The translations under genes and the position numbers were made by a program. A stretch of 64,000 nt of DNA from Myxococcota bacterium (GTDB lineage Bacteria; Myxococcota; XYA12-FULL-58-9; JALHOP01), in contig JALHOP010000004.1 of NCBI GenBank assembly GCA_022842935.1, positions 248,001 through 312,000 of the forward strand, given 5' to 3'. Positions 1 to 64,000 of this stretch are shown piece by piece; position 1 is the first letter of the stretch, and each line of letters opens with the position of its first letter. The notes under the pieces were generated by a model that was given only the letters and a program-made list of their open reading frames with translations, was not told the DNA's origin and made no database searches.

Positions 1-2
1 GC

Positions 3-614
3 GGCAAGATCACACACGTGCCGAACGCGATGGACCTCGAGCGCTTCCAGGAGCACGACCGTGCCGAAGCGCGGCGTCGCATGGGCGTCTCGGCGGAGAG
101 CTTCGTCGTCGGAACCGTGTCACGCCTGGTTCCGCAAAAGGCCGTCGCGGACGCCATCGATGCGTTGGCGCGGGTCCGTGACGTCACTTTCGTGGTTATT
201 GGCGACGGGCCCGAGCGCGCCGAGCTACGTACGCGAGCCGCCGGACGAGGTCTGCGCACCGTGTTTCTCGGGGCTCGCGACGATGTCCCGCAGCTCCTCG
301 CAGGTGTCGACGTCTTTCTGTTAGCCTCCCGCTGGGAGGGAGAGCCCATCGCGTTGCTCGAGGCCTTGGCCATGCGTTTACCGTGCATCGCCACGGCCAC
401 AGCAGGGTCCACAGAGATCCTGGAAGGGAGCGGTGCGGGCTTGCTGACGCCCGTGGGCGATATCGCAGCGCTCGCCGGTGCCCTGACCCGGCTGCGGGAC
501 GAGCCAGAGCTTCGCCGGCAAATGAGCCAGGTCGCCCGCGATGTCGTTCGCCACCGTAGCTTTCGAGAGAATGCTCGCAGCGTACTCGACGTCTACAGAA
601 CGGTCGTGAGCTGA
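3..614 (+). CDS. GT4 glycosyltransferase, C-terminal part (5' end outside window)
   Basis: Only the C-terminal 203 residues are in the window; the frame is open from base 3, so the gene starts upstream. The visible part is the nucleotide-sugar-binding half of a GT-B, family 4 retaining glycosyltransferase. A PNAMD segment near the left edge corresponds to the usual pNGvD linker. VIGDGPERAEL follows, then the EGEPIALLE stretch, which is the E-x7-E motif that contacts the donor. It should transfer a sugar from a nucleotide donor to a lipid-linked glycan at the cytoplasmic face. Its stop overlaps the next start by one base (TGATG), and the downstream genes are for polysaccharide synthesis, so it is probably part of that operon. 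The sugar specificity cannot be read. Confidence 0.88.
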   Translation, partial: GKITHVPNAMDLERFQEHDRAEARRRMGVSAESFVVGTVSRLVPQKAVADAIDALARVRDVTFVVIGDGPERAELRTRAAGRGLRTVFLGARDDVPQLLAGVDVFLLASRWEGEPIALLEALAMRLPCIATATAGSTEILEGSGAGLLTPVGDIAALAGALTRLRDEPELRRQMSQVARDVVRHRSFRENARSVLDVYRTVVS

Positions 615-2269
615 TGCGCCGTTCCCACCTGACCTCGGTCGATGACCCGTCGTTCGAGCCCGAGCGTCGCGCCCGCACGGCGCCAACCGGCCGCGACCGC
701 ATCACCCAGGCCGCATGGCTTGCCGCGCTCGTGGCGGCGCTCGTTCCGCTTACGACGGTGGCCCAGGTGCGTCTAACCTATCTTGCGGTCCCCGCCGTCC
801 TTGCCCTGTCGAGTCGTTGGCTTGGGCGTGGCGCGCGTTGGACCGCACTGGCGGGATGCGCGCTGCTCGCGGGTCTTGGGGCTGCGGGCGTCCCCCCGTC
901 ATCACTGCTTCTTTGGGTGTTCATGGTGCTTGCGGGCGCGGTAGCTCTAGCGGACCAGCCTCGAGCTATTCGCGCCATCGTCGTTCTGGTGACGGCCGTC
1001 ACCGTGTTGCTGGTTCGCCGTGTTCTCGCTCGGTCGGGCTGGGCCGATGAAGACGGCGCCATGACGCAGCTCGCGACTGGTTGTTTCGCCGCCGCGGTAG
1101 CCGCCCTCGCGTTGTTGTGGCTCACGCGACCACGCACTGCCAGCGACGGCCACCCCCACGTGTTCGCTCTCGTCGTCGGCGCCTGCGCTGCGGTGGGAGC
1201 GGGGCGAATCGTCATCGAGCAACAGCCAGTCGTTTTTCCTCGCTGGGTTCCGCGCGCGCACACTCTTACCGCGGCGGCGCCGAACCCGAGCGCGCTCGCC
1301 TTGCTCGACCTCCAACGGTTGCAGAACGCGGGGTTCCGCGACGCGGGATTTGCGCGCGTCGGTATTCTCGTCACCCACGACGCCGACGTGGCCACGCTAC
1401 AGGACGCTTGTCATATCGGCTATCGGGAGCCGCAGCTTGCCGGCACCTGGGCTGGCCGGGTGGCCTTGGGCGAAATCGCTTGTCGCGCGGTTGCTGCGTT
1501 TCCCGAACACGGTGCGGCGAGACTCGCACGTGAAGCAGAGCGCCTGCACGGCAACGAAAGGGCCATGCTCGAACATCTGCGGGGCGATCTCTTGATGACG
1601 GCTGGCCGCATCGAGGCCGCCCTGGGCGCGTATGAGAGCGCCCGTGCTGCTGGCGACCGATGGGCCGCGAGTGACGGCGTTCGCGGCCTGCTTGACCGAG
1701 GGCGCGTCGAGGACGCCCGCGCCTTCGCTGCCAAGCAACCAGTTAGTGACAGGTCGCGGCAGCGACTCGCGCTCTGGCTCGGCGAGGCTCACGCAACGGA
1801 CGATTTGGTCGACGCCTGGAACGAGCTCGTCGATTTCGCCGACCTCACTCCGTTATCGCGGCGGGGGGCCGTCGTGAGTGGGGTGGGGCGTGCGCTCATG
1901 ATGGTTGACGTGGACAGCGGCCGTGCGAGCCTAACCGCTGTGAGTGATGACATCGCTGCTTTTGCGGTCAGCCTGCCGCTACCGCCACGTCGCGAAGTGC
2001 CCGAGAGCTTGACCGTCGAGGTGCGGTCGCGACCGGCCTATCGTATCGACCTCGTAGGTGCGCAGGGCCAGCGCCTGGTGCTCACGTGTGGGCTGGGTGG
2101 CACCGGTTCGGCGAGCGAGACCGTGGTCGATTTGGGTGAGGGCTGCGCTGGCGTTGGGGCGGTGACCGTCTCACCGCGCAGATGGCTCAACGGCGAGCTG
2201 GTCAGCATGGATCTCGTCGGTGGATTCTCCGCGTATTCGGTCCGGATTGGTGACGAGCACGCGCCATGA
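614..2269 (+). CDS. polytopic membrane protein with soluble repeat-like C-terminal half, function unknown
   Basis: 551 residues. About six or seven hydrophobic segments lie between residues 35 and 200 (for example around 36-70, 76-115, 119-137, 153-172 and 185-200). A long soluble portion follows; residues about 300-370 are Ala-rich and helical, with spacing like tetratricopeptide repeats (GDLLMTAGRIEAALGAYESA). The extreme C-terminus looks beta-rich. ATG 614 overlaps the preceding stop by one base, and its own stop overlaps the O-antigen ligase start by four bases (ATGA), so it is translationally coupled inside the polysaccharide operon. A role in export, chain-length control or glycan assembly is an inference from position only; I recognise no named family. 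Confidence 0.75.
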   Translation: MRRSHLTSVDDPSFEPERRARTAPTGRDRITQAAWLAALVAALVPLTTVAQVRLTYLAVPAVLALSSRWLGRGARWTALAGCALLAGLGAAGVPPSSLLLWVFMVLAGAVALADQPRAIRAIVVLVTAVTVLLVRRVLARSGWADEDGAMTQLATGCFAAAVAALALLWLTRPRTASDGHPHVFALVVGACAAVGAGRIVIEQQPVVFPRWVPRAHTLTAAAPNPSALALLDLQRLQNAGFRDAGFARVGILVTHDADVATLQDACHIGYREPQLAGTWAGRVALGEIACRAVAAFPEHGAARLAREAERLHGNERAMLEHLRGDLLMTAGRIEAALGAYESARAAGDRWAASDGVRGLLDRGRVEDARAFAAKQPVSDRSRQRLALWLGEAHATDDLVDAWNELVDFADLTPLSRRGAVVSGVGRALMMVDVDSGRASLTAVSDDIAAFAVSLPLPPRREVPESLTVEVRSRPAYRIDLVGAQGQRLVLTCGLGGTGSASETVVDLGEGCAGVGAVTVSPRRWLNGELVSMDLVGGFSAYSVRIGDEHAP

Positions 2270-3540
2270 TCGAGCGATTGAAGACCCTCGAGCGCACGGA
2301 TGTGCACGGCGTCGCGCTGGTCATGTTCGCCGCCCTGGTGCCGGTCGGCGAGGGTGTCGCCTACGTTGCTCTTGGGCTCGCTGCACTGATGTGTGCGGTA
2401 TCGTGGCGGCCGGCGCTTCGCGCGCTTCGCGAGCGGCCGACGACCCGGGTCATGCTCGTTGCTTTCGCGGTCTGGCTTGCCTGCGGTTTGCTCGCGGTCG
2501 CGCTCTCGGGCCACGGCTGGCTCAGGCCAGCCGAGCTCGGCCGCTGGCCGCCGCTCTTGGCCATCTTCGTGGTGGTTGCGAGCGCCCCGGTCGTTGGAGA
2601 GCTTTGGCTCAAACGGGCCGCTATGGCGTTCACCGTGATGCTGACGGTCGCGAGTCTGTTCGCGCTGGTGCAATACGGCTTCAACGTTCGACCCGGTGAG
2701 TGGCTGACGCGCAGCACCGTCGGCGTTGGGCAGGCCCTGGTCCCCGGCGAACCGCGGACAGTAGCGGGTGGCTTTTATTTCCATCGCTTGAAGATGGGGC
2801 ACGTGTTGTTGGTCGGTCTCGCGGTCGCTTGTGGACGGCTGTTCTTCGGCGATCTACCGCGACGACGCTGGGTCGCCGAGGCTGTTCTAGGGGCCATCTT
2901 CGTGGTCACCTTGCTTCTGACGTTCACTCGGGGCGCGGTGCTCGGGGGCGCGGTCGCGGGAGTCGTCTGCTTGCCTTTTCTGCGCGGGCGCTTGCGGGTC
3001 GCCGCAGTGGGTGTGTTCGTGCTCGCGCTTGCCGTCGGCTTCGCGATGCCAGGAGTGCGGACGCGCATGATGTCGGCGGCCAGCGAAGAGGCGAGCGCCA
3101 CACGCGGCCTCGTCTGGTCACAGGGTGTGCGCATCATCGCCGACCACCCGCTCGGTGTCGGCCTCGGAAACTACTCGGCTCTCGTCGGGCGCTACTATGA
3201 CGCCGTGCGACCCGAGTTCACGGTGCGTACCTATCCCCACAGCATGGTACTCGCCGCTTGGGCTGAAACGGGTCCCGTGGGGCTGTTCGCCTATCTCTGG
3301 GCTTGGTCCGCTTTCGCGGTGGCGTGTGGACGCCTTCTCTTGAGCAGGGTCGCCGGTGATTCAAGTCACCGCCGCACCGCGGCCGGTTGTGGGCTCTTCG
3401 CGGTCACGGCGCTCGGCGTCGTTGGCCTCACCCATGACCTGCTCTATCACAACTCGGTGGCCCTGGCGTTCGCAGGCGTCGTCGGCGTTGTGCTCGCGCT
3501 CATCGACGAACCAGTCGTGCGGGGGCCGCGACTCGCGTGA
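2266..3540 (+). CDS. O-antigen ligase / Wzy-like polymerase family protein
   Basis: 424 residues with about ten to twelve hydrophobic segments. The larger periplasmic loop contains GVGLGNYSALVGRYYD followed by PHSMVLAAWAETGPVGLF, the pattern (PH-N/S-x-x-L...E-x-G-x-x-G) that defines the Wzy_C/O-antigen ligase domain. An FTRGA segment before it is also typical. Members join or polymerise undecaprenyl-pyrophosphate-linked glycans on the periplasmic side of the inner membrane. ATG 2266 sits in an ATGA overlap with the previous stop, and the next gene begins with a GTG in a GTGA overlap, so the four genes are probably one transcript. Ligase versus polymerase cannot be decided from sequence alone. 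Confidence 0.88.
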   Translation: MIERLKTLERTDVHGVALVMFAALVPVGEGVAYVALGLAALMCAVSWRPALRALRERPTTRVMLVAFAVWLACGLLAVALSGHGWLRPAELGRWPPLLAIFVVVASAPVVGELWLKRAAMAFTVMLTVASLFALVQYGFNVRPGEWLTRSTVGVGQALVPGEPRTVAGGFYFHRLKMGHVLLVGLAVACGRLFFGDLPRRRWVAEAVLGAIFVVTLLLTFTRGAVLGGAVAGVVCLPFLRGRLRVAAVGVFVLALAVGFAMPGVRTRMMSAASEEASATRGLVWSQGVRIIADHPLGVGLGNYSALVGRYYDAVRPEFTVRTYPHSMVLAAWAETGPVGLFAYLWAWSAFAVACGRLLLSRVAGDSSHRRTAAGCGLFAVTALGVVGLTHDLLYHNSVALAFAGVVGVVLALIDEPVVRGPRLA

Positions 3541-4640
3541 CTCGGGTAGCGCTCATCCATGACTGGTTGGTTGCCCATCGCGGCGGCGAGCAGGTGCTGC
3601 TCGAGCTGGCGCGCGCCTTTCCGTCCGCGCCCATCTATACCCTCGTCTACGATCCCACCCATGTGCACGCCGAGCTCACGTCACGCGATATCCGCGTGAG
3701 CCTCATCCAGAGCTTGCCCGGCGCACCGAAGCATTTCCGCCGCTACCTGCCGCTCTTTCCCAAGGCCATCGAGGCCTTCGACCTTTCAAAGTTCGACGTC
3801 GTCTTGTCGACGAGTCACTGTGTTGCCAAGGGCGCGGTCACCCAAGGCACCCACATCGCATACATCCACACGCCGATGCGTTACCTCTGGGACCAGCTGC
3901 CGACTTACATCCCCCCGTGGGCGGACAACCCCCTGACCGTCAAAGCGGTCACCCTCGCTGTGACGCCGCTGCGCCGGTGGGATGTGATGAGCGCGACCAG
4001 GCCGACCGAGCTCGTCGCGAACAGCAACTATGTCGCCGAGCGCATCGCCCGCGTCTGGCAGCGCCCATCGCGCGTCGTCCATCCTCCGGTCACCACCGAC
4101 TTTTTCCGCCAGGCTCCAGATCGCAAACGCGAGGGCTACCTGGTCGTGAGCGCGCTGGTTCCTTACAAACGCGTCGACGTCGCGGTCGCGGCTGCGGCGA
4201 AAGAGGGGCTGCCGCTCACCGTCATCGGCACTGGCCCCGAGCTCGCCCGTCTCGAGCGTATCGCGCGGGGTAAAGTCCGCTTCTTGCCGAACGCCTCCGC
4301 AAAGGCGCTGCGCGAAGCCTATGCCTCTGCCAAGGCGCTGCTGTTCTGCGGCGTCGAGGATTTCGGGATCGTGCCGGTCGAGGCCCAGGCGAGCGGTTGC
4401 CCCGTGATCGCGCTGGCGAAGGGTGGGGCGCTCGAGACGGTCGTCGATGGGGTGACTGGGGTGCTGTTCGATAGCCCGGAGCCGCGTTCGCTCCTGGCTG
4501 CAATCGAACGCCGTGAAGCCATTGGGTTCGACCGCCAGACCCTGGAAAATCATGCGGAAACGTTCTCGGCACGTCGCTTTCACCTGGAGCTGCAGGCCGT
4601 CCTGCGAACCCACAACGTCACCTATGAGCGACCGGTATGA
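3537..4640 (+). CDS. GT4 glycosyltransferase (mannosyltransferase-like)
   Basis: 367 residues, full length for a GT-B family 4 enzyme. The N-terminus (ALIHDWLVAHRGGEQVLLEL) carries the GGxE acceptor-side loop. TELVANSNYVAERI and VVSALVPYKRVDVAV mark the inter-domain region, where the PYKR lysine and arginine are typical phosphate contacts. VEDFGIVPVEAQASG carries the E-x7-E-type donor motif (EDFGIVPVE). The pattern resembles WbaZ-type mannosyltransferases. GTG 3537 overlaps the previous stop as GTGA. It should add one sugar to the growing lipid-linked repeat unit on the cytoplasmic side. The donor sugar is not determinable here. Confidence 0.9.
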   Translation: MTRVALIHDWLVAHRGGEQVLLELARAFPSAPIYTLVYDPTHVHAELTSRDIRVSLIQSLPGAPKHFRRYLPLFPKAIEAFDLSKFDVVLSTSHCVAKGAVTQGTHIAYIHTPMRYLWDQLPTYIPPWADNPLTVKAVTLAVTPLRRWDVMSATRPTELVANSNYVAERIARVWQRPSRVVHPPVTTDFFRQAPDRKREGYLVVSALVPYKRVDVAVAAAAKEGLPLTVIGTGPELARLERIARGKVRFLPNASAKALREAYASAKALLFCGVEDFGIVPVEAQASGCPVIALAKGGALETVVDGVTGVLFDSPEPRSLLAAIERREAIGFDRQTLENHAETFSARRFHLELQAVLRTHNVTYERPV

Positions 4641-4772
4641 CATAAATGTCGCAACAGAAGCCGGCAACACCCCGCCGATCCGTTGCGAAAACGGGGATTT
4701 GCCGTTCGGCGTGCAAGTTGCTAGTGGCTTGCCCGTGAAACAGTGCGGCATGAGCCGCGTCTCACCCGAAGC

Positions 4773-6179
4773 ATGCTGCGTCGACACCATCGATTCTTCC
4801 AATCCCTGCAGGTCGTGCGCGACGCACTCCTGGTCGGTCTCGCGTTTTACGGCGCGCATTGGCTGCGTTTCTCGTTCCCCGACCTCCTGCCGTTTCAAGA
4901 AGTCTCACCGGTCAACGAAACCCTTTGGGTTGGCGCTGCGCTCATCTTCGTGTGGCCGGTCGTCGGTTGGGCGAGCGGGCTCTACGTAAGCCGTCGCACC
5001 CGTAGCATCGCAAGCGAAGTCTTCGACTGCTTCAAGGTCGCGCTCATCAGCTTCTTGGTGATTGTCACCTTCACGTACTTCGTGCGCGACGTGCGCTTCT
5101 CCCGCGGCGTCCTCGTCTTGTGGAGCGCCTCGTCGTTTGCTGCGGTCTCCTCGGTGCGCGTGGCCTCGCGCGGCTTCCTCGGGATTCTGCGCGCCCATGG
5201 TTACAACCTGCGCCACGTCTTGGTGGTTGGTACTGGCCAGCTCGCCCAGCGCGTGGTCCACACCGTGGGTCAGCACCAGTCGCTCGGGCTTCGTGTCTCA
5301 GGCATCATTGCTTTGGATGACGAGCGTGAACGCATCGGGGAGATGATCGACAGCATTCCGGTCTGCGGCACGGTCGGTAGCCTCTCGAAAATCCTGAGCT
5401 ACGGCACCATCGACCAAGTGCTCGTCGCGCTACCTATCGAGCAGCTTGGCGCCCTGAAGACCATCATGGCGACGCTCTCCCAAGAGACGGTGGACGTCCG
5501 GGTCATCCCCGATTTTTATCAGTACATGACCCTTTGCGGCGGCGTCGACGAGTTCGCTGGCCTGCCACTCATCAACCTGCAGGCGACCCCCCTGGTTGGC
5601 TGGAACCTCGTCATCAAGCGCCTCTTCGATATCTCGATGGCAGCGCTTGGCCTGATGGTGGGCGCGCCTGTGCTCGCAGTGATTGCGTTTGTTGTCCGCT
5701 TGAGCGGACGCGGCCCGGTCCTCTACTCCCAGGAACGCGTGGGCATGGATGGCCGCACATTCACGATGTACAAGTTTCGCACCATGCGAGCCGATGCGGA
5801 GATCGACGGTGCGCGCATGACGGCTCCGGGCGATCCGCGACGGACGGCGATTGGCGCCTTCCTGCGTACGCTGTCACTCGATGAGTTGCCCCAGCTCTGG
5901 AACGTGCTGCGCGGTGACATGAGCCTGGTCGGGCCGCGCCCCGAGCGGCCTTGCTTCATCGAGGACTTCAAGCGTGAGATTCCGCGGTATGCGCTGCGCC
6001 ACAAAATCAAGGCCGGCATGACGGGCTGGGCGCAGGTCAACGGGATGCGCGGCAATACGAGCATCGCCAAGCGCATCGAGCTCGACCTCTACTACATCGA
6101 GAACTGGTCGATCTTCCTCGACCTGAAGATCTTGATTCGTACGGTGTGCGGCGGCTTCTTGTCGCGTAACGCATACTGA
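4773..6179 (+). CDS. initiating undecaprenyl-phosphate sugar phosphotransferase (WcaJ/CpsE-like)
   Basis: About 468 residues from ATG 4773. Several hydrophobic segments in the first 130 residues and a CoA-binding-like domain (VLVVGTGQLAQRVV) precede the C-terminal bacterial sugar transferase domain. That domain starts at KRLFDISMAALGL and contains YKFRTMRADAE, LDELPQLWNVLRGDMSLVGPRP, the GMTGWAQVNG signature and LDLYYIENWS. This is the polyisoprenyl-phosphate hexose-1-phosphate transferase architecture, which starts repeat-unit synthesis by moving sugar-1-phosphate to undecaprenyl phosphate in the inner membrane. A GTG at 4743 in frame would add ten residues; ATG 4773 fits the family N-terminus better. 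About 100 bases separate it from the previous gene. Glucose or galactose specificity is open. Confidence 0.93.
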   Translation: MLRRHHRFFQSLQVVRDALLVGLAFYGAHWLRFSFPDLLPFQEVSPVNETLWVGAALIFVWPVVGWASGLYVSRRTRSIASEVFDCFKVALISFLVIVTFTYFVRDVRFSRGVLVLWSASSFAAVSSVRVASRGFLGILRAHGYNLRHVLVVGTGQLAQRVVHTVGQHQSLGLRVSGIIALDDERERIGEMIDSIPVCGTVGSLSKILSYGTIDQVLVALPIEQLGALKTIMATLSQETVDVRVIPDFYQYMTLCGGVDEFAGLPLINLQATPLVGWNLVIKRLFDISMAALGLMVGAPVLAVIAFVVRLSGRGPVLYSQERVGMDGRTFTMYKFRTMRADAEIDGARMTAPGDPRRTAIGAFLRTLSLDELPQLWNVLRGDMSLVGPRPERPCFIEDFKREIPRYALRHKIKAGMTGWAQVNGMRGNTSIAKRIELDLYYIENWSIFLDLKILIRTVCGGFLSRNAY

Positions 6180-6254
6180 GCGCGGGCGCGCGGGCAGGCT
6201 ATCGGCCGCATGCCCTAGTCTGCCTCATCCCATTTTGCTAAGACGCGGCCTCCA

Positions 6255-7373
6255 ATGATTGAGCCTGTTCCCTTTCTCGACCTCTCTCGCCCCCACCAGG
6301 CGCTCGCTGGCGCTTTGGCCGACGGCTTTGCCCAGGCGGTTCAGACGACAGGGTTCATTGGAGGTCGGCACGTCGAGACCTTCGAGAGTGACTTCGCCCG
6401 CTTCTGCGGTGCCGACAAATGCATCGGCGTCGCCAACGGCACCGACGCGCTCTTCATTGCCCTGAAGGCCTTGGGCATAGGGCCGGGAGACGTGGTCCTC
6501 GTTCCGTCCTTCACCTTCGTTGCGACCGCCGAAGCGGTCAGCATTCTGGGCGCAACACCACGTTTCGTCGAAGTCGATCCGCGGACCTACACGGTGACCG
6601 CCGATGCGCTCGCCAAAGCGGACACGACGAACGTCAAAGCGGTCGTTCCGGTCCATCTTTTCGGCCAATGCGCCGATATGCAGCCAATCCTCGCGCTCGC
6701 GAAAGAACGCGGATGGACGGTGCTCGAGGACGCCGCTCAAGCGCACGGCGCGACGGACCACGGTCGCGCTGCGGGCTCTCTTGGTCACCTGGCCGCGTTT
6801 TCGTTCTATCCGACGAAGAATCTCGGCGCCATCGGCGACGCTGGGGCGATCACTGGCCCCGCTGGCGAAATCCTCGAGCGTGCGCGACGTCTCGCCAATC
6901 ATGGACGTCTCGGTCGCTACGAGCACGCGGAGCCCGGATTCAATAGCCGACTCGACTCCATTCAAGCCATGGCCCTAGGCCTAAAGCTCCGGCACCTCGT
7001 GGATTGGAACGCGCGTCGCGTCGCGATTGCTGCCATGTACGACGAACGTCTTGCGGGTGTCTCTGGTGTCATCACGCCGCTCGTCCGCAATGGCGCATCA
7101 CACGTCTATCACCTCTATGTGGTCCAGGTGGAGCAGCGCGAGCGCCTGCAGAAGGCGCTCGACGCCGAGAAGGTTGGTCACGGTGTCCACTACGGCCTCC
7201 CGCTTCATTTGCAGCCCGCGTACGCCGGCTCGGGCCAGGGGAGAGGCGCCTTGCCAGTCACCGAACGTATTGCCGAGCAGGTTCTATCGTTGCCAATGTT
7301 CCCAGAGCTGTCCGAGTCACAAGTCGACCGCGTGGTGCGCGTGGTGCGTGCGCATGCACGCGCCGGGAGCTAG
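6255..7373 (+). CDS. DegT/DnrJ/EryC1/StrS-family PLP sugar aminotransferase
   Basis: 372 residues, normal length. The N-terminus VPFLDLSRPH, the segment GVANGTDALFIAL, the VHLFGQCADM strand and DAAQAHGA are characteristic. FYPTKNLGAIGDAG carries the PLP-binding lysine (K188), and NHGRLGRYEHAEPGFNSRLDSIQA is diagnostic. The enzyme makes an amino-sugar nucleotide from a 3- or 4-keto sugar nucleotide in the cytoplasm. It sits immediately before a Gfo/Idh/MocA oxidoreductase (three bases apart), a pairing known for 2,3-diamino- or 3-amino-sugar pathways such as WlbA/WlbE types, which suggests that a modified amino sugar enters the polysaccharide. The exact substrate is inference. Confidence 0.93.
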   Translation: MIEPVPFLDLSRPHQALAGALADGFAQAVQTTGFIGGRHVETFESDFARFCGADKCIGVANGTDALFIALKALGIGPGDVVLVPSFTFVATAEAVSILGATPRFVEVDPRTYTVTADALAKADTTNVKAVVPVHLFGQCADMQPILALAKERGWTVLEDAAQAHGATDHGRAAGSLGHLAAFSFYPTKNLGAIGDAGAITGPAGEILERARRLANHGRLGRYEHAEPGFNSRLDSIQAMALGLKLRHLVDWNARRVAIAAMYDERLAGVSGVITPLVRNGASHVYHLYVVQVEQRERLQKALDAEKVGHGVHYGLPLHLQPAYAGSGQGRGALPVTERIAEQVLSLPMFPELSESQVDRVVRVVRAHARAGS

Positions 7374-7376
7374 TCC

Positions 7377-8378
7377 ATGGCCAAGATTGCCGTCGTTGGT
7401 GCCGGTTTCTGGGGTCCGAATCTCGTCCGTTCATTCGCCGCTCAGCGAGCCTGTGCTGAGCTGACGGTTTGCGATAGCGATAGCGCGCGCCTGGAGTGGA
7501 TCGGAGCGCGCTTCCCGCAAGCCAAGCTCACCGCGGACTTCGATGCTGTCTTGAATAGCAACGTGGACGGAATCGTCCTCGCGACACCGGTGACCACGCA
7601 CTACGACCTCGCGCGGCGAGCCCTCGAGGCTGGCAAGCACGTTTTCGTAGAGAAGCCGCTCTGTCAGTCGGTCGAGCAGGCACGGCGGCTCGTCGACCAA
7701 GCGGAGCGCGCGGGCCGTCACCTGATGGTCGGGCACACCCTCGAATACAGCCCGGCGGTCGCGAAGGTCGGCGAGCTCATTCGCGCCGGCGAGCTCGGTC
7801 AGATCTTCTTCATGTCGAGCCAGCGCGTGAATCTCGGTGTCTCGCGCCCCAACACGAGCGTTGTGTGGGAGCTTGCACCTCACGACTTCTCCATTCTCTT
7901 CAATTGGCTCGACGAAGCGCCGACGATGATCGCCGCCGTGGGTAAGGATTACTCGCGTCGCGGCGTGACCGATGTCGCCTTCATTTCCATCGAGTTCGGT
8001 TCCGGCGTCGTGGCGCACCTCGAAGTGAGCTGGCTTGCTCCCTCGAAGCTGCGCCGCACCACTGTCGTGGGCGCCAAGAAGATGGTCGTCTACGACGACA
8101 TGGAAGCCGTCGAGAAGGTACGCATCTACGACCGCGGTAGCGATCCGAAGGAACACGAGAGCTTTGGCGAGTTCCAGATGTCGCAGCGCACGGGCGACAT
8201 CCTTGTGCCCCGTCTCGCGACGGACGAGCCGATCATGCTCCAGACCGCCGAGTTCCTGCAGGTCGTCGACCACGGCCGCCGGCCCCGCACCGACGGGCGC
8301 AATGGTCTGCGCGTGGTCGAAGCTCTTGCGGCGGCGACGCATAGCCTCGAAGAGGGTGGCGTTCCGGTGCGCCTGTGA
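7377..8378 (+). CDS. Gfo/Idh/MocA-family sugar-nucleotide oxidoreductase
   Basis: 333 residues. The N-terminal Rossmann fold is clear (VVGAGFWGPNLVRSF, a GxGxxG variant), followed by the VFVEKPLCQSVEQA segment with the family EKP lysine. The C-terminal half is the alpha/beta GFO_IDH_MocA_C domain, including VWELAPHDFSILFNWL with a His suitable for catalysis. ATG 7377 lies three bases after the aminotransferase stop, so the two are almost certainly cotranscribed. It probably oxidises the ring hydroxyl of a UDP- or dTDP-sugar with NAD(P), giving the keto sugar used by the aminotransferase. A terminator-like hairpin follows the stop, so this may be the last gene of the polysaccharide transcript. 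Confidence 0.9.
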   Translation: MAKIAVVGAGFWGPNLVRSFAAQRACAELTVCDSDSARLEWIGARFPQAKLTADFDAVLNSNVDGIVLATPVTTHYDLARRALEAGKHVFVEKPLCQSVEQARRLVDQAERAGRHLMVGHTLEYSPAVAKVGELIRAGELGQIFFMSSQRVNLGVSRPNTSVVWELAPHDFSILFNWLDEAPTMIAAVGKDYSRRGVTDVAFISIEFGSGVVAHLEVSWLAPSKLRRTTVVGAKKMVVYDDMEAVEKVRIYDRGSDPKEHESFGEFQMSQRTGDILVPRLATDEPIMLQTAEFLQVVDHGRRPRTDGRNGLRVVEALAAATHSLEEGGVPVRL

Positions 8379-8381
8379 GCC

Positions 8382-8409
8382 CCGTGCTTACAGCACGGAT
8401 CCTCAGGAT
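8382..8409 (+). terminator. hairpin after polysaccharide operon, probable transcription end
   Basis: A perfect 7-base inverted repeat CCGTGCT-TAC-AGCACGG (8382-8398) begins just after the oxidoreductase stop. It is followed directly by a second small palindrome ATCCT-C-AGGAT (8399-8409). There is no T-tract, so intrinsic termination is an inference from position and stem strength. It could equally shape the leader of the lipoprotein gene that starts at 8422. Confidence 0.5.
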
Positions 8410-8421
8410 TGATCACATTTC

Positions 8422-9396
8422 ATGAAGTTACGGTTCGCGTTGGCGTTTCTGCTTGCAGGGTGCGGCTCGCAGAGTGCGACTCCTCGGCAACCCACGGCCG
8501 ACGACGACGGCGATAGCGTTGCGGGCACCGACGAAAGCGTCGCGCCCAAGAGCTTCGATGCACCGGGTCCCTGCGCGTTTACGACGAGCACCGCAAGCGT
8601 GCCGCGGCCGAGTCGAGAGGCCCTCGCAATCAGCATCGTGGCCCCGACCCAGCGGTCAGCTCCCGATCCCATCGTGCTGATCGTCCCTGGTTTCCAGGTG
8701 CCGGCGAGCTCTTACACTTGGTTGGGCGAGCACATGGCAAGCTGGTGTTTCGTTGCGATTTTGGGCTCCTACGTCGGAGGTTTCGACCTGGATGGTGAGC
8801 AGGCAGCGAGCGACGTGGCCGCCACGATCGCGTGGGCCACCAACGACTCGGGTGACCTGCGGGCGCGCATCGATGCTTCGAAGGTTGCGCTCATTGGTCA
8901 CGGCGTCGGCGGCCAGATCGCCCTCTTGGCAGCTCTCGATGTTCGGCCGTCGTTCTCGTTGACAGTTGTCGGGCTCGATCCACTGGATCTCGTCGATCCG
9001 TTACTCATTCCGACACGTGTTGCCAACGTCGACTTTCCCGTTCTGTTGCTCGGGGAGACGTGGAACACCCAAGCGGGCTCGGGGGTCCAACCGTGCGCCC
9101 CCGCCTCGCAGAATTTCGAGGCGATCTACGCGAGCTTGCGCGCTGGGCTACCGGTTCAACGCATCACGATCGACAAGGCGAACATCGATTCGTGGCGCGC
9201 TGATCCGCTCTGTGGATCGTTGTGCGATTTGTGCAGCGCGCCCCCCGATGTCGATCACGCACGCGCAAAAAACCTTACCAAAAAGTATGCGGCAGCTTGG
9301 ATCGAGGGAGAGCTGCGTGATGCAGATGACGTTGCAAGCCTTTTCACCGACGCCGCGATAGCGGCTGAAGGAGGGCTCGAGAGCGCGCGAAAGTAG
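8422..9396 (+). CDS. lipoprotein with alpha/beta-hydrolase fold lacking the nucleophile serine
   Basis: 324 residues. MKLRFALAFLLAGC is a lipoprotein signal peptide with lipobox LAGC, so the protein should be membrane anchored outside the cytoplasm. The body resembles chlorophyllase/dienelactone-hydrolase-like proteins: VLIVPGFQVPASSYTWLGEHMAS, then VALIGHGVGGQIALLAAL at the nucleophile elbow. The elbow reads G-H-G-V-G with Gly161 where the catalytic Ser of GHSxG is expected. Cysteines in the C-terminal third (PCAP, PLCGSLCDLC) could form disulfides. Either it is a non-catalytic binding protein or the nucleophile has moved. The gene follows the hairpin at 8382 and is probably a separate transcript. 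Confidence 0.78.
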   Translation: MKLRFALAFLLAGCGSQSATPRQPTADDDGDSVAGTDESVAPKSFDAPGPCAFTTSTASVPRPSREALAISIVAPTQRSAPDPIVLIVPGFQVPASSYTWLGEHMASWCFVAILGSYVGGFDLDGEQAASDVAATIAWATNDSGDLRARIDASKVALIGHGVGGQIALLAALDVRPSFSLTVVGLDPLDLVDPLLIPTRVANVDFPVLLLGETWNTQAGSGVQPCAPASQNFEAIYASLRAGLPVQRITIDKANIDSWRADPLCGSLCDLCSAPPDVDHARAKNLTKKYAAAWIEGELRDADDVASLFTDAAIAAEGGLESARK

Positions 9397-9507
9397 CGCA
9401 TGGCGGCGTACGGCGCGTCTTCGGGCTAGATCGGGGGACGGCGAGCGCCGACGCATTCTTTGGCAACTACGTCTGTCACGAGCGCCGTTCTGCTCCTTCG
9501 AGAGCAA

Positions 9508-9541
9508 CCTGGCAGTAGGGAGAATCCGCGACCCTGCCAGG
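9508..9541 (+). other. bulged inverted repeat upstream of the peptidase-AAA operon
   Basis: CCTGGCA-GTA-GGG (9508-9520) faces CCCTGCCAGG (9532-9541), giving a ten-pair stem with a three-base bulge and an 11-base loop. Further downstream, before the gene at 9638, are C6-T-G6 (9573-9585) and a CAAC-CTA-GTTG repeat near 9604-9614. The 240-base gap holds no convincing gene. The structures could form a leader RNA or be the end of the preceding transcript; no T-tract is present. Confidence 0.4.
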
Positions 9542-9637
9542 GTGACAGGCCGCCGAGAGTCACTCCGTCACACCCCCCTGGGGGGCGCCGCCGATAACAG
9601 CGACAACCTAGTTGCTGATTGTTGGGAGCGTTTCGCC

Positions 9638-10003
9638 ATGACGCGGCAGCCACATGCCTTACATCTCATCCTCGACGCCGCCATCAGCCGCGACCCCATG
9701 CCGAGCGGCCTCCAGGGCACCCTCGCGGTCGGGGTGGTCGGTAGCAGCGGCGCCAGCTGGTGGCAGGTTGCTCTCGACGGCGTAGCCCGTGCGGGGTTCG
9801 TCGACGCGCCCCACGAGAACGCCACCTGGTTCGTCCTTGGTGACTACGAAGCGCGATGTCTTGCTTACGACGGCAAGCTGCCCCTCGACGCCGCCTTGGT
9901 GAAAGTCGCTGGCAACCGCAACCTCATCGATCAGCTCGCCAAGCGCTACTTGCAGCGGGGCAGCCTCGTCGGAGTGCGCGTGAACGCACGAGGTGGCCAA
10001 TGA
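9638..10003 (+). CDS. small SCP2-like protein, first gene of the peptidase-AAA operon
   Basis: 121 residues from ATG 9638, which has a GGGAG box about 12 bases upstream; longer starts upstream run into non-coding-like sequence. The pattern SWWQVALDGVARAGF ... ATWFVLGDYEARCLAYDGKLPLDAALVKVAGNRNLIDQLAKRYL resembles the sterol-carrier-protein-2 fold: a Trp-x-x-x-Leu-Asp-Gly start, a segment read at the 'dl..i..G' position and a final x-G-x-x-x-L-x-x-L helix. This is a weak, motif-level match made by eye. SCP2 domains bind lipids or serve as accessory modules. Its stop overlaps the ATG of the 1568-residue protein (ATGA), so the two are translationally coupled and probably act together. Confidence 0.7.
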   Translation: MTRQPHALHLILDAAISRDPMPSGLQGTLAVGVVGSSGASWWQVALDGVARAGFVDAPHENATWFVLGDYEARCLAYDGKLPLDAALVKVAGNRNLIDQLAKRYLQRGSLVGVRVNARGGQ

Positions 10004-13000
10004 GCAAGGAGGCGACGCGCGTCGGAACCGCGAGCTATCGTGCCGCGGAGCATCTGCGCAAGCAACTGAGCGGCATGCAGGACAACGCGTCGCCGGCGGC
10101 GGTTCGCACCCTCGTCGAAGAGGCGCGAACCATCTACGCACAGTCACTGCGCGGGTTCGATGTTCCGCGCGCCGCGGTGGATCGCGCCATCGTCGACCAG
10201 CTGCAGGACGCCGAGAACACTAGCTACCTCAGGAACGATCTGCGGCGCATCCCCACCCTCAAGCTCCTCGAGACCATGTTCGGGAAGCGCTTCGATCGGA
10301 CGGTGGAGAACCTGGCGCCGGCGCTCCAACTCGCCTCCAAGCTCGCGGATGCCGCGACGCAGACCGAGCTGCGTGCGCTCATGCGCAAGAGCCCGGTTGG
10401 CAAGGCCACGACCGCGCAGGCGCTCGCCAAGGAGCTCCCGCATATCGCCAAGCTCGCGCTGCTCGGGGAATGGCCCGAGAGCAGCGCTGGCTGGCTCGCG
10501 CGCGCTACGAAGGTGGGCGTGCCGCTCGATGTGCTGGAGCGTTACTTCGACATCGAGCGCGTCTGCCGAGAGCAGCGCGTCCGGTCCATCCCGGAGCGTC
10601 TCTGCGAGCTTGCACGCCAGGGCAAATGGGATGCGGAGCTCGAGCGCCGCTACGTCGACGCGTCGTGCCACCTATCCGTGGGTAGATTCACCCTCAGTAA
10701 CGCGCGCAGCCTCCTCGAGACGTTCCAGCGCGAGAACAAGGGCAAGCAAGCGAGCAAGCCAACGTCCGCGAACGTGACCAGCAGGCTGGCCGCAAGAGTC
10801 GAGGTCGTCGACACGGACACCGATGTCGGCGCCATTGGCGCACCCGAGCACTCCGAATTGTTGTCCGTGCTCGACGAGGGCGGCATCGAGGCCGACCGCG
10901 CGATGCCGAACCCGGTCGCGATGGAAGGCTTCAACGCCAAGGCCCGCGAGTTCATCGAGGCCCAGCTGACGCGGGTCGAGCGTGACGCCAACGCCGCCTA
11001 CGGAAAGGACCCGAGCGGGGACTTCGCCAAGATCGTGAGCGCGACCTTCGAAGCTTCCTGGAAGAACATCCGCGCCGCCGCCACGAAGCTCCTGCCGAAA
11101 ACCCACCGCGATCCGGAGACCCGCGAGGCCTTGGCGGCACTTCGCAATGCGCTCGTCGACGCCGACAACTGGCGCCGGCACCTGGTCGATGCCCGCGTCG
11201 ACTTGCGTTTCGGCGAGACATTCCCGGCCGACGAGCTGCCGCCAGCGATTGAGTACGCAGGAGTCGACGAGGTCGCCCGTCGCGAACGCGAGGAGATCCT
11301 CGACAAGCTGGTCGTGGTCGCGCCACCCGCCAATCACCTCGACGAGCACCTGTTGCGGCAGGCCCTGAACGCGTTCGACATCAGCGCGCTGCGCAGCCTT
11401 GCCGCCGCTGGCTACACGGTGGGTGTCACCCGCTATCTCATCACCAATGCCGAGAGCGACATGCCCGTGCTCGCCGGTTTCGCGGAGGGCGTGCATCGCC
11501 ACGACGGACCGACGCCACGCATCGTCGTGCGTACCTATTGGCGCGACGGCGCGCTTCAGCTCGACACCTCCACGCTCCTGCACGAGTTCGGGCACGCCTT
11601 CGACCTGCGTCTCGGCGGCAGTCAGAACAAGCCTTACCACCTCGACGACGACTTCATCGAAGCCCTGAAGGCGGAGTACACGGCCTTTGGGAAATCGTTC
11701 GAGACGCAAAAGGAGTTCATCGCCGAGGCGGTCCATCGCTTCCTTGCCGACCCGGAACGCATGCGCGGCCAGGCATGGCTAACGCACCAGGTGCTCGCGA
11801 AGAACCACCGGCTCGCAAGCTTCGTCCCCGACCGCGAGGCCATCGCGCGACTCCAAGCGGCGCAAGTGAGTGCGCCGGCGGTCAACATCTCGCCGGACCC
11901 TTTCGACTTCGTACGACGGCTCGAGCGCGTCAACGACTTGCGGGCCAAGTCCAACACTCCGCTCGCGCCGTACGTCCTCGAGATCGACGGCGACCGTGAT
12001 CAGGGCGGCGAGATCCTCGCCGCGAGCCTCGCGCACGCGATGCGGGTCGCCCGCTCCCCCGGGCATGCACCGTTCCGCAATGGCGAAGAGCTGGTGCGCA
12101 TCCCCGCCGCGACGTTCAACGACGAACAGGCGCTGTCTGCGGTGCTCGCCCAGACGCTCGTCGCCAAACGCGGCTCACTCTTGTACATCGATGAGCTGGC
12201 CAAGATCCCGGACAACTCGCCGGGCTTCAAACTGCTCGCAAGTCATGTCGATCAGTTCGGCGGCGTCGCCCCCGTGTTGTTGCAAGGCACGAGCGGCGAC
12301 CTCGATCGCATGCGCAACCTGTTGCCGACGGCGATGCGTTCGCGCCACGTGATGGATGCGCTCACTCCGGCGCAGATCGCCGAGAACATCGAGCGCCGCG
12401 CCCGCAGCGAAGGCTACGCCTTGAGCGTCGAGGCCAAGGCGGCGTTCACGCGCCGCGCCGCCATGGGCGGCATGTCAGCGGCGAACGCCCTGTGGAAGGC
12501 CGTCAAAGAGATGCAGCACGCGCGCGTCGATACGCAACACGACGCCGCGACCAAGGACCTCGCGGGCGCCATGCGCGTGGTGTCACGCGACGTCGACGCT
12601 GCGCGGGTCGCCGACGTGGCGACGCCCGAGCACCGGCTCGCCGAGCTCATCGGCGTCGGTGGCGCCAAGCGCGTCGTCCGCCAGATCTTGGGTCACGTCG
12701 CCCTCGGCACCGATGCCAAGGATCGCCCGCGCTTGAACCTCCTGTTCAAGGGCAACCCGGGCACCGGCAAGACCACCGTGGCCGAAGCGCTCGCGCAGCT
12801 ACTCTACGAGAAGAAGTATCTGCAGCGCGCCAAGGTGGCGATGCCGCTCATTCAAGACCTCGTGAGCGGCGACGTCATGGCGAACGTCAAGAAGCTCTTC
12901 GACGACAACAAGGGCGGCGTCATTTTCCTCGACGAAATGCACCAGCTCAACAACACGCCCGAGGGCCGGGCCGCCTTCCTGGCGATGATCCCCTACCTGG

Positions 13001-14706
13001 GTAACGAGCGCTTTGCCGACACCGTCTTCATCGGCGCCGGTTACGACGACGAGATGATGGAGCTCATCCGCGAGGTCGACAAGGGCGGCGAAGGTCGCTT
13101 CACGTCGGTCCCGTTCGATGACCACGGCTCGAACGAGGTAGCGCAGGTCTTCGACCTCATGATCAGCAAGCGCAAGCTCTCCGTGTCGCCAGAGGTGCGC
13201 GAGGCCGCGCTCGCGCGCGTCGAATTCGAGCGTCGCTGCATGATGAACTTCGGGAACGCCCGCACCGTCAAGAACGTCATCGACGGCGCCATCAACCGCC
13301 GCATCGAGCGGATGGCGGAGGCCTCCGAAAAAGGCGCGGTCGATCCAGCGTTGTCGGAGCTCACAGTCGCTGACTTCGCCCCCGAGCCCGTGGTCAGCAA
13401 AGAAGCGGTGTGGGCCGAGATCAAAGCTTTGCGCGGCATGCGCGAGATCAAGTCACAGCTCAAGGCCATCGCCAACGCCATCGATGTGGCGCGCGCCCTG
13501 GGCGAAGACCCCATCACGTCGGGCGCCGTCAGCACCAACATCGTCCTCAAGGGTCCGCGTGGCACTGGCAAGACGACGCTGGCGCGCATCCTCGCGAAGT
13601 TCTTCGCCGCGTACGGCATCGTACCGACCGCGAAGCTCGTGGAAAAGACCGGCGCTGATCTCCAAGGCGAGTTCGTCGGTCAGACGGCCGGGGCCGTGCG
13701 CAAGCTGTTCGCGCCGGGCTGGGGCGGCACGGTCTTCCTCGACGAGATCAGCGGCCTCGCGCAAGCGGGCGGCACGTTCAAGTTCGAGGCGGCCAAGAAG
13801 ATGATGACCATCATCGAAAACGCGCGCGGCCGTTTCATCAACATCATCGCCGACTACGAAGACAAAATTGACCTGTTCTACGCGCTCGATGACGGCATCG
13901 AGAGTCGCTACAACCTGACGTTGACGACCGAGCCGCTCTCGCCCGAGGACGCGCGGGACACCGCGAAGGACATGTTGGAAGCGCGCAAGCGCACCATCGC
14001 CGACGATGAGCTCACTCTTATCCGCGACGCGGTCGCGCAGTTCGCGCACTTACCGACGTACGCAAGTGGCCGCGATGTGCGCAACCTGGTCGATAAGATC
14101 ATGACCGAGCACAACAACGTGCTCGCCGGTCTCATCGCCGACAACAAGACGCCAGCGAATCCCAAACAGATCCTCCGCGAAGCCGTCGTCAAGGCCTGCG
14201 ACGCATATACGAGCGCAAAGCTGAAGTCGTCTTCCGCTAAAGCGGTCGTAAAGGACGAGGACGGCGAGGCCTACGCGACCCGCACGGCCACCCGCGCCGC
14301 CACCCCGGCCAAGCCCGCCCAGAGTGGTCCTGGCGCCGATGACAAGGTGATGAAGGCCCTGGAGCTCGTGAACGGTATCTTCGCCCCGCAGTTCGGCAAT
14401 GATCCGAAGGCGCTCGCGGCCGCCCGCGCCGACCTCGATAGCCCCTACATGCGGGCGCTCGCGTCGGCCCTTGGTGTCAGCCCCGAGGAAGCGGAGCGCG
14501 CCATCGGCCGGGTCGAGGAGAAGCTCAAGGATCCGCTCGTCATCCAGAAGATCGTCGAGCGCTTCGAGTTCGTTTGCCCGTACTGCAAGAACACCAACGG
14601 ACCGAACTGCGCCTATATCAACGAGCCACTCGAGTGGAAGATCGCCAACAGCCTCAAGAAACCCTGGAAAGAGACCGTCTCCGAAGTCGTCGGAGGTGAC
14701 GCGTGA
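10000..14706 (+). CDS. lethal-factor-like zinc metallopeptidase fused to three AAA modules (two CbxX/CfqX-type)
   Basis: 1568 residues from ATG 10000 (ATGA overlap); a longer frame upstream is antisense-like. Residues 1-480 are helical and unassigned. LLHEFGHAFDLR gives HEFGH at 528-532 and KEFIAEAVHRF gives Glu572, matching the HExxH plus EFFAEAF layout of the anthrax lethal factor C-terminal (ATLF-like) peptidase. Residues about 640-850 look like an AAA module with a Walker B-like YIDE (D731, E732) but no P-loop. Two full CbxX/CfqX AAA+ modules follow: Walker A GNPGTGKTT at 918 with FLDE at 978-979, and GPRGTGKTT at 1185 with FLDE at 1248-1249. The tail has CPYC (C1526, C1529) and C1537, a likely zinc knuckle. 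There is no signal peptide. Neighbours are an SCP2-like protein and an unknown protein, both in overlapping frames. An ATP-driven remodeller that delivers substrates to its own protease is an inference. Confidence 0.9.
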   Translation: MSKEATRVGTASYRAAEHLRKQLSGMQDNASPAAVRTLVEEARTIYAQSLRGFDVPRAAVDRAIVDQLQDAENTSYLRNDLRRIPTLKLLETMFGKRFDRTVENLAPALQLASKLADAATQTELRALMRKSPVGKATTAQALAKELPHIAKLALLGEWPESSAGWLARATKVGVPLDVLERYFDIERVCREQRVRSIPERLCELARQGKWDAELERRYVDASCHLSVGRFTLSNARSLLETFQRENKGKQASKPTSANVTSRLAARVEVVDTDTDVGAIGAPEHSELLSVLDEGGIEADRAMPNPVAMEGFNAKAREFIEAQLTRVERDANAAYGKDPSGDFAKIVSATFEASWKNIRAAATKLLPKTHRDPETREALAALRNALVDADNWRRHLVDARVDLRFGETFPADELPPAIEYAGVDEVARREREEILDKLVVVAPPANHLDEHLLRQALNAFDISALRSLAAAGYTVGVTRYLITNAESDMPVLAGFAEGVHRHDGPTPRIVVRTYWRDGALQLDTSTLLHEFGHAFDLRLGGSQNKPYHLDDDFIEALKAEYTAFGKSFETQKEFIAEAVHRFLADPERMRGQAWLTHQVLAKNHRLASFVPDREAIARLQAAQVSAPAVNISPDPFDFVRRLERVNDLRAKSNTPLAPYVLEIDGDRDQGGEILAASLAHAMRVARSPGHAPFRNGEELVRIPAATFNDEQALSAVLAQTLVAKRGSLLYIDELAKIPDNSPGFKLLASHVDQFGGVAPVLLQGTSGDLDRMRNLLPTAMRSRHVMDALTPAQIAENIERRARSEGYALSVEAKAAFTRRAAMGGMSAANALWKAVKEMQHARVDTQHDAATKDLAGAMRVVSRDVDAARVADVATPEHRLAELIGVGGAKRVVRQILGHVALGTDAKDRPRLNLLFKGNPGTGKTTVAEALAQLLYEKKYLQRAKVAMPLIQDLVSGDVMANVKKLFDDNKGGVIFLDEMHQLNNTPEGRAAFLAMIPYLGNERFADTVFIGAGYDDEMMELIREVDKGGEGRFTSVPFDDHGSNEVAQVFDLMISKRKLSVSPEVREAALARVEFERRCMMNFGNARTVKNVIDGAINRRIERMAEASEKGAVDPALSELTVADFAPEPVVSKEAVWAEIKALRGMREIKSQLKAIANAIDVARALGEDPITSGAVSTNIVLKGPRGTGKTTLARILAKFFAAYGIVPTAKLVEKTGADLQGEFVGQTAGAVRKLFAPGWGGTVFLDEISGLAQAGGTFKFEAAKKMMTIIENARGRFINIIADYEDKIDLFYALDDGIESRYNLTLTTEPLSPEDARDTAKDMLEARKRTIADDELTLIRDAVAQFAHLPTYASGRDVRNLVDKIMTEHNNVLAGLIADNKTPANPKQILREAVVKACDAYTSAKLKSSSAKAVVKDEDGEAYATRTATRAATPAKPAQSGPGADDKVMKALELVNGIFAPQFGNDPKALAAARADLDSPYMRALASALGVSPEEAERAIGRVEEKLKDPLVIQKIVERFEFVCPYCKNTNGPNCAYINEPLEWKIANSLKKPWKETVSEVVGGDA

Positions 14707-15650
14707 CCACCACCCGAGCCACAGCACGGCGTTCGCCCGCACCCGCCACCGATAGCGCGCAGCTCAAGCGCGCGGCCGAGACCGAAAACGCAAAGTCCGC
14801 TCGCGGCACCACCGCTGCGACCATGCAACGCGGCAAGGGTCACGCAGTGTGCGACACCACTCCTGCGGCCAAAACGACTTCGTCCGGCGCTCAGCCCACG
14901 GCGCTTTCCACCATCCAGGCATTTTGCATCGCCCCCGAGCGCAAGATCGCAGAGTGGTTCCTTGCGGCAGGCGGCAAGATCGCCCTCGAGGTCACCCTCG
15001 ACGATGGCTTGATGGAGATCGGTAACCGCCTCTACCACAACTTCGAGGGCGACCCGCGTTACAAGGCGTTCCAGGAAGCTCTTTGGCACCCGGAGCGGCT
15101 CCACCTGTATACGCCCGAGCCCGAGCTCATCAACACCACGGTCGTGCAGTATCTACGGCTCCATGCCGCACGCGATTTCTTGTCGCTCTGGGTGACGTGC
15201 GACAACATCAGGAGTCTTGCGCACCCACACACGACCGACCGGTGGAAGCAGATCGAGCAGAGCTACGCGGACGGCACGCTCAGCGAGTCGGAGTGGTCTG
15301 GCATCAACGCCGACCTCGCGGCGGCGCGCGCGCTGCAAGAGGCGTTCAAGAGCCACTGCGGCGTGACGCAATTCTGGGACACCTCCGCGCTCACGCCGCG
15401 CGAGCTCTTTCAGCTCGTCGTCGTGCCGCACCCACCAACGTCACGCCAGGGCAAGCTGCTGGCGGCGCTCGAGCGCTTTGCAACCCATCAGGCAGCCTCG
15501 ACCACCTGGAGCCACCTCGACATCAAGAACACTGAGATGGGCAGGAACCTCGACCAGCCGCGCCGCTGCAAGGCGCTCATCGACTTCGCGGAGCGTATGG
15601 ACGTGATCGTTCGCCAGAACGCATCGCGCGTCAAGGCGACCAAGCCGTAA
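14703..15650 (+). CDS. unknown protein coupled to the peptidase-AAA gene
   Basis: 315 residues from GTG 14703, which overlaps the preceding stop as GTGA. The first 70 residues are Ala/Thr-rich and probably disordered. Residues 75-315 look folded and mostly helical, with several aromatic residues (IAEWFLAAGGKIALEV, DFLSLWVTCDNIRS, WKQIEQSYADGTLSESEW). No signal peptide, membrane segment or known catalytic motif was found. I do not recognise a family. Translational coupling suggests it works with the AAA-peptidase, perhaps as an adaptor or substrate, but this is positional inference only. No clear hairpin follows the stop. Confidence 0.75.
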   Translation: MTTTRATARRSPAPATDSAQLKRAAETENAKSARGTTAATMQRGKGHAVCDTTPAAKTTSSGAQPTALSTIQAFCIAPERKIAEWFLAAGGKIALEVTLDDGLMEIGNRLYHNFEGDPRYKAFQEALWHPERLHLYTPEPELINTTVVQYLRLHAARDFLSLWVTCDNIRSLAHPHTTDRWKQIEQSYADGTLSESEWSGINADLAAARALQEAFKSHCGVTQFWDTSALTPRELFQLVVVPHPPTSRQGKLLAALERFATHQAASTTWSHLDIKNTEMGRNLDQPRRCKALIDFAERMDVIVRQNASRVKATKP

Positions 15651-15666
15651 GGTCAGCGGATTGCCG

Positions 15667-16162
15667 CTAGTGGGCCTGAAAGTTCGCTCCGGCGTTCGGG
15701 TACCGCTGTCGCATGTCCGGCGTCCGAGCGTTTTGCAGGTTCTCCCAGGCCGCCCGCACCCCAGGCGTGTCGTAACGCTTGTCAGCATGCAAGGCTGCGA
15801 GCCGTGGAACGAGGAGCTCGTGAAGCGCGTCGATGGCGGCTCCGCCGCCGTGTTCAGCCTGCACCCGACGTCAGCCGACGACCTGTTTGCCATCGCGGAC
15901 AGCGAGAACGTCATGCCGCCCAACAGCACATGGCTCGAGCCTAAGCTCCGCGACGGTTTGGTGCTGCATCGCTTCTAGAACGATCAGCGAGCAGATCCAG
16001 TAGAGAGCGCGTCGGCTCGGAGTTACCCATCTCGTGCGAGGGCGCTGCGGGCCCCTCTGACCAATGCTTGCAGCGGGACTCATACGCCCCGTTCGAGGTT
16101 TCTGCGCCTGTTGTGCTTCGATCCGCGATAGCGGCCAGGGCCTCGATGCTCACGCCAAACAT
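15667..16162 (-). pseudogene. frameshifted small gene downstream of the 170-residue unknown gene
   Basis: On the minus strand a frame opens at ATG 16162, three bases after the stop of the neighbouring gene (16166-16678). It encodes a plausible stretch (SIEALAAIADRS ... RSLLDLLADRS) and stops at 15941. Protein-like sequence continues in a second frame (LLGGMTFSLSAMANRSSADVG, about 15929-15870) and then in a third (AAIDALHELLVPRL ... AAWENLQNARTPDM), ending at a TAG at 15667. Joining them needs at least two shifts. Either the gene has decayed or the assembly has base-count errors here. No function is recognised. The shadow frame 15441-15929 contains part of this sequence. Confidence 0.45.
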
Positions 16163-16165
16163 GTG

Positions 16166-16678
16166 CTACGCTCGACCGGCCGCGAGGTTGGCGACGAGAC
16201 GCACCACGACTATGTCTCTTTTTTGCTCGCAACGCAGTTCGAACCCCTTCTCGCGCTTCTGGTTCTGAGCTTCGACGAAGGCTTTCAGCACAGCGTTGTA
16301 AGGTTGGCGAAAGCGCGCCATGCCGCCGAGCGCGTCTACTTTAGCGCCACTGATTAGTCCGTGAAACGTGCCAGCGATACGAATCTCCTCGACCCCGCGT
16401 TCATAATGGAGCTTCGTGGGGTCCTCGTTAGCTGATGCGGGGACTTGACCCGCCGCCCAGCCTCCCGAGCCGGGTACTTGCGACGCGGCGTAGAGCAGTG
16501 CTTTCTGCATGCTCGTATCGAACTGGATTTTGAAGTCTGTCAGGAGCTCGAGCTGCGCTGGCGTGAGCGCCCCGCGCGTCACCTTGGCCCGTGACTCGCC
16601 CCGATCGGGCTTGGTCCTGTACTGGGCGTCACGGGTTTGGTCGGCAAGCGATGCGAGATGCCTGATGTCGATGCTCAC
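16166..16678 (-). CDS. unknown 170-residue protein
   Basis: 170 residues from GTG 16678, preceded by a strong GGGGAG ribosome site six bases upstream, which fixes the start. The sequence is mixed alpha/beta with no signal peptide or membrane segment (SIDIRHLASLADQTRDAQYR ... RGVEEIRIAGTFHGLISGAKVD ... RFRQPYNAVLKAFVEAQNQKREKGFELR). I do not recognise a family. Base composition is a little lower in G+C than the surrounding genes, a possible sign of different origin. It points away from the gene at 16964, so the 285-base gap between them is a divergent control region. Confidence 0.65.
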   Translation of the reverse strand: MSIDIRHLASLADQTRDAQYRTKPDRGESRAKVTRGALTPAQLELLTDFKIQFDTSMQKALLYAASQVPGSGGWAAGQVPASANEDPTKLHYERGVEEIRIAGTFHGLISGAKVDALGGMARFRQPYNAVLKAFVEAQNQKREKGFELRCEQKRDIVVVRLVANLAAGRA

Positions 16679-16760
16679 GAAAACTCCCCATTGTTCTTCT
16701 CAGGGATGTTTATCGACGCAGGTTCCAAGGCGTTGCTGGCTGCTCTCCTTGGTCCACCTG

Positions 16761-16773
16761 CCTGACTGTCAGG
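16761..16773. promoter_or_regulatory. perfect inverted repeat in divergent intergenic region, candidate operator
   Basis: CCTGAC-T-GTCAGG is a 6+1+6 perfect palindrome roughly midway between the divergent genes starting at 16678 (minus) and 16964 (plus). About 20 bases to its right TATAGAAT (from 16793) could be a -10 element for the plus-strand gene. The spacing suits binding of a dimeric regulator, but no regulator gene is adjacent. A good -35 element is not clear. Confidence 0.35.
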
Positions 16774-16963
16774 TTTTTGGTGGTTCTGGCTGCTATAGAA
16801 TCGCCTCTCGAGTGTGGGTCGGGGCGGCTCTAGAGCGCGAAACCCGCCGCTGCGACATGACTTGCCGACAGGGGGCGATCCGGCAACCAGTCGCTGGCCG
16901 GGCTCGATACTGAACCCGAATGCCGACAATGGTGGCGCCCATATTCTTCGTCAGAGGTCTAAA

Positions 16964-17902
16964 GTGATTTCACCGATCAAAGCTCCTGCTACCCTTGAAA
17001 CGTTCCGCGAGGTCCTCGCCGCGCTGGCGCAGCCTGGGGCCCCAGCCGAGGTCGTGAAGCAGGCCCGGGCCGTAATCGCCGATGCCGACCACCGAGTCGT
17101 GACGGTCGAAGGCGCCAATGGCGCTGGCCAGCTCGCGTTGGCACAGCGACTCATACCCTCCGTCGCCGAGCGCATCACAGCACGCGTCAACGAGCTCTGC
17201 CTCGTCAATCGCCTCGCCGAGATTCCCGACGGGACGCGCTTCATCTCGAACTCCATCGGCGAGACGCCGGCGCTACCCCTCAAAGAGCCGACCCGTCAGG
17301 CGTCGCGCATCATCCACGCAGCGTCCGTCGCCGGCACGAGCCGTACCTTCGTCCAGATGCTCGTGGAGATTTTGCAGGTCGCACGCGACGAGGTCCCCGC
17401 GACGGCCGCGGCGCTCTGCGCCCAGCTCCCTGCCGGGCCTCTGCGCACCGATGCGGAGGCCTACGTCGCCATCGCGACGCGACAGGTCGAGGCCGAAGCC
17501 AAGGAGCACGCTCGCTACACAGCGGCGCTCGAGCTCTGGGCTAAGGGCGGGCCCAGGGCGCCCAAAGAGGTCAAACCCGATGCGCCGATGCTCGCGGTCG
17601 AGCTGCCCGCGACCTATGCCATTCGCGAAGATGGTCGAGCCTTCCAGCTGACCCTGCTGCCGATCCATGAGAACGACCACGAGAAGTCGGAGAGTGAGCT
17701 CGCCGCGGCGGTGAAGGGCCTGGAAGCAGCCGGTGTCCCGACCTTCATCCCGGGACAGGAATTCGCGACCAAGGCCGCAAGGGAGGTCGCGACCGACCTC
17801 TCTCAGTTGAGGCAAGGCGTCGCTAAGCGGGCCGCCGACGCGCAACGCGCCATGGAGACCGCCATCGACACCTGGCTCAAGCAGTTCGGACACGAAGTGT
17901 GA
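16964..17902 (+). CDS. unknown protein with a degenerate P-loop
   Basis: 312 residues from GTG 16964, with AGAGG ending about six bases upstream; the frame extends further left but that part is not protein-like. Residues about 44-60 read RVVTVEGANGAGQLALAQRL, which has the form of a kinase-type Walker A (hydrophobic strand, then EGxxGAGKST). The Lys-Ser/Thr pair is replaced by Gln56-Leu57. Such a loop would not be expected to bind the phosphates normally. The rest is helical (PATLETFREVLAALAQPG, TFVQMLVEILQVARDEV, LRQGVAKRAADAQRAMETA) with a central DUF-like portion. It has no signal peptide. The stop overlaps the next start as GTGA, so it is coupled to the 136-residue protein. Confidence 0.75.
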   Translation: MISPIKAPATLETFREVLAALAQPGAPAEVVKQARAVIADADHRVVTVEGANGAGQLALAQRLIPSVAERITARVNELCLVNRLAEIPDGTRFISNSIGETPALPLKEPTRQASRIIHAASVAGTSRTFVQMLVEILQVARDEVPATAAALCAQLPAGPLRTDAEAYVAIATRQVEAEAKEHARYTAALELWAKGGPRAPKEVKPDAPMLAVELPATYAIREDGRAFQLTLLPIHENDHEKSESELAAAVKGLEAAGVPTFIPGQEFATKAAREVATDLSQLRQGVAKRAADAQRAMETAIDTWLKQFGHEV

Positions 17903-18309
17903 GCGCCCGCGGTATGCTCGCTCTGCGCGTCGCCGACGGCGTCCGCGATAGCGACGCCATGGCGCTCGTGCGTGGGTTCTTCTCCGGACTCCAACGTCCG
18001 AGCTCACTCGTCTCCGTCACCACCAACGACTTCACCTGGTTCGGCCGCGCCATCGATCACGCGACGTGGACGGCGTGCACCGCCGGCCCTGAAGTTGGGT
18101 CGGTCCGGGTCGAAGTGTGCGAGCGCTTCGCCATGAGCGACGCCGACGGCAGCGCTATAGGGGTCAAGCTCGACGGAGGTGAAGTTCCATTCCTCGTGAC
18201 GCTCGCGACCGGACAAGGTCCGCAGGCCATCCTCGCCGTTGTTCGACTGAAAGCCGGCGCGTTGCGCCTCGCGCGCCTCGTGTCACTCGCGCACGCCCTC
18301 GCGGCATGA
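17899..18309 (+). CDS. unknown 136-residue protein coupled to the degenerate P-loop protein
   Basis: 136 residues from GTG 17899 (GTGA overlap with the preceding stop). The sequence alternates short hydrophobic strands with charged turns (SLVSVTTNDFTWFGRAI, GSVRVEVCERFAMSDADGS, FLVTLATGQGPQAILAVVRL) and ends in an Ala/Leu helix (ALRLARLVSLAHALAA). It has no signal peptide. I do not recognise a family and found no convincing similarity to the small protein at 9638. The tight coupling suggests it is a partner of the protein encoded at 16964. Confidence 0.65.
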   Translation: MSARGMLALRVADGVRDSDAMALVRGFFSGLQRPSSLVSVTTNDFTWFGRAIDHATWTACTAGPEVGSVRVEVCERFAMSDADGSAIGVKLDGGEVPFLVTLATGQGPQAILAVVRLKAGALRLARLVSLAHALAA

Positions 18310-18319
18310 GGCGACAAGG

Positions 18320-18499
18320 CTAGCCGCGCCCGACTCGCGTAAGCACGTAGTAGTCGATCCGTTCCTGCTTTTTGTCGCTATAGCCGACACTGATGCGCAG
18401 CGTGTCGTCGAGATAGAGGTTCCAGAGTCGACCCGCGATGCCCTTCGGGCCCGGCGTCGGCGCGGAAGAGATCTCGCGTCGCGCGACCCGCGAGCGTGG
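18320..18499 (-). pseudogene. C-terminal gene fragment, no start codon
   Basis: On the minus strand an open stretch of 59 codons, bounded by an in-frame TAA at 18500-18502 and a TAG at 18320-18322, reads like true protein. Segments include GIAGRLWNLYLDD, TLRISVGYSDKKQE and RIDYYVLTRVG. It has no usable ATG or GTG near its beginning. It lies directly after the aminopeptidase stop on the same strand. The best reading is a truncated remnant, or the end of a gene interrupted by a frameshift. No function can be given. Confidence 0.4.
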
Positions 18500-18535
18500 T
18501 TAGGGTTCATCTACTGGTCGCGCTCGGCGTTGCGT

Positions 18536-21292
18536 CTACTGCGGCACCTTGATGGTGCCGAGGAATTTCTCGGCGCTCTCGCGCTGACTGTTCGCCATCG
18601 CGGCACATGCGGCGATGTTGTCCTTGGCTAGGGTGAGCGAGCGGGGACCTCCAGCGATCGAGGCGAGTCGCGGCGTGAAAAACGCACCGACGCTCTCGAC
18701 GGCCTCGGTGGTACAAAGCGTCTCGACGTGCTGAGGTAGGACCGCCTGCTCGGCTAGGCTTGCCCGCGCGAGGAAAGCGTCGAAGTTCGTCTGCAGCCAC
18801 TTCCACGCCTGCTCGCGTGTCTCGCGGTGCGCCGCAAGCGGCTTGAACAATCGCTGAAGCTCGCTGATGCGTAGCCTCTGATCGAGCAGCAAGGCCAAGC
18901 TCTTCTCGGCGAGCGTGGGGTCGCGCGTGGCGCCGAGGCTGAGCACGACTTCGCGGCGCAGCACGGGGTCGGTTGTCATCGCGAGGAGGTTCGAGACGCG
19001 CTCATGGGTGGGGGACCCGCCGACTTCGATGGCGGCGCCGAGCGCCACAGCTAGCATATCCGGCTCGATGCTCTTGCCGAGCGGCTGCCCTTGCTCGAGA
19101 GCCAGCAGTGCCTGCTCGCCTCGTTTCGCTGCCTCCTGGCGTACCGTTGGCTCGCGGGCGACGTTGCTCAAGAAGTCAGCCACCTTCGCGCGCGTGAGAT
19201 GCGCCTCGTCGCTCTCTTTGGCTGGCACCGCGAAGATGCTGCTGGCGCGTCGCTTGTAGAGCTCGCGGCCGACCACCTCGACGTTGGCGACGAGGTGATC
19301 GGGCGCGATGTCATCGCGCATGGTTTCGACGACCCGCATGGCGATAGCTGCGACGCGGCTGTCCGCAGAGGCAGACAACGTGGTCGCAAAGCGTAAGGCC
19401 GCCGCCGCCGAGATCCCGCCGCTTCGAAGCCCCGCAAACACGTTGCTCGCGAGCGCCACGACCTCACCACCCTCGAGCTTGCGCAGCGTCGCCGCGTAGA
19501 CGAGGGCGTCGAGCGAAGCGTTGTCCATCGCAAAACGGTAGTAGCCACCACCACGTGCATTGGGCATGAGCCAGCTCGGGCACCCTCGACCCGAGACGGT
19601 GACGTTGACCTCGGGTTTGTCGACCAGCCAACACTCCTGGCGAGCGCTGGCTCCGCCGCTCTCGTAGCGTACACAAACTGGGACCTGCCAGGCGCGATCC
19701 GCGCCTTCGGTCACACCCAGGGGCAGGGCTCGCGACTGCTTGATGGCGAGCCGTGCTGCGGCACCTGCGTTGCAGCGTACATTGGTCTCGACCAGTGGCA
19801 GGCCGCTCTGTTCGATGAAGCTGCGCATGGCAGCCGTCACGTCTTTGCCCGTTCCCTCCGCGACCGAAGCAAAGAAGTCGTCCGCTGTCGCGTTCGAGAA
19901 GCGAAACTTGTTCAGGTGGAGCTGCACCGCTTTGCGAAAGGACTCGGGTCCAACGAAGCTCTCGAACATCGACAGGACGCCCATTCCCTTCTCGTAAGTG
20001 ATGGCGTCGAAGGCGTTGAAGATATCGTCGTTGGTCGCAACTGGCTGACGAATCTGCCGTGCCGAAGGCAGCCAGTCGTCCTCCATCGCGTGGTGCACGG
20101 CGTCGATGCGGTCGAGGCTCGCGCCCATGCCCGGGTTCCACGCCTGCACGATGCGGTGTCCCATCCAGCTCGCGAAGGCTTCGTTGAGCCAGATGTCATC
20201 CCACCAGACCGGCGTGACGATATTGCCGAACCACATATGAGCGAGCTCGTGCGCAATGACTTCGGCGCTGCCACGGCGCTGACCAATGGTGGCTGTCGCG
20301 GGGTCGACGATGAGAAAGAAGTCGCGGAACGTGATGGCGCCGACATTCTCCATCGCGCCGTAACCGAAGTCCGGCACCGCGATCACGTCGAGCTTCCCGA
20401 ATGGATACCCAATACCGAAGTAACTTTCGAGGGCGGTGACCAGCTGCGCTGTGGTCTTGAGCGACTCCTTGAGTCCAGCTCCCTTGCCCTTCACCGCGAT
20501 GCCGCGCAGGGGGAGCGGCTCGTTGCGGGTCGCGTTGGCGGGCACCCTCCCTCCGTCGACGACGTCGAAGTCACCGACCGCGAACGTGATGAGATAGGTA
20601 GGCAGCTTTTCGGTCACCTTGAAGCGGGTCGTCTTCAAGGTGCCGTTCTCTTGCTCCGACGCCACAGCCGTCGTGCTCACTGCGACGTGCTCGCGGCGCG
20701 TCACCAAGGTGATGTCGAATGGGGTCTTGAAACGCGGCTCGTCGAAGCTCGGGAAGACCAGCCTCGCGGAGATCGGCTCGAACTGCGCGAAGGCGTAGCG
20801 CTTGTCCTTCTCGGCGACAGTGTAAAGTCCCTCGAGGTTGCCCCCGAAGGTAGCTTCATAAGTGAAGTTTAGAACGATTTCTTGGGGCGCGATGGTGCCT
20901 TCGAAACCGACGAAAGCGAGATCCTTGCCCTCGATTTCGCGATAGCGGATCGGTTGTACCTTGCCGTCTGCGAGCTTCACCGTCGCGGTCGCCACCCTGA
21001 GGCCGCGACCGTTTAGCCACAGGTGGGCACGCGGCTCATCGAGCTTGACTGTGATGCTGACGCTGCCAGCGAAGGCATCCCGGTCGGGGTCGATGTCGAG
21101 CTCGATTGCATACGCGAGGGGCGTTGCGTGGGTGGGGAGTCTACCCTCTGGCACATCGCTGAGGTCGATGGCGGCTTCAGCGGCTGGCGTTCCGTCTGGC
21201 TGAACGGCTGTTTGCTTCGACGTGCCGCACGCCGCTATCGCGAAGACGAGCGAAAGACCGGCGACGAGTGTGCTGCGACGCATGTGAACCAT
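18536..21292 (-). CDS. M1-family (aminopeptidase N-like) zinc metallopeptidase, lipoprotein
   Basis: 918 residues from ATG 21292 (a second ATG three codons later is also possible; GGGAAGG lies upstream). MRRSTLVAGLSLVFAIAAC is a lipoprotein signal with lipobox AIAAC, so the enzyme is probably anchored in the envelope. The GAMEN motif is at 312-316 and HELAH at 348-352, with the third zinc ligand Glu371 in NEAFASW, exactly the HExxH-18-E spacing of M1 aminopeptidases. An N-terminal beta domain and a C-terminal helical ERAP1-like domain (from about residue 550) complete the standard layout. It removes N-terminal residues from peptides, presumably those taken from prey or the environment. Confidence 0.95.
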   Translation of the reverse strand: MVHMRRSTLVAGLSLVFAIAACGTSKQTAVQPDGTPAAEAAIDLSDVPEGRLPTHATPLAYAIELDIDPDRDAFAGSVSITVKLDEPRAHLWLNGRGLRVATATVKLADGKVQPIRYREIEGKDLAFVGFEGTIAPQEIVLNFTYEATFGGNLEGLYTVAEKDKRYAFAQFEPISARLVFPSFDEPRFKTPFDITLVTRREHVAVSTTAVASEQENGTLKTTRFKVTEKLPTYLITFAVGDFDVVDGGRVPANATRNEPLPLRGIAVKGKGAGLKESLKTTAQLVTALESYFGIGYPFGKLDVIAVPDFGYGAMENVGAITFRDFFLIVDPATATIGQRRGSAEVIAHELAHMWFGNIVTPVWWDDIWLNEAFASWMGHRIVQAWNPGMGASLDRIDAVHHAMEDDWLPSARQIRQPVATNDDIFNAFDAITYEKGMGVLSMFESFVGPESFRKAVQLHLNKFRFSNATADDFFASVAEGTGKDVTAAMRSFIEQSGLPLVETNVRCNAGAAARLAIKQSRALPLGVTEGADRAWQVPVCVRYESGGASARQECWLVDKPEVNVTVSGRGCPSWLMPNARGGGYYRFAMDNASLDALVYAATLRKLEGGEVVALASNVFAGLRSGGISAAAALRFATTLSASADSRVAAIAMRVVETMRDDIAPDHLVANVEVVGRELYKRRASSIFAVPAKESDEAHLTRAKVADFLSNVAREPTVRQEAAKRGEQALLALEQGQPLGKSIEPDMLAVALGAAIEVGGSPTHERVSNLLAMTTDPVLRREVVLSLGATRDPTLAEKSLALLLDQRLRISELQRLFKPLAAHRETREQAWKWLQTNFDAFLARASLAEQAVLPQHVETLCTTEAVESVGAFFTPRLASIAGGPRSLTLAKDNIAACAAMANSQRESAEKFLGTIKVPQ

Positions 21293-21351
21293 CCCAGAGA
21301 CCTTCCCCTTGCGGCTCGATAACAAGCGCCGCGGCGGCGGACAAGCGCGGC

Positions 21352-22386
21352 TCAGGCTGGTCTGAGATGGCCTTTTGCAGCGGCGAGAGAGTGGCCGCAT
21401 AGCTTGTAGAGGAGGCGTGCGCCGACGTTGCCGTCCCATTGTTCGTTGAGCTTGGGGTCGCTTGCGACCTCCACAAGATCGAAGCCGATGATCCGACGCC
21501 CGGAGCCGCGAATGGCTCCGAGCAGAGCCGTGGCGCCATGAAATGACAGGCCGCCGGGGACGGGAGTGCCGGTGTTCGGGCACAGAGCCGGATCGAGACC
21601 ATCGATATCGAACGAGACATAAACATCAGCTGGCAGCTCGTCGATGATGGTGTCGACGAGCCTCGTGAAGGGCTGACCCGAGTGCGCGTGTTTCGCAATC
21701 GCGAAATCGGTGAAAGCAACTTGCCGTCCGCCCGAACGGTCAATGATGGCCATTTCGCTCTCGGCGACGTCACGCAGACCGACATGCACCAGCTTCTTGG
21801 CGGGCAACCGATGCACGACGTTGTGCATGATAGAGGCATGGGACCAGGAGAACCCTTCGTAGGCATCGCGCAGGTCGGCGTGTGCGTCGATGTGCAAAAT
21901 ACCCATCTCCGGATAGCGCTCGAGATGGGCGCGGATGCAACCGTAGGGCGTCGAGTGGTCGCCACCGACGAGGCCGACGAGCTTGCCGCGGCGGAGCCAT
22001 GCGCGCGTCTCCTCGTAGACCCAGCGGTTCAATAGCTCGCCGCAGCGATCCGTCTCGGCCCGAGCTTGGTCTTTGTCGCCTGTCGCGGACGCGCCCCGGA
22101 CGGTGTCGACGGCGCGGCTCGCTGCGGCGTTCCATCGCTCGATTTCCTGGTTGGGCGGCAACATGGCGATGCCGGCTGCGTACGGCCTGCCGGTCTCGAG
22201 ATCGAAGAGGTCGACCTGGTGGCTCGCTCTCAGGATAGCGTCGGGACCGAAGCGGGTGCGGCGCCCGTAGCTTGCGGTGGCGTCGAATGGAATCGGAATG
22301 AGAACCAGGGCCGCATCGAGGGCCGGCACATCGAGACCAAAGATTCCGGCTCCGCTCGCGCTGGGGCCTTCGGGATCGAAAACCAT
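21352..22386 (-). CDS. agmatinase/arginase/formiminoglutamase-family ureohydrolase
   Basis: 344 residues. The binuclear manganese site is complete: GLVGGDHSTPYG (His), ILHIDAHADLRDAYEG (the DAHxD signature) and YVSFDIDGLDPALCPNTGTPVPGG (DxDxxDP). These features hydrolyse a C-N bond in agmatine, arginine, formiminoglutamate or a related guanidino compound. The loop residues around the site do not let me pick the substrate, so speB is not assigned. It is transcribed toward the aminopeptidase gene, ending about 60 bases before it, and divergently from the methyltransferase gene at 22446. Confidence 0.93.
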   Translation of the reverse strand: MVFDPEGPSASGAGIFGLDVPALDAALVLIPIPFDATASYGRRTRFGPDAILRASHQVDLFDLETGRPYAAGIAMLPPNQEIERWNAAASRAVDTVRGASATGDKDQARAETDRCGELLNRWVYEETRAWLRRGKLVGLVGGDHSTPYGCIRAHLERYPEMGILHIDAHADLRDAYEGFSWSHASIMHNVVHRLPAKKLVHVGLRDVAESEMAIIDRSGGRQVAFTDFAIAKHAHSGQPFTRLVDTIIDELPADVYVSFDIDGLDPALCPNTGTPVPGGLSFHGATALLGAIRGSGRRIIGFDLVEVASDPKLNEQWDGNVGARLLYKLCGHSLAAAKGHLRPA

Positions 22387-22445
22387 GCAGGCGCACGGTA
22401 GCTAGCGGTCGGGTGGGGCGCAATGCGAGAACTGACGGCGTGGAT

Positions 22446-23156
22446 ATGGCGCTGACGCACGATGCGATCTTCGCGGGGCGCTTGCGGCTCTGGCAGCCGG
22501 CGCGCGGCTCTGGCTATCGCTTCAACCTCGACCCGATTTTGCTGGCGGGCTTCGCGCGGCCTGCGGAGCACGTTGTCGATCTGGGCGCGGGGTGCGGCGT
22601 ACTTGGGCTGGCACTCCTTTTTCTCGGGAAGGCAGAGCGCCTGACCGCCGTGGAAATTCAACCAGAGATGGCCGAGCTCGTCGAGCGCAACGCCCGCGAA
22701 AACGGCCTGCAGAGTCGCGTCGCTGTGCTGTCGGGTGACTTGCGTGCCGTTCAGCTACCGTTGGTCGACCATGTCGTATTCAATCCGCCTTACTTCCGCC
22801 TCGGGGCGGGGCGCGGCTCTCCCGACGAGCGGCGGGACATGGGCCGTCGTGAGCGCTACGGTGGTCTCGCCGATTTCGTCGGGCGAGCCCGCGCATGTTT
22901 GAAACCGCAAGGTTTCGCGAGTGCGATCGTGCCCTTCAATCGAGCCGACGAGCTCGCCGTGGCTTGGAGCCATCTCGGCGGCATGGTTCGCCGTCGGCGT
23001 AGCGTTTGTTCACGCGCCGGCGATGCGCCGCGCCATGTGTTATTCGAAGCTGATTTAACGTCGCACGCGCCCGTCGACGAGCCGGCTCTCGTGGTGCACC
23101 GCGATAGCGTACGCGACTTCACCGCCGAGGTCGTCGCCTGGATCGAGGGGCGTTAG
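22446..23156 (+). CDS. TrmN6-like SAM-dependent N6-adenine methyltransferase
   Basis: 236 residues from ATG 22446. LTHDAIFAGRLRLWQPARG is the family N-terminus (a variant of 'T.D.ll.g.l.l.Qp..GyRf'). HVVDLGAGCGVLGLALL is the SAM-binding motif I and FNPPYF the NPPY motif of N6-adenine or glutamine methyltransferases. The best parallel is the enzyme that methylates A37 of tRNA1(Val). The last 60 residues are shortened but intact. Its stop overlaps by four bases with the stop of the convergent gene on the other strand. Confidence 0.87.
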   Translation: MALTHDAIFAGRLRLWQPARGSGYRFNLDPILLAGFARPAEHVVDLGAGCGVLGLALLFLGKAERLTAVEIQPEMAELVERNARENGLQSRVAVLSGDLRAVQLPLVDHVVFNPPYFRLGAGRGSPDERRDMGRRERYGGLADFVGRARACLKPQGFASAIVPFNRADELAVAWSHLGGMVRRRRSVCSRAGDAPRHVLFEADLTSHAPVDEPALVVHRDSVRDFTAEVVAWIEGR

Positions 23157-23920
23157 TTTGGTTGGGTCGGCGGCGCGAGCAGCTTCGGGTCTTGCTCTTC
23201 GATGTACCGATCAACAGCGGCCAGCGCGGCAAGCTGCTCGACCTTCTCCATCACCGGGCCGGTGAGCTCGGCGCCAGCCCGGGTGGCCGCGCGGCCGAAG
23301 AAAAACGACCCAACTGCGGCGGCGGCACCGACCCCGAGCGCGACCAGCGATGCTGGAGCCTCGAGGAACCAGTACGCAGCCGCTCCCGCGGCCGCGACGG
23401 TGGCTGCCGCTTGGGTCGCGTAGACCTTGGCTTTCACCCCAAGGTCCTTGGCTTTCTGAGCAACGGCTTCCGTGGTGTTGACGCCGAGTGGGTCCCAGAG
23501 GGGCTGGCCCATCTTGGGGAAGTCGAGCAGCGCTTTGATACCACCGAACAAGCCGACGGCCCCCAGGGCCGCAGCGCCGCCAGCAATGGCCGCCGCTTTC
23601 AGGGTCGCGAGGTTGCTCCAGTCGAGGGTCGCGAACTGGGCGACAAGCGGGGCGCCGCGCTCCATGGCGATGGTGCCGAGCCAATGTGCACCGAAGAGGC
23701 TCGCGGGCGCAGACGCCGAACGCAGAGCGACAACGGCAACGCCAGTCCCAACGGCCTGCCGCGCCTGCTGTTGGGTTGGTACGGGCGGGGATTCGAACGG
23801 AACGTGAACGGGCAGGCTGGGGTCTTTACCCAAGATTTCCAAAGCTGCGGGCGGCACGGTGACCCACTTGATGTTCGCGGCTGTTTCGGACGGACGGGTG
23901 GCGATAGCGGTTGACGTCAT
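23153..23920 (-). CDS. unknown membrane-associated protein
   Basis: 255 residues. After a polar N-terminus there are several hydrophobic or Ala-rich stretches (AAAIAGGAAALGAVGLFGGI, ATVAAAGAAAYWFLEAPASL, VALGVGAAAAVGSFFFGRAA), probably three or four membrane helices. There is no cleavable signal peptide. The C-terminus is charged (RYIEEQDPKLL). I do not recognise a family. It ends against the convergent methyltransferase gene with overlapping stops, and the DUF721 gene is upstream on the same strand about 80 bases away, so the two might share a transcript. Confidence 0.65.
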   Translation of the reverse strand: MTSTAIATRPSETAANIKWVTVPPAALEILGKDPSLPVHVPFESPPVPTQQQARQAVGTGVAVVALRSASAPASLFGAHWLGTIAMERGAPLVAQFATLDWSNLATLKAAAIAGGAAALGAVGLFGGIKALLDFPKMGQPLWDPLGVNTTEAVAQKAKDLGVKAKVYATQAAATVAAAGAAAYWFLEAPASLVALGVGAAAAVGSFFFGRAATRAGAELTGPVMEKVEQLAALAAVDRYIEEQDPKLLAPPTQPN

Positions 23921-24000
23921 GCCGAGTCTATCGGCGTCGCTCCACCTCCGGTTGTGCCATTTCGTGCTGGCCGTCTGGCACTGGGGAGGCCCGCGCCCAC

Positions 24001-24471
24001 CTACTTGTGCCGCTCGTAGCGGAGCGCCTTTTCGACCACTTTGGCGACTGCCTCACGGACGTCGTCGTCTTTTATGTCGGCGGTGACCGTCTTGGCCGCG
24101 GCGAGATCGTCACGATGGGGTGTCGCCTTGGTCCAGCCGGGCTTCTCGGTGTTCACGGGCGGATGCACCCGCCCGGTGACGATTTTGAGCTCCTTGACCA
24201 TGTCGCCGCCCAAGGCCTGGTTGACCTTCGCGATGATACCCTCGCGCAGATAGACGAGCTCATTTTGCCAGGCGGCGCTCGCGGCACGGACGATGAGCGT
24301 ACCGCGACGAAACGTGTCGGGCTCCGTGCGATTCGCGATCTGCTCGCCGACCGCCTGACGCCAGGCGCGGCTGATGGTCATTCGGCGCGCCACATCGGTC
24401 AGACCGAGCGATGCGAAGGCTTCCTGCAGGGCTTCGGACATGCCGGAGGGCGGGTCGTGGCGGCGGCTCAC
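24001..24471 (-). CDS. DUF721/DciA-like protein
   Basis: 156 residues from GTG 24471 (an internal ATG at 24441 is an alternative start). The region ISRAWRQAVGEQIANRTEP, followed by GTLIVRAASAAWQNELVYLREGIIAKVNQAL and a short VKELKIVTGRV strand, is the DUF721 pattern: a helix, then a strand with Trp and a leucine helix. Members include DciA, the ancestral loader of the replicative helicase, a KH-like nucleic-acid-binding domain. A replication role here is inference from the family; the C-terminal extension is charged. The gene diverges from the ArsR operon, with 65 bases between the starts. Confidence 0.8.
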   Translation of the reverse strand: MSRRHDPPSGMSEALQEAFASLGLTDVARRMTISRAWRQAVGEQIANRTEPDTFRRGTLIVRAASAAWQNELVYLREGIIAKVNQALGGDMVKELKIVTGRVHPPVNTEKPGWTKATPHRDDLAAAKTVTADIKDDDVREAVAKVVEKALRYERHK

Positions 24472-24519
24472 GGCAACCCTTGTAGCGCAGCGGCCCAGTG
24501 AACGTCAGGCTTGCAGATG

Positions 24520-24537
24520 CATAAGATGTCGCTTATG
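24520..24537. promoter_or_regulatory. ArsR-type operator overlapping the operon start
   Basis: CATAAG-ATGTCG-CTTATG is a perfect 6+6+6 inverted repeat ending on the first base of the possible GTG start of the ArsR gene. The form ATAAG-N6-CTTAT is like operators bound by ArsR/SmtB dimers. It is placed to block the promoter or the ribosome start of the arsR-SRPBCC-clpP operon, so autoregulation is likely. It could also affect the divergent DUF721 gene. Confidence 0.65.
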
Positions 24538-24884
24538 TGTTGAGCATGGATGACTCGATGGTTTTCCGTGCACTCGCGCATCCGACGCGTCGGGCCGTGC
24601 TGACCTTGCTCGCCGATGGCGAGAAGACGGTTTCACAGCTGCACGCGGGCTTTGCGATTTCCCAGCCGGCGATGTCGCAGCACCTCGCCGCCTTGCGAGC
24701 CGCCGGACTCGTGGCTGAAAGACGCGAAGGGCGTAACGCCTACTACCGCGCCGAGCCCTCCGGCATGGCTCCGCTAATGCAGTTCGTCGAGCATTACCTC
24801 GAGCAACACGTTGAACGCTATCGCGAACACTGGCCGAAGCAGCTCACGCGCCTCAAGGGCGTGCTGGCGAGGATGGACCAATGA
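24537..24884 (+). CDS. ArsR-family winged-helix transcriptional regulator
   Basis: 115 residues if GTG 24537 is used; ATG 24546 (MDDSMVFRAL) is about equally likely. LAHPTRRAVLTLLADGEKTVSQL and ISQPAMSQHLAALRAAGLV form the typical ArsR helix-turn-helix. REGRNAYYRAEPSG is the wing. No cysteine metal site is evident, so metal sensing is unlikely; this subfamily (SdpR/autorepressor type) is often paired with an SRPBCC protein. The stop overlaps the SRPBCC start (ATGA). The palindrome at 24520 immediately upstream is a likely self-operator. Confidence 0.92.
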   Translation: MLSMDDSMVFRALAHPTRRAVLTLLADGEKTVSQLHAGFAISQPAMSQHLAALRAAGLVAERREGRNAYYRAEPSGMAPLMQFVEHYLEQHVERYREHWPKQLTRLKGVLARMDQ

Positions 24885-25207
24885 ATGACGACGTCGAGGT
24901 CATCGCCATCTGCGACGTCGAAGCCCCTACTGAGCGCGTCCATCAGGCGCTCACCGATCCTGAGATCGTCGGAGAGTGGCTCGAGAGTGAGGTTCCCGGC
25001 ATCGGGCCCGTTGAGCGTACGCTCGTCGAGGCGTCACCCGAGCGCGTACGCTACGCCTTGCGCAGTGATGACGGCGAGAGGGTCGTCGAGAGCGAGGTGA
25101 CCTTCACCTTGACCCCCACGCCGTCGGGCGGGACCCGTGTTCGCCTCGTCCACGCGGGCTTTCTCGTCGGCCCGAGTGAGCCGGTTGCGATGCGGAGAGC
25201 AGCATGA
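24881..25207 (+). CDS. SRPBCC (AHSA1/START-like) domain protein
   Basis: 108 residues from ATG 24881, overlapping the ArsR stop. [27 protein letters not shown] is the opening helix-grip signature of AHSA1-like SRPBCC proteins; later strands ([22 protein letters not shown]) and a final polar tail complete the fold, though it is shorter than the usual 140-150 residues and lacks much of the C-terminal helix. These proteins bind small hydrophobic ligands and are commonly encoded next to ArsR repressors. The stop again overlaps the next start (ATGA) so it is coupled to clpP. Confidence 0.85.
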
Positions 25208-25818
25208 ACGGGCTCATTCCCATGGTCATCGAACAATCGGCCCGTGGCGAGCGCGCCTTCGACATCTACTCACGGCTCCTGCGCGAGCGCATCATCTTCG
25301 TGAACGGTCCCATCGATGACAATGTCTCGGCGGTGGTGTGCGCCCAGCTTCTCTTCCTCGAGTCAGAGAGCCCGAGCGAAGAGATCGCCATCTACATCAA
25401 CTCGCCAGGAGGCATGGTGACGAGCGGACTCGCCATCTACGACACCATGCAGTTCATCAAGCCGCCGGTGGCGACGGTCTGCGTCGGGACCGCCCGTTCG
25501 ATGGGCTCGTTTTTGCTCATGGCGGGCGCCAAGGGCCGACGCATGGCGCTCCCCAACGCCAGTGTCATGGTGCACCAACCGTCGGGGGGCTTTCAGGGCC
25601 AAGCCTCCGACATCGCGCGTCACGCCGAAGACGTGCTGAAGACCAAGCAGCGCCTGAACGCACTCTATGCCAAGCACTGCGGCCATAGCGTGGAAGAAGT
25701 CGAGAAGCTTCTCGACCGCGACCACTTCATGAGCGCTGAAGAGGCCCAGGCATGGGGCATCATCGACGGCATCTTCGCGTCGCGCGCGGCTCTCGAGGCG
25801 GCAAAAAAAGCTGGGTGA
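25204..25818 (+). CDS. clpP: ATP-dependent Clp protease proteolytic subunit
   Basis: 204 residues, standard length for ClpP, from ATG 25204 (ATGA overlap with the SRPBCC gene). The catalytic triad is complete with correct spacing: Ser99 in [11 protein letters not shown], His124 in VMVHQPSGG and Asp173 in [32 protein letters not shown] is typical. It forms the tetradecameric peptidase barrel that works with ClpX or ClpA. It is not beside tig, clpX or lon as in the usual locus; instead it is the third gene of an ArsR-controlled operon, so it is likely an extra, conditionally expressed ClpP. Confidence 0.96.
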
Positions 25819-26002
25819 TCGCGTGCGTCTGTGGGCGGGTCGCAGCGGCGCCGCGTGACGCACGAACGCTCGTTCGGGGCCGATTTCATGGGCGCTTTGC
25901 AGGTGGTGCGGCAAAGTCGCTGCGCCCCGGGGCTCATCGAGTGACGCGGCGCCTTGCGCTTTTGAGCAACCAGAGGGCGCGGCAGGTCGATCTTGCAGGA
26001 CC

Positions 26003-28186
26003 ATGAGCCTGCGTATCGAACGAACAGAAGCGTTGCAGCAGACGGGTAGTGCGAGCGGACAGGAGGTCATCGAGTCTCCTGCCCCCCGGCGTGAGTCGGG
26101 GATGCTCGACAGCTTGGCCCGGCCTCGGCCGTCTTTGGGCGAGCGCAATCTCCCCGCGAGCAGGCTCACTCTTGTCGAGCCTCGACCGAACCAACGTGTT
26201 GCGCCCGTGCGTCCAACAGGGCCGCTCGAGACGACGTCGGCCGAATATCGTCTCCCTGCATCGGTCGATCCGAGCGTGCTCGACGGGCGCGCAACAGAAA
26301 TATGGGCGCGGGTCTATCGACCGACCGACCTCAGCGGCGGGCCCTTTCCCGTGGTGATGATGCTCCACGGCAACCACGCCACCTGCGGCCGCGGGGCGAA
26401 CCCACGCATCGATGACAACACACAGTACACGACGACAGGGACCTGCCCAGCCGGCTACGAGGTCGTGCCCAATCACGAGGGTTACGCAGAGGCCGCTCGC
26501 GAGCTCGCATCGCATGGCTACGTCGTCGTGTCGGTCAACGCCAACCGCGGCATTACGGCGGGTGCCGGAGTTGCGGGCGATTCTGGACTAAACCTCGCCC
26601 GTGGCCGCCTGCTTCTGCGTCACCTCGAGCTCCTGTCGGAGTGGAATCGAAATGGTGGCACGCCTCCGTCGCTGGGCGTCGATCTCCAAGGCAGGCTCGA
26701 CTTCGCAAACGTTGGTCTCATGGGACACAGCCGCGGCGGGGAAGGGGCGCGGGCCGCCTACAACCTCTATCGCGATGCAGACAGTCCCTGGCCGGCTCGC
26801 ATCGGCTCTGACCTGCGCATCAAAGGTGTCTTCGAGATTGGTCCGGTTGACGGCCAAACCTCGCGGGTCCTCGACGCAACGGGCACGTCCTGGGCAGTGC
26901 TGCTCCCGATGTGCGACGGCGATGTCTCGAATCTTCAGGGCGTGCGCCCGTTCGATCGTATGATCGATGACGCGACCGAAGCGCCCGCCACCCCGAAAGC
27001 CACGTTTTCTGTGTGGGGCACGAATCACAACTTTTACAACAGTGAGTGGCAACGCAGCGACGCAGCGGGTTGTCGTAACCACGATGCCGTTTGGCTACGC
27101 GAGAATGGCGCAGCGCTGCAGCGGCAGGTCGGCAACACCGCCATGACGGACTTCTTCCGTGCGCACGTCGGGCGTCAAGCGGACCCGCAGCTTGGGCGGC
27201 TCTTCAACCCGGCTCACCCCTTGCCATCGGACCTCGCGGCCATCACCCCAATCGAGCGCGGCTTCGTCGACACGCCGAATGCCGCCGTGACGCGCGTCTT
27301 CGAGCGCTTCGATCAACCCGCAGGAACGAACACGTACGGGGCCGCGAACGAAGCCGCGAACGTCACGGTTGCGCACAAGCGTCTGAACGCGCACGACCGC
27401 AACTACGCAGGTGCCGAGCTGGCCTGGACACAAGCCGACGCCGGCGTGTTCTTCCAGAGCAACTGGGAAGCGCCTGGCAGTGGCAGAGACGTCCGAGACG
27501 CGAGGACCCTGACCTTTCGCGTTGCGCGGACGCCGGCGGCTGACAATCCAGCTTCAGTGCCGACCGATTTCTCGATCCAGCTTGTTCAGGCCGACGGTTC
27601 GCTCACGCGACCTGTCGCACTCCGCGATTACTTGTCGCTCGAGGGGCCTGCTATCGGACCGGGTGGACCCCATTCGATTCTTCAGACGGTGCGGATTCCG
27701 CTCGCGGATTTCGCGGGCGTCGACCTTAGCCGCGTCCGCGGGATTCGCTATACGTTCGATCGATCGCCTACTGGGTCTATCTACCTCGGCGACCTCAGCC
27801 TTTCGACCCGTGAGGCGCGCGACTTGGCAGGAGCCGCGACCCCGAACGCCTTCGTCCCGCCAGCAACGTTCGTGCAGCCGCCTCGCGGCGTCGGAGCCTC
27901 ACCCGTGAACAGAGCTCGCATCATTCGTAACGAGCCTGTGGTGGGCACGGCGCTTGCGCCGCCGAGCACCGAAATCGAGATCGAAAGTGACACGCCGTTC
28001 CAGCCGGGCGGCGCGCTCTACGTGTTGCGTGTTGGCGACCGCGAGTATCGCGAGAGCCGCTATCCCGACGACGGCAACCTCTCGCGCATCATCTTTCGCG
28101 TCGACGGCGGGCTCGGGTTTCGCGCGGAGCGCCTCGAGGTGACGACCGACGCAGGCGACGGAGCTCCGCGCTGGCTCGTTCAATAG
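26003..28186 (+). CDS. large alpha/beta hydrolase with C-terminal beta domain
   Basis: 727 residues from ATG 26003. Residues 1-90 are Pro/Arg/Ser-rich and probably disordered; there is no classical signal peptide. The hydrolase domain has VVMMLHGNHATCG (oxyanion strand) and VGLMGHSRGGEGARAA with nucleophile Ser243. CDGDVSNLQG probably holds the Asp, and GTNHNFYNSEWQ the His. This is the chlorophyllase/dienelactone-hydrolase-like family that includes secreted esterases. From about residue 450 a second domain with beta-strand character follows (GVFFQSNWEAPGSGRDV, VRGIRYTFDRSPTGSIYLGDLS), resembling a carbohydrate- or surface-binding domain. It stands alone, before the tRNA gene. Substrate unknown; export route unclear. 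Confidence 0.88.
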   Translation: MSLRIERTEALQQTGSASGQEVIESPAPRRESGMLDSLARPRPSLGERNLPASRLTLVEPRPNQRVAPVRPTGPLETTSAEYRLPASVDPSVLDGRATEIWARVYRPTDLSGGPFPVVMMLHGNHATCGRGANPRIDDNTQYTTTGTCPAGYEVVPNHEGYAEAARELASHGYVVVSVNANRGITAGAGVAGDSGLNLARGRLLLRHLELLSEWNRNGGTPPSLGVDLQGRLDFANVGLMGHSRGGEGARAAYNLYRDADSPWPARIGSDLRIKGVFEIGPVDGQTSRVLDATGTSWAVLLPMCDGDVSNLQGVRPFDRMIDDATEAPATPKATFSVWGTNHNFYNSEWQRSDAAGCRNHDAVWLRENGAALQRQVGNTAMTDFFRAHVGRQADPQLGRLFNPAHPLPSDLAAITPIERGFVDTPNAAVTRVFERFDQPAGTNTYGAANEAANVTVAHKRLNAHDRNYAGAELAWTQADAGVFFQSNWEAPGSGRDVRDARTLTFRVARTPAADNPASVPTDFSIQLVQADGSLTRPVALRDYLSLEGPAIGPGGPHSILQTVRIPLADFAGVDLSRVRGIRYTFDRSPTGSIYLGDLSLSTREARDLAGAATPNAFVPPATFVQPPRGVGASPVNRARIIRNEPVVGTALAPPSTEIEIESDTPFQPGGALYVLRVGDREYRESRYPDDGNLSRIIFRVDGGLGFRAERLEVTTDAGDGAPRWLVQ

Positions 28187-28226
28187 CGGATGACGCCCGA
28201 CGGCGTACGCGAAAAGCGTCGCGCGC

Positions 28227-28255
28227 TTGACCGCGCGCGCAGCCGCCTCTACACC
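28227..28255 (+). promoter_or_regulatory. promoter of the tRNA-Arg gene
   Basis: TTGACC at 28227-28232 and TACACC at 28250-28255 are separated by exactly 17 bases. The likely start point falls a few bases before the tRNA at 28269. The -35 matches consensus in five of six bases; the -10 is weaker. Position just upstream of a tRNA supports the call. Confidence 0.65.
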
Positions 28256-28268
28256 GTCCCAAGCGTGT

Positions 28269-28347
28269 GCCCCCGTAGCTCAGATGGATAGAGCTGGGGT
28301 TTCCTAAACCCTGTAAGCCACAGGTTCGATTCCTGTCGGGGGCACCA
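28269..28347 (+). tRNA. tRNA-Arg (anticodon CCU)
   Basis: Acceptor arms GCCCCCG (28269-28275) and CGGGGGC (28337-28343) pair fully, with discriminator A and an encoded CCA (28345-28347). The D stem is GCTC/GAGC. The anticodon stem GGGGT/ACCCT encloses loop TTCCTAA, which gives anticodon CCT. The T arm is ACAGG-TTCGATT-CCTGT. The variable loop is seven bases, slightly long. It reads AGG codons. The gene is intact and no integrated element follows it. Confidence 0.97.
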
Positions 28348-28445
28348 GCCGACCCCGGCGCTGATACGGAGCGCTGGCGCTTCGATGTGGGGTTTGGCGT
28401 GTTACGGGGGTGGGGGGCTTCGGTTGGTAGCCCGGGGTTCGGCTG

Positions 28446-28552
28446 GTGCCCTGGGGGCACTGTACTTCGCCTACGCCTGCGGCTTCGGCTAGCGCGTCTC
28501 GCCATGCGGCGAGACTCAGGGGCTCCCGCCCCTGGCCCCGCGCGAGAGCGCG
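28446..28552. repeat. run of four adjacent perfect hairpins between tRNA-Arg and a convergent gene
   Basis: Four inverted repeats follow one another: GTGCCC-TGG-GGGCAC (28446-28460), GTCTCGCC-ATGC-GGCGAGAC (28496-28515), CAGGGGC-TCCC-GCCCCTG (28517-28534) and CGCGC-GAGA-GCGCG (28539-28552, a GNRA-type loop). The last three are separated by one and four bases. A further GGGG/CCCC pair surrounds the stop of the gene at 28571. A weaker hairpin CCGGCGCT/AGCGCTGG lies at 28355-28377. There is no T-tract and no gene in 28348-28570. This could be a bidirectional transcription end or a structured RNA. Confidence 0.55.
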
Positions 28553-28570
28553 CAAGTTGGGTTCTTGGGG

Positions 28571-29506
28571 CTACGACCCCTTGGGAACGCCATAGAGAAC
28601 GTAGTCGGCGTAGCCTCGCGCGCCTCCGCTATAGTGGTTCCAGTCGTACTTCTTTTCCTGCGCGTAGCTCATGCCCGTGTAGAGGTTGAGCGCGGGGTTC
28701 TGACGAATGGCCGAGAAGGTGAGGCCGCGAAACTCGCTGGGGCGCAGGCGGATCATTTCGTCCAGGGCGATGGGTCGGACCTGCACCAAGCCGCACGCGC
28801 CTGCGGAGTGAGCCGCCCAGTACTGGCCGCCGTACGACTCGAGATCCATGACACGATAGATTTTCTCGACCGACACACCGGTGCGCTCGCTCACGAACTG
28901 GACCAGCTCGGTATACGCGCTGCGCAGCACGCGGACTGGCGTGCCTGGCGGAAACTGCTCCATGATCTCGCGCCCCACGATATCGAGCTCGTTGATGAGC
29001 TCGGGGCCGTAGAGAGGCTGCAGGCGCGCGTAGATGCCGATGGGGCGAACGATGGCGCGCTCCATTTTCGGGTCGAGGATGCCGCGGCGCTCGATGCCCT
29101 CGTCTTGCTGCACTTGCTTGAGCTTCTCGTGAATGTTGCCCGCGAAGCCGCGGCCGAGCTCGATGTCCTCGGCAGTGCGTGAGTCGACCGCGCCGATACG
29201 GGGTAGCTCGTAGCCGCGCTCGCGGTAAATGTCTTGAACGACCTTTGGCAACACGTAGTCATCGACGGAGTAGGGGATGGAGCGGGGCGGACGTGCGGCG
29301 GTGCGCCGCCCTGGTGTGTCCGCTTTAGAAGACGGCTTCGGCGCGCTCGCTTTGGACTTCGCGGTGCCCTGGCGAATGACCTTGCCCGTCTTGGCGCTCA
29401 CGACGGTTGGGGTTGGCTTTGCGGGTGGGCTCTCGGCCGGCGATTCGTTGCCGGCCGCGAGAAAGACGATTGCTAGAGCTGCACCCGTAAGACCACTCAA
29501 GACCAC
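28571..29506 (-). CDS. lytic transglycosylase (SLT-domain) with N-terminal membrane anchor
   Basis: 311 residues from GTG 29506. VVLSGLTGAALAIVFLAAG is a signal peptide or signal anchor; residues 20-90 are Pro/Ala/Lys-rich. The C-terminal catalytic domain contains VMDLESYGGQYWA with catalytic Glu223, HSAGACGLVQVRPIALDEM (the SxxGxxQ-type motif) and ALNLYTGMSYAQEKKYDWNHYSGGARGYADYVL, typical of SLT/lysozyme-like lytic transglycosylases. It cleaves peptidoglycan glycan strands in the periplasm. It ends facing the tRNA and the hairpin run, and its start diverges from the HU gene. Confidence 0.88.
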   Translation of the reverse strand: MVLSGLTGAALAIVFLAAGNESPAESPPAKPTPTVVSAKTGKVIRQGTAKSKASAPKPSSKADTPGRRTAARPPRSIPYSVDDYVLPKVVQDIYRERGYELPRIGAVDSRTAEDIELGRGFAGNIHEKLKQVQQDEGIERRGILDPKMERAIVRPIGIYARLQPLYGPELINELDIVGREIMEQFPPGTPVRVLRSAYTELVQFVSERTGVSVEKIYRVMDLESYGGQYWAAHSAGACGLVQVRPIALDEMIRLRPSEFRGLTFSAIRQNPALNLYTGMSYAQEKKYDWNHYSGGARGYADYVLYGVPKGS

Positions 29507-29595
29507 CCCTCGACCCGCGTAAAGTTCGTAGTTTCGCCCAACATACGCATTTACGCACGCCTCACGCTGGCACGCTCCTGGCGTCCACGATTTCC

Positions 29596-29625
29596 CTGAC
29601 CGGTCAGAAAAACTGCTGCTATACT
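29596..29625 (+). promoter_or_regulatory. HU promoter overlapped by a palindrome
   Basis: CTGACC (29596) and TATACT (29620-29625) are 18 bases apart, a fair sigma-70-type promoter for the HU gene at 29680. The -35 is embedded in the perfect 12-base palindrome CTGACCGGTCAG (29596-29607), which could be a repressor or autoregulatory site. The remaining leader is about 50 bases. Confidence 0.55.
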
Positions 29626-29679
29626 CGAGTGTTGGCTCCGCTTCGGGCGTCTCGGGACGGGCTCTGGAGTGTGCACGAC

Positions 29680-29979
29680 ATGAACAAGTCGGAGTTGGTG
29701 GACGAGATCGTCGCGAAGACCAACCTGCCGCGCAAGCGCGCGGAGGACGTGGTCAATTTGGTGTTCGACGAGATGACGGCGGCGCTCGCGCGCGGAGACC
29801 GCATCGAGATTCGCGGCTTCGGCAGCTTTGTGAGTAAGCACCGCCGGGCGCGAACCGGGAGAAATCCGCGCACGGGAGCGGCCATCCCAGTCGTCGAGAA
29901 GCGCTTGCCGTTCTTCAAGGTTGGCAAGGAGCTTCGTGAGCGGGTGAACGCGAAGACCGGTCAAAAGCCGCAGTCGTGA
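29680..29979 (+). CDS. HU/IHF-family DNA-binding protein
   Basis: 99 residues from ATG 29680. MNKSELVDEIVAKTNLPRKR and the helix EDVVNLVFDEMTAALARGD precede the beta arm GDRIEIRGFGSFVSKHRRAR, then TGRNPRTGAAIPV with the Arg-Asn-Pro at the arm tip, and LPFFKVGKELRERV. All the family features are present. It bends DNA as a dimer. The C-terminus is a few residues longer than the usual 90. It has its own promoter (29596) and is followed by a hairpin shared with the convergent gene. Confidence 0.97.
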   Translation: MNKSELVDEIVAKTNLPRKRAEDVVNLVFDEMTAALARGDRIEIRGFGSFVSKHRRARTGRNPRTGAAIPVVEKRLPFFKVGKELRERVNAKTGQKPQS

Positions 29980-29982
29980 TAC

Positions 29983-30015
29983 GAGCGCCTTTAGCGGTCA
30001 GCCTAAAGTGCGCTC
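29983..30015. terminator. bidirectional terminator between HU gene and convergent beta-barrel gene
   Basis: GAGCGC-CTTTAG (29983-29994) pairs with CTAAAG-T-GCGCTC (30003-30015), a 12-pair stem with one bulged base and an eight-base loop. It begins a few bases after the HU stop and overlaps the stop of the minus-strand gene, as expected for a convergent pair. Confidence 0.7.
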
Positions 30016-30547
30016 AGAATACGTGTCCGAACGTAAGCAGCAGATCGATGGTGCTGTAGTTCGCCGGCCGCTCACCCGTCGTTCGCGCGAGCTCGAGCGC
30101 GCCTAAAACGCCGACCATCCAATTGGCGCTGAGAAAGTAGTCGGCGCCGGCGCCGGCGCGAAGGCCGACGCTGGTGAGGTTGGTGCCGAGGACGTCGTAG
30201 AGACGCCCGGCTGAGACTTCGAGCTGCACGTAGGGTGAGATCGGTAGCTCTCCCCCGATGACGCGATAGCGTCCGCCGACACGCAGTCGCAGCGGGATGG
30301 TGCCGGCGAGGCCTGCGGCGACGCTTGCGACGCCCGAGATCTGGGGGGTGAACACGTATTCGCCGATGCCATTGAGCATGAGGTAGCCGCTCGACATGCC
30401 GAGGTCAGAGCCGGTCTTGAACGACGGACCGACGCCGCCACCAACGACGATGTTGCCCGGCTCCATCGTGCGTGCGCTGGCCACGCCGGCGATCGAAACG
30501 CCGGCGCAGACGACGAGCACGAGGAGGACAATTGGCAGGCGATGCAT
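30014..30547 (-). CDS. outer-membrane beta-barrel protein, unknown role
   Basis: 177 residues from ATG 30547; an upstream ATG at 30568 is also in frame. MHRLPIVLLVLVVCAGVSIAGVASA is a signal peptide with an Ala-x-Ala cleavage site. The mature part alternates polar and hydrophobic residues (YVFTPQISGVASVAAGL, IPLRLRVGGRYRVIGG, SPYVQLEVSAGRLYD) and ends in Phe (LLLTFGHVF), as beta-barrel outer-membrane proteins do. Its start region overlaps head to head with the nucleotidyltransferase gene. Confidence 0.75.
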   Translation of the reverse strand: MHRLPIVLLVLVVCAGVSIAGVASARTMEPGNIVVGGGVGPSFKTGSDLGMSSGYLMLNGIGEYVFTPQISGVASVAAGLAGTIPLRLRVGGRYRVIGGELPISPYVQLEVSAGRLYDVLGTNLTSVGLRAGAGADYFLSANWMVGVLGALELARTTGERPANYSTIDLLLTFGHVF

Positions 30548-30566
30548 GATACTGGTCGCGCGTAAC

Positions 30567-31862
30567 ATGGCCCCACGATCCGGTCAAACGCGCGCAACCA
30601 AAGCGCGAGTCGCGACGGCGAAAACCGCGATGCAGAGACTCGAGCGCTGGATGCCTGCGGCCGTGCGAATGGTCATCGACACGCTCGCGAAGAACGGCGC
30701 GCGGGGGGTGCTCGTCGGGGGCGGCGTGCGCGATGCTTTTTTGGGTCGAGCGGCGCCCGATTGGGACGTGGCGACCGACGCGCCTCCTGACAGGGTTGCG
30801 AGCTTCTTTCGCCGCGTCGCGCGCACGGGTGAGCAGCACGGCACCATCATGGTGCTGACCGGCGACGTACCCGTCGAGGTCACGACCTTTCGCGGTGAAG
30901 GCCCCTATCTCGACGGTCGACGGCCGAGCCATGTCGTATTCCTGACCGAGCTCGAAGCCGACCTCGCGCGCCGCGACCTCACCATCAACGCGATGGCCTA
31001 CGACGTCATCGAGCGTCGCATCGTCGACCCGTTCGAGGGCATCGCCGATCTGCGGACGGCGCGGGTCCGTTGCGTGGGCAGGGCCGCCGAGCGCTTTGGA
31101 GAGGACGGTCTGCGCCCGTTGCGGGCGGCCCGATTCGCCGCGACGCTTGGCTTTGACGTGGACGCCGAGACAACCGAGGCGATGCGAAGCGCGCTTGCCA
31201 CGTTCGAGCGCGTGGCCTGGGAGCGCAAGCGCGTCGAGATGGAGAAGCTACTGGGGCAGGGTGTGCGGCTCGCGACGCCGGTCGCGCTGCTCGAGAGCTC
31301 AGGGATGCTCGGCATCATCGCTCCCGAGCTCGTTGGCGTCGCTGCCGACTGCGACAAGTTGCTCGGACTGCCGCGGGACCCTTGGTTGCGCTTCGCGGGG
31401 TGGGCGCACCTGCGCAGGGTCGACGCTGGCACCTCGGGCGCCATTGCGGCGCGCTGGCGTGCCTCGAAGCAAGACGGTCGACGGGTCGAGCAGGCAGTCG
31501 CCGCGCTCACGCATCTCGGTACGGCATCACCGCCACGGGGTGCCGACCTCCGCCGCTGGGTTGCAAATCATGGCTTTCCTGCCGCGAGCGATGCCGCCGA
31601 GGTTGCGCGGGTTCTGGCCTCGCCGCTCTACCAACGATTCCCAGCCGCGCTGCGGCGTTTGGCGGCGGCACGACCACCACTCGCCGTCGCCGATCTTGCC
31701 ATCAACGGTACGGACCTTGGTGGTCTCGGCTTTGCTGGGCCGGCCATCGGCGCGACCCTGAAAAAATTGCTGGGAGTGGTGCTCGAAAATCCTGGACACA
31801 ACGACCGCAGTACACTTCTCGCGGTCGCCAAAACGTTGTCCACAGCCCCCGACCCCACGTAA
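30567..31862 (+). CDS. class II tRNA nucleotidyltransferase / poly(A) polymerase family
   Basis: 431 residues from ATG 30567; ATG 30630 (MQRLERWMPAAV) is the main alternative. VLVGGGVRDAFLGRAAPDWDVATDAPPD has the GGxxRD loop and the DxD metal-binding aspartates of the head domain. VEVTTFRGEGPYLDGRRP, RDLTINAMAYDV and the neck motif GEDGLRPLRAARFAA are all characteristic. The enzyme adds CCA to tRNA 3' ends or poly(A) to RNA; telling the two apart needs structural comparison. No HD domain is present. A DnaA-box-like site lies inside the 3' end of the gene. Confidence 0.9.
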   Translation: MAPRSGQTRATKARVATAKTAMQRLERWMPAAVRMVIDTLAKNGARGVLVGGGVRDAFLGRAAPDWDVATDAPPDRVASFFRRVARTGEQHGTIMVLTGDVPVEVTTFRGEGPYLDGRRPSHVVFLTELEADLARRDLTINAMAYDVIERRIVDPFEGIADLRTARVRCVGRAAERFGEDGLRPLRAARFAATLGFDVDAETTEAMRSALATFERVAWERKRVEMEKLLGQGVRLATPVALLESSGMLGIIAPELVGVAADCDKLLGLPRDPWLRFAGWAHLRRVDAGTSGAIAARWRASKQDGRRVEQAVAALTHLGTASPPRGADLRRWVANHGFPAASDAAEVARVLASPLYQRFPAALRRLAAARPPLAVADLAINGTDLGGLGFAGPAIGATLKKLLGVVLENPGHNDRSTLLAVAKTLSTAPDPT

Positions 31863-32074
31863 ATCCGCGAAATTCGTATGTGACAACAGTGCGACTTTTG
31901 CCTTTTCTTGATCATCCTAACAACTCGCCACAAATCCTGATTGACTACATTTTTCAGGGCACTAGAAGAACTTTCGAGGCTCATAAAAGACCTCGACGAA
32001 AAGGTGTCATCTTGTGGGTGCTCGGGGATTTGCAGTTTCTGGGGTGTGGAAACCCTGTGAATAACTGTGGATGA
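31836..32074. other. AT-richer gap with DnaA-box-like sites
   Basis: The non-coding stretch 31863-32143 is the most AT-rich part of the window. TTGTCCACA (31836-31844, one mismatch), TGTGAATAA (32056-32064, an exact match to TTWTNCACA on the other strand) and TGTGGATGA (32066-32074, one mismatch) resemble DnaA boxes; TGTGGAAAC at 32045 is weaker. TTGACT near 31941 could be a -35 element. No gene is seen in it. A role in replication or DnaA titration is a hypothesis; no dnaA, dnaN or rpmH gene is nearby. Confidence 0.35.
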
Positions 32075-32143
32075 CCGAATGGCGTTGCGTGCTTCTCGCG
32101 CGCCGCGTTGACAGCAGGGATCCGCGACCACTACGGATCTCCC

Positions 32144-33160
32144 GTGGCGACAAGCATTTACCTCGACCATGCCGCGATTGCTCCGTTGCGGCCCGAAGCA
32201 GCCCGGGCGATCCGTGAGGCCGCAGCCCTCGGCGGCAACCCGTCGAGCCTTCACGCCATCGGTCGCGCGGCTCGCCAACTCATCGATGAGGCGGCCGATG
32301 TGATCCGCGATTTTACGAAGGCCGGAGGCGCGAGCGTCGCCTTCACCGGGAGCGGTGCCGAGGCGAACGTGCTCGGGGTGCTGGGTCTCGCGCGTGCGCA
32401 GCGCGCGGCCAACGGCCGGCGACGGATCCTCGTCGCTCCAGATGAGAGCCAAGAGGTCCAGGATGCGACTGCCCAGCTCGCCCGCGAAGGCTTCACGATT
32501 GAGTCGCTCGCCGAGGCCCTTTTGGGCGAAGACGTCGCGCTCATCGTCATGGCCCTCGACCAGGTCGGCAGCGGGCGCTTGAACGCGACCAGCCATGTCG
32601 CGCGTTGCGCCGAACGCATCGGCATTCCTCTTCATTGTGATGCGACCCGCGCCGCCGCGACGATGTCGGTCGACTTCCTGGGGAGCGGTGCGACGTCGCT
32701 CGCGCTGGCTTCCGAGACCCTGGGAGGTCCACAGGGGGCGGGCGCGCTCGTGACCTTGAAAGGGGCGGCCATGACCCCACTTTGGGAGGGCGGCGGCCAA
32801 GAGGGTGGGCTACGCAGCGGCTCGCAAGCGGTCCCTCTCATTGCTGGCTTTGCGGCGGCAGCGCGGGCCACTGCCTTGGCGACCATTCGACCCTTAGAGG
32901 CGAAAGCGCTCGACATGGTGTGGGCGGCGCTTGAAGCCGAGGTGCTCGGGGGGCCGCGCCGGCCAGGTGTTTCCTGCGCGGTGTTCGAGCCAGGGCGTGC
33001 CGACCAACTGGTCCGCCTCGCGGCCGACCGAGGCGTCATCCTGGGGCGCGTCGGTTGCGGGGTGCGTGCGTCGGCAGGTTGGAGCACCACCACCGAAGAG
33101 CTCGCGCGGGCCACGATCGCACTTGCCAGCTGCGCGCGAGATCTTCAGAAAGCCGCGTGA
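32144..33160 (+). CDS. NifS/IscS-like class V aminotransferase fold protein lacking the PLP lysine
   Basis: 338 residues from GTG 32144 (a TTG at 32108 is the longer option). IYLDHAAIAPLRPEA, GGNPSSLHAIGRAAR, VAFTGSGAEANVL and LWEGGGQEGGLRSGS align with the cysteine desulfurase family. At the place of the Schiff-base lysine (SxHKxxGPxG in IscS) the sequence is ASETLGGPQGAGAL, so His-Lys is replaced by Glu191-Thr192. The stacking His (vEHpsv in relatives) is also changed (APDESQEVQ), and DATQS has become DATRA. The loop carrying the persulfide Cys is much shortened, though a Cys remains in GRVGCGVRAS. The protein is probably not an active PLP desulfurase. It sits just before mnmA, the position of a dedicated sulfur donor in some bacteria. 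Confidence 0.9.
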   Translation: MATSIYLDHAAIAPLRPEAARAIREAAALGGNPSSLHAIGRAARQLIDEAADVIRDFTKAGGASVAFTGSGAEANVLGVLGLARAQRAANGRRRILVAPDESQEVQDATAQLAREGFTIESLAEALLGEDVALIVMALDQVGSGRLNATSHVARCAERIGIPLHCDATRAAATMSVDFLGSGATSLALASETLGGPQGAGALVTLKGAAMTPLWEGGGQEGGLRSGSQAVPLIAGFAAAARATALATIRPLEAKALDMVWAALEAEVLGGPRRPGVSCAVFEPGRADQLVRLAADRGVILGRVGCGVRASAGWSTTTEELARATIALASCARDLQKAA

Positions 33161-33181
33161 GTCCGTAGGGACGTCGTTCGC

Positions 33182-34273
33182 ATGCGTATCGTGGTTGCCA
33201 TGAGTGGCGGAGTCGACTCGTCGACCGTCGCGGGCCTCCTGGTGGAGGCTGGGCACGAGGTCATTGGCCTCGCAATGAAGACCCACGCCGAGGCTCCCAA
33301 GCACAACCGCGCGTGCTGCACTCCTGACGACATGCGCGACGCCCGACGTGTTGCAGATCATCTCGGCATCCCGTTCTACGTTTTGAATTACGCCGACCTT
33401 TTTCGCGACGTGGTGATCGCTCCGTTCGCCGAGGCGTATACGCAGGGACGCACGCCGAACCCTTGCATCGAGTGTAACGACAAGGTGAAGTTTCGCCCTC
33501 TCCTGGCGCGCGCGAAGCTCCTCGGCGCCGACAAGCTCGCTACGGGCCACTACGCGCGCATCGCGCCCGACACGCTGGCTCTTCGCCGCGGCGTCGACCC
33601 CAAGAAGGATCAGTCGTATTTCCTCTATCGGCTCGACCGCGAGCAGCTTGGCCAACTCGAGTTTCCTGTTGGCGGTATGCACAAGGACGAGGTCCGCGCT
33701 CATGCCGCGCGGCTTGGACTGCCGGTCGCCGAGAAGCGGGAGAGCCAGGAGATCTGCTTCGTGGGCGAGGCGGGCTACGCGGCGACGGTCGAGAGTATTG
33801 CCGGGCGCGGTGGACTCGCCGGCCAAATCGTTGGCGCCGACGGTAAATCGCTTGGTGCGCACGAGGGCGTGCACCATTTCACCTATGGCCAGCGACGGGG
33901 CTTGCGGATCGCGGCCGCCGAGCCGCTTTACGTGACGGAGATCGACGCGGCCTCGGGAACCGTACGTGTTGGTCCCCGCGAGCAGCTCGCGACCGAGACT
34001 GTGGTGGTCGAGGGTGTGCGGTGGACACAGCCTCCGCCCAGCGCGGCAGAGGTCGTTCTGGTGCAGCAGCGCTACCGGGAACCCCCCAAGGCTTGCCGCG
34101 TCGAGCCTCTGGACGCGAGCACGATTCGCCTGTGGTTCGTCGACAAGCAACCGCGTGGTGCTCCCGGGCAGGCCGCGGTCATCTATCGCGACGATACGGT
34201 GCTTGGTGGCGGCAGTATCGCAGCGGCTGTTCGCCCGTCCGCTGAAGCGGACACGATTCGAGCCACGCCGTGA
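33182..34273 (+). CDS. mnmA: tRNA-specific 2-thiouridylase MnmA
   Basis: 363 residues. VVAMSGGVDSSTVAGLL is the PP-loop that adenylates U34. NPCIECNDKVKF and SQEICFVGEA carry the two conserved catalytic cysteines. FYVLNYADLF and ATGHYARI are family segments, and the C-terminal beta-barrel (TYGQRRGLRI) is present. It thiolates the wobble uridine of Glu, Gln and Lys tRNAs using sulfur delivered by a cysteine desulfurase. The gene 21 bases upstream encodes a desulfurase-like protein without its active lysine. The stop overlaps the RNase III start (GTGA), beginning a run of four overlapping genes. Confidence 0.95.
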   Translation: MRIVVAMSGGVDSSTVAGLLVEAGHEVIGLAMKTHAEAPKHNRACCTPDDMRDARRVADHLGIPFYVLNYADLFRDVVIAPFAEAYTQGRTPNPCIECNDKVKFRPLLARAKLLGADKLATGHYARIAPDTLALRRGVDPKKDQSYFLYRLDREQLGQLEFPVGGMHKDEVRAHAARLGLPVAEKRESQEICFVGEAGYAATVESIAGRGGLAGQIVGADGKSLGAHEGVHHFTYGQRRGLRIAAAEPLYVTEIDAASGTVRVGPREQLATETVVVEGVRWTQPPPSAAEVVLVQQRYREPPKACRVEPLDASTIRLWFVDKQPRGAPGQAAVIYRDDTVLGGGSIAAAVRPSAEADTIRATP

Positions 34274-34965
34274 GCCTCGCCTTCCCCACGGCCGAGAAGC
34301 TCGAAGCTAATCTCGGTTACACGTTTCGAGACCGCGCTTTGCTTGCGCAGGCCCTCACGCACTCGACGTACGCCAACGAACATCCCAACGAAGGGCCGCC
34401 CAACGAGCGCCTCGAGTTTCTGGGTGACGCCGTGATCAATCTGCTGGCGGGGCGGTTGTTGTTCTTGCGCCTCAGCGACGAGTCTGAAGGCGAGCTGACG
34501 CGTCGGCGAGCGCAGGTCGTACGCCGCGAAGCGCTCGCGGAGATGGCTCAGAGTCTGGAACTGCCGTTGCACCTGCGCCTCGGGCACGGACAGAAGTCGA
34601 CTGGTGGCGTCACGGCGCGGGTGTTGGCCGACGCGTTCGAGGCTCTCGCCGCGGCTGTCTATCTCGATGGAGGCTATGCTGCGGTCGAGACGATCTTCAG
34701 CCGCTTGTTGGCCGACGCCATCGACCAAGCGGTCGGGCCCATCGATTTCAAAACGAAGCTCCAAGAGGAGTGCCACAAACACGGCAAGCCGGCGCCGGTT
34801 TACGAAGTGGTGGGAGTGAGCGGGCCCGACCACGCGCGAGAGTACAGCTGTCGTGTGCTCATCGATGGTGCCTGTTATGGTACGGGGAGCGCTTCGAGTA
34901 AGAAGGTCGCCGAGCAGTGCTGTGCCGAAGAGGCACTGGCCGCGCTCGAGGGAGGCCGTTCGTGA
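34270..34965 (+). CDS. rnc: ribonuclease III
   Basis: 231 residues from GTG 34270. NERLEFLGDAVINLLAGRLL is the RNase III signature with catalytic Glu and Asp residues; VLADAFEALAAAVYLDGGY has the second acidic cluster. The C-terminal dsRNA-binding domain begins at FKTKLQEECHKHGKPAP and ends with SSKKVAEQCCAEEALAAL. It cuts double-stranded RNA, including rRNA precursors. The stop overlaps the start of era (GTGA), a conserved rnc-era arrangement. Confidence 0.97.
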   Translation: MSLAFPTAEKLEANLGYTFRDRALLAQALTHSTYANEHPNEGPPNERLEFLGDAVINLLAGRLLFLRLSDESEGELTRRRAQVVRREALAEMAQSLELPLHLRLGHGQKSTGGVTARVLADAFEALAAAVYLDGGYAAVETIFSRLLADAIDQAVGPIDFKTKLQEECHKHGKPAPVYEVVGVSGPDHAREYSCRVLIDGACYGTGSASSKKVAEQCCAEEALAALEGGRS

Positions 34966-35897
34966 GCAAGCGCGTCAAGAAGAACCACAGAGCCGGCTTC
35001 GTCGCGCTGATCGGACGCCCGAACGTCGGAAAGTCGACGCTGGTCAATCGCCTCCTCGGTCAGAAGGTCAGTATCGTTACTCCGAAGCCACAGACGACGC
35101 GCACGCGCATTCAAGGCATCTTGACCTTGCCCGAAGCGCAGGTCGTGTTGGTCGATACGCCAGGGCTTGGCGGCGGCCAAGGCGCCCTGAAGACCGCCAT
35201 GCAACGCGTCGCGGGTGACGCGGCCGCGGATTCGGACGTCGCCTTGGTGCTCGTCGAGGTGCGTGGCGATACGCCCGAGATCACGGACGCCGATCACGCG
35301 GTGCTCAAAGAGGCACGCAAGTCGCGTGGTAGCATCGTTGCAGCGATCAACAAGGTCGATCTCATCAAGCGTAAGGACATCCTGTTGCCGTGGCTCGCCG
35401 CGCTCGGCCAGGAGCTTGGCGACGTGCCGTTGATTCCCATCTCCGCCCGCACCGGGGACGGTCTCGATATCCTGGTGGCCGAGTTGGTGAAGCGACTCCC
35501 GGAGAGCCCGCAGCTATTTCCGGAGGACGTCGTGACCGACCAAGCCGAGCGCGTGCTAGCCGCCGAGCTGGTGCGTGAACAACTGCTATTGCGGACCCGT
35601 GACGAGGTGCCCCACAGCGCCGCCGTGGTCATCGAACAGTTCGAAGACGAGCGCGACGCAAAGGGGCAGGGCCTTTGCCGGCTCGAGGGCCGCATCTACG
35701 TCGAGCGTGAGTCGCAGAAGGCGATCGTCGTCGGAAAGGGTGGGCACCAAATCAAAGAGGTATCCACAGCCGCGCGGAAAGCCATCGAAGAGATGCTTGG
35801 CTGCAAGGTGTTCCTGCGACTCACCGTCCACGTCGATCCCGATTGGACTGGAAACCCCAAAGGCGTGCAGCGACGCATGAGCGACCAGGGCCTATGA
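34962..35897 (+). CDS. era: GTPase Era
   Basis: 311 residues from GTG 34962, which has GGGAGG nine bases upstream and overlaps the rnc stop. Domains: a G1 GRPNVGKSTL, G3 DTPG, G4 NKVD and SA(R) at G5, then a C-terminal KH domain (KAIVVGKGGHQIKEVSTAARKAIE) and an RLTVHVDPDW ending. These are the full features of Era, which binds the 3' end of 16S rRNA and takes part in small-subunit maturation. Its stop overlaps the der start (ATGA). Confidence 0.97.
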   Translation: MSKRVKKNHRAGFVALIGRPNVGKSTLVNRLLGQKVSIVTPKPQTTRTRIQGILTLPEAQVVLVDTPGLGGGQGALKTAMQRVAGDAAADSDVALVLVEVRGDTPEITDADHAVLKEARKSRGSIVAAINKVDLIKRKDILLPWLAALGQELGDVPLIPISARTGDGLDILVAELVKRLPESPQLFPEDVVTDQAERVLAAELVREQLLLRTRDEVPHSAAVVIEQFEDERDAKGQGLCRLEGRIYVERESQKAIVVGKGGHQIKEVSTAARKAIEEMLGCKVFLRLTVHVDPDWTGNPKGVQRRMSDQGL

Positions 35898-37315
35898 GCG
35901 ACATCTCGATCCGAAGGCAGCTCCCGCTCATCGCGCTGGTCGGCAGACCCAACGTGGGCAAGTCGACGCTGTTCAACCGCCTGGTACGCAAGCGCATCGC
36001 ATTGGTCGACGACCAGCCTGGCGTCACGCGCGACCGCCTCTTCGGAGAAATCCGCTTCGACGGCAAGATCGCTCGGGTCGCCGACACCGGCGGACTCGAT
36101 GCCCAGGCTACCGATACGGTCATGATGGGAGTGCGCGGCCAGACGCGCGCGACAATCGACGAGGCCGACGTTGTGTTGCTGGTGCTCGACGCCCAGGTGG
36201 GGCTCACCGCTGCGGACCGCGAGGTCGCCGAGGTGCTGCGCAAGACCGGCAAGCTCAAGTTCGCCATCGTCAACAAGATCGATGTCGACGACCACAAGCC
36301 ACGCACCGCCGACTTCGCCGAGCTTGGCGTCGACCACATCTTTGGCGTGAGCGCCGAGCACGACCGTGGCACCGAGCCGCTGCTCGAAGCCGTCTTCGCC
36401 GTCATCGACGCGCCCAAAGAAGATGCCGTCACCGTCGATCAATCACCGATCGAGGTTACACCCGATGAGGGTGAAGACGAGTCGCCCGAGCCCTCCCGCA
36501 TCGAATGGCGAGGTGGCGCCATTCGCGTGGCCGTCATCGGGCGTCCGAACGCAGGCAAGAGCTCTCTCGTCAACCGATTGCTCGGCGAAGAACGACTCCT
36601 CGCCACCGATGTGCCTGGGACCACCCGCGACGCCATCGATGTCGCCATCGAGCATGACGGCACGCATTACGTGTTCGTAGACACCGCCGGCATGCGTCGC
36701 AAACGCTCGGTCGATGACAAGCTCGAGAAGTGGTCGGTCTCCGCGGCGGTACGCTCACTCGATAGCGCCGACGTCGCCTTGCTTTTGCTCGACAGTAGCC
36801 AGCAGCCCAGCGAGCAGGACGCCCGCATTGCGACCCTGGCGCACGAGCGCGGTAAGGGGCTCGTGATCGTCGCCAACAAGTGGGACCTACCGAAGGAAGA
36901 TGCATTCAAAAAAGACTACGACGCAGCGGTCATCCACGAAATGAAGTTCGCGACGTACGCAAGCATTTTGAAGGTGTCCGCCAAAACAGGCTGGAAAACC
37001 GACACGATCTTCCCCGCTGTGCTCGAGGCACAGCGCGAGCGGCATCGCCGCGTGACGACTGGAGAGCTCAATCGCTTCATGGCGGACGTGGTCGAGCGCA
37101 ATCCTCCGCCCATCCAGAACAGCCGTCGACCGCGCATCTACTTCGCTTCGCAACCACTCGTCCGCCCGCCAACGTTCATCTTCACCACCTCGAAGCCTGA
37201 CGACATCCATTTCTCGTATCAGCGCTTCCTGCAGAACCAGCTGCGCGAGCGCTACGGTTTTCATGGGACGCCGGTGTGGCTGAAGTTTCGCCGGAGCCGC
37301 AAAGAGCAGCGCTGA
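35894..37315 (+). CDS. der: GTPase Der (EngA)
   Basis: 473 residues from ATG 35894. Two tandem G domains are visible: GRPNVGKSTLFNRL with DTGG and NKID, and after an acidic linker (about 175-205) GRPNAGKSSLVNRLL with DTAG and NKWD. A C-terminal KH-like domain follows (RPRIYFASQPLVRPPTFIFT, QLRERYGFHGTPVWLKFR). Der is required for 50S assembly. It closes the mnmA-rnc-era-der operon and faces a minus-strand gene ten bases away. Confidence 0.97.
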   Translation: MSDISIRRQLPLIALVGRPNVGKSTLFNRLVRKRIALVDDQPGVTRDRLFGEIRFDGKIARVADTGGLDAQATDTVMMGVRGQTRATIDEADVVLLVLDAQVGLTAADREVAEVLRKTGKLKFAIVNKIDVDDHKPRTADFAELGVDHIFGVSAEHDRGTEPLLEAVFAVIDAPKEDAVTVDQSPIEVTPDEGEDESPEPSRIEWRGGAIRVAVIGRPNAGKSSLVNRLLGEERLLATDVPGTTRDAIDVAIEHDGTHYVFVDTAGMRRKRSVDDKLEKWSVSAAVRSLDSADVALLLLDSSQQPSEQDARIATLAHERGKGLVIVANKWDLPKEDAFKKDYDAAVIHEMKFATYASILKVSAKTGWKTDTIFPAVLEAQRERHRRVTTGELNRFMADVVERNPPPIQNSRRPRIYFASQPLVRPPTFIFTTSKPDDIHFSYQRFLQNQLRERYGFHGTPVWLKFRRSRKEQR

Positions 37316-37324
37316 GGCCTGAGC

Positions 37325-38449
37325 TCAATCGCTGATGCATGGCGAGCGTCGCCTGCGCCTCAGGAAGAGCGCGGCGACGCCGACTACGAGGGTCGAATCC
37401 TTGGCTGCTGCTGCGCAACCGCCAGCTTCGGACTGCGCTGGCTCAGCCATCGCATCGAGGTTGGCCAGTGAGTCGTCGATCCCGGCAGGGTCCTTGCCCT
37501 CGTCGGTGGGCTCGAGCACCTGCGTGTCTCTGACCACGGCGTCGGGCGCGTTTGCGTCGAAGCTCGGGCTGTGATCTTCGGTGGCGGGTTGTTCTTCTGT
37601 CGGGCGGTTGCAGCTGTAGGTGGTGCTCTTGATCTCGTCGGCGTCGAGGATGCCGTCGATCACATGACCGACCCGGCGCAGAGCACCGTCTTCGGTCGAG
37701 ACGTAGTACCAAACACTGGCGTCGGTTCGGTCGTTGCCGACATCGAGACGCAGACCACCCGCAGCGCATGCCGATGAAGGTGCCGGGCCGAGCTGGAGGA
37801 TGAACATACTTGCGGGCGTCCGGTCGGTGCGGAGAATGGCCGCGACGTCGGTCGGGAGTGGGGAAGCGAACACGTTGGTGAGCTCGCCAGCGTCGCTGTA
37901 GTGCGCAACGTGGCGGCCGCTCGCCAAGTAGACCCCATCGCCACTACTCGCGTGGACACCATCGATGATGCGGTCGTTGCTGATGAAGCGCACCGCGTCG
38001 GTCGCGTCGATGTCCACGCTAACCAGGCGGTCGCCACACGCAATATAGAGGACGCGATTCGACACAGCGAGGCCACCGTGGGGTGGCGCGACGCGGCCTT
38101 CGCAGCCGCCCCTCGTCACATCGACCTCCCGAAGGAGATCACCTGTCGTCGCCTCATAAACGCGCGGGTTGGGCGAGCCGCGTTGGTTGACGTAGAGCTT
38201 GCCTGCGTCGAACGCGATGCCGGAGACACCCTCGTCAACAGCAAAGAGGGTCGTGACGACACCGTCGGGGTCAATGCGGCGCACGAGCTCGTCGTTAGGT
38301 GAGCTCACGTAGACGTCGCCTGTTGCGCTGTCGCGCGCGACGGCGCTCTCGTAAACGATGACGTTGCCCTCGCTGTCGGTTGCGATTGCCTGAGGTGAAG
38401 TGAAGGTCGCGAGGACCTTGATGGTGTTGATTAGCGCCGCAGGACCCAT
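37325..38449 (-). CDS. beta-propeller-like surface protein with MYXO-CTERM-like sorting tail
   Basis: 374 residues if ATG 38449 is used; the start is uncertain because a signal peptide is not evident and a plausible N-terminus sits in another frame just upstream (MFRLGATLAGVAG, 38492). Repeats such as FTSPQAIATDSEGNVIV, GIAFDAGKLYVNQRG and GGLAVSNRVLYIACGDRLV resemble NHL/SMP-30-type propeller blades. After an acidic linker (DEGKDPAGIDDSLANLD) the C-terminus has GGCAAAA, a hydrophobic helix (TLVVGVAALFL) and RRRRR, the layout of MYXO-CTERM sorting signals, which anchor proteins at the myxobacterial surface. It is the last gene of the sigma-factor-led group. A frameshift at the 5' end cannot be excluded. 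Confidence 0.78.
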   Translation of the reverse strand: MGPAALINTIKVLATFTSPQAIATDSEGNVIVYESAVARDSATGDVYVSSPNDELVRRIDPDGVVTTLFAVDEGVSGIAFDAGKLYVNQRGSPNPRVYEATTGDLLREVDVTRGGCEGRVAPPHGGLAVSNRVLYIACGDRLVSVDIDATDAVRFISNDRIIDGVHASSGDGVYLASGRHVAHYSDAGELTNVFASPLPTDVAAILRTDRTPASMFILQLGPAPSSACAAGGLRLDVGNDRTDASVWYYVSTEDGALRRVGHVIDGILDADEIKSTTYSCNRPTEEQPATEDHSPSFDANAPDAVVRDTQVLEPTDEGKDPAGIDDSLANLDAMAEPAQSEAGGCAAAAKDSTLVVGVAALFLRRRRRSPCISD

Positions 38450-38577
38450 GCTTGCCAGCGACTCCAGCAAGCGTTGCGCCAAGACGAAACAACGCGTCCT
38501 TGCGAAGTGCCTGCGCCGATCGAGAACAGGTATGCCGAACCCCTGCGCACGCGGGACCCGGAGCGCGTGTGGGACTT

Positions 38578-39762
38578 CTAGGGAAGCGGGATAGCTGTCG
38601 GCAGTCTGCGATTTTCGGCGTCGCCGAGCCCCAGCTGACCGTCGCTGTTCACGCCTGCCGCAAAGACCGTCGTGTCCGTCGCGATGGCGATGGTGTGAAG
38701 ACGGCCCAATATGATCTCGCGAAAGCGCATCGGGCTCGCGACGTTGCTCACGGTGAGGACATCGTTTGGGCTCGAGCCGAGGCCGAGCTGACCCTCGAAG
38801 TTGCGACCCCAGCAGGCGAGCGTACCACCGTCGTCGATGGCGCAGGTGTGGAGGACCGCCACTGCGACCTTCGCCCATAGCCGTGCTCCGCCGACGCGGA
38901 CGGGCACACCCGGCTCGAGCCTATCGCCTTGGCCAAGCTGTCCATCGTCGTTGTCGCCCCAACACCAGAGCTCGCCCGCAACGCCCGGCTCGCCGCCGCG
39001 CAATCCGCAGGACGTCGCGATGGTCGCGTCCACCCACCACCAGTTGGTGAACGCACCGACCTGGGTCAGGGCGCCTAGCTGCGCCGTCGGGTTCTCGCTC
39101 GCTTGGCGCTCCGTGTTGCGGCCTGAACAGTAGAGGGCGCCGTTGTTTGCGATAGCGCACATGTGACCCTGGCCAACGCCGACCTCTCGCCACCCGCCAC
39201 CAGCGATGGCTGGGATTTCGACTGGACGCGCTTGGTTTTCGAAGAGCACGGGTCGGGCAAGACCATTTTCTTCGTTGTAGCCCCAGCAATGGAGCTCGTC
39301 GTTCGTGAGAATGGCGCACGCGGTTTCGTGGCGGACCGCCAGCCGTCGTACCGGAAGCGGCAGCGCCACCTCCGTCGGCGTCACGCGCGCTTCGAAGTCA
39401 CCGACGCCGAGCTGGCCATCGTTGTTCGCTCCCCAGCAGTAGACTCGCGCGGTTTGGTCGACCGCGCACGCATGCGAGTCTCCCGCGTGAGCGGACACCC
39501 AGGTGCGCGAGTCGTCGACGAGCACGAACGCGAGTGTGTCGGGGTTGTCAGGCCCGAGCTGTCCGGTGTCGTTCAAGCCTGTTCCGTAGATGGCCCCGTC
39601 GCGAACGACGAGCGTTTGGTAAGCGCCAGCCGATGCGAACGTGGCTGTGAGCGAGCGCTGTGAAGGCTCGTTGTTGTCGGCGCGCAAGGCGACGAACTCG
39701 GAACGTCCGCAGCCGGTCAGTAAAACGACCAAAGCCACGCCGCGGTGAGCAACAGCTCCCAT
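38578..39762 (-). CDS. RCC1-repeat lipoprotein
   Basis: 394 residues from ATG 39762. ALVVLLTGCGRSEF gives a lipoprotein signal with lipobox LTGC. At least six RCC1/alpha-tubulin-suppressor-type blades are seen, with recurring HACAVDQTARVYCWGANNDGQLG, HTCAIDDGGTLACWGRNFEGQLG and similar units. The paired cysteines and CWG/GQLG motifs are typical of bacterial secreted RCC1 proteins in myxobacteria. It probably forms a seven-bladed propeller in the envelope; the ligand is unknown. Its first 46 bases overlap the end of the preceding gene, so it belongs to the same operon. Confidence 0.9.
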   Translation of the reverse strand: MGAVAHRGVALVVLLTGCGRSEFVALRADNNEPSQRSLTATFASAGAYQTLVVRDGAIYGTGLNDTGQLGPDNPDTLAFVLVDDSRTWVSAHAGDSHACAVDQTARVYCWGANNDGQLGVGDFEARVTPTEVALPLPVRRLAVRHETACAILTNDELHCWGYNEENGLARPVLFENQARPVEIPAIAGGGWREVGVGQGHMCAIANNGALYCSGRNTERQASENPTAQLGALTQVGAFTNWWWVDATIATSCGLRGGEPGVAGELWCWGDNDDGQLGQGDRLEPGVPVRVGGARLWAKVAVAVLHTCAIDDGGTLACWGRNFEGQLGLGSSPNDVLTVSNVASPMRFREIILGRLHTIAIATDTTVFAAGVNSDGQLGLGDAENRRLPTAIPLP

Positions 39763-40661
39763 TCGGCAAGTCCTCCGAGAGGCCGTCCGGCCTCGGTACG
39801 CGCGGTCAGAGCCTGCAGCGGCCGTCCGGCGCCCAGGCGTAGTGCCAAAGTTTGGCTCTTGGTGATACGTGCTTCGAGATCGAGCAACGCACGCGCCGTC
39901 AGAACACCGCGGGTCACCGTCGCTCCAGAGGAGCCTTCCTCGGGACGGCCCGCGCCCTGCGCCAGAGCGGGCGCTATGGCGACCCCCGCTGCGAGCGCGA
40001 GCCGCTCGCCGCGGGCGACGACGGCATGCACCGACAGCTGCACGTCGAGAACGCGATAGCGTACGCGTCCCTCTTCGACTGCTTCGCTTTCGAGTTGTCG
40101 AGCCGCGAGCGCTACCCCGAGCCGCAGGCGGTCGATGATTTCGCGATCGGCGCGGAGACCGACGCCGATTCCGATACGGGTGTTCTGGTAAGCGACGGCC
40201 TGGGCTTCGGCGCCGAGCCGCAGAAATGGACGGGACGCGACGGGCGCGGGCGCGGCTATCGCTGGTGCGTGCTCTGCGGGCTGGTTCGGATCGGTGACGA
40301 TGAGGACCAGCTCTTCAACGGCCACCGCGAGGGTGAGGCCAGCTGCTTTGCCGTCGCGGCGTTCTGGCTCGAGGACGCGCCGCGCCTGACGGCCATGATA
40401 GCGGGCGAGTACGTCGAGTGAGCCGTCATCGAGCTCATCGATGAGAATGACATTCGTGGGGTCGGCGTCGATACATAGCGCGTAGCCTCGCGACACCAGA
40501 CCGATCCCAAGCTGGTTGACGAGCTCGCCGCGCGTCACATTGCCAAGGCTCGGTGCCTCGACCCGCAGGGCGAAGCTGCGTGCATCGCAGGAGGAGAGGA
40601 CGACGTTCGATGGCGCTACCGTAGCCGTAACGAGCGCGTGCAGCGCCAGGGCGTGGATCAC
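39717..40661 (-). CDS. envelope protein with C-terminal barrel-like half
   Basis: 314 residues. MIHALALHALVTATVAPSNV is a weak signal-like segment. The middle (NQLGIGLVSRGYALCID, LTLAVAVEELVLIVT) looks soluble. From about residue 150 strands alternate (RPFLRLGAEAQAVAYQNTRIGIGVGL, RLRLGVALAARQL, LLLTAAWLWSFY) and the protein ends in Tyr, which suggests a beta-barrel inserted by the Bam machine. The start lies in an ATGA overlap with the TPR-like gene upstream. Function unknown; operon context suggests a cell-envelope response. Confidence 0.72.
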   Translation of the reverse strand: MIHALALHALVTATVAPSNVVLSSCDARSFALRVEAPSLGNVTRGELVNQLGIGLVSRGYALCIDADPTNVILIDELDDGSLDVLARYHGRQARRVLEPERRDGKAAGLTLAVAVEELVLIVTDPNQPAEHAPAIAAPAPVASRPFLRLGAEAQAVAYQNTRIGIGVGLRADREIIDRLRLGVALAARQLESEAVEEGRVRYRVLDVQLSVHAVVARGERLALAAGVAIAPALAQGAGRPEEGSSGATVTRGVLTARALLDLEARITKSQTLALRLGAGRPLQALTARTEAGRPLGGLAEWELLLTAAWLWSFY

Positions 40662-41626
40662 GGCGCCTCACTGCAGGCACGCTGAACGCGCGGCGCATGG
40701 ACGCTGTTCGGGTAGTCACGAAGAAACTCGCGCTGGGCGGTCGCGCAACGTGGGCGCTTCAACGTTCCAAGCAGCTGAACCACGCGCGCGCGCGCGTCTT
40801 CACGCACCGACCCCTGGGCGGACAGCTCGACGGCGCGCTCGGCCCAGCGCAACGCTTTGGTGGGCTGCTCGAGATGGTCTGCCAGGATGCGAGCGGCTTC
40901 GATAGCGGCAATGCCGGCGCGCTCGTCGTGAGGGTGCTTGGAGACGAATCGCTCGTAGTGCGCGAGAGCGTTGCCGAAGTCGCCGCGCGCGCGGGCTGCG
41001 CTACCGGCGGCAAAAGTATCGCTACCGTCGTCAGCGCCCTTCGCGCTGTCCACGGACGTATCGTCGTCACTGCGCGTCTTTGGGCTCATGCCGGCAAACG
41101 GAGAATAGCCGCGACCGCTACCCCTTGCATCATCGCTTACCGCCCTGGCGCCCCCATTGCTTGCTGCCGGCCCACCCGCGCCGCCAGCGCTCTTGCCTGC
41201 TGGGGCCCGGGCCTGGCTCTTCGGCCGTCCCGTGGACGTCGCGTCGTCGCGTCGCGCTCCACGTGCCGTGCCATCCTCGGGCCCGTCGCCGTTTGCGGCT
41301 GGCACCACAGGGCTCAAGCTGCCCGAGCCCGATGGCCCCTCGGACGGCGCTGCCGGGGTGGAGGTCGATGGCTCGTGCGTGGTCGTCGTCGCCTCCGCGC
41401 GCGCCGGCTCGTGACGGGCGCGCTCGACACGGTTGCGCTCGCGCAGTTCACGAACGAGGACGGTAGCCCCTGCGGTGACTCCGACGAAGAGCACCGAGGC
41501 GGCAAGGATCCACGCCAAGCGCCATTGCCCGGCGCCGCCCGTCTCGAGCCCCGCCTTGATCGCGCTCCAGCCTGCGTCGACCTCTTGGCGCGTCGGCGGC
41601 GCGATGGGCAGCGGGCGCCTACTCAT
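40658..41626 (-). CDS. single-pass membrane protein with TPR-like domain, probable anti-sigma partner
   Basis: 322 residues. A short cytoplasmic part (residues 1-33) precedes one membrane helix (LAWILAASVLFVGVTAGATVLV). A long Pro/Thr/Ser/Asp-rich linker follows, then a C-terminal helical repeat domain (FAAGSAARARGDFGNALAHYERFVSKHP, AAIEAARILADHL, ALRWAERAVEL, AQREFLRDYP). The layout matches FecR/anti-sigma-like proteins encoded right after an ECF sigma factor in myxobacteria. Its start overlaps the sigma gene by eight bases. No zinc-type anti-sigma motif (HxxxCxxC) is seen, so regulation of the sigma factor is an inference. Confidence 0.75.
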   Translation of the reverse strand: MSRRPLPIAPPTRQEVDAGWSAIKAGLETGGAGQWRLAWILAASVLFVGVTAGATVLVRELRERNRVERARHEPARAEATTTTHEPSTSTPAAPSEGPSGSGSLSPVVPAANGDGPEDGTARGARRDDATSTGRPKSQARAPAGKSAGGAGGPAASNGGARAVSDDARGSGRGYSPFAGMSPKTRSDDDTSVDSAKGADDGSDTFAAGSAARARGDFGNALAHYERFVSKHPHDERAGIAAIEAARILADHLEQPTKALRWAERAVELSAQGSVREDARARVVQLLGTLKRPRCATAQREFLRDYPNSVHAPRVQRACSEAP

Positions 41627-42185
41627 CGCTGGCTCCGCGGCCGAGGTTCCTCAGATGCTTTTCGACACGAGCGGCCTTGCGCTTCACGGTGGCGAGCGAA
41701 ACGTTCATCAACTCGGCGATGTCCTCGTTGCGGTACTGCTCGACCACCCGAAGCAAATAGATGGTGCGATCGGGCTCGCGTACGCCCTCGAGCCATCGCT
41801 GAAGCCGTACGAAGCTCGCGCGCTCTTCGGGCGAGGCTTCGCTGCTCGCGAGCTCTTCGATGTCGACGTTGCGATTGGCTGGCCGCTCCCGGCGTCGCAT
41901 GCTCAGCGTCTCGCGTACCACGATCTTGCGGAGCCACGGCGCGAAGGCGGCCGGGTCGCGCAACTTTCCTAGCTTGCGGAATGCGACGATGAAGCCGTTC
42001 TGCACCGCGTCCCAACCGAGGTCGCGCTCGCCCAGGAGGCGTACCGCCAGAGCGAACACGTGCGGCACGTGACGGCGGTAGAGCGCTTCCTGCGCCCAGG
42101 CGTGCCCGGTCATCGCGGCGCCCACGAGCGCGGCATCGGACGGCGACTCGCCCCCCGGCCTGTTGCTCGGCGGCGTTCCGTTCAC
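41619..42185 (-). CDS. ECF-type RNA polymerase sigma factor
   Basis: 188 residues from GTG 42185. Region 2 contains HAWAQEALYRRHVPHVFALAVRLLGERDLGWDAVQNGFIVAFRKL, with the expected DAVQ(N/E) helix. Region 4 is EPDRTIYLLRVVEQYRNEDIAELMNVSLATVKRKAARVEKHLR, a clear helix-turn-helix. It directs RNA polymerase to a small regulon, very likely including its own operon: TPR/anti-sigma-like, barrel, RCC1 lipoprotein and MYXO-CTERM protein genes follow with overlaps. I saw no clear target promoter sequence. Confidence 0.93.
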   Translation of the reverse strand: MNGTPPSNRPGGESPSDAALVGAAMTGHAWAQEALYRRHVPHVFALAVRLLGERDLGWDAVQNGFIVAFRKLGKLRDPAAFAPWLRKIVVRETLSMRRRERPANRNVDIEELASSEASPEERASFVRLQRWLEGVREPDRTIYLLRVVEQYRNEDIAELMNVSLATVKRKAARVEKHLRNLGRGASDE

Positions 42186-42191
42186 GTGTCC

Positions 42192-43409
42192 TCACGGGCA
42201 CACCACGCTGCGCGCCGCATAGCCAAAGACCATGTTGCGCATCGGGTGGCCACGCGGCGCGTCACTTGCCGCGAGCACCTGCCAGGTGATCCCATCGACG
42301 CTGCGATAGAAACGCTGTGCGTCGTACCATTCGTTCCAGCCACCGCTGACCGCCGCGTAGATGCCGTGTTCGGCGTCGTACGCCACTGGGCCGATCGAGA
42401 CGCCCGCCGGAACGGTCGGCGTGCTCGACCACGCGTCGCCATCGGGGCTCGCGTAGGCGATGCCGGCCGACCAAACCCGAAAGTGTGTGCCTGTCCAGAC
42501 GAGCTGACTGTCGACGTTGCTCGTGCCGATGTCACGCGTGGTCCAGGTCGCGCCGCCGTCGCGGGAGCGGCAGGCAAGGCCATTGCCGCCGACGACCAAG
42601 ATGACGCCGTCACCATACGCGACGCCGCCTTGCGTTTGAATGTTGTCGCCACAGCCACTTGGCCAAACATCGGGGGACCACCAACTCGTACCGACGTCGG
42701 ACGATAGACTGATCTCCCCGTCGCCCACCATGAGGAACCGACCGGCACCGTACGCGGCAAAGCCAGTGCGCCGTGCCTGCTGATCGATGTAGACATCGCT
42801 CGACGTGAAGGAAACACCATCGTCGTTCGAGACGCGCGGAACGGCGCTCATGGCAACCACCCGCCCCGCGCCAGCCTCGACGCCCCCGAAGGTTGTCCCG
42901 GTCACGCTCGGCGTCCACATGACGCCATCGAGGCTACGGTAGATGCCGCCCGGCGGTCCCCAGCCAAAAGTCGCGACGAACGCCGTGCCCGTGAAGGTGA
43001 TCCCGCGGGCGGCCCCCGGATTGTGATCGCACTCCACGTAGTGTGGGTCGCTCTCGGTGGTCCAGCAGCGCGCCTCATCGTCGGCGGACTGATCGGCTCG
43101 CCACGTCTGACCGCCGTCGCAGGACATGACGGTCCTTTGCATATGGCCCGTGGCAATGAACACCGGGATACGGTCGGGCTCTTGCGGCGGCGGAGGCGGG
43201 TCGCCGCCCGGGCCGTCGTCGGTTGGTGTCACAGGCGCATCGTCGTCGCCCGGCGACTGCGGTGTGTCGTCGTCGCCACCGGCTGGACGCTGCGCGCTAC
43301 CTCGGGTTGACCCGAGGTCAGGGTCGCCCTCGACGACACCAGCGCCACAACCCGCAAGAACCGCGGCAAACGCTATAGCGAACGCCTTGTTCACGCGCCG
43401 ACCGCCCAT
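42192..43409 (-). CDS. lipoprotein with BNR/sialidase-like repeats
   Basis: 405 residues from ATG 43409; GTG 43394 is an alternative. FAIAFAAVLAGCGAG is a lipoprotein signal with lipobox LAGC. After a Pro/Asp-rich linker (about residues 30-75) there is a propeller-like domain with Asp-box-like repeats: SCDGGQTWRADQS, YRSLDGVMWTPS, SSDVGTSWWSP, SRDGGATWTTR, SPDGDAWSSTP and YRSVDGITWQV. These SxDxGxxW motifs are the structural BNR turns of sialidases and photosystem-assembly-type propellers; no sialidase catalytic residues are visible. It starts inside the end of the DUF1552 gene (19-base overlap) and is downstream of it on the same strand. Confidence 0.82.
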   Translation of the reverse strand: MGGRRVNKAFAIAFAAVLAGCGAGVVEGDPDLGSTRGSAQRPAGGDDDTPQSPGDDDAPVTPTDDGPGGDPPPPPQEPDRIPVFIATGHMQRTVMSCDGGQTWRADQSADDEARCWTTESDPHYVECDHNPGAARGITFTGTAFVATFGWGPPGGIYRSLDGVMWTPSVTGTTFGGVEAGAGRVVAMSAVPRVSNDDGVSFTSSDVYIDQQARRTGFAAYGAGRFLMVGDGEISLSSDVGTSWWSPDVWPSGCGDNIQTQGGVAYGDGVILVVGGNGLACRSRDGGATWTTRDIGTSNVDSQLVWTGTHFRVWSAGIAYASPDGDAWSSTPTVPAGVSIGPVAYDAEHGIYAAVSGGWNEWYDAQRFYRSVDGITWQVLAASDAPRGHPMRNMVFGYAARSVVCP

Positions 43410-44947
43410 GCCTTCAAGAGGTCGTCTGCATCGCGGTAGTAGCGCTCCGGCCAGATATCCCGACGGATGTCGTATTCCGACCAGAAGTCGTCCGGATGCC
43501 AGAGGACGGCCCCGTAGCCCTTCATGCCAGCGGCGGCCTGTTCGGGCTGAGCCCGCGCCATGTGCGTGTTGTAGTCGGCCGGCGCGACCCCCATGCTCTG
43601 GAGGGCGTTGGCCAGGAACTGGTTGAAGAGCACGCCCGACGCGATGGGGCTCTGGGGGTTTCGGTAGTCGATGAAGCGCCCGGTGTGGAAGAAGCCCCCG
43701 GCCGACCCCGCCGTAACCACCGGCTGCGCCCAGTTGGTGTGGGTCTCTCGCCCCGACTCCATGGTCCAGTACAGCAGACTGTTGTCGAGGAAGGTTACGC
43801 CCGGGGCTTCGTCGACGTTGAGGTGCTCGGCGAGCCGCACGAACACCTCGGCGAAGAATAGCTGATGTGCCCGATAGTTGGTGCGCTGGTACTCGGGGTC
43901 CGCTTCGTCTTCAGGGCCACCGCCGTTATGCGCGATCTGCTCGTGCCAGTTCGTGTAGTTCGCGTCCTGCGCGAACTGCTCGCCAGGGACGGTGATCGCC
44001 GCGACGTTGCTGGCGCCGCACATGAGCGCGATGGCGATCAGGTCGACGGCCATGCGTAGCTGCTCGACGGTGTAGTCGGTGTCGCCGTATGCAGGCACAT
44101 CGCCGCACTCGAGCTGCACACCCATGCGCGCTTCGATGGCGTTCAAGAAGTCCATGTGGCGCGTCAGGCGGTCGCGGTCCTCGCGTGACAGCCGCCCGGC
44201 ATCACCGAAGGCGCCCGTTGTCAGTCCGCGATAATGGTCATAGACTCGTTGAACCAGGCGTTGCGGCGGTCGGCTCGATGGCTGCGCATCAGTCGCGATG
44301 AGGTCGAGAAGCGGCTGGAGTCTGTCGGTCGGCTGTACGGGCTGCAAGTAGAGGTCGAGAGCCTGACTGAACGCAGGGTCCGAGCCATCGCCATAGTGCT
44401 TGGCGACGTTGATGGTCGGGGTGCGAACGGGACTCAGGTTGAAGCCACTCGCGTGACCCACGACCTGGTCGATGGTGGGGTACCAGATACCCCGCAACTC
44501 GACGCCTTGGTCATTCGCCGCGTAGTTGCCCATGAAGGCACCACGGTTGTGACCCAGGTAGGTCGTGATGTCGAAGCCGGTCATGACCGACATCTTGTCG
44601 ACGAGGCTCTCAGAGAACCTGCTTGCTGGGGCGCGCAGGCAGTTTGAGATGACGCGATCGGCGCCGTTGATAGTCGACGATAGGTTGCCAAAGCGGACGT
44701 CATGACGCGGGAGATTGCCGCTCGCTGCGTACAACGTCGTGCTCTGCGCGCCGCCTGGCATGGCTGGGTACATGTTGCTTGGGAAGACACCTCCATGATC
44801 GGTACACATGGCAACCAGCCGTTTCTGGACGGCGGCTTGGGCTGCGACCTTGCGCGGCAACAGGGAGGTGAGAGTCGGAATGGCGAGCGCTAGCCCGCCC
44901 GAGCCCATCAGGAAGTGCCGGCGATTGAGCTTCAACAGGTTCGTCAT
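43391..44947 (-). CDS. DUF1552 family protein with Tat signal
   Basis: 518 residues from ATG 44947; a longer frame starts at 44995 but overlaps the preceding gene. NRRHFLMGSGGLALAIPTL is a twin-arginine signal peptide. The mature region has KRLVAMCTDHGGVFPSNMYP, GFDITTYLGHNRGAFMGNY and TVPGEQFAQDANYTNWHEQIAHNG, all recognisable from the DUF1552 family found in Planctomycetes, Myxococcota and Verrucomicrobia. The function is unknown; the fold is related to alkaline-phosphatase-like DUF1501 proteins. The family nearly always sits beside a DUF1592-type gene, as here. Confidence 0.9.
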   Translation of the reverse strand: MTNLLKLNRRHFLMGSGGLALAIPTLTSLLPRKVAAQAAVQKRLVAMCTDHGGVFPSNMYPAMPGGAQSTTLYAASGNLPRHDVRFGNLSSTINGADRVISNCLRAPASRFSESLVDKMSVMTGFDITTYLGHNRGAFMGNYAANDQGVELRGIWYPTIDQVVGHASGFNLSPVRTPTINVAKHYGDGSDPAFSQALDLYLQPVQPTDRLQPLLDLIATDAQPSSRPPQRLVQRVYDHYRGLTTGAFGDAGRLSREDRDRLTRHMDFLNAIEARMGVQLECGDVPAYGDTDYTVEQLRMAVDLIAIALMCGASNVAAITVPGEQFAQDANYTNWHEQIAHNGGGPEDEADPEYQRTNYRAHQLFFAEVFVRLAEHLNVDEAPGVTFLDNSLLYWTMESGRETHTNWAQPVVTAGSAGGFFHTGRFIDYRNPQSPIASGVLFNQFLANALQSMGVAPADYNTHMARAQPEQAAAGMKGYGAVLWHPDDFWSEYDIRRDIWPERYYRDADDLLKAWAVGA

Positions 44948-44957
44948 GATGTCGGCC

Positions 44958-46730
44958 TCACTCCGGTTTACGGACGCGCTTGAAGCCGTCGGCAAAGGCG
45001 ATGTTCTTGAACATCGCGCTCAGACTGCCGGCGCCGGCGACGTGTTGGCGGAGGTTCTCGAGGAGACAGCCGTCGCGGCTCAAATCTTCGTGCCTGCCAA
45101 ACGTGAAGCGCACGTAGTGACGGGCAAAACAGGCTTGCACGCGGCCGCTGTCGACGATCGCTTGCGACATCTGTGCGACGCTGTCGAAGGTCCGCTCGGG
45201 CCCTGCGTCGAGCGTCGTCTCCACCCGGGTGTCGATGGGAAGGTTCGCGAGGAGCTCACCGGTCGGCGCGTAGACGCGCTCCGAGGTACGCACGCGACCA
45301 AGTGCATCGAAGCGCTCGGCCACGAAGCCCAAGGGGTTGATCGCGGTGTGACACCCATTGCAGGTTGAGCCCGGCGCCTGGCTGAGCTCGGTGATACGCT
45401 CACGCGTCGTCTGGGTGCCGTCCGAAAGCTCCAGCATGATCGCCATCATGTTCTCGGGGAGCTCGATGTCCTCGCAGAGCAAGCGGCGCAACACGAGAAC
45501 ACCGCGCTGAATGGGCCGGGTGGTTGCCTGATTGTTCGCGAGCATGGCCGCGCGCGAGAGGATGCCGACGCGCTCGGGCTGCACGTGGCTGGGGGGCGCC
45601 GTTGTACCGTCCCAGAGCGGGACGTTGCCATAGAGGGCGGCGACGTCGCTGGTTCGCGCAAACGACGCGGTGGACGAGAAGAGGTCCGCAAGCGTTCCTC
45701 CTTGCACCGCGAAGGTGTAGTGGGCGGCGAGGTCCTGCACATCGGTGATCAAGCGCGCGCGCAACTGTGGACTTGGTAAGTCCGCTCCAGCGTACGCCGC
45801 GAAGTCCGGCCGACTAGCGTTGGCGTGCATCGCCGGAACTGCGTCGAGCTTGAGCCACTCGCCGTAGAAAGCTTCGGTGGTGCGGCGCGCCTTGGGGGCT
45901 GCGAAAAGCCGGTCGACCTGGGCGCGGTAGCCGGCCTCCGTCGTGAGGCTGCCATCTTCCGCTGCATCGAGAAGCGCCTCGTCAGGGAGCGATTGCCAGA
46001 AGTGGTAGGAGAGCCGGCTCGCGAGCTCGTAGGGCGTGAGATCGTAGATTCGCTGTCCGTTATCACGAACGGAGGCGCCGAGCTCGATCAGGTACAGGAA
46101 GGGCGGCGCCATGGCGAGCGCCGCCATCGCCTCCGCCAGGGCTTCCGTGTCGAGCCCTGGCGCGTCGTAGATGCTGCGGTAGAGCGTGGCCTCCGGTTCG
46201 GAGAGTGGCCTACGGAAGAGCACGCGCCCGACGCGGCGAATGACGCTGTCGATGCAGGCCGAGTCGTTCGCGGTCGTTGCGTCGGTCGCGCAGGCCCCGA
46301 GCAGCGCGTTGCGTCGCGTCGCGTTGCCGACGAGCGCTGCGCCGAATGCGCGGCCCAGGGCGTAGTAGGCGTCGACGTGTGTTTGCCCGAGGCTCTGCAC
46401 CATCGAGCGATAGTCGGTGTCGCCGCCGAGCACGTCATCGGGCACGGCCGCGAGCGGTTGCGCGAGCTCCTGGGCTATAGCCGCAGCTTGGGCGGGCACC
46501 AACATCGCGAGAGCGTCGCGAACACTATGGCCGAGCTGCGCTTTGCTGAGGCGTCGCAAGCCCGTGGGAACGGGGGCGGCGCTGGGGTCGCAAGCGAAGC
46601 TGACGTCGAGCTCGGCGCTTCCCTCCGGGGGGAGGCTGCTGCGCCCCGGGACGCCCTCGGTGTCGCCGATGCTGCCGACGCAGCCGCAGACAACCATAAG
46701 TGAGGCAACCAGTAGCTTGCAGGCGCGCAT
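44958..46730 (-). CDS. DUF1587/1592/1588/1585-type protein with CxxCH haem motif
   Basis: 590 residues. MRACKLLVASLMVVCGC is a lipoprotein signal. RLSKAQLGHSVRDALAML is the DUF1587-like entry, LTPYELASRLSYHFWQSLPDEALL the DUF1592 core, FYGEWLKLDAVP another shared segment, and CNGCHTAINPLGFVAERFDALG the DUF1588 region with a c-type haem motif CNGCH. The C-terminal FTFGR and DGCLLENL segments are DUF1585. These proteins are predicted extracytoplasmic haem proteins of unknown function that pair with DUF1552 proteins. The gap to the DUF1552 start is ten bases, supporting a two-gene operon with the BNR lipoprotein third. Confidence 0.92.
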   Translation of the reverse strand: MRACKLLVASLMVVCGCVGSIGDTEGVPGRSSLPPEGSAELDVSFACDPSAAPVPTGLRRLSKAQLGHSVRDALAMLVPAQAAAIAQELAQPLAAVPDDVLGGDTDYRSMVQSLGQTHVDAYYALGRAFGAALVGNATRRNALLGACATDATTANDSACIDSVIRRVGRVLFRRPLSEPEATLYRSIYDAPGLDTEALAEAMAALAMAPPFLYLIELGASVRDNGQRIYDLTPYELASRLSYHFWQSLPDEALLDAAEDGSLTTEAGYRAQVDRLFAAPKARRTTEAFYGEWLKLDAVPAMHANASRPDFAAYAGADLPSPQLRARLITDVQDLAAHYTFAVQGGTLADLFSSTASFARTSDVAALYGNVPLWDGTTAPPSHVQPERVGILSRAAMLANNQATTRPIQRGVLVLRRLLCEDIELPENMMAIMLELSDGTQTTRERITELSQAPGSTCNGCHTAINPLGFVAERFDALGRVRTSERVYAPTGELLANLPIDTRVETTLDAGPERTFDSVAQMSQAIVDSGRVQACFARHYVRFTFGRHEDLSRDGCLLENLRQHVAGAGSLSAMFKNIAFADGFKRVRKPE

Positions 46731-46791
46731 CAGAGGGTAGACGCCACCAACCCATCGGAGCGGCTCAAAAATCGCCTAGTGTCTCAAGCCC

Positions 46792-47060
46792 CTAGAAAGT
46801 CTGGGCTATCTGGAAGAACCAGGTGCGGCCGACATTCGGAATGTCGAAGCCGCCTTCGCTCGGAACGGCTGTCGAGGTTGATCGCGCTGTAGTTCGCGGC
46901 CGTACGTTGAGGCGTCGTTGTTTTTCGGAGCGAGGAGCCACTGGCCGCGCGTGAGGACAGTGTCGCTCGCGATACCGAGATTGATGCAGCGCTCGATACC
47001 TCGACACGCGCCGACACCATCGTTGAGGGCACTGTTGCGATGTCGCGTCAGGTCTTGGCG
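46792..47060 (-). pseudogene. frameshifted C-terminal fragment of a TonB-dependent receptor
   Basis: On the minus strand just after the RNase E/G stop, receptor-like sequence runs through three frames: CINLGIASDTVLTRGQWLLA then NNDASTYG in one, TAANYSAINLDSRSE in the next, and GGFDIPNVGRTWFFQIAQTF ending at a TAG at 46792-46794. The last piece, with its final Phe, is the standard C-terminal strand of a TonB-dependent receptor. Most of the gene (usually over 600 residues) is absent. It is a remnant, unless assembly errors hide part of it. Confidence 0.65.
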
Positions 47061-47067
47061 GACAAGG

Positions 47068-49239
47068 CTACTGACCGTCTGGCTGATCGGCGCCGTCGCC
47101 CTTCTTGCTGCCGAAGAGGCGTGACAAGAACGAACGCTTCTTGCGCGTCGAGGATTCGTCATCCTCCGTCGGCTGGCTGCTGTCCGCTTTGACGGGGGTC
47201 GAGGTCGCAGGCTCGTGACGTGTCTGCGGCGCAGGCGGATTCGGAGCGCTCGGAGGCGGAGCAGCAGCTTCGCTCGCCATGCTGGCAAGGATCTCGTGCG
47301 CCGACACGACATTGCTTTCGCGACCGCCGCGACCTCGGCGTCCACCGCGCTCGCCACGTTCGCCACGTTCGCCACGCTCGCGCCCACCACGCTCTCCGCG
47401 GCCTTTGCCGCCGCGCTCGCGTTTCTGGAACTGCTCGGGGTCGAGGAGCTCGAAGGAGGGCATGTCCCAATCGCGGGCGGTCGCCATCTCTTCGCCAGCC
47501 TCGCCACCGCCCTTGGCGGCACGCTCGCCACGTTCGGGGCGATCTCCGCGATCGCGGCCCTCACCGCCACGGCGACGACGCTTGCGCTCCTTGGCCTCGC
47601 GACGCTGTTCGGCGAGCGACTCTTGCCGCTCAGTCTCTTCGCTCGGCAGCACCAGCTCGAGGTCGGACGGATCGATGACCTCGTCGTCGTCGTCTGGCGT
47701 GAGCTCGTAGCCCTCGGGCAGCTCGGGCGGGCCGAAGTCGGGCTCCGTCTCGGGCAGCACCTCGGCGTTGGGGTTGGTCTCGAAGGTGTAGTCAGCGTGT
47801 CCCGGCATGTGCGCCTTGTCGGGCACGATGTCGACGCGGATGTTGTAGCGTTGCTCGATTTCTTGCACCGCGGACCACTTCTCGGTTCGCAGGACGTTCG
47901 CTGCTTCGGAGTCGAGCAGCACCTTCGCGGATGCGAGGTCGCCGCGGGACGCCCGGTCGCGCAGCTTTCGCAGCACCGCGACGGCGTGCGACTGCGCGTT
48001 CAACACATGGCCGGTGCCGCCGCACGTGACGCAGGTGCGAAAGACCGATGCGCCGAGCGCCGAGCGAATACGTTGCCGGGTGAGCTCCAAGGTGCCGTTC
48101 GGGGAGATGCGGCCCACCTTGACGCGCGCCTTGTCGAGCTTGAGCGCTTCTTTGATGGTGCGCTCGACTTGGAGCTGATGTTTGCGCACGAACATGTCGA
48201 TGAAGTCGATGACGATGATGCCGCCGAGGTCGCGCAAACGGAGCTGACGCGCGACTTCCTTCGCGGCTTCGACGTTCGTTTGCAGGGCGGTCGCTTCTTG
48301 ATCTTTCGACTTCTGCTTGCCGCTGTTGACGTCGATGGCGACGAGAGCTTCGCAGGGCTCGATGACGATCGAGCCGCCGTTGTTGAGCTCGACCTTGCGC
48401 GCGTAGATTTCGTCGAGCTGCTGCTCGATGCGGTAGTGATGAAAGATGGGCCGGCGCTCGACGTAGCGGCTGAGCACGCTGCGTTGCTTCGGCATCACCA
48501 TGCGCACGTATTCGACGGCCTGGTCGTAGGCGTCGTCGGCGTCGACGATGATCTCGCTGATGTCGTTCGACCAGTAGTCGCGGAGCGCCCGGATGATGGC
48601 GTCCTGCTCCTTCATGATCAGGGCAGGGGCCTTGGCGGCCTTGGCCTCCTTCTTGATGTTGCCCCAGGTGTGCGCGAGCACCTTGAGGTCGCGATTGAGC
48701 TCGAGCTTGGTGCGGTCACGCCCGGCGGTGCGGATGATGACGCCCATATCGTCGGGCACGTTGAGCTTCGCGGCCGCGTCACGCATGCGGCGACGCGCCT
48801 CGTCGTCTTCGATCTTGCGCGAGACGCCCGAGCGTGAGCTCCCCGGCATGAGGACGGTGTAACGGCCCGCGAGCGACAGGTACGTGGTGAGGACTGCACC
48901 CTTCTGGCCCACCTCGTCCTTCTCGACCTGCACCAAGATCTCTTGGTTGCGCTTGAGCAGCTCGTCGATGCGGTAGTGCTTGTCGAGGTCGTGCTTGTTC
49001 GAGAGCTTGGGATCGACGTCGTTCGCCGTCAGGAACCCCTGCTTGTCGGCGCCGTAGTCGATGAAGGCCGCGTTGAGGGCTGGCTCGACCGCCATGACCA
49101 CGGCCTTGTAGATGTTGCCCTTGTTCTTCTCGACGCCGCGCGTTTCGATGTCGAAGTCTTCGAGCAGGCCGTTTTGGTTGACGATGGCAATGCGGACCTC
49201 TTCGGGGTCGAGCGCATTGATGATCATTTTACGTGTCAT
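47068..49239 (-). CDS. ribonuclease E/G family endoribonuclease
   Basis: 723 residues from ATG 49239. Residues 1-120 form the S1 RNA-binding domain (RGVEKNKGNIYKAVVMAVEPALNAAFIDYG). The catalytic core has VAIDVNSGKQK and IIVIDFIDMFV, whose aspartates hold the active-site metal, followed by the zinc-link CVTCGGTGH. The last 220 residues are disordered and rich in Arg, Gly and Glu (RGERGGRERGERGERGERG), with a basic end (KKRSFLSRLFGSKK), as in scaffolding tails of RNase E. It starts RNA decay and processes rRNA and tRNA. RNase E or G cannot be settled by sequence alone, but the long tail favours an E-like role. Confidence 0.95.
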   Translation of the reverse strand: MTRKMIINALDPEEVRIAIVNQNGLLEDFDIETRGVEKNKGNIYKAVVMAVEPALNAAFIDYGADKQGFLTANDVDPKLSNKHDLDKHYRIDELLKRNQEILVQVEKDEVGQKGAVLTTYLSLAGRYTVLMPGSSRSGVSRKIEDDEARRRMRDAAAKLNVPDDMGVIIRTAGRDRTKLELNRDLKVLAHTWGNIKKEAKAAKAPALIMKEQDAIIRALRDYWSNDISEIIVDADDAYDQAVEYVRMVMPKQRSVLSRYVERRPIFHHYRIEQQLDEIYARKVELNNGGSIVIEPCEALVAIDVNSGKQKSKDQEATALQTNVEAAKEVARQLRLRDLGGIIVIDFIDMFVRKHQLQVERTIKEALKLDKARVKVGRISPNGTLELTRQRIRSALGASVFRTCVTCGGTGHVLNAQSHAVAVLRKLRDRASRGDLASAKVLLDSEAANVLRTEKWSAVQEIEQRYNIRVDIVPDKAHMPGHADYTFETNPNAEVLPETEPDFGPPELPEGYELTPDDDDEVIDPSDLELVLPSEETERQESLAEQRREAKERKRRRRGGEGRDRGDRPERGERAAKGGGEAGEEMATARDWDMPSFELLDPEQFQKRERGGKGRGERGGRERGERGERGERGGRRGRGGRESNVVSAHEILASMASEAAAPPPSAPNPPAPQTRHEPATSTPVKADSSQPTEDDESSTRKKRSFLSRLFGSKKGDGADQPDGQ

Positions 49240-49307
49240 TATCGAGGCGTCCCGGGTCGCGTGGTGACCCGTATGAAAGTCGTTCGTTTGCGCGAGCTTC
49301 GGAGGCT

Positions 49308-49859
49308 TTACTCATCCACGCTTGGCGAGCTGGCCCCTATCATGAAGCCAAGCCGAGCGTTAATCGTCGCGTACGCTGGATTCGTAAAAAGATCGGTTCC
49401 ACCGACCGAATAATAACGAAACACGATCCCGCCGAAGAACCAGCGGGTGATGCGCACATCAGCGCCAATCCCGAAGAAGAGGTCCCACGTAGGTCCGTAG
49501 GTACCCCCATTCGCGGCCTTCAAGTACACGTTCCCGAGGCCAAGCTCAAGGAAGGGCGTGAACCAAAGTACGTCGATATCGTAGCGGGCGCCGACGCCGA
49601 TGGCGCGCGCGGCGAGCGTTGGCTCCCGGTTCGAGAACTCTTTGAGGTCCAAATTGGCGGTCAGCTGGAGCCGTTCGACCAGGCCGATGGCGAGGGATAC
49701 TCCGCCTCCGAACGGCGCCCAGTTGGTGACGCCACCCTCGCGAAGGCTCGATACCCCCGGCTCGACCGCCAGGCGCAGGTCGCCGAGACCTGCCCGCGCA
49801 GTGGTTGGCGGGATCACCGCCAAACACGCCAGAAGCATCGATAGGCCTCGACGAGACAC
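49308..49859 (-). CDS. outer-membrane beta-barrel protein, unknown role
   Basis: 183 residues. MLLACLAVIPPTTARA is a signal peptide. The mature region shows amphipathic strands (DLRLAVEPGVSSL, GVSLAIGLVERLQLTANLDL, AIGVGARYDIDVLWFTPFLELGLGNVYL, RWFFGGIVFRYYSVGG), consistent with an OmpA/OmpW-like barrel of eight strands, although the C-terminus is not a typical Phe. The gene is about 70 bases upstream of rng on the same strand. Function unknown. Confidence 0.7.
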   Translation of the reverse strand: MSRRGLSMLLACLAVIPPTTARAGLGDLRLAVEPGVSSLREGGVTNWAPFGGGVSLAIGLVERLQLTANLDLKEFSNREPTLAARAIGVGARYDIDVLWFTPFLELGLGNVYLKAANGGTYGPTWDLFFGIGADVRITRWFFGGIVFRYYSVGGTDLFTNPAYATINARLGFMIGASSPSVDE

Positions 49860-49993
49860 GCCCTAGAAGTATACGAAGCGCAGCGCACAAGGCTATGCCT
49901 TGCGCGCGCGCTTGCATGCTCGAAAGCGGTTGTGGCCGCGTGTGGTATGGCGTAGCGCGCAGCACCTGGAACTGGCCTAGCGGAGAATTCGTC

Positions 49994-50833
49994 GTGGCAC
50001 GTTTGTCGGTTGGTAAGAAGAAAGACAGCGAGAACCAGTCGCGCAAAGACCTGCTCAAGCGCGAGGACGCCTTCACCTCGGCCGCCGAGGGTGGCGTCGA
50101 GTGGGCCAACGCAAACAAGCGGCCACTCGTGATCGGCGCGGTCGTGCTCTTCGTCGCGATCGTCGCTGGCGTCATCGTCGACGGCGCCATGCAGAGCAAA
50201 GCCGAGTCGAGCGCTCAGGCATTCGCCAAGGCCACGAAGGTCATGGCCGCCAAAGTCCTACCGGCCGACAGCACCGAGACAGCCGATCCAGCTGCTGACC
50301 CACCGGTGTTTGCGAGCGACAAGGACCGTGATCTCGCGGCTCGCGACGCGTTTCGTGCGGCTGCGCAGGCGGCGGGCGGCAAGTCCGCGTTGCTGTCGCG
50401 GTTCATGGTCGCCGATCTCACCGCCAAAGTGGGCGAGAAGGAAGCCGCTGAGAAGGAGCTCGCGGCGTTGCTCGCCGAGTTGCCAGTGGACGACTCGCTG
50501 CGCTTCCTCGTGGTCGAGCGCCTCGCTTTTATGCAGGAGTCGCGTGGCGAGCTGGCTGGCGCGCTCCGCACGCTCGACACCTTAAAGGGTGACGCCTTCT
50601 ACGCCGACCGCGCCTCGCTGCACGCTGCGCGGGTCGAGGTCGCGATGGGCGACACGGCAAAGGCGCGCGCGCGTCTCGAGAAGCTCAAGACCGATCACGC
50701 GAGCAAGCCGGTTGGCACTGAGGCGGGCGAGCTGCTCGCCTCGATGGGCGGCACCGTCGCGCCGGTCAAGGACACGCCGTCGCCAGCAAGCGCTGATCTC
50801 TCGAACACCACGCCGACGACCAAGGCGGACTAG
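49994..50833 (+). CDS. YfgM-like membrane-anchored TPR protein
   Basis: 279 residues from GTG 49994, with GGAG about ten bases upstream; the frame to the left is not protein-like. A charged N-terminal cytoplasmic part (KKKDSENQSRKDLLKRED) precedes one membrane helix (PLVIGAVVLFVAIVAGVIV), then a periplasmic helical repeat domain (DRDLAARDAFRAAAQAAGG, SALLSRFMVADLTAKVGEKEAAEKELAALL, LRTLDTLKGDAFYADRASLHAARVEVAMG). This is the architecture of YfgM, a periplasmic chaperone-like partner of SecYEG and PpiD. It is next to a BamB-like gene, as in many proteobacteria. Confidence 0.82.
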   Translation: MARLSVGKKKDSENQSRKDLLKREDAFTSAAEGGVEWANANKRPLVIGAVVLFVAIVAGVIVDGAMQSKAESSAQAFAKATKVMAAKVLPADSTETADPAADPPVFASDKDRDLAARDAFRAAAQAAGGKSALLSRFMVADLTAKVGEKEAAEKELAALLAELPVDDSLRFLVVERLAFMQESRGELAGALRTLDTLKGDAFYADRASLHAARVEVAMGDTAKARARLEKLKTDHASKPVGTEAGELLASMGGTVAPVKDTPSPASADLSNTTPTTKAD

Positions 50834-52035
50834 TGCGTTCGTTCGCACGGGTCGGGTTGCCGGTCGTCGTCGTCGTCGCGCTCGCGAGCGGTGCCTCGGC
50901 GGCGCCCGAGTCTGATGCCATCCTGTTGTCTCCCCACAAGGGTACGCGGGTCGAAGCGGGGAAGGGCGTTGTCTTTGAGACCCGCTGGCGCAAGTTCCTC
51001 GTGCGCACCGGGCTCAACCGCGACATTACTGCGAGCTTCGGTCGGCCGGCCATCTCGGAGCGTCACGAGCGCGTCATCGTCGGCACCGGTGAGGGCTTCG
51101 TGCTGGCCCTCGCTCTGAACAACGGCGACGAAGTCTGGCGCTACCGGCACGGCGCGCCATTCGAGACTGCCGCGACCATCGTCGACCTCGGGACGGGCGG
51201 CACCCGTGGGATGGAGCTCGTGCTCCTCGGTGGCCGCGACGGCAAGCTCCTCGCCTTCGAGGTGGGGACGGGCAAGCTGCGCTGGCAGATCCCAATCGAT
51301 GGTGACATGCGCTCGCCGCCGCGGCGGATCGGCAGCGAGCTCCTGGTGACGACCTCGACGAACAAAGTCTATGTACTCGACCCGTCCACCGGCGCGGTGC
51401 GCTGGACCCGCGGTCGTCCGGCTCCGACCGGCCTCACTGTCCTCGGCCACGCGCGCGCATTCGAACAGGACGGCATCGTCTACGCGTCGTTTTCGGACGG
51501 CTACGCCGAGGCGTATGCGTTGGAAGACGGGCGCGGTATGTGGTCGCGGCCACTGTCGCTACGCGGCGGCGACTTCATCGACAGCGACGCTGATCCCGTG
51601 GTCATCAACGGCCGGGTCTTCGTCGCATCGTACTCCGATGGGATCTATGCGCTCGAGCCGCGTGACGGGACGACCGCGTGGACCAAGGGCGCTCAAGCGG
51701 TCACCTCGCTGGGAGCGCATGGCGAGACGCTGCTCGCCGCGAGCGCGGACGGCTGGCTGTGGGGACTCGCCGCCACCACGGGCGACATGTTGTTTCGTAC
51801 GCGGCTCCCCATCGGTTCGCCGTCGCGGCCCCTCGTTACGGGTGATGCGGTAATCATGACGGGCGGAGAAGGGTTGTTTCTGGTGTTCGATGCCCGCAAC
51901 GGTAAGCCGTTGCAGGCCACGGCAGTGGGTGGCCTCGTCGCGGGCGAACCGGTGCTTGCCGGCGATCACATCGCTCTCATTTCGAGCCTCGGCTACGTTG
52001 TGGTGATGCGGCGCGTGGAGACACCGCGAACCTGA
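50833..52035 (+). CDS. BamB-like PQQ-repeat beta-propeller protein
   Basis: 400 residues from GTG 50833, overlapping the preceding stop by one base. LPVVVVVALASGASAA is a signal peptide; no lipobox cysteine is seen. Repeats follow the PQQ pattern: GEGFVLALALNNGDEVWRYRH, GKLLAFEVGTGKLRWQIPI, NKVYVLDPSTGAVRWTRGRP, GYAEAYALEDGRGMWSRPL and DGIYALEPRDGTTAWTKG. This matches the propeller of BamB, which helps the BAM complex insert outer-membrane proteins. The YfgM-like neighbour supports that role; the missing lipid anchor is a difference from E. coli BamB. Confidence 0.87.
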   Translation: MRSFARVGLPVVVVVALASGASAAPESDAILLSPHKGTRVEAGKGVVFETRWRKFLVRTGLNRDITASFGRPAISERHERVIVGTGEGFVLALALNNGDEVWRYRHGAPFETAATIVDLGTGGTRGMELVLLGGRDGKLLAFEVGTGKLRWQIPIDGDMRSPPRRIGSELLVTTSTNKVYVLDPSTGAVRWTRGRPAPTGLTVLGHARAFEQDGIVYASFSDGYAEAYALEDGRGMWSRPLSLRGGDFIDSDADPVVINGRVFVASYSDGIYALEPRDGTTAWTKGAQAVTSLGAHGETLLAASADGWLWGLAATTGDMLFRTRLPIGSPSRPLVTGDAVIMTGGEGLFLVFDARNGKPLQATAVGGLVAGEPVLAGDHIALISSLGYVVVMRRVETPRT

Positions 52036-52036
52036 G

Positions 52037-52690
52037 CTACCGCGTGTGGCGAATGACCTCGCCCTCGACCATGAATACGACGTCTTCGGCGATATTGGTC
52101 GCGAGGTCTGCGATTCGCTCGAGGTGCCGGGACGCCGACAGGGTGTGGACGCCAAGTGGGACGAGGCTTGCGTCCTTCATCATCAGCTCCTCGAGAAACT
52201 TGAACATGCGCTTGTGCATGTCGTCGACGTCTTCGTCGTCACGCACGACCTTGCGCGCGAGCTCGCAGTCGCGATTCACCAGAGCGTCGAGGCTCTCTCG
52301 GACCATCGCGCGTACCCGCTCTGCCATGGTGAGCAAATCACCCGGTGGTACCACCGGCTGGGCCATTGCCATGTCGAAGGCGCGATCAGCTATGTTTACC
52401 GCGAGGTCGCCCATGCGCTCGAGGTCGTTGTTGACCTTCATGACCGCGACGATGAACCGTAAGTCGGTAGCCATCGGCTGGTAGAGCGCGAGCAGCTTGA
52501 GGCACTCTTCCTCAATCTCGAGCTCGCGGCTGTCGATGAGGTCGTCGCCATTGCGGACCTCGTCGGCCACGTCGGCGCGGCGGTTCACTAGCGCCGTGAT
52601 GGCCTTGTTGGTGGCCTCTTCGACGAGGGCGCCGAGGCTTAGGAGCTCGCGCTTGAGGTGAGCGAGGTCGCGCTCGAGGTGTTTCGTCAT
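52037..52690 (-). CDS. phoU: phosphate transport system regulator PhoU
   Basis: 217 residues. Two tandem three-helix PhoU repeats are visible, each with the conserved acidic metal-binding stretch: DEVRNGDDLIDSRELEIEEECLKLLALYQP and a related DCELARKVVRDDEDVDDMHKRMFKFLEEL. LERMGDLAVNIADRA and LERIADLATNIAEDVVFM are diagnostic. PhoU negatively regulates phosphate uptake and the PhoR/PhoB system, acting with PstB at the membrane. It is the last gene of pstC-pstA-pstB-phoU. Confidence 0.96.
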   Translation of the reverse strand: MTKHLERDLAHLKRELLSLGALVEEATNKAITALVNRRADVADEVRNGDDLIDSRELEIEEECLKLLALYQPMATDLRFIVAVMKVNNDLERMGDLAVNIADRAFDMAMAQPVVPPGDLLTMAERVRAMVRESLDALVNRDCELARKVVRDDEDVDDMHKRMFKFLEELMMKDASLVPLGVHTLSASRHLERIADLATNIAEDVVFMVEGEVIRHTR

Positions 52691-52728
52691 GAGCGCGTCA
52701 TTTCATGACGTAGCGCCTTCTTCAATCT

Positions 52729-53517
52729 TCAGCCGAAGCGACCGGTCACGTACTCTTCGGTACGCTTGTCGCGCGGACGCGTGAAGAACGTCTTGGTTTC
52801 GCCGACCTCGATGAGCTCTCCCTCGAGCAAGAGGGCGGCCACATCGGAGATGCGGGCAGCCTGTTGCATGGTCTCGGCGACGACCAAGAGTGTGCAGCTC
52901 TCCTTGAGCTCGACGATCAAGTCTTCGATACGGGCGCTCGATGCCGGGTCGAGCTCGGCGCACGGCTCGTCGAGCAAGAGCACGTCGGGCTGCATGGCGA
53001 GAGCGCGGGCGATGCACAGACGTTGTTGCTGGCCTGGTGTCAAAACCGCGGGCGAGTCGTTCAGGCGATCTTTGACGTCGCGCCACAGGCCCGCGCGGGT
53101 GAGGGAGCGCTCGACCAAGCCATCGATATCGTCGCGACCGACGACCGCGTTGACCTCGGCGCCCCATGCGACGTTGGCGCCAATCGAGCGCGGAAAAGGT
53201 GTCGGCGTGCGGAACACCATGCCGATCCGCCGCCGAACCTCACCAGCATCGACGCCCGGCCCGTAGATCTCGCGGCCACGATAGGCGACGCTTCCGCTGA
53301 CGCGCGCCCCGGGAGCCAGGTCGATGAGACGGTTGAACGTCCGCAATAGCGTTGTTTTGCCGCTGCTCACCGGACCCATGACCGCGGTCACGGTCTTCTC
53401 GGCCATACATAAGGTGACATCGCGCAGGGCCGGTTTGGGGCCGTAATGCACCGTCATGTGGCGGGCTTCGATGACGGCGCTCGTGGTCTTGGTCTCGGGC
53501 ATCGGATGGCTCGCCAT
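52729..53517 (-). CDS. pstB: phosphate ABC transporter ATP-binding protein PstB with atypical catalytic motifs
   Basis: 262 residues if ATG 53517 is used (ATG 53502 is close). VTAVMGPVSSGKTTLLRTFNRLIDLA is a working Walker A and VLLLDEPCAELDP the Walker B with its Glu. Other key positions differ from PstB consensus: the Q-loop reads GMVFRTPTPFP with Arg103 instead of Gln, the ABC signature LSGGQ is LTPGQ (159-163), the D-loop SALD is AELD, and the H-switch THNMQQAAR is AETMQQAAR with Glu215 in place of His. QQQRLCIARAL is unchanged. By context it is the transporter's ATPase, but efficient ATP hydrolysis is doubtful. Confidence 0.9.
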   Translation of the reverse strand: MASHPMPETKTTSAVIEARHMTVHYGPKPALRDVTLCMAEKTVTAVMGPVSSGKTTLLRTFNRLIDLAPGARVSGSVAYRGREIYGPGVDAGEVRRRIGMVFRTPTPFPRSIGANVAWGAEVNAVVGRDDIDGLVERSLTRAGLWRDVKDRLNDSPAVLTPGQQQRLCIARALAMQPDVLLLDEPCAELDPASSARIEDLIVELKESCTLLVVAETMQQAARISDVAALLLEGELIEVGETKTFFTRPRDKRTEEYVTGRFG

Positions 53518-53591
53518 GATGGGCGGCGGGTGCCTTTGAAGCAAGTGAGGAGTGAGCACACTAGGGGGGTGTCCGCCGATAACGATCGGCA

Positions 53592-53918
53592 ATGGTTAGA
53601 CCTCTTGCGGACCGCCCCGCGCGGCTCCCGGCCACGCTCGCACCATCGGCGGCGACACCTCCGGCACCTGTCCCCGGGCTGCCCAGCGCGGGTCAGCTCG
53701 TGGGCATGCAGGTGGTCGCGACGGTCGTTGGTATCGCCGGCGGCGTCTCAGCGTTTTTTCTCGCCCAGAACGCAGGCTGGCAGGGTGCTTCGCCTCTTTT
53801 TCTCGGGGCTGCGGTCGCCCTGGGATGCAACCTCCTGCCGGGCATCGGGCTATTGACGGTGCAGCTCGGCCGGCGCCTTATCGGGCTGGGTTGCGCTCAC
53901 GACCACGGCTCGCGCTGA
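53592..53918 (+). CDS. possible small membrane protein on the strand opposite pst genes
   Basis: 108 residues from ATG 53592. Residues 1-35 are Pro/Ala-rich; two hydrophobic segments follow (VGMQVVATVVGIAGGVSAFFLA and GASPLFLGAAVALGCNLLPGIGLLTVQL). It fills the 380-base gap between the pstB start and the pstA stop and overlaps the end of pstA by 22 bases. Third-position G+C is moderate, so coding is plausible but not certain. No family is recognised. If it is not coding, the gap separates pstB from pstA. Confidence 0.45.
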   Translation: MVRPLADRPARLPATLAPSAATPPAPVPGLPSAGQLVGMQVVATVVGIAGGVSAFFLAQNAGWQGASPLFLGAAVALGCNLLPGIGLLTVQLGRRLIGLGCAHDHGSR

Positions 53919-54742
53919 AAGCGACGTTGGAGGCTCCCGGCCCAGAGCGTCAGGCCCACGTGCACCATGACGACCACCGCGACAGCAGCTCCGGCTAGCT
54001 CGGCGCTGCTCTTGCCACCAGCGACCACGGCTTGCATTGCAGCCGCTGGCAAGGTCGGCCAAGCGTCTTCACCCCCAAGGACGAGACTAAGCATGACGAG
54101 CGGCGCGGTGGCGCCGAAGGTTCGCGCCATGGTCGTGATGACGCCGCCAGCGATGCCGCGCATGGCGAGAGGCAGAATGTGATCGCGCACCGTCTGCAAT
54201 CGCGTAGCTCCCAGCGCGTACGACGCGGTTCGCATGGCGTTGGGGACCTGCAGGAGCGCGTCACGGGTCGCTAGCATGATGCGCGGAATGGCGATGATCG
54301 ACAACGTGAGCGTTGCGGCGACCAAGCCCGGCATCTGCTGCATACCGGTAGTGACCAAGCGCATCCCGACGATACCGAAGACGACCGATGGCAAGGATGC
54401 GAGGCTTTGCACGGCGCCGAAGATCGAGCGCGTGAGCCGCGGACGGTTCATCGCCTCGCTTACGTAGATGCCCGCGCCGACGCCGATGACGACCGACCCG
54501 AACGTTGCGACCAAAGAGACCACGACGCTGCCGGTCACCGCGGCGACGAACGTATCGGACGCGTCGTCACGGCGACCCAGGGTGCCGCCAATGTCGGCGA
54601 GGCCCTGGCCGATGGCCCAAATGACAACAGCGAGCAGGGCGAGCAGGGTCGCACCGCCTGCCCCGACACAGACGGCCAACACGATGTTGCCGACGTGGCG
54701 CCTTTGGGCTCGCACGTGCGAGCTCGTGAGCGCGTCGTTCAT
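53897..54742 (-). CDS. pstA: phosphate ABC transporter permease PstA
   Basis: 281 residues with about six membrane helices. The EAA loop ASYALGATRLQTVRDHILPLAMRGI contacts the ATPase. FGAVQSLASLPSVVFGIVGM and ARTFGATAPLVMLSL are strongly conserved in PstA. With PstC it forms the channel for phosphate through the inner membrane. The start overlaps the pstC stop (ATGA), so the two are coupled. Confidence 0.93.
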   Translation of the reverse strand: MNDALTSSHVRAQRRHVGNIVLAVCVGAGGATLLALLAVVIWAIGQGLADIGGTLGRRDDASDTFVAAVTGSVVVSLVATFGSVVIGVGAGIYVSEAMNRPRLTRSIFGAVQSLASLPSVVFGIVGMRLVTTGMQQMPGLVAATLTLSIIAIPRIMLATRDALLQVPNAMRTASYALGATRLQTVRDHILPLAMRGIAGGVITTMARTFGATAPLVMLSLVLGGEDAWPTLPAAAMQAVVAGGKSSAELAGAAVAVVVMVHVGLTLWAGSLQRRFQREPWS

Positions 54743-55500
54743 GTTCGCTCTCGCGGAAAGAGACGCATCGCGACCCGATGCAAGACGACGGTCGCGGCAA
54801 CCAAAACGCCACCAACGACGAAGACGTCCTGCTGACTCAGCGCAGGGCCGCGACCGAGCGCCGCGCGCAGAGGCTCAGCGGCGAGGGTTGTCGGGCCGCT
54901 CGCCGCCGCGAGGGCAATCACGACACTTTCGCCGATAGCGCGGACCAGCGTGAGGAGAACCGCACTGGCCATGGCACGCGACGAGGCTGGCAACAGGATC
55001 TGCAGCCACACCTCGAGCCGCGTCGCCCCGAGAGCGAGGGCCGCATCGCGCATTCCCTGGGGCGCGTTACGCAGCGCCGTGTCGAAGACGCGCGCGACGA
55101 AGGGCGCAAGCAACAACCCAAGCATCAGCGCGGGGATGTGCGGCCACGCAATCGCGCGCTGCACCGTGATGGCAAGGTACGCAAAGACGATGGGGGGCAT
55201 GGTCGCAAACAGGGCAAGCCATGGGCGGATGGCAAGGCGCAGCGCCGGCGAGTCGAGCTCGCGCAGCGTCACAGCGGTCGCCAGACCCAAGGGGAGCGCA
55301 AATGCCACCGCGACGCTACTGACTAGAAGGGTGCCGCGGCAAAGTGCCCAGACGTCGACCGAGACCCCGTGGTCGCCGAGCGCGAAGGCGATGCTCTCGC
55401 CCGCCATGACCGCAACGACGGCGACCCCGAGGCCGATAGCGAGCGCCGCGCACCCCGCAAGCAGGGCGGTTGGCAGGATTTCCGACCGCCTCGAGCTCAT
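54739..55500 (-). CDS. pstC: phosphate ABC transporter permease PstC
   Basis: 253 residues from ATG 55500 (MSSRRSEILPTALLAG); a longer start at 55533 adds 11 residues. That is shorter than the usual 300 or so. Membrane helices are evident, with the EAA loop DAALALGATRLEVWLQILLPASSRAM and the VRAIGESVVIALAAASG segment. RPWLALFATMPPIVFAYLAITV is the family stretch on the other side of the loop. It forms the permease with PstA. No pstS gene for the phosphate-binding protein lies upstream; a Nudix gene diverges from it. Confidence 0.88.
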   Translation of the reverse strand: MSSRRSEILPTALLAGCAALAIGLGVAVVAVMAGESIAFALGDHGVSVDVWALCRGTLLVSSVAVAFALPLGLATAVTLRELDSPALRLAIRPWLALFATMPPIVFAYLAITVQRAIAWPHIPALMLGLLLAPFVARVFDTALRNAPQGMRDAALALGATRLEVWLQILLPASSRAMASAVLLTLVRAIGESVVIALAAASGPTTLAAEPLRAALGRGPALSQQDVFVVGGVLVAATVVLHRVAMRLFPRERT

Positions 55501-55565
55501 GCCGACCGTCTCATGCCACGAAGTGGGTGGCAAACGCCCGCGGCTTTCAGTAGGCTACGCCGCCG

Positions 55566-55970
55566 ATGGTCGAGAAACGTCGCATTCGCGTGGTGAGTGC
55601 CGCCATTTGCAAAGACGGCAAGTACCTCATCACTCAGCGCACCGAGCGCGCGGTGTTGCCCCTGAAGTGGGAGTTTCCCGGCGGTAAGGTCGAGGAAGGC
55701 GAATACGAAGATGCGGCGTTGCGACGTGAGCTGCGCGAGCGCCTCGGCATCACGCCCGACGTCGGTGCCCTCATCTCGACCACCATCCACGAATACGACG
55801 ACTATGTGGTTGAGCTGAAGCTCTACGAATGCAGCTTGGGACCGCTTGCCCCGCGAAAGGGCTCGGTGCGTGACATGCAATGGGTCCGCTCCGGCGACTT
55901 CGACCAGTTCGATTTCACGCCGGCCGACCAGGAATCGATGGACGTGCTGCTCTTCGGCGAGAAGCATTAG
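55566..55970 (+). CDS. Nudix hydrolase, MutT-like, with an altered Nudix box
   Basis: 134 residues. VSAAICKDGKYLITQRTE, PLKWEFPGGKVEEGE and the Nudix box GKVEEGEYEDAALRRELRER follow the MutT/8-oxo-dGTP diphosphatase pattern. In the consensus REUxEExGU the second Glu (Glu57 in E. coli MutT, a metal ligand) is Arg59 here (RELRERLGI). The Glu before it is kept. Such a change may weaken catalysis. Its start is about 65 bases from the pstC start, with divergent orientation. Confidence 0.85.
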   Translation: MVEKRRIRVVSAAICKDGKYLITQRTERAVLPLKWEFPGGKVEEGEYEDAALRRELRERLGITPDVGALISTTIHEYDDYVVELKLYECSLGPLAPRKGSVRDMQWVRSGDFDQFDFTPADQESMDVLLFGEKH

Positions 55971-55982
55971 CCTTACGCGCGC

Positions 55983-56825
55983 TCAGACATGAGCCATGAT
56001 CCAGTCACCGATGCGGGCCATGAGCTCGGCGCGATTCGTTTCGTTCAGGATCTCGTGGAACTCGCCGGTCCTCACGATCACCGTCTTGTCGGGACTGTCG
56101 AGTGCTTGGGCCAGGGCCGCGTTCGCCTGCGGGGCGGCGACAGGGTCGGCGTCGCTGTAGACGTAAAGGAGCGGCACGTCGAGGCGGCGCAGGGCACGCA
56201 CGCGCGCCTGGGCTTCTCGCGAGGCGCGGAAATAGCCGGCGGTGACAGTCGAAAAAATCTTGGGATCGCGACGGTATGCGTCCACGATAGCGGTCTCATG
56301 CGATAGGCCCTCCGGGGGGATTCCAGACGGTAGGGCGATGCGCGGAGCGAAGCGGGCGGCCACGTGACCAATACCAATCTTGATCTTTGGTACCTTCATG
56401 GCGATCTGCAGAAACGGGTTCGATAGAATGAGGCCGCGAATGTCGGGCTTGCTCGCCGCCACCCAATCGAGCGCGATGAGACCACCGTTGCTATGCGCCA
56501 GCACGAAGCGAGGCAGGCCGCGCCCGGCGTTGGCTGCGGTCATCGCCGCGAGACCCGCCTCGGCATCGGCGTGGTACTCGCTGAAGCGGTCGACGTAACC
56601 GCGCTGACCGGCCGACCGCCCGTGTCCGCGCAGGTCGACCGCGACGGTGTCGACGCCGCGCTGAGCAAGTGTGAGCCCAAGCTCGCGATAGCGCTCCGCG
56701 TGCTCAGCGTAGCCGTGGATAACGAGAAGGGCGGCGCGGGGCTCGCCAAGCGGCGCCCAACGCTCGCCCGCGAGCTGGGTGCCGTCGCGCGAGGTGAGAG
56801 TCAGCTGGGTCCGCTTGGCGCTCAT
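55983..56825 (-). CDS. alpha/beta hydrolase, monoacylglycerol lipase / lysophospholipase-like
   Basis: 280 residues. LLVIHGYAEHAERYRELGLTLAQRG is the HGxxEHxxRY signature, and DLRGHGRSAGQRGYVDRFSEY the lid-side motif. FVLAHSNGGLIAL has the nucleophile Ser in A-H-S-N-G (a conservative change from GHSxG). Asp is in VYSDADPVAAP and His in TGEFHEIL. It lacks a signal peptide, so it is cytoplasmic or peripheral. It hydrolyses acylglycerols or lysophospholipids by family. Its start overlaps the TatT stop (ATGA), forming a two-gene unit. Confidence 0.9.
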   Translation of the reverse strand: MSAKRTQLTLTSRDGTQLAGERWAPLGEPRAALLVIHGYAEHAERYRELGLTLAQRGVDTVAVDLRGHGRSAGQRGYVDRFSEYHADAEAGLAAMTAANAGRGLPRFVLAHSNGGLIALDWVAASKPDIRGLILSNPFLQIAMKVPKIKIGIGHVAARFAPRIALPSGIPPEGLSHETAIVDAYRRDPKIFSTVTAGYFRASREAQARVRALRRLDVPLLYVYSDADPVAAPQANAALAQALDSPDKTVIVRTGEFHEILNETNRAELMARIGDWIMAHV

Positions 56826-57739
56826 GGTGCGAACAGCTCATCGATTGAGGCCGCCAGCAAGTCGGCGCGCCGCTTGACCATGATGTTGTCGGGCGCGATC
56901 TCGGCGGCGCCTGCGTCGGCGGCCTTCACTTCGGCCAGCAGCCGGACGAAGAGATCGCGATTCTTGGCTTCGGTTGCGTAGGTTTCGGCATAGCGCAGCT
57001 TGGTGGCGAGCGCTTCTGGCGCGAGCTCGAGCGCCTTGTCGAAGTGGCTGCGGGCGCGGGCGAGATCGCCTCCGGCAAAGCCTGGTACGCGCGCGAAGAA
57101 TGCTCCCAGCTCGCGGTCAGCAGCCGCGTACTCCGTCTTGGGGGCAACCTCGAGGACACGCTGCATCGCGGCGAGTAGACGACCGCGATACATGAGGAGC
57201 GCCGTGAATCCCTTGTCTACGCCGTAGTGGGCGAGGCTCGTGCCGTAGACCGCGAGCGCCTCTATCTGGTCGACCTCGACCGACTTTACGGCCTCTTCGA
57301 TGCTGACCCCGCGTTTCACGGCCGCCGAGAACGCCGGTGAGCTCGCAAGCAGGGCCCGCTCAGCGGTGTCGATAGCTCGCTCCAGAGCATCGGCGCGCTG
57401 CGCGATGTCGGCTGGAGCGCGTAGGTGGTAGGCGGCGAGCGTGACGTAAGCTCGCGATAGCGCAAGGAGGGGCGCCGGATCAGCGGGTCGTGACTCCGAA
57501 AAGCGTAGCCAGCAGTCGATGGCGCGGCCGAGCGACGCGCGCTCGGTGCGACCCGCCCATGCCGCACGCGCCTGCGCGTCGAGGTCGACAGGAGTACCAG
57601 CATCGGCGCCCGATGTGTCGGCATCAGCGGCGGTCACAGAGCCGGTTGTGTCCGGTGATGGCGATGGCGGGGCGGGCACAGGGCCGGGACTGCACGCGAC
57701 CACGCCGACCGCGAGAAAAGATATGGATAGAGACCGCAT
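56822..57739 (-). CDS. TRAP-transporter T-component (TatT)-like lipoprotein
   Basis: 305 residues from ATG 57739. SLSISFLAVGVVAC is a lipoprotein signal with lipobox GVVAC. After an Asp/Thr/Pro-rich linker there are TPR-type helices: LGRAIDCWLRFSESRP, PAPLLALSRAYVTLAAYHL, and RELGAFFARVPGFAGGDLARARSHFDKALELAPE, the last being the TatT signature region. TatT proteins are periplasmic lipoproteins linked to TRAP transporters, though no TRAP permease is nearby. It is coupled to the lipase-like gene. Confidence 0.82.
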   Translation of the reverse strand: MRSLSISFLAVGVVACSPGPVPAPPSPSPDTTGSVTAADADTSGADAGTPVDLDAQARAAWAGRTERASLGRAIDCWLRFSESRPADPAPLLALSRAYVTLAAYHLRAPADIAQRADALERAIDTAERALLASSPAFSAAVKRGVSIEEAVKSVEVDQIEALAVYGTSLAHYGVDKGFTALLMYRGRLLAAMQRVLEVAPKTEYAAADRELGAFFARVPGFAGGDLARARSHFDKALELAPEALATKLRYAETYATEAKNRDLFVRLLAEVKAADAGAAEIAPDNIMVKRRADLLAASIDELFAP

Positions 57740-57815
57740 GACGTGCGGCAACCTAGCACGCGCCGATGTCGCGAGTGCAATGACAAGCGTAGGAGCCGCG
57801 CCCGTGCGCTAACGG

Positions 57816-59663
57816 CTAGTGGGCGTGGGCGTGCTCGTTGATGTCGTAGACATGCATGAGGCGGCGTGTTCGTACGACGCTGTGCTCGATGTCGACGATA
57901 AACTCCCCTGCAAGGGTAATGACTTCGAGCTGGAGTTGGCCGTTCGCGAGAATCGGGCGGACAACCAGATTCGCGTCGTCGAACAAGGTGTCGAGCCCTC
58001 GACGAACGGTCGCGGCGCTCGGGTCGCGCTCGGCAAGCAACGTGAGGTGTTGGGCCACGAGTCGCTTGGCTCGCGCCAAGGCTTTTTTGGGGTCACCGCC
58101 ATCACGGACGGTGAAGTCGAACTTCGCCGGTAGATGAAGCGCCGGGCCCTCGAGATAGCGGACACAGTGGCCGTCGAGGACGACCTCGAGGTGGCCGTCT
58201 TCTACGGGAACCTGCTTCCTGCTCGTAGGATCTTGAACCAGGGCGCGCAGGGTTACGCGGCGGACGTCGCCGAATCGCCGGTCACCCAGGACCTGGAAGG
58301 CGACCTCGGAACGGTCCGCGAGAGAGGGGAGCATCCGCGCGAGTCCTGCGAAGGCATTGGCGTTCTGCTCCTTGATAGCGGACAGGGACGTCTCGAATAG
58401 CTTGGCGCTTTCGTTTGGCGCCGCGGCAGCGATCGGCTGGTTCGCGATTCTCCGGCGGACGGCTTCCCGCTGCAGATCGTTGACGATACCGTCGACGAGG
58501 TTCGGAGCCGCTTTGCCGATGTGGGAGTGCACGCCCTCGATGAAGGCGCGCAGGCACTCTTCTGGTGAGGGCGATTTGCTGGTCACGAAGAACGGCGCCT
58601 TGGCCACGGCCCCAAGCATCAGATCGCACGCTTGATGCAGGCCGACAGTCTTTGCGAGTCGCTCGGTGACGGACCAGATCATGCCGGAGTAGGCGAGGCT
58701 TCGCTTGTGCTCCTGGGTGAGACTCGGATCGAGGACGACGTCATTGACCAATGTGCGCAGTGGGCCAGGTTTGCCTTCGCCCTCGCGCTCCGCGAGGTAA
58801 GCGCCGAGGTCTTCACTGATGTTAGGATTCTCGAAGTGCAGCGCGGCGAACAGATCGCCCAGCGCTTCGTGCATGGGTTTGCCTTCACCGCTGGTGTCGC
58901 TGTTCACGCCGGGTGCGACATGGTCGAAGTAGCCGTGCGCGAGCTCGTGAACGAGGATCTCTTTGCATGACACGAGGTGGAAGCGGCCCTCGGAGGTGCC
59001 GAAGACGTAGACGTTCGAGCCAGGAATGTAGCCGGCGTTCTCTTCGCTCATGGCGTTGGCGATGATGCGAACGACGCCACTGTTGTTGGTCCCGTCGCGA
59101 TAGACGGAGGGCAAGTCAATGCCATAGCTCGCCAGTCGCCGCAGGAAAGTGTCAGCGGTGTGTAGCGCCTGGACCTGGTCGAAGCCGTCTTGCGTGACCT
59201 TGTTCTCGCCGGGCGCAAAAGGCTGCTGGTTCTTCACGGTCTTGAGGACCGAAGCGCCGCTGACATGCAAGAGCTCGACCCTGAGGCCGTCGACCGAGAG
59301 GGTGACCGTCCGTTGCAGCGACACCTCGCGGACCTTGCCGTCGCTCGTGAGGCGATTCTCCCTGTTCCAGACCAGCAGGTTGGTAGGATTGACCTCCATG
59401 AGCTCGACGCTGGTGTTCTCGCCTGCGGCACGTCGCGCCTCAGCGAGCCTCAGATCGATCGCGGTCGTCGTCGCCTTGTCGACGACAGCGCTGATGCTCG
59501 CTGGCGAGCTTGAGCGCTGCTCGTTCGCGAGCCGGAGGAAGATATCCTCGAAGCCAGTGGCGCTACGAGGACGGGCGCCCACCGTCGCCACCGCTGCCCC
59601 GTCCGCTTTGACGGATGGAGCGCTGCGGTCACGGGGGCCAGAGAGACGCGTATCGACTGCCAC
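57816..59663 (-). CDS. thermolysin-like (M4-type) metallopeptidase, paralogue 2
   Basis: 615 residues from GTG 59663. There is no signal peptide; residues 1-40 are Ala/Ser/Arg-rich. HELAH at 239-243 and MHEALGDLF with Glu266 match the M4 layout (HExxH, then ExxxD about 20 residues on). LTQEHKRSLAYSGMIWSVTERLA may hold the second catalytic His. The preceding TSEGRFHLVSCKEILV and following DFTVRDGGDPKKALARAKRLV, and the final RRLMHVYDINEHAHAH, are shared in outline with the next upstream gene. The two are tandem paralogues 48 bases apart. Target unknown. Confidence 0.87.
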   Translation of the reverse strand: MAVDTRLSGPRDRSAPSVKADGAAVATVGARPRSATGFEDIFLRLANEQRSSSPASISAVVDKATTTAIDLRLAEARRAAGENTSVELMEVNPTNLLVWNRENRLTSDGKVREVSLQRTVTLSVDGLRVELLHVSGASVLKTVKNQQPFAPGENKVTQDGFDQVQALHTADTFLRRLASYGIDLPSVYRDGTNNSGVVRIIANAMSEENAGYIPGSNVYVFGTSEGRFHLVSCKEILVHELAHGYFDHVAPGVNSDTSGEGKPMHEALGDLFAALHFENPNISEDLGAYLAEREGEGKPGPLRTLVNDVVLDPSLTQEHKRSLAYSGMIWSVTERLAKTVGLHQACDLMLGAVAKAPFFVTSKSPSPEECLRAFIEGVHSHIGKAAPNLVDGIVNDLQREAVRRRIANQPIAAAAPNESAKLFETSLSAIKEQNANAFAGLARMLPSLADRSEVAFQVLGDRRFGDVRRVTLRALVQDPTSRKQVPVEDGHLEVVLDGHCVRYLEGPALHLPAKFDFTVRDGGDPKKALARAKRLVAQHLTLLAERDPSAATVRRGLDTLFDDANLVVRPILANGQLQLEVITLAGEFIVDIEHSVVRTRRLMHVYDINEHAHAH

Positions 59664-59711
59664 GCGGGCTCGCCTTCTTGCTGCGGGGGAAGAAACTCTC
59701 GCGACGCTTCG

Positions 59712-61550
59712 TTACGCCTTCGCCAGCCTCTCGGGGATGACGTCGACGAACATGAGACGCCGCGCTTCGACCTTGTCGCTCTGATGGTCGTAGATGAACT
59801 GACCAGCGGGCGACGTGAGCATGAGGTTTAACTTGCCCTTGTACATGACCTCTTCGATGTCGAGGTCCGCCTCGTTGAAGAAGCTCGCCCGATGCGCCGA
59901 GAAGTGGTCGCGTAGGTGCTTGTTCTCGAGCTGGCTCTTGATGAACTTGTCGATCGCTTCACGCGCCTTGCGAACGAGCTCGCTGCGGTCGCCCGGGATC
60001 GGTGTGAAGTCGAACGTGTAGCCCGCGTTGTCGAGAATACGGCGACCGCTGCCGTCGAAGGAAGAAACGTCCTTCTCGGTGGCCACCATCGCCATGAACC
60101 CATCCTGGACGTTGTACTTCTTGCCGTCGCTTGGGTTCACCGCGCGCAGTTGCAGGATGAGCTTTTGCGACTGCAGGCCGGTGCTCGGGTTCTTCCATGC
60201 CAGCTCCCCGACCGTCGCGATTTCGCAGTCGTTACGCTTACCCCAGATCGCACCGATGGACTTGATCGCCTGGTCGGCGCTGCACCCGGAGGCATTGCCT
60301 TCGAGCCCAAGTGCGAGCTGCTTGGTCTTGGGGTCGCTGTCCTGACGCGGCGGCTCCTGCCAGTCAGCTTTGATCATCTCGCGTTTGACGCCTTCGTTTT
60401 TGATCGCCTGGATCATGAAGTCGACGGTCGCGGCGTCGACCTGGCCGGGCAGCGCGTCACGCATGCACTTGGCCACCGCGTCGATGAAGTCTTTCGGCGA
60501 GGGCGACTTGGTGGTGAAGTAGAATCCGGTTTTGAGCGCGACGTGCAGCATGACGTCACAAGCGAGCTCGAAATTGCCGCCAAGGCGGGTCGCGAGTTGT
60601 TGGGTCACGCGCCAGCCGAAGCCGCCGTAAGCCTCTCCGCGATCATGGACCTCACTACCGGCCTGGCGTAGCGTCTTGTCGTTGTCGAGGTTGCGTAGCG
60701 GCTGACCGGGCTGTCCCAGGGCGCTACCAAAGTCCTCGGAGAGGTGCGGGTTGCGCGCCATCAGGGCCGGAGGGAAATCACCGAAGTAGCCCTCGTGAAT
60801 GGCGCCGCCTTCACCCGAGAACATGTCTGGGTTTTGCTTGTCGCCACGGCTGTGACCCGTCTCGTGGCGCGTGACGTCGTTGTCCGATGCGAGATGCCAG
60901 CGGCCGTTGTTGGTCCCGTAGTTGAGGTCATTGGCTGTTGGGCTGTACCAGGCGTTGAGGTCGGTGCTCGAGTTCGCCTTGCTTCGGATGACGCCGTTGT
61001 TGCGTGGCGCTGCCCACAGCTTGTTGTTGTCGATGCCGACCTGCGATTGCAGCCAGTTGGTGTAGATGCCGTCGGCGACGAGATTGGCCTGATCGAAGGC
61101 ATCGCGCGTCACCTTCGAGCCGTTCTCGAAGGGCTGCTGGTTGTCGAGCGTGTCGACCTGCGTGATGCCGGTGACGTGGACCCACTGGGCGCGAACGCCC
61201 GCAGGGCTCAAGGTGACGCCGGGGAGCTTGACGATACGGGTCTGGCCCTGGCTCGTGTGGTTGTTCTCGCGCTGCCAGACGATGACGCTGTCCGCAGCGA
61301 CGGCGCGCGGGGTTTCATTGGCGGCGATCTCGGTCAGCGCGCGGCCGAATGAGGTCACCTGCCCCTGGTTGTCGGAGGGCGTGGTCCGTGGCGCGAAGGC
61401 AACCGGTCCACTCGTGCGGACAGCGGCGTCCTTGACGGCTTGTGGCTTGGCGACCGGCGCGCTTGGCGACGCCTGGGCGGGCGCTGTCGCGGAGCTGGCG
61501 GCGGCCGAGCTTGTCTTCTTGATCTCTCCGCTGCCTTTGACGCTATCCAT
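59712..61550 (-). CDS. thermolysin-like (M4-type) metallopeptidase, paralogue 1
   Basis: 612 residues from ATG 61550. Residues 1-90 are Ala/Ser/Lys/Pro-rich and likely disordered; no signal peptide. SDNDVTRHETGHSRGDKQ gives HETGH at 229-233 and GGAIHEGYFGDFPPA gives Glu253, the 20-residue spacing of thermolysin, though the ExxxD is one residue longer. NAWYSPTANDLNYGTNNGRWH is like the M4 stretch before the zinc site, and SEVHDRGEAYGGFGWRVTQQL probably has the second His. The end, RRLMFVDVIPERLAKA, parallels that of the downstream paralogue. It starts about 280 bases from the divergent lipoprotein genes. Confidence 0.87.
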   Translation of the reverse strand: MDSVKGSGEIKKTSSAAASSATAPAQASPSAPVAKPQAVKDAAVRTSGPVAFAPRTTPSDNQGQVTSFGRALTEIAANETPRAVAADSVIVWQRENNHTSQGQTRIVKLPGVTLSPAGVRAQWVHVTGITQVDTLDNQQPFENGSKVTRDAFDQANLVADGIYTNWLQSQVGIDNNKLWAAPRNNGVIRSKANSSTDLNAWYSPTANDLNYGTNNGRWHLASDNDVTRHETGHSRGDKQNPDMFSGEGGAIHEGYFGDFPPALMARNPHLSEDFGSALGQPGQPLRNLDNDKTLRQAGSEVHDRGEAYGGFGWRVTQQLATRLGGNFELACDVMLHVALKTGFYFTTKSPSPKDFIDAVAKCMRDALPGQVDAATVDFMIQAIKNEGVKREMIKADWQEPPRQDSDPKTKQLALGLEGNASGCSADQAIKSIGAIWGKRNDCEIATVGELAWKNPSTGLQSQKLILQLRAVNPSDGKKYNVQDGFMAMVATEKDVSSFDGSGRRILDNAGYTFDFTPIPGDRSELVRKAREAIDKFIKSQLENKHLRDHFSAHRASFFNEADLDIEEVMYKGKLNLMLTSPAGQFIYDHQSDKVEARRLMFVDVIPERLAKA

Positions 61551-61832
61551 GGGGTGCTCCGTGACGATGTGTGGCGGCGATTATCGGCGTCGATGCGTCA
61601 CGGTTTCGTTGCAGTGACGCAGATCTTGCGCAGAGTTGGCGGTACCCGCTGCCCGCGCTGGTCGGGCGGCCCTCTACGATCGAGATGTCGTGGCGATGGC
61701 GCGCAACCCCAGGGGCCACCGGCCGATATTGATGATGCAAGCCTCATGAAAGCCGGTCGTCGGTCGGACGGTCGGGCCCCCATCCAAACAAGTTGAACGA
61801 AACGCATGAGCGCTCGCACGGCGAGGGACGCG

Positions 61833-63176
61833 ATGTCTTTGTCTCAATTGCGTGTGGACTTCGGGCGAACGGTTCTTTTGGGCGGTGTGTGCCTTCTCGC
61901 CGCGTTCGTCTCGGCATGTGGTGGGACGAGTCTCGAGAATGACCCGACCAAGATTCTCAGTGACTCGGACGACTCTGTCACCGCGCCCAACATCATCGCC
62001 GTGACGCCAACGGTTTGGTCAGCCGGCTCTACCGTGAAGTTACTCGGTGGCGACTTCATGGGCCCCTCGAAGGGCAAGGTCATGGTGCGTTTCGTTGGCA
62101 CCTACTCAGGCGGTGCTGGCGGCGGCGGTGGCAGCGTCGACATGGAGATCGAGGCCACCTACCGTGCGTCGAACAGAGTCGAGTTCGTTTTCGAGGCCGA
62201 CGACACGCCCAAGGGTTTTGGCTCGTCCATCGGCTCATTCAGCGGCAAAGTCACTGCGACCAACGTCAACAAACGCGGCGGCGAAGGCAAGTCAGAGGCA
62301 GTACAGACCACGATTCAAGTCGGGCCCTCGATCGTCGTCAACCGCGTCTCGCCGTATTCGCAATCCTGCGACGAGAAGCGCGCCCCGGGCATCTTGAACG
62401 GTGACCTCGTCGACATCGACTTGTCGGTGACGGGGATGGGTTCGGGCTCTGGCTATGCGCCCATTGCCCTTACAGCGGCGTATGTCGCTGTCGACGACCA
62501 GCCGCGCGTGGTCGAGGCGAATATCAGCGACGGGAATTCGACGCTGCTCACCATCGATCCGGGCATGCTCGCGCCGGGCGATGATCCGGAGAGCCTCAAT
62601 GACGCGCGCACCAGCCGTGACGTCGGTGTGAGCATCACGGCGACCGATGGCGAAGGCAACCAAATCCGCCGCCTGGTGGTCTTCACGGTGCATCAGCCTT
62701 ACGAGGTCTACTACGATGGTAACGTCGAGGTGGTCGAGGTGTTCGCACCTCAGGCCGTGACCGGGTGCCTTCCGGGCGGCATGAACGGCAACTCCTTCAA
62801 CTACAGCGAGAGCACCAACGAGGGGCGTAGTCGCGGCTATAGCTTGAGCGGCAGTTTCGGTGTCAGCGTTTGGATCTTGAACGTGGGCTTCGGCTTCGGC
62901 GTGTCGAGCAGCGTCTCGAGCGGTACGGGCACCGGCCTCGGCATCAGCCGCAGCGTCTTCCCTCACTGGTTTGGGGCCTTTTTCCGCCAGACATCGAAGC
63001 TCCTGCGCACTGGCACCATCGTCCGCTATGACGAATGTGGCGGTAGCCGCGAGGTCGGTGAAGCCTACGTCACCGACTGGACCTGGGCGCCTGGGTTCAA
63101 CATGAAGCCGGGTCCGTGTCCGCCGCTGCCCGAGCCGTTATTCTCCGAGCCGGGCATTGCGGACGGGGAGGAGTGA
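61833..63176 (+). CDS. lipoprotein with IPT-like domain and Gly/Ser-rich hydrophobic C-terminal region
   Basis: 447 residues from ATG 61833, preceded by GAGGG; an ATG at 61806 is also in frame. GVCLLAAFVSACGG is a lipoprotein signal with lipobox VSAC. PNIIAVTPTVWSAGSTVKLLGGDF opens an IPT/TIG-like immunoglobulin fold. Middle domains are beta-rich. Near residues 330-390 an unusual alternating Gly/Ser/aromatic stretch (RSRGYSLSGSFGVSVWILNV, GFGFGVSSSVSSGTGTGLGI) could form membrane-facing strands. Its stop overlaps the next start by one base (TGATG). No named family. Confidence 0.75.
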   Translation: MSLSQLRVDFGRTVLLGGVCLLAAFVSACGGTSLENDPTKILSDSDDSVTAPNIIAVTPTVWSAGSTVKLLGGDFMGPSKGKVMVRFVGTYSGGAGGGGGSVDMEIEATYRASNRVEFVFEADDTPKGFGSSIGSFSGKVTATNVNKRGGEGKSEAVQTTIQVGPSIVVNRVSPYSQSCDEKRAPGILNGDLVDIDLSVTGMGSGSGYAPIALTAAYVAVDDQPRVVEANISDGNSTLLTIDPGMLAPGDDPESLNDARTSRDVGVSITATDGEGNQIRRLVVFTVHQPYEVYYDGNVEVVEVFAPQAVTGCLPGGMNGNSFNYSESTNEGRSRGYSLSGSFGVSVWILNVGFGFGVSSSVSSGTGTGLGISRSVFPHWFGAFFRQTSKLLRTGTIVRYDECGGSREVGEAYVTDWTWAPGFNMKPGPCPPLPEPLFSEPGIADGEE

Positions 63177-64000
63177 TGCGCAGCTCCATCCTTGCCTTCG
63201 TTTTGGTGTCCGCAGCGGCGGTCGCGTGTGGCGATCTGCCGGAGCCGACCGTCAACGGCACGGCGACACCCTCGGACCAGCAGCAAACGAAGTCGCTCAA
63301 GCCCGAGCCCCCAGACCTTTCGACGCGCACGACCATGTCGGGCTACTCGTCGTTGCCTATCCGCGGAAGCGCCGAAAAGGACGCGACCATCATCGTCGAG
63401 GGCGGGGCGGCGCCAACCGCGGCCGACGTGCAGGGGACTGGTAACTTTTGCGTCGATGTAGCGCTCAAAGAAGGGCGCAATGACCTCAAGATCTTCGTGC
63501 AGCGCCTCGATGATTCGCGCTCCGATATGGTGACCTATCGGGTGACCTACGATCCGAGCATCGGTGAAGACGAAGAGGACCCAGAGGAGCCGTTGCCGCC
63601 TCCGACCGGGCAGGTGCGCGACGTGGCGGTTCGCAAGTCGGTCGGCGCGAGCGTCGCGGGCAGTGGCGTCAGTTACATCACGGACGCCGACGACGGCACC
63701 TACGCGAACTTCTCGTCTTACCCCGCGCTCTACATCGACCTCGGCTCGACCTACGCCATTCAGAAGATCGAGATCGTTTGGGCCGCCAATGCGACGACCG
63801 ACGGTACCTTCGCCGACGAATACGACCTCCTGACGAGCTTGCAGGCCTCGCCAACACGTCCGATGGACGCGTCCACCTCGGGCTGGTCTGTCGTTGCCTC
63901 GGTGGTCGGGGCCTCCGGTGGGAACGGAGACGGCGGTCTCGACACGTTCGAGGTGGGTACCCCCATCAGCGCGCGCTGGGTTGGTCTCACGGTCAACAGC
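63176..64000 (+). CDS. lipoprotein with F5/8-type C (discoidin-like) domain, 3' end outside window
   Basis: Open from ATG 63176 to the window end (275 codons). SILAFVLVSAAAVACGD is a lipoprotein signal with lipobox AVAC. An Ig-like segment (YSSLPIRGSAEKDATIIVEGG) is followed by an acidic linker. VAVRKSVGASVAGSG ... ITDADDGTYANFSSYPALYIDLGSTYAIQKIEIVW begins an F5/8 type C/discoidin-like domain, which binds sugars or surfaces. The start overlaps the previous stop, so both lipoproteins are one transcript. Confidence 0.85.
   Translation, partial: MRSSILAFVLVSAAAVACGDLPEPTVNGTATPSDQQQTKSLKPEPPDLSTRTTMSGYSSLPIRGSAEKDATIIVEGGAAPTAADVQGTGNFCVDVALKEGRNDLKIFVQRLDDSRSDMVTYRVTYDPSIGEDEEDPEEPLPPPTGQVRDVAVRKSVGASVAGSGVSYITDADDGTYANFSSYPALYIDLGSTYAIQKIEIVWAANATTDGTFADEYDLLTSLQASPTRPMDASTSGWSVVASVVGASGGNGDGGLDTFEVGTPISARWVGLTVNS

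Follow-up and report, generated by a model that had tools for sequence, protein, structure and literature searches.

In the stretch of DNA analysed here (64,000 nucleotides, referred to as the window), positions 32144-33160 hold an uninterrupted frame whose product has the IscS/NifS fold and which lies directly 5' of mnmA, and the Schiff-base lysine of cysteine desulfurases is missing from that product. The locus raises the question of why a desulfurase-like protein without its catalytic residues should persist beside mnmA. It comprises the following genes:

32144-33160, + strand: pseudo-cysteine-desulfurase gene, 338 amino acids, GTG start (a TTG at 32108 is possible), supported by the open frame, the Aminotran_5 match, codon periodicity and the AF2 model
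33182-34273, + strand: mnmA of the C type (CC-CxxC-C, as RACC, NPCIEC and EICF), identified with Pfam and starting 21 nucleotides past the pseudo-desulfurase stop
34270-37315, + strand: rnc, era and der, a downstream operon conserved in the genomes G001, G003 and G004

Coding status of the gene

Pfam Aminotran_5 matches the 338-residue product end to end (52.9 bits against a cut-off of 21.5), which together with its predicted fold-type I structure places the window protein in the class V aminotransferase fold. The top NCBIfam models are NifS, DndA and IscS, all scoring far under their equivalog cut-offs (102 bits against 531 for NifS and 75 against 643 for IscS). GC content at the three codon positions is 0.75, 0.58 and 0.75, a coding-like pattern that extends over the whole frame and is alike in the neighbouring genes. 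A preliminary description of this DNA had called the frame intact, and it is indeed open over 338 codons, with coding-type codon GC and no stop.

A promoter scan gave no signal above chance. The window has six DnaA-box-like 9-mers with one mismatch from TTATCCACA, three of which cluster within 250 bp at 31836-32074. This region takes in the last part of cca and intergenic DNA with 50% GC, and has no clear GC-skew switch.

Active-site residues lost and retained

The window protein was aligned with 48 relatives, giving 58 columns conserved at 85% or more, of which it retains 37. With the active-site columns grouped after the data had been seen, and the residues of E. coli IscS (PMC9978102) mapped by homology, the losses amount to 16 of the 20 columns of the active site and Cys loop versus 5 of the 38 other conserved columns (Fisher p = 7.5e-7). 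The key positions are:

32447-32449, + strand: stacking His replaced by Ser (AGC), residue 102; His in 98% of the 48 relatives
32558-32569, + strand: ANNE motif replaced by DQVG, residues 139-142, from the alignment
32648-32650, + strand: Gln of DATQ replaced by Arg (CGC), residue 169, with Asp166 kept, from alignment and codon
32714-32719, + strand: Schiff-base His-Lys replaced by Glu-Thr (GAG ACC), residues 191-192; Lys in 48 of 48 relatives, His at 191 in most
32789-32821, + strand: loop GGGQEGGLRSG kept, residues 216-226, present in the window protein, in G001 and in the G003 remnant (as GGGQQDGIRPG)
33056-33058, + strand: Cys305 at the persulfide position kept, with the loop after it deleted; Cys invariant in the alignment of relatives

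T227 is also changed, to Ser. Retained are D166 (the Asp that pairs with the PLP nitrogen), E101, E73, C305 and R308 (the substrate-Arg position). The window protein thus lacks three features of an active IscS or NifS, namely the Schiff-base Lys (T192), the stacking His (S102) and the Gln of DATQ (R169). The alignment shows that the residues required for PLP chemistry have been lost, and the protein should not be expected to carry out PLP-dependent desulfuration. The 48-relative alignment agrees with the preliminary description on the His-Lys, stacking His and Gln positions. The shortened persulfide-Cys loop reported there amounts to about 20 missing residues, a statement to be corrected in that Cys305 and R308 themselves are kept.

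The codons at positions 102, 169, 191 and 192 are each at least two base changes away from any functional codon, so that at least eight changes in total have accumulated in a stop-free frame. In a neutral simulation of these four catalytic codons, run without indels, no run combined a stop-free frame with two changes in each of the four. Together with the codon periodicity and the predicted fold, this suggests that the frame and the fold-bearing residues were kept after catalysis had been lost.

Predicted structure

An AF2 model of the window protein, built with 29 relatives and dependent on an alignment in which most proteins are active, has the full fold (pLDDT 88.8, pTM 0.88). Its closest folds in the PDB are M. 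tuberculosis IscS, H. pylori NifS and A. fulgidus IscS, and its TM-score against IscS is about 0.9. The shorter homolog in G003, described below, gives a partly confident fold, with a pLDDT of 74.8 in the best of five models and 57-63 in the rest. The model of the remnant consists of three strands with flanking helices. These strands have their counterparts at 64-68, 185-189 and 200-204 in the window model, and a PDB search with the remnant model retrieves IscS structures. We take these three strands to be sheet neighbours in fold type I, where the helices and GGGQ loop kept in the remnant presumably sit near the dimer interface.

Relatives in the order and phylum

The comparison included seven other genomes of the same order, none of them of the same family or genus. 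A search of 195 genomes across the phylum gave, as outstanding full-length members, only the proteins of G001 and the window genome; the G003 remnant makes a third member. The G001 orthologue is 37-39% identical to the window protein and is its sister in the tree (support 91/88). Gene order is the same in both genomes: a divergent outer-membrane gene, the desulfurase, mnmA, rnc, era and der. The G001 protein retains the Lys, both His, the Gln, the Asp and the Cys, and its ANNE motif is changed. Its Cys loop is already shortened while the Lys is present, so the shortening is probably older than the loss of Lys. In synteny and residues G001 keeps the ancestral form, and from these we infer that its protein is active.

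In G003 (SYDY01000102.1, L048:375-857), an in-frame remnant of 150-160 amino acids lies between the same neighbours as the window gene. BLASTP with the window protein gives E = 2e-8 and 8e-7, and the segments that the remnant keeps correspond to residues 13-76 and about 183-243; the central part of the PLP domain is missing, as is the C-terminal domain. The remnant starts some 375 bases from a contig end, where an assembly fault is conceivable. It overlaps the start of mnmA by ATGA, an overlap that the desulfurase frame of G001 has as well. No gaps are needed to align the three proteins between the His-Lys region and the GGGQ loop, and at the His-Lys the sequences are SAHKFGG in G001, ASETLGG in the window and DAEALGA in G003; the remnant therefore has no Lys and has the His-to-Glu change in common with the window protein. 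In G004, cca lies immediately 5' of mnmA and the desulfurase is absent. The order thus contains an intact (G001), a dead (window), a trimmed (G003) and an absent (G004) state of the same gene, and the position beside mnmA is conserved in G001 and, for the remnant, in G003.

The common His-to-Glu change suggests a single inactivation before the families of the window genome and G003 split. A tree of MnmA, Rnc, Era and Der does not separate the branching order of G000, G001, G003 and G004, and because of this the change may instead have arisen convergently in the window and G003 lineages.

The preliminary description had proposed looking across the phylum for orthologues with the same substitutions, and had taken a close relative with SxHK as a sign of recent decay or error. 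The G003 remnant has the His-to-Glu change and no Lys, and the G001 protein keeps its catalytic residues. G001 does keep SxHK, yet recent decay or error does not follow from this. Recent decay as the only cause was rejected, since no catalytic codon is fewer than two base changes from a functional one and the G003 remnant has the same His-to-Glu change.

In the family tree, the branch of the window protein measures 2.84 substitutions per site against a median of 0.44. Pairs of mnmA and a desulfurase gene occur elsewhere in the phylum too, in G010 and G011. The mnmA-adjacent desulfurase of G011 (L094:2589-3614) has a complete set of catalytic residues and a branch of 3.38; fast evolution beside mnmA is thus not confined to the dead copy.

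MnmA and other suppliers of sulfur

The CC-CxxC-C motif defines the C-type class of MnmA (PMC11784392); the T. thermophilus enzyme of this class depends on a [4Fe-4S] cluster (PMC8584467, PMC11784392). The window MnmA has the motif, as do most of the relatives examined, whether or not a desulfurase gene lies next to theirs, and by this motif the window MnmA is of the [4Fe-4S] class. Parts of the motif are missing from three MnmA relatives, L100 (G006), L101 (G024) and L103 (G009), through lack of the CC pair or, in L100, a gap at the last Cys; these proteins may have a different MnmA chemistry or be paralogues.

The window genome, whose assembly is 97% complete, encodes SufS with an adjoining SufE and, separately, a lone canonical IscS with SAHK; neither TusA nor, by NifU_N match, an IscU/SufU-type protein was found in it. 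With an MnmA of the C type and both SufS-SufE and a canonical IscS present, MnmA could be supplied with its cluster and its sulfur even though its neighbour is not catalytic. This lends indirect support to the earlier suggestion that MnmA here may use another donor.

Comparison with known systems

The best PDB match to the window protein in both sequence and fold is M. tuberculosis IscS (Rv3025c; PDB 4isy), which has the same gene pairing: its gene shares an operon with trmU/mnmA, and the protein is reported to associate physically with TrmU (PMC10848736). The window protein differs in lacking the His-Lys and the complete Cys loop, both of which are present in M. tuberculosis IscS. In Bacillus subtilis, YrvO supplies MnmA directly, without Tus carriers (PMC11784392). 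The window pair is like YrvO-MnmA in gene position, a likeness drawn from gene position and published description; YrvO is an active desulfurase, whereas the window protein lacks the residues for activity.

Desulfurase folds without the Schiff-base Lys are known from A. fulgidus IscS (Lys to Asp; PDB 4eb5, 4hvk) and Methanosarcina acetivorans IscS1. The A. fulgidus protein has no desulfurase activity and is proposed to ligate the IscU-bound cluster through a Cys (PMC7585200). The window protein resembles this type in its IscS fold, lost Lys and kept Cys. Unlike the two archaeal proteins, it has also lost the His, Gln, Asn and loop; they belong with IscU, whereas the window gene belongs with mnmA in a genome where no IscU-type protein was found. 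Among the papers searched, none matched the phrase "inactive cysteine desulfurase". The window MnmA, a predicted cluster enzyme, carries the same CC-CxxC-C as the Thermus thermophilus enzyme, and the neighbouring pseudo-desulfurase is the new element of the pair.

A proposed non-catalytic partner of MnmA

The reading we favour, which we hold to be about as probable as all others together, is that the window gene encodes a lineage-restricted pseudo-cysteine-desulfurase that descends from an MnmA partner resembling M. tuberculosis IscS and persists in a non-catalytic role. The ancestor in the order would have been a desulfurase of the IscS/YrvO type, encoded directly 5' of mnmA and dedicated to MnmA. 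The PLP site would have been lost in the window lineage, probably before its split from G003, without loss of the overall fold, the frame, the GGGQ loop or the N-terminal helices. The dead protein most likely persists as a partner that binds the [4Fe-4S]-class MnmA and stabilises or positions it, to which sulfur would come as cluster, sulfide or persulfide from SufS-SufE or from the separate canonical IscS. In the window protein Cys305 could provide a ligand or a relay thiol, in line with the proposal made for A. fulgidus IscS. The G003 remnant lacks the domain that bears Cys305, so a role common to both forms is more likely to be protein binding than sulfur chemistry.

An origin as an MnmA partner is favoured by the nearest fold, M. 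tuberculosis IscS, which binds TrmU/MnmA, and by the intact syntenic orthologue in G001. The same synteny, with that precedent, supports the earlier placing of a pseudoenzyme at the site of a dedicated MnmA donor; the preliminary interpretation is thus supported in part, but its appeal to recent decay or error is not. Retention for a non-catalytic role is favoured because the losses cluster in the active site, the frame is intact despite at least eight changes, and coding periodicity persists. The in-frame G003 remnant with its His-to-Glu change and partly confident fold, the C-type MnmA, and the SufS, SufE and canonical IscS encoded elsewhere also speak for this reading. The very long branch indicates that constraint on the window protein is weak, and the role is evidently dispensable in the order, since little of the protein is left in G003 and none in G004.

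A more specific proposal, which we put forward tentatively, is that the dead IscS family serves as a non-catalytic subunit or chaperone of the [4Fe-4S]-class MnmA in one order. The mini-protein of G003, with its three strands and flanking helices taken as the dimer core, would then show that the MnmA-binding part is separable from the desulfurase. A heterodimer of the window protein with the canonical IscS was also considered.

Alternative explanations

It is rather unlikely, though still a serious competitor, that the gene is being lost slowly and has no function, the C-type MnmA being served by general sulfur systems while a dispensable dedicated desulfurase vanishes stepwise. The series from intact G001 through the dead window copy and trimmed G003 to absent G004 is what such a course would leave, and the accelerated branch and the other sulfur suppliers of the window genome fit it too. 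However, there are no stops or frameshifts even though each catalytic codon has changed at least twice, the structural columns are retained, and coding remnants persist in two lineages at family distance.

We consider it improbable that the frame stays open for translational coupling, with ribosomes that end the upstream frame starting mnmA and the product hardly mattering. The ATGA overlaps in G001 and G003 are suited to such coupling, but in the window a 21-nucleotide gap containing an AGGGA motif (read from the window sequence) precedes mnmA, and folding residues are kept beyond the needs of an open frame. Slightly less probable again is a sulfur relay in which Cys305 accepts a persulfide, made by the canonical IscS or by SufS/SufE, and hands it on to MnmA in place of the missing TusA. 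In its favour, Cys305 and Arg308 are retained and no TusA was found. Against it, the window protein has lost the mobile loop that surrounds the Cys, a Cys-bearing domain is absent from the G003 remnant, and a [4Fe-4S] MnmA does not have to work through a persulfide relay. A sequencing or assembly artefact, conceivable in an assembly of 46 contigs, can be dismissed given the many separate multi-base changes in an unbroken frame.

Implications

Pseudo-IscS proteins as a kind are already known. New in the favoured case of a non-catalytic MnmA partner are the intact orthologue, the trimmed remnant and the cluster-class MnmA alongside. Both the route of sulfur to MnmA and the choice between a persulfide and a [4Fe-4S] cluster mechanism are disputed (PMC11784392). 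Nature offers a test of these questions in a lineage where the C-type MnmA persists but its dedicated donor has become inactive, then shortened, then lost; it suggests that MnmA of this class can work without a catalytically active partner. The active, dead and mini partner proteins of this order form a set with which binding may be separated from sulfur donation.
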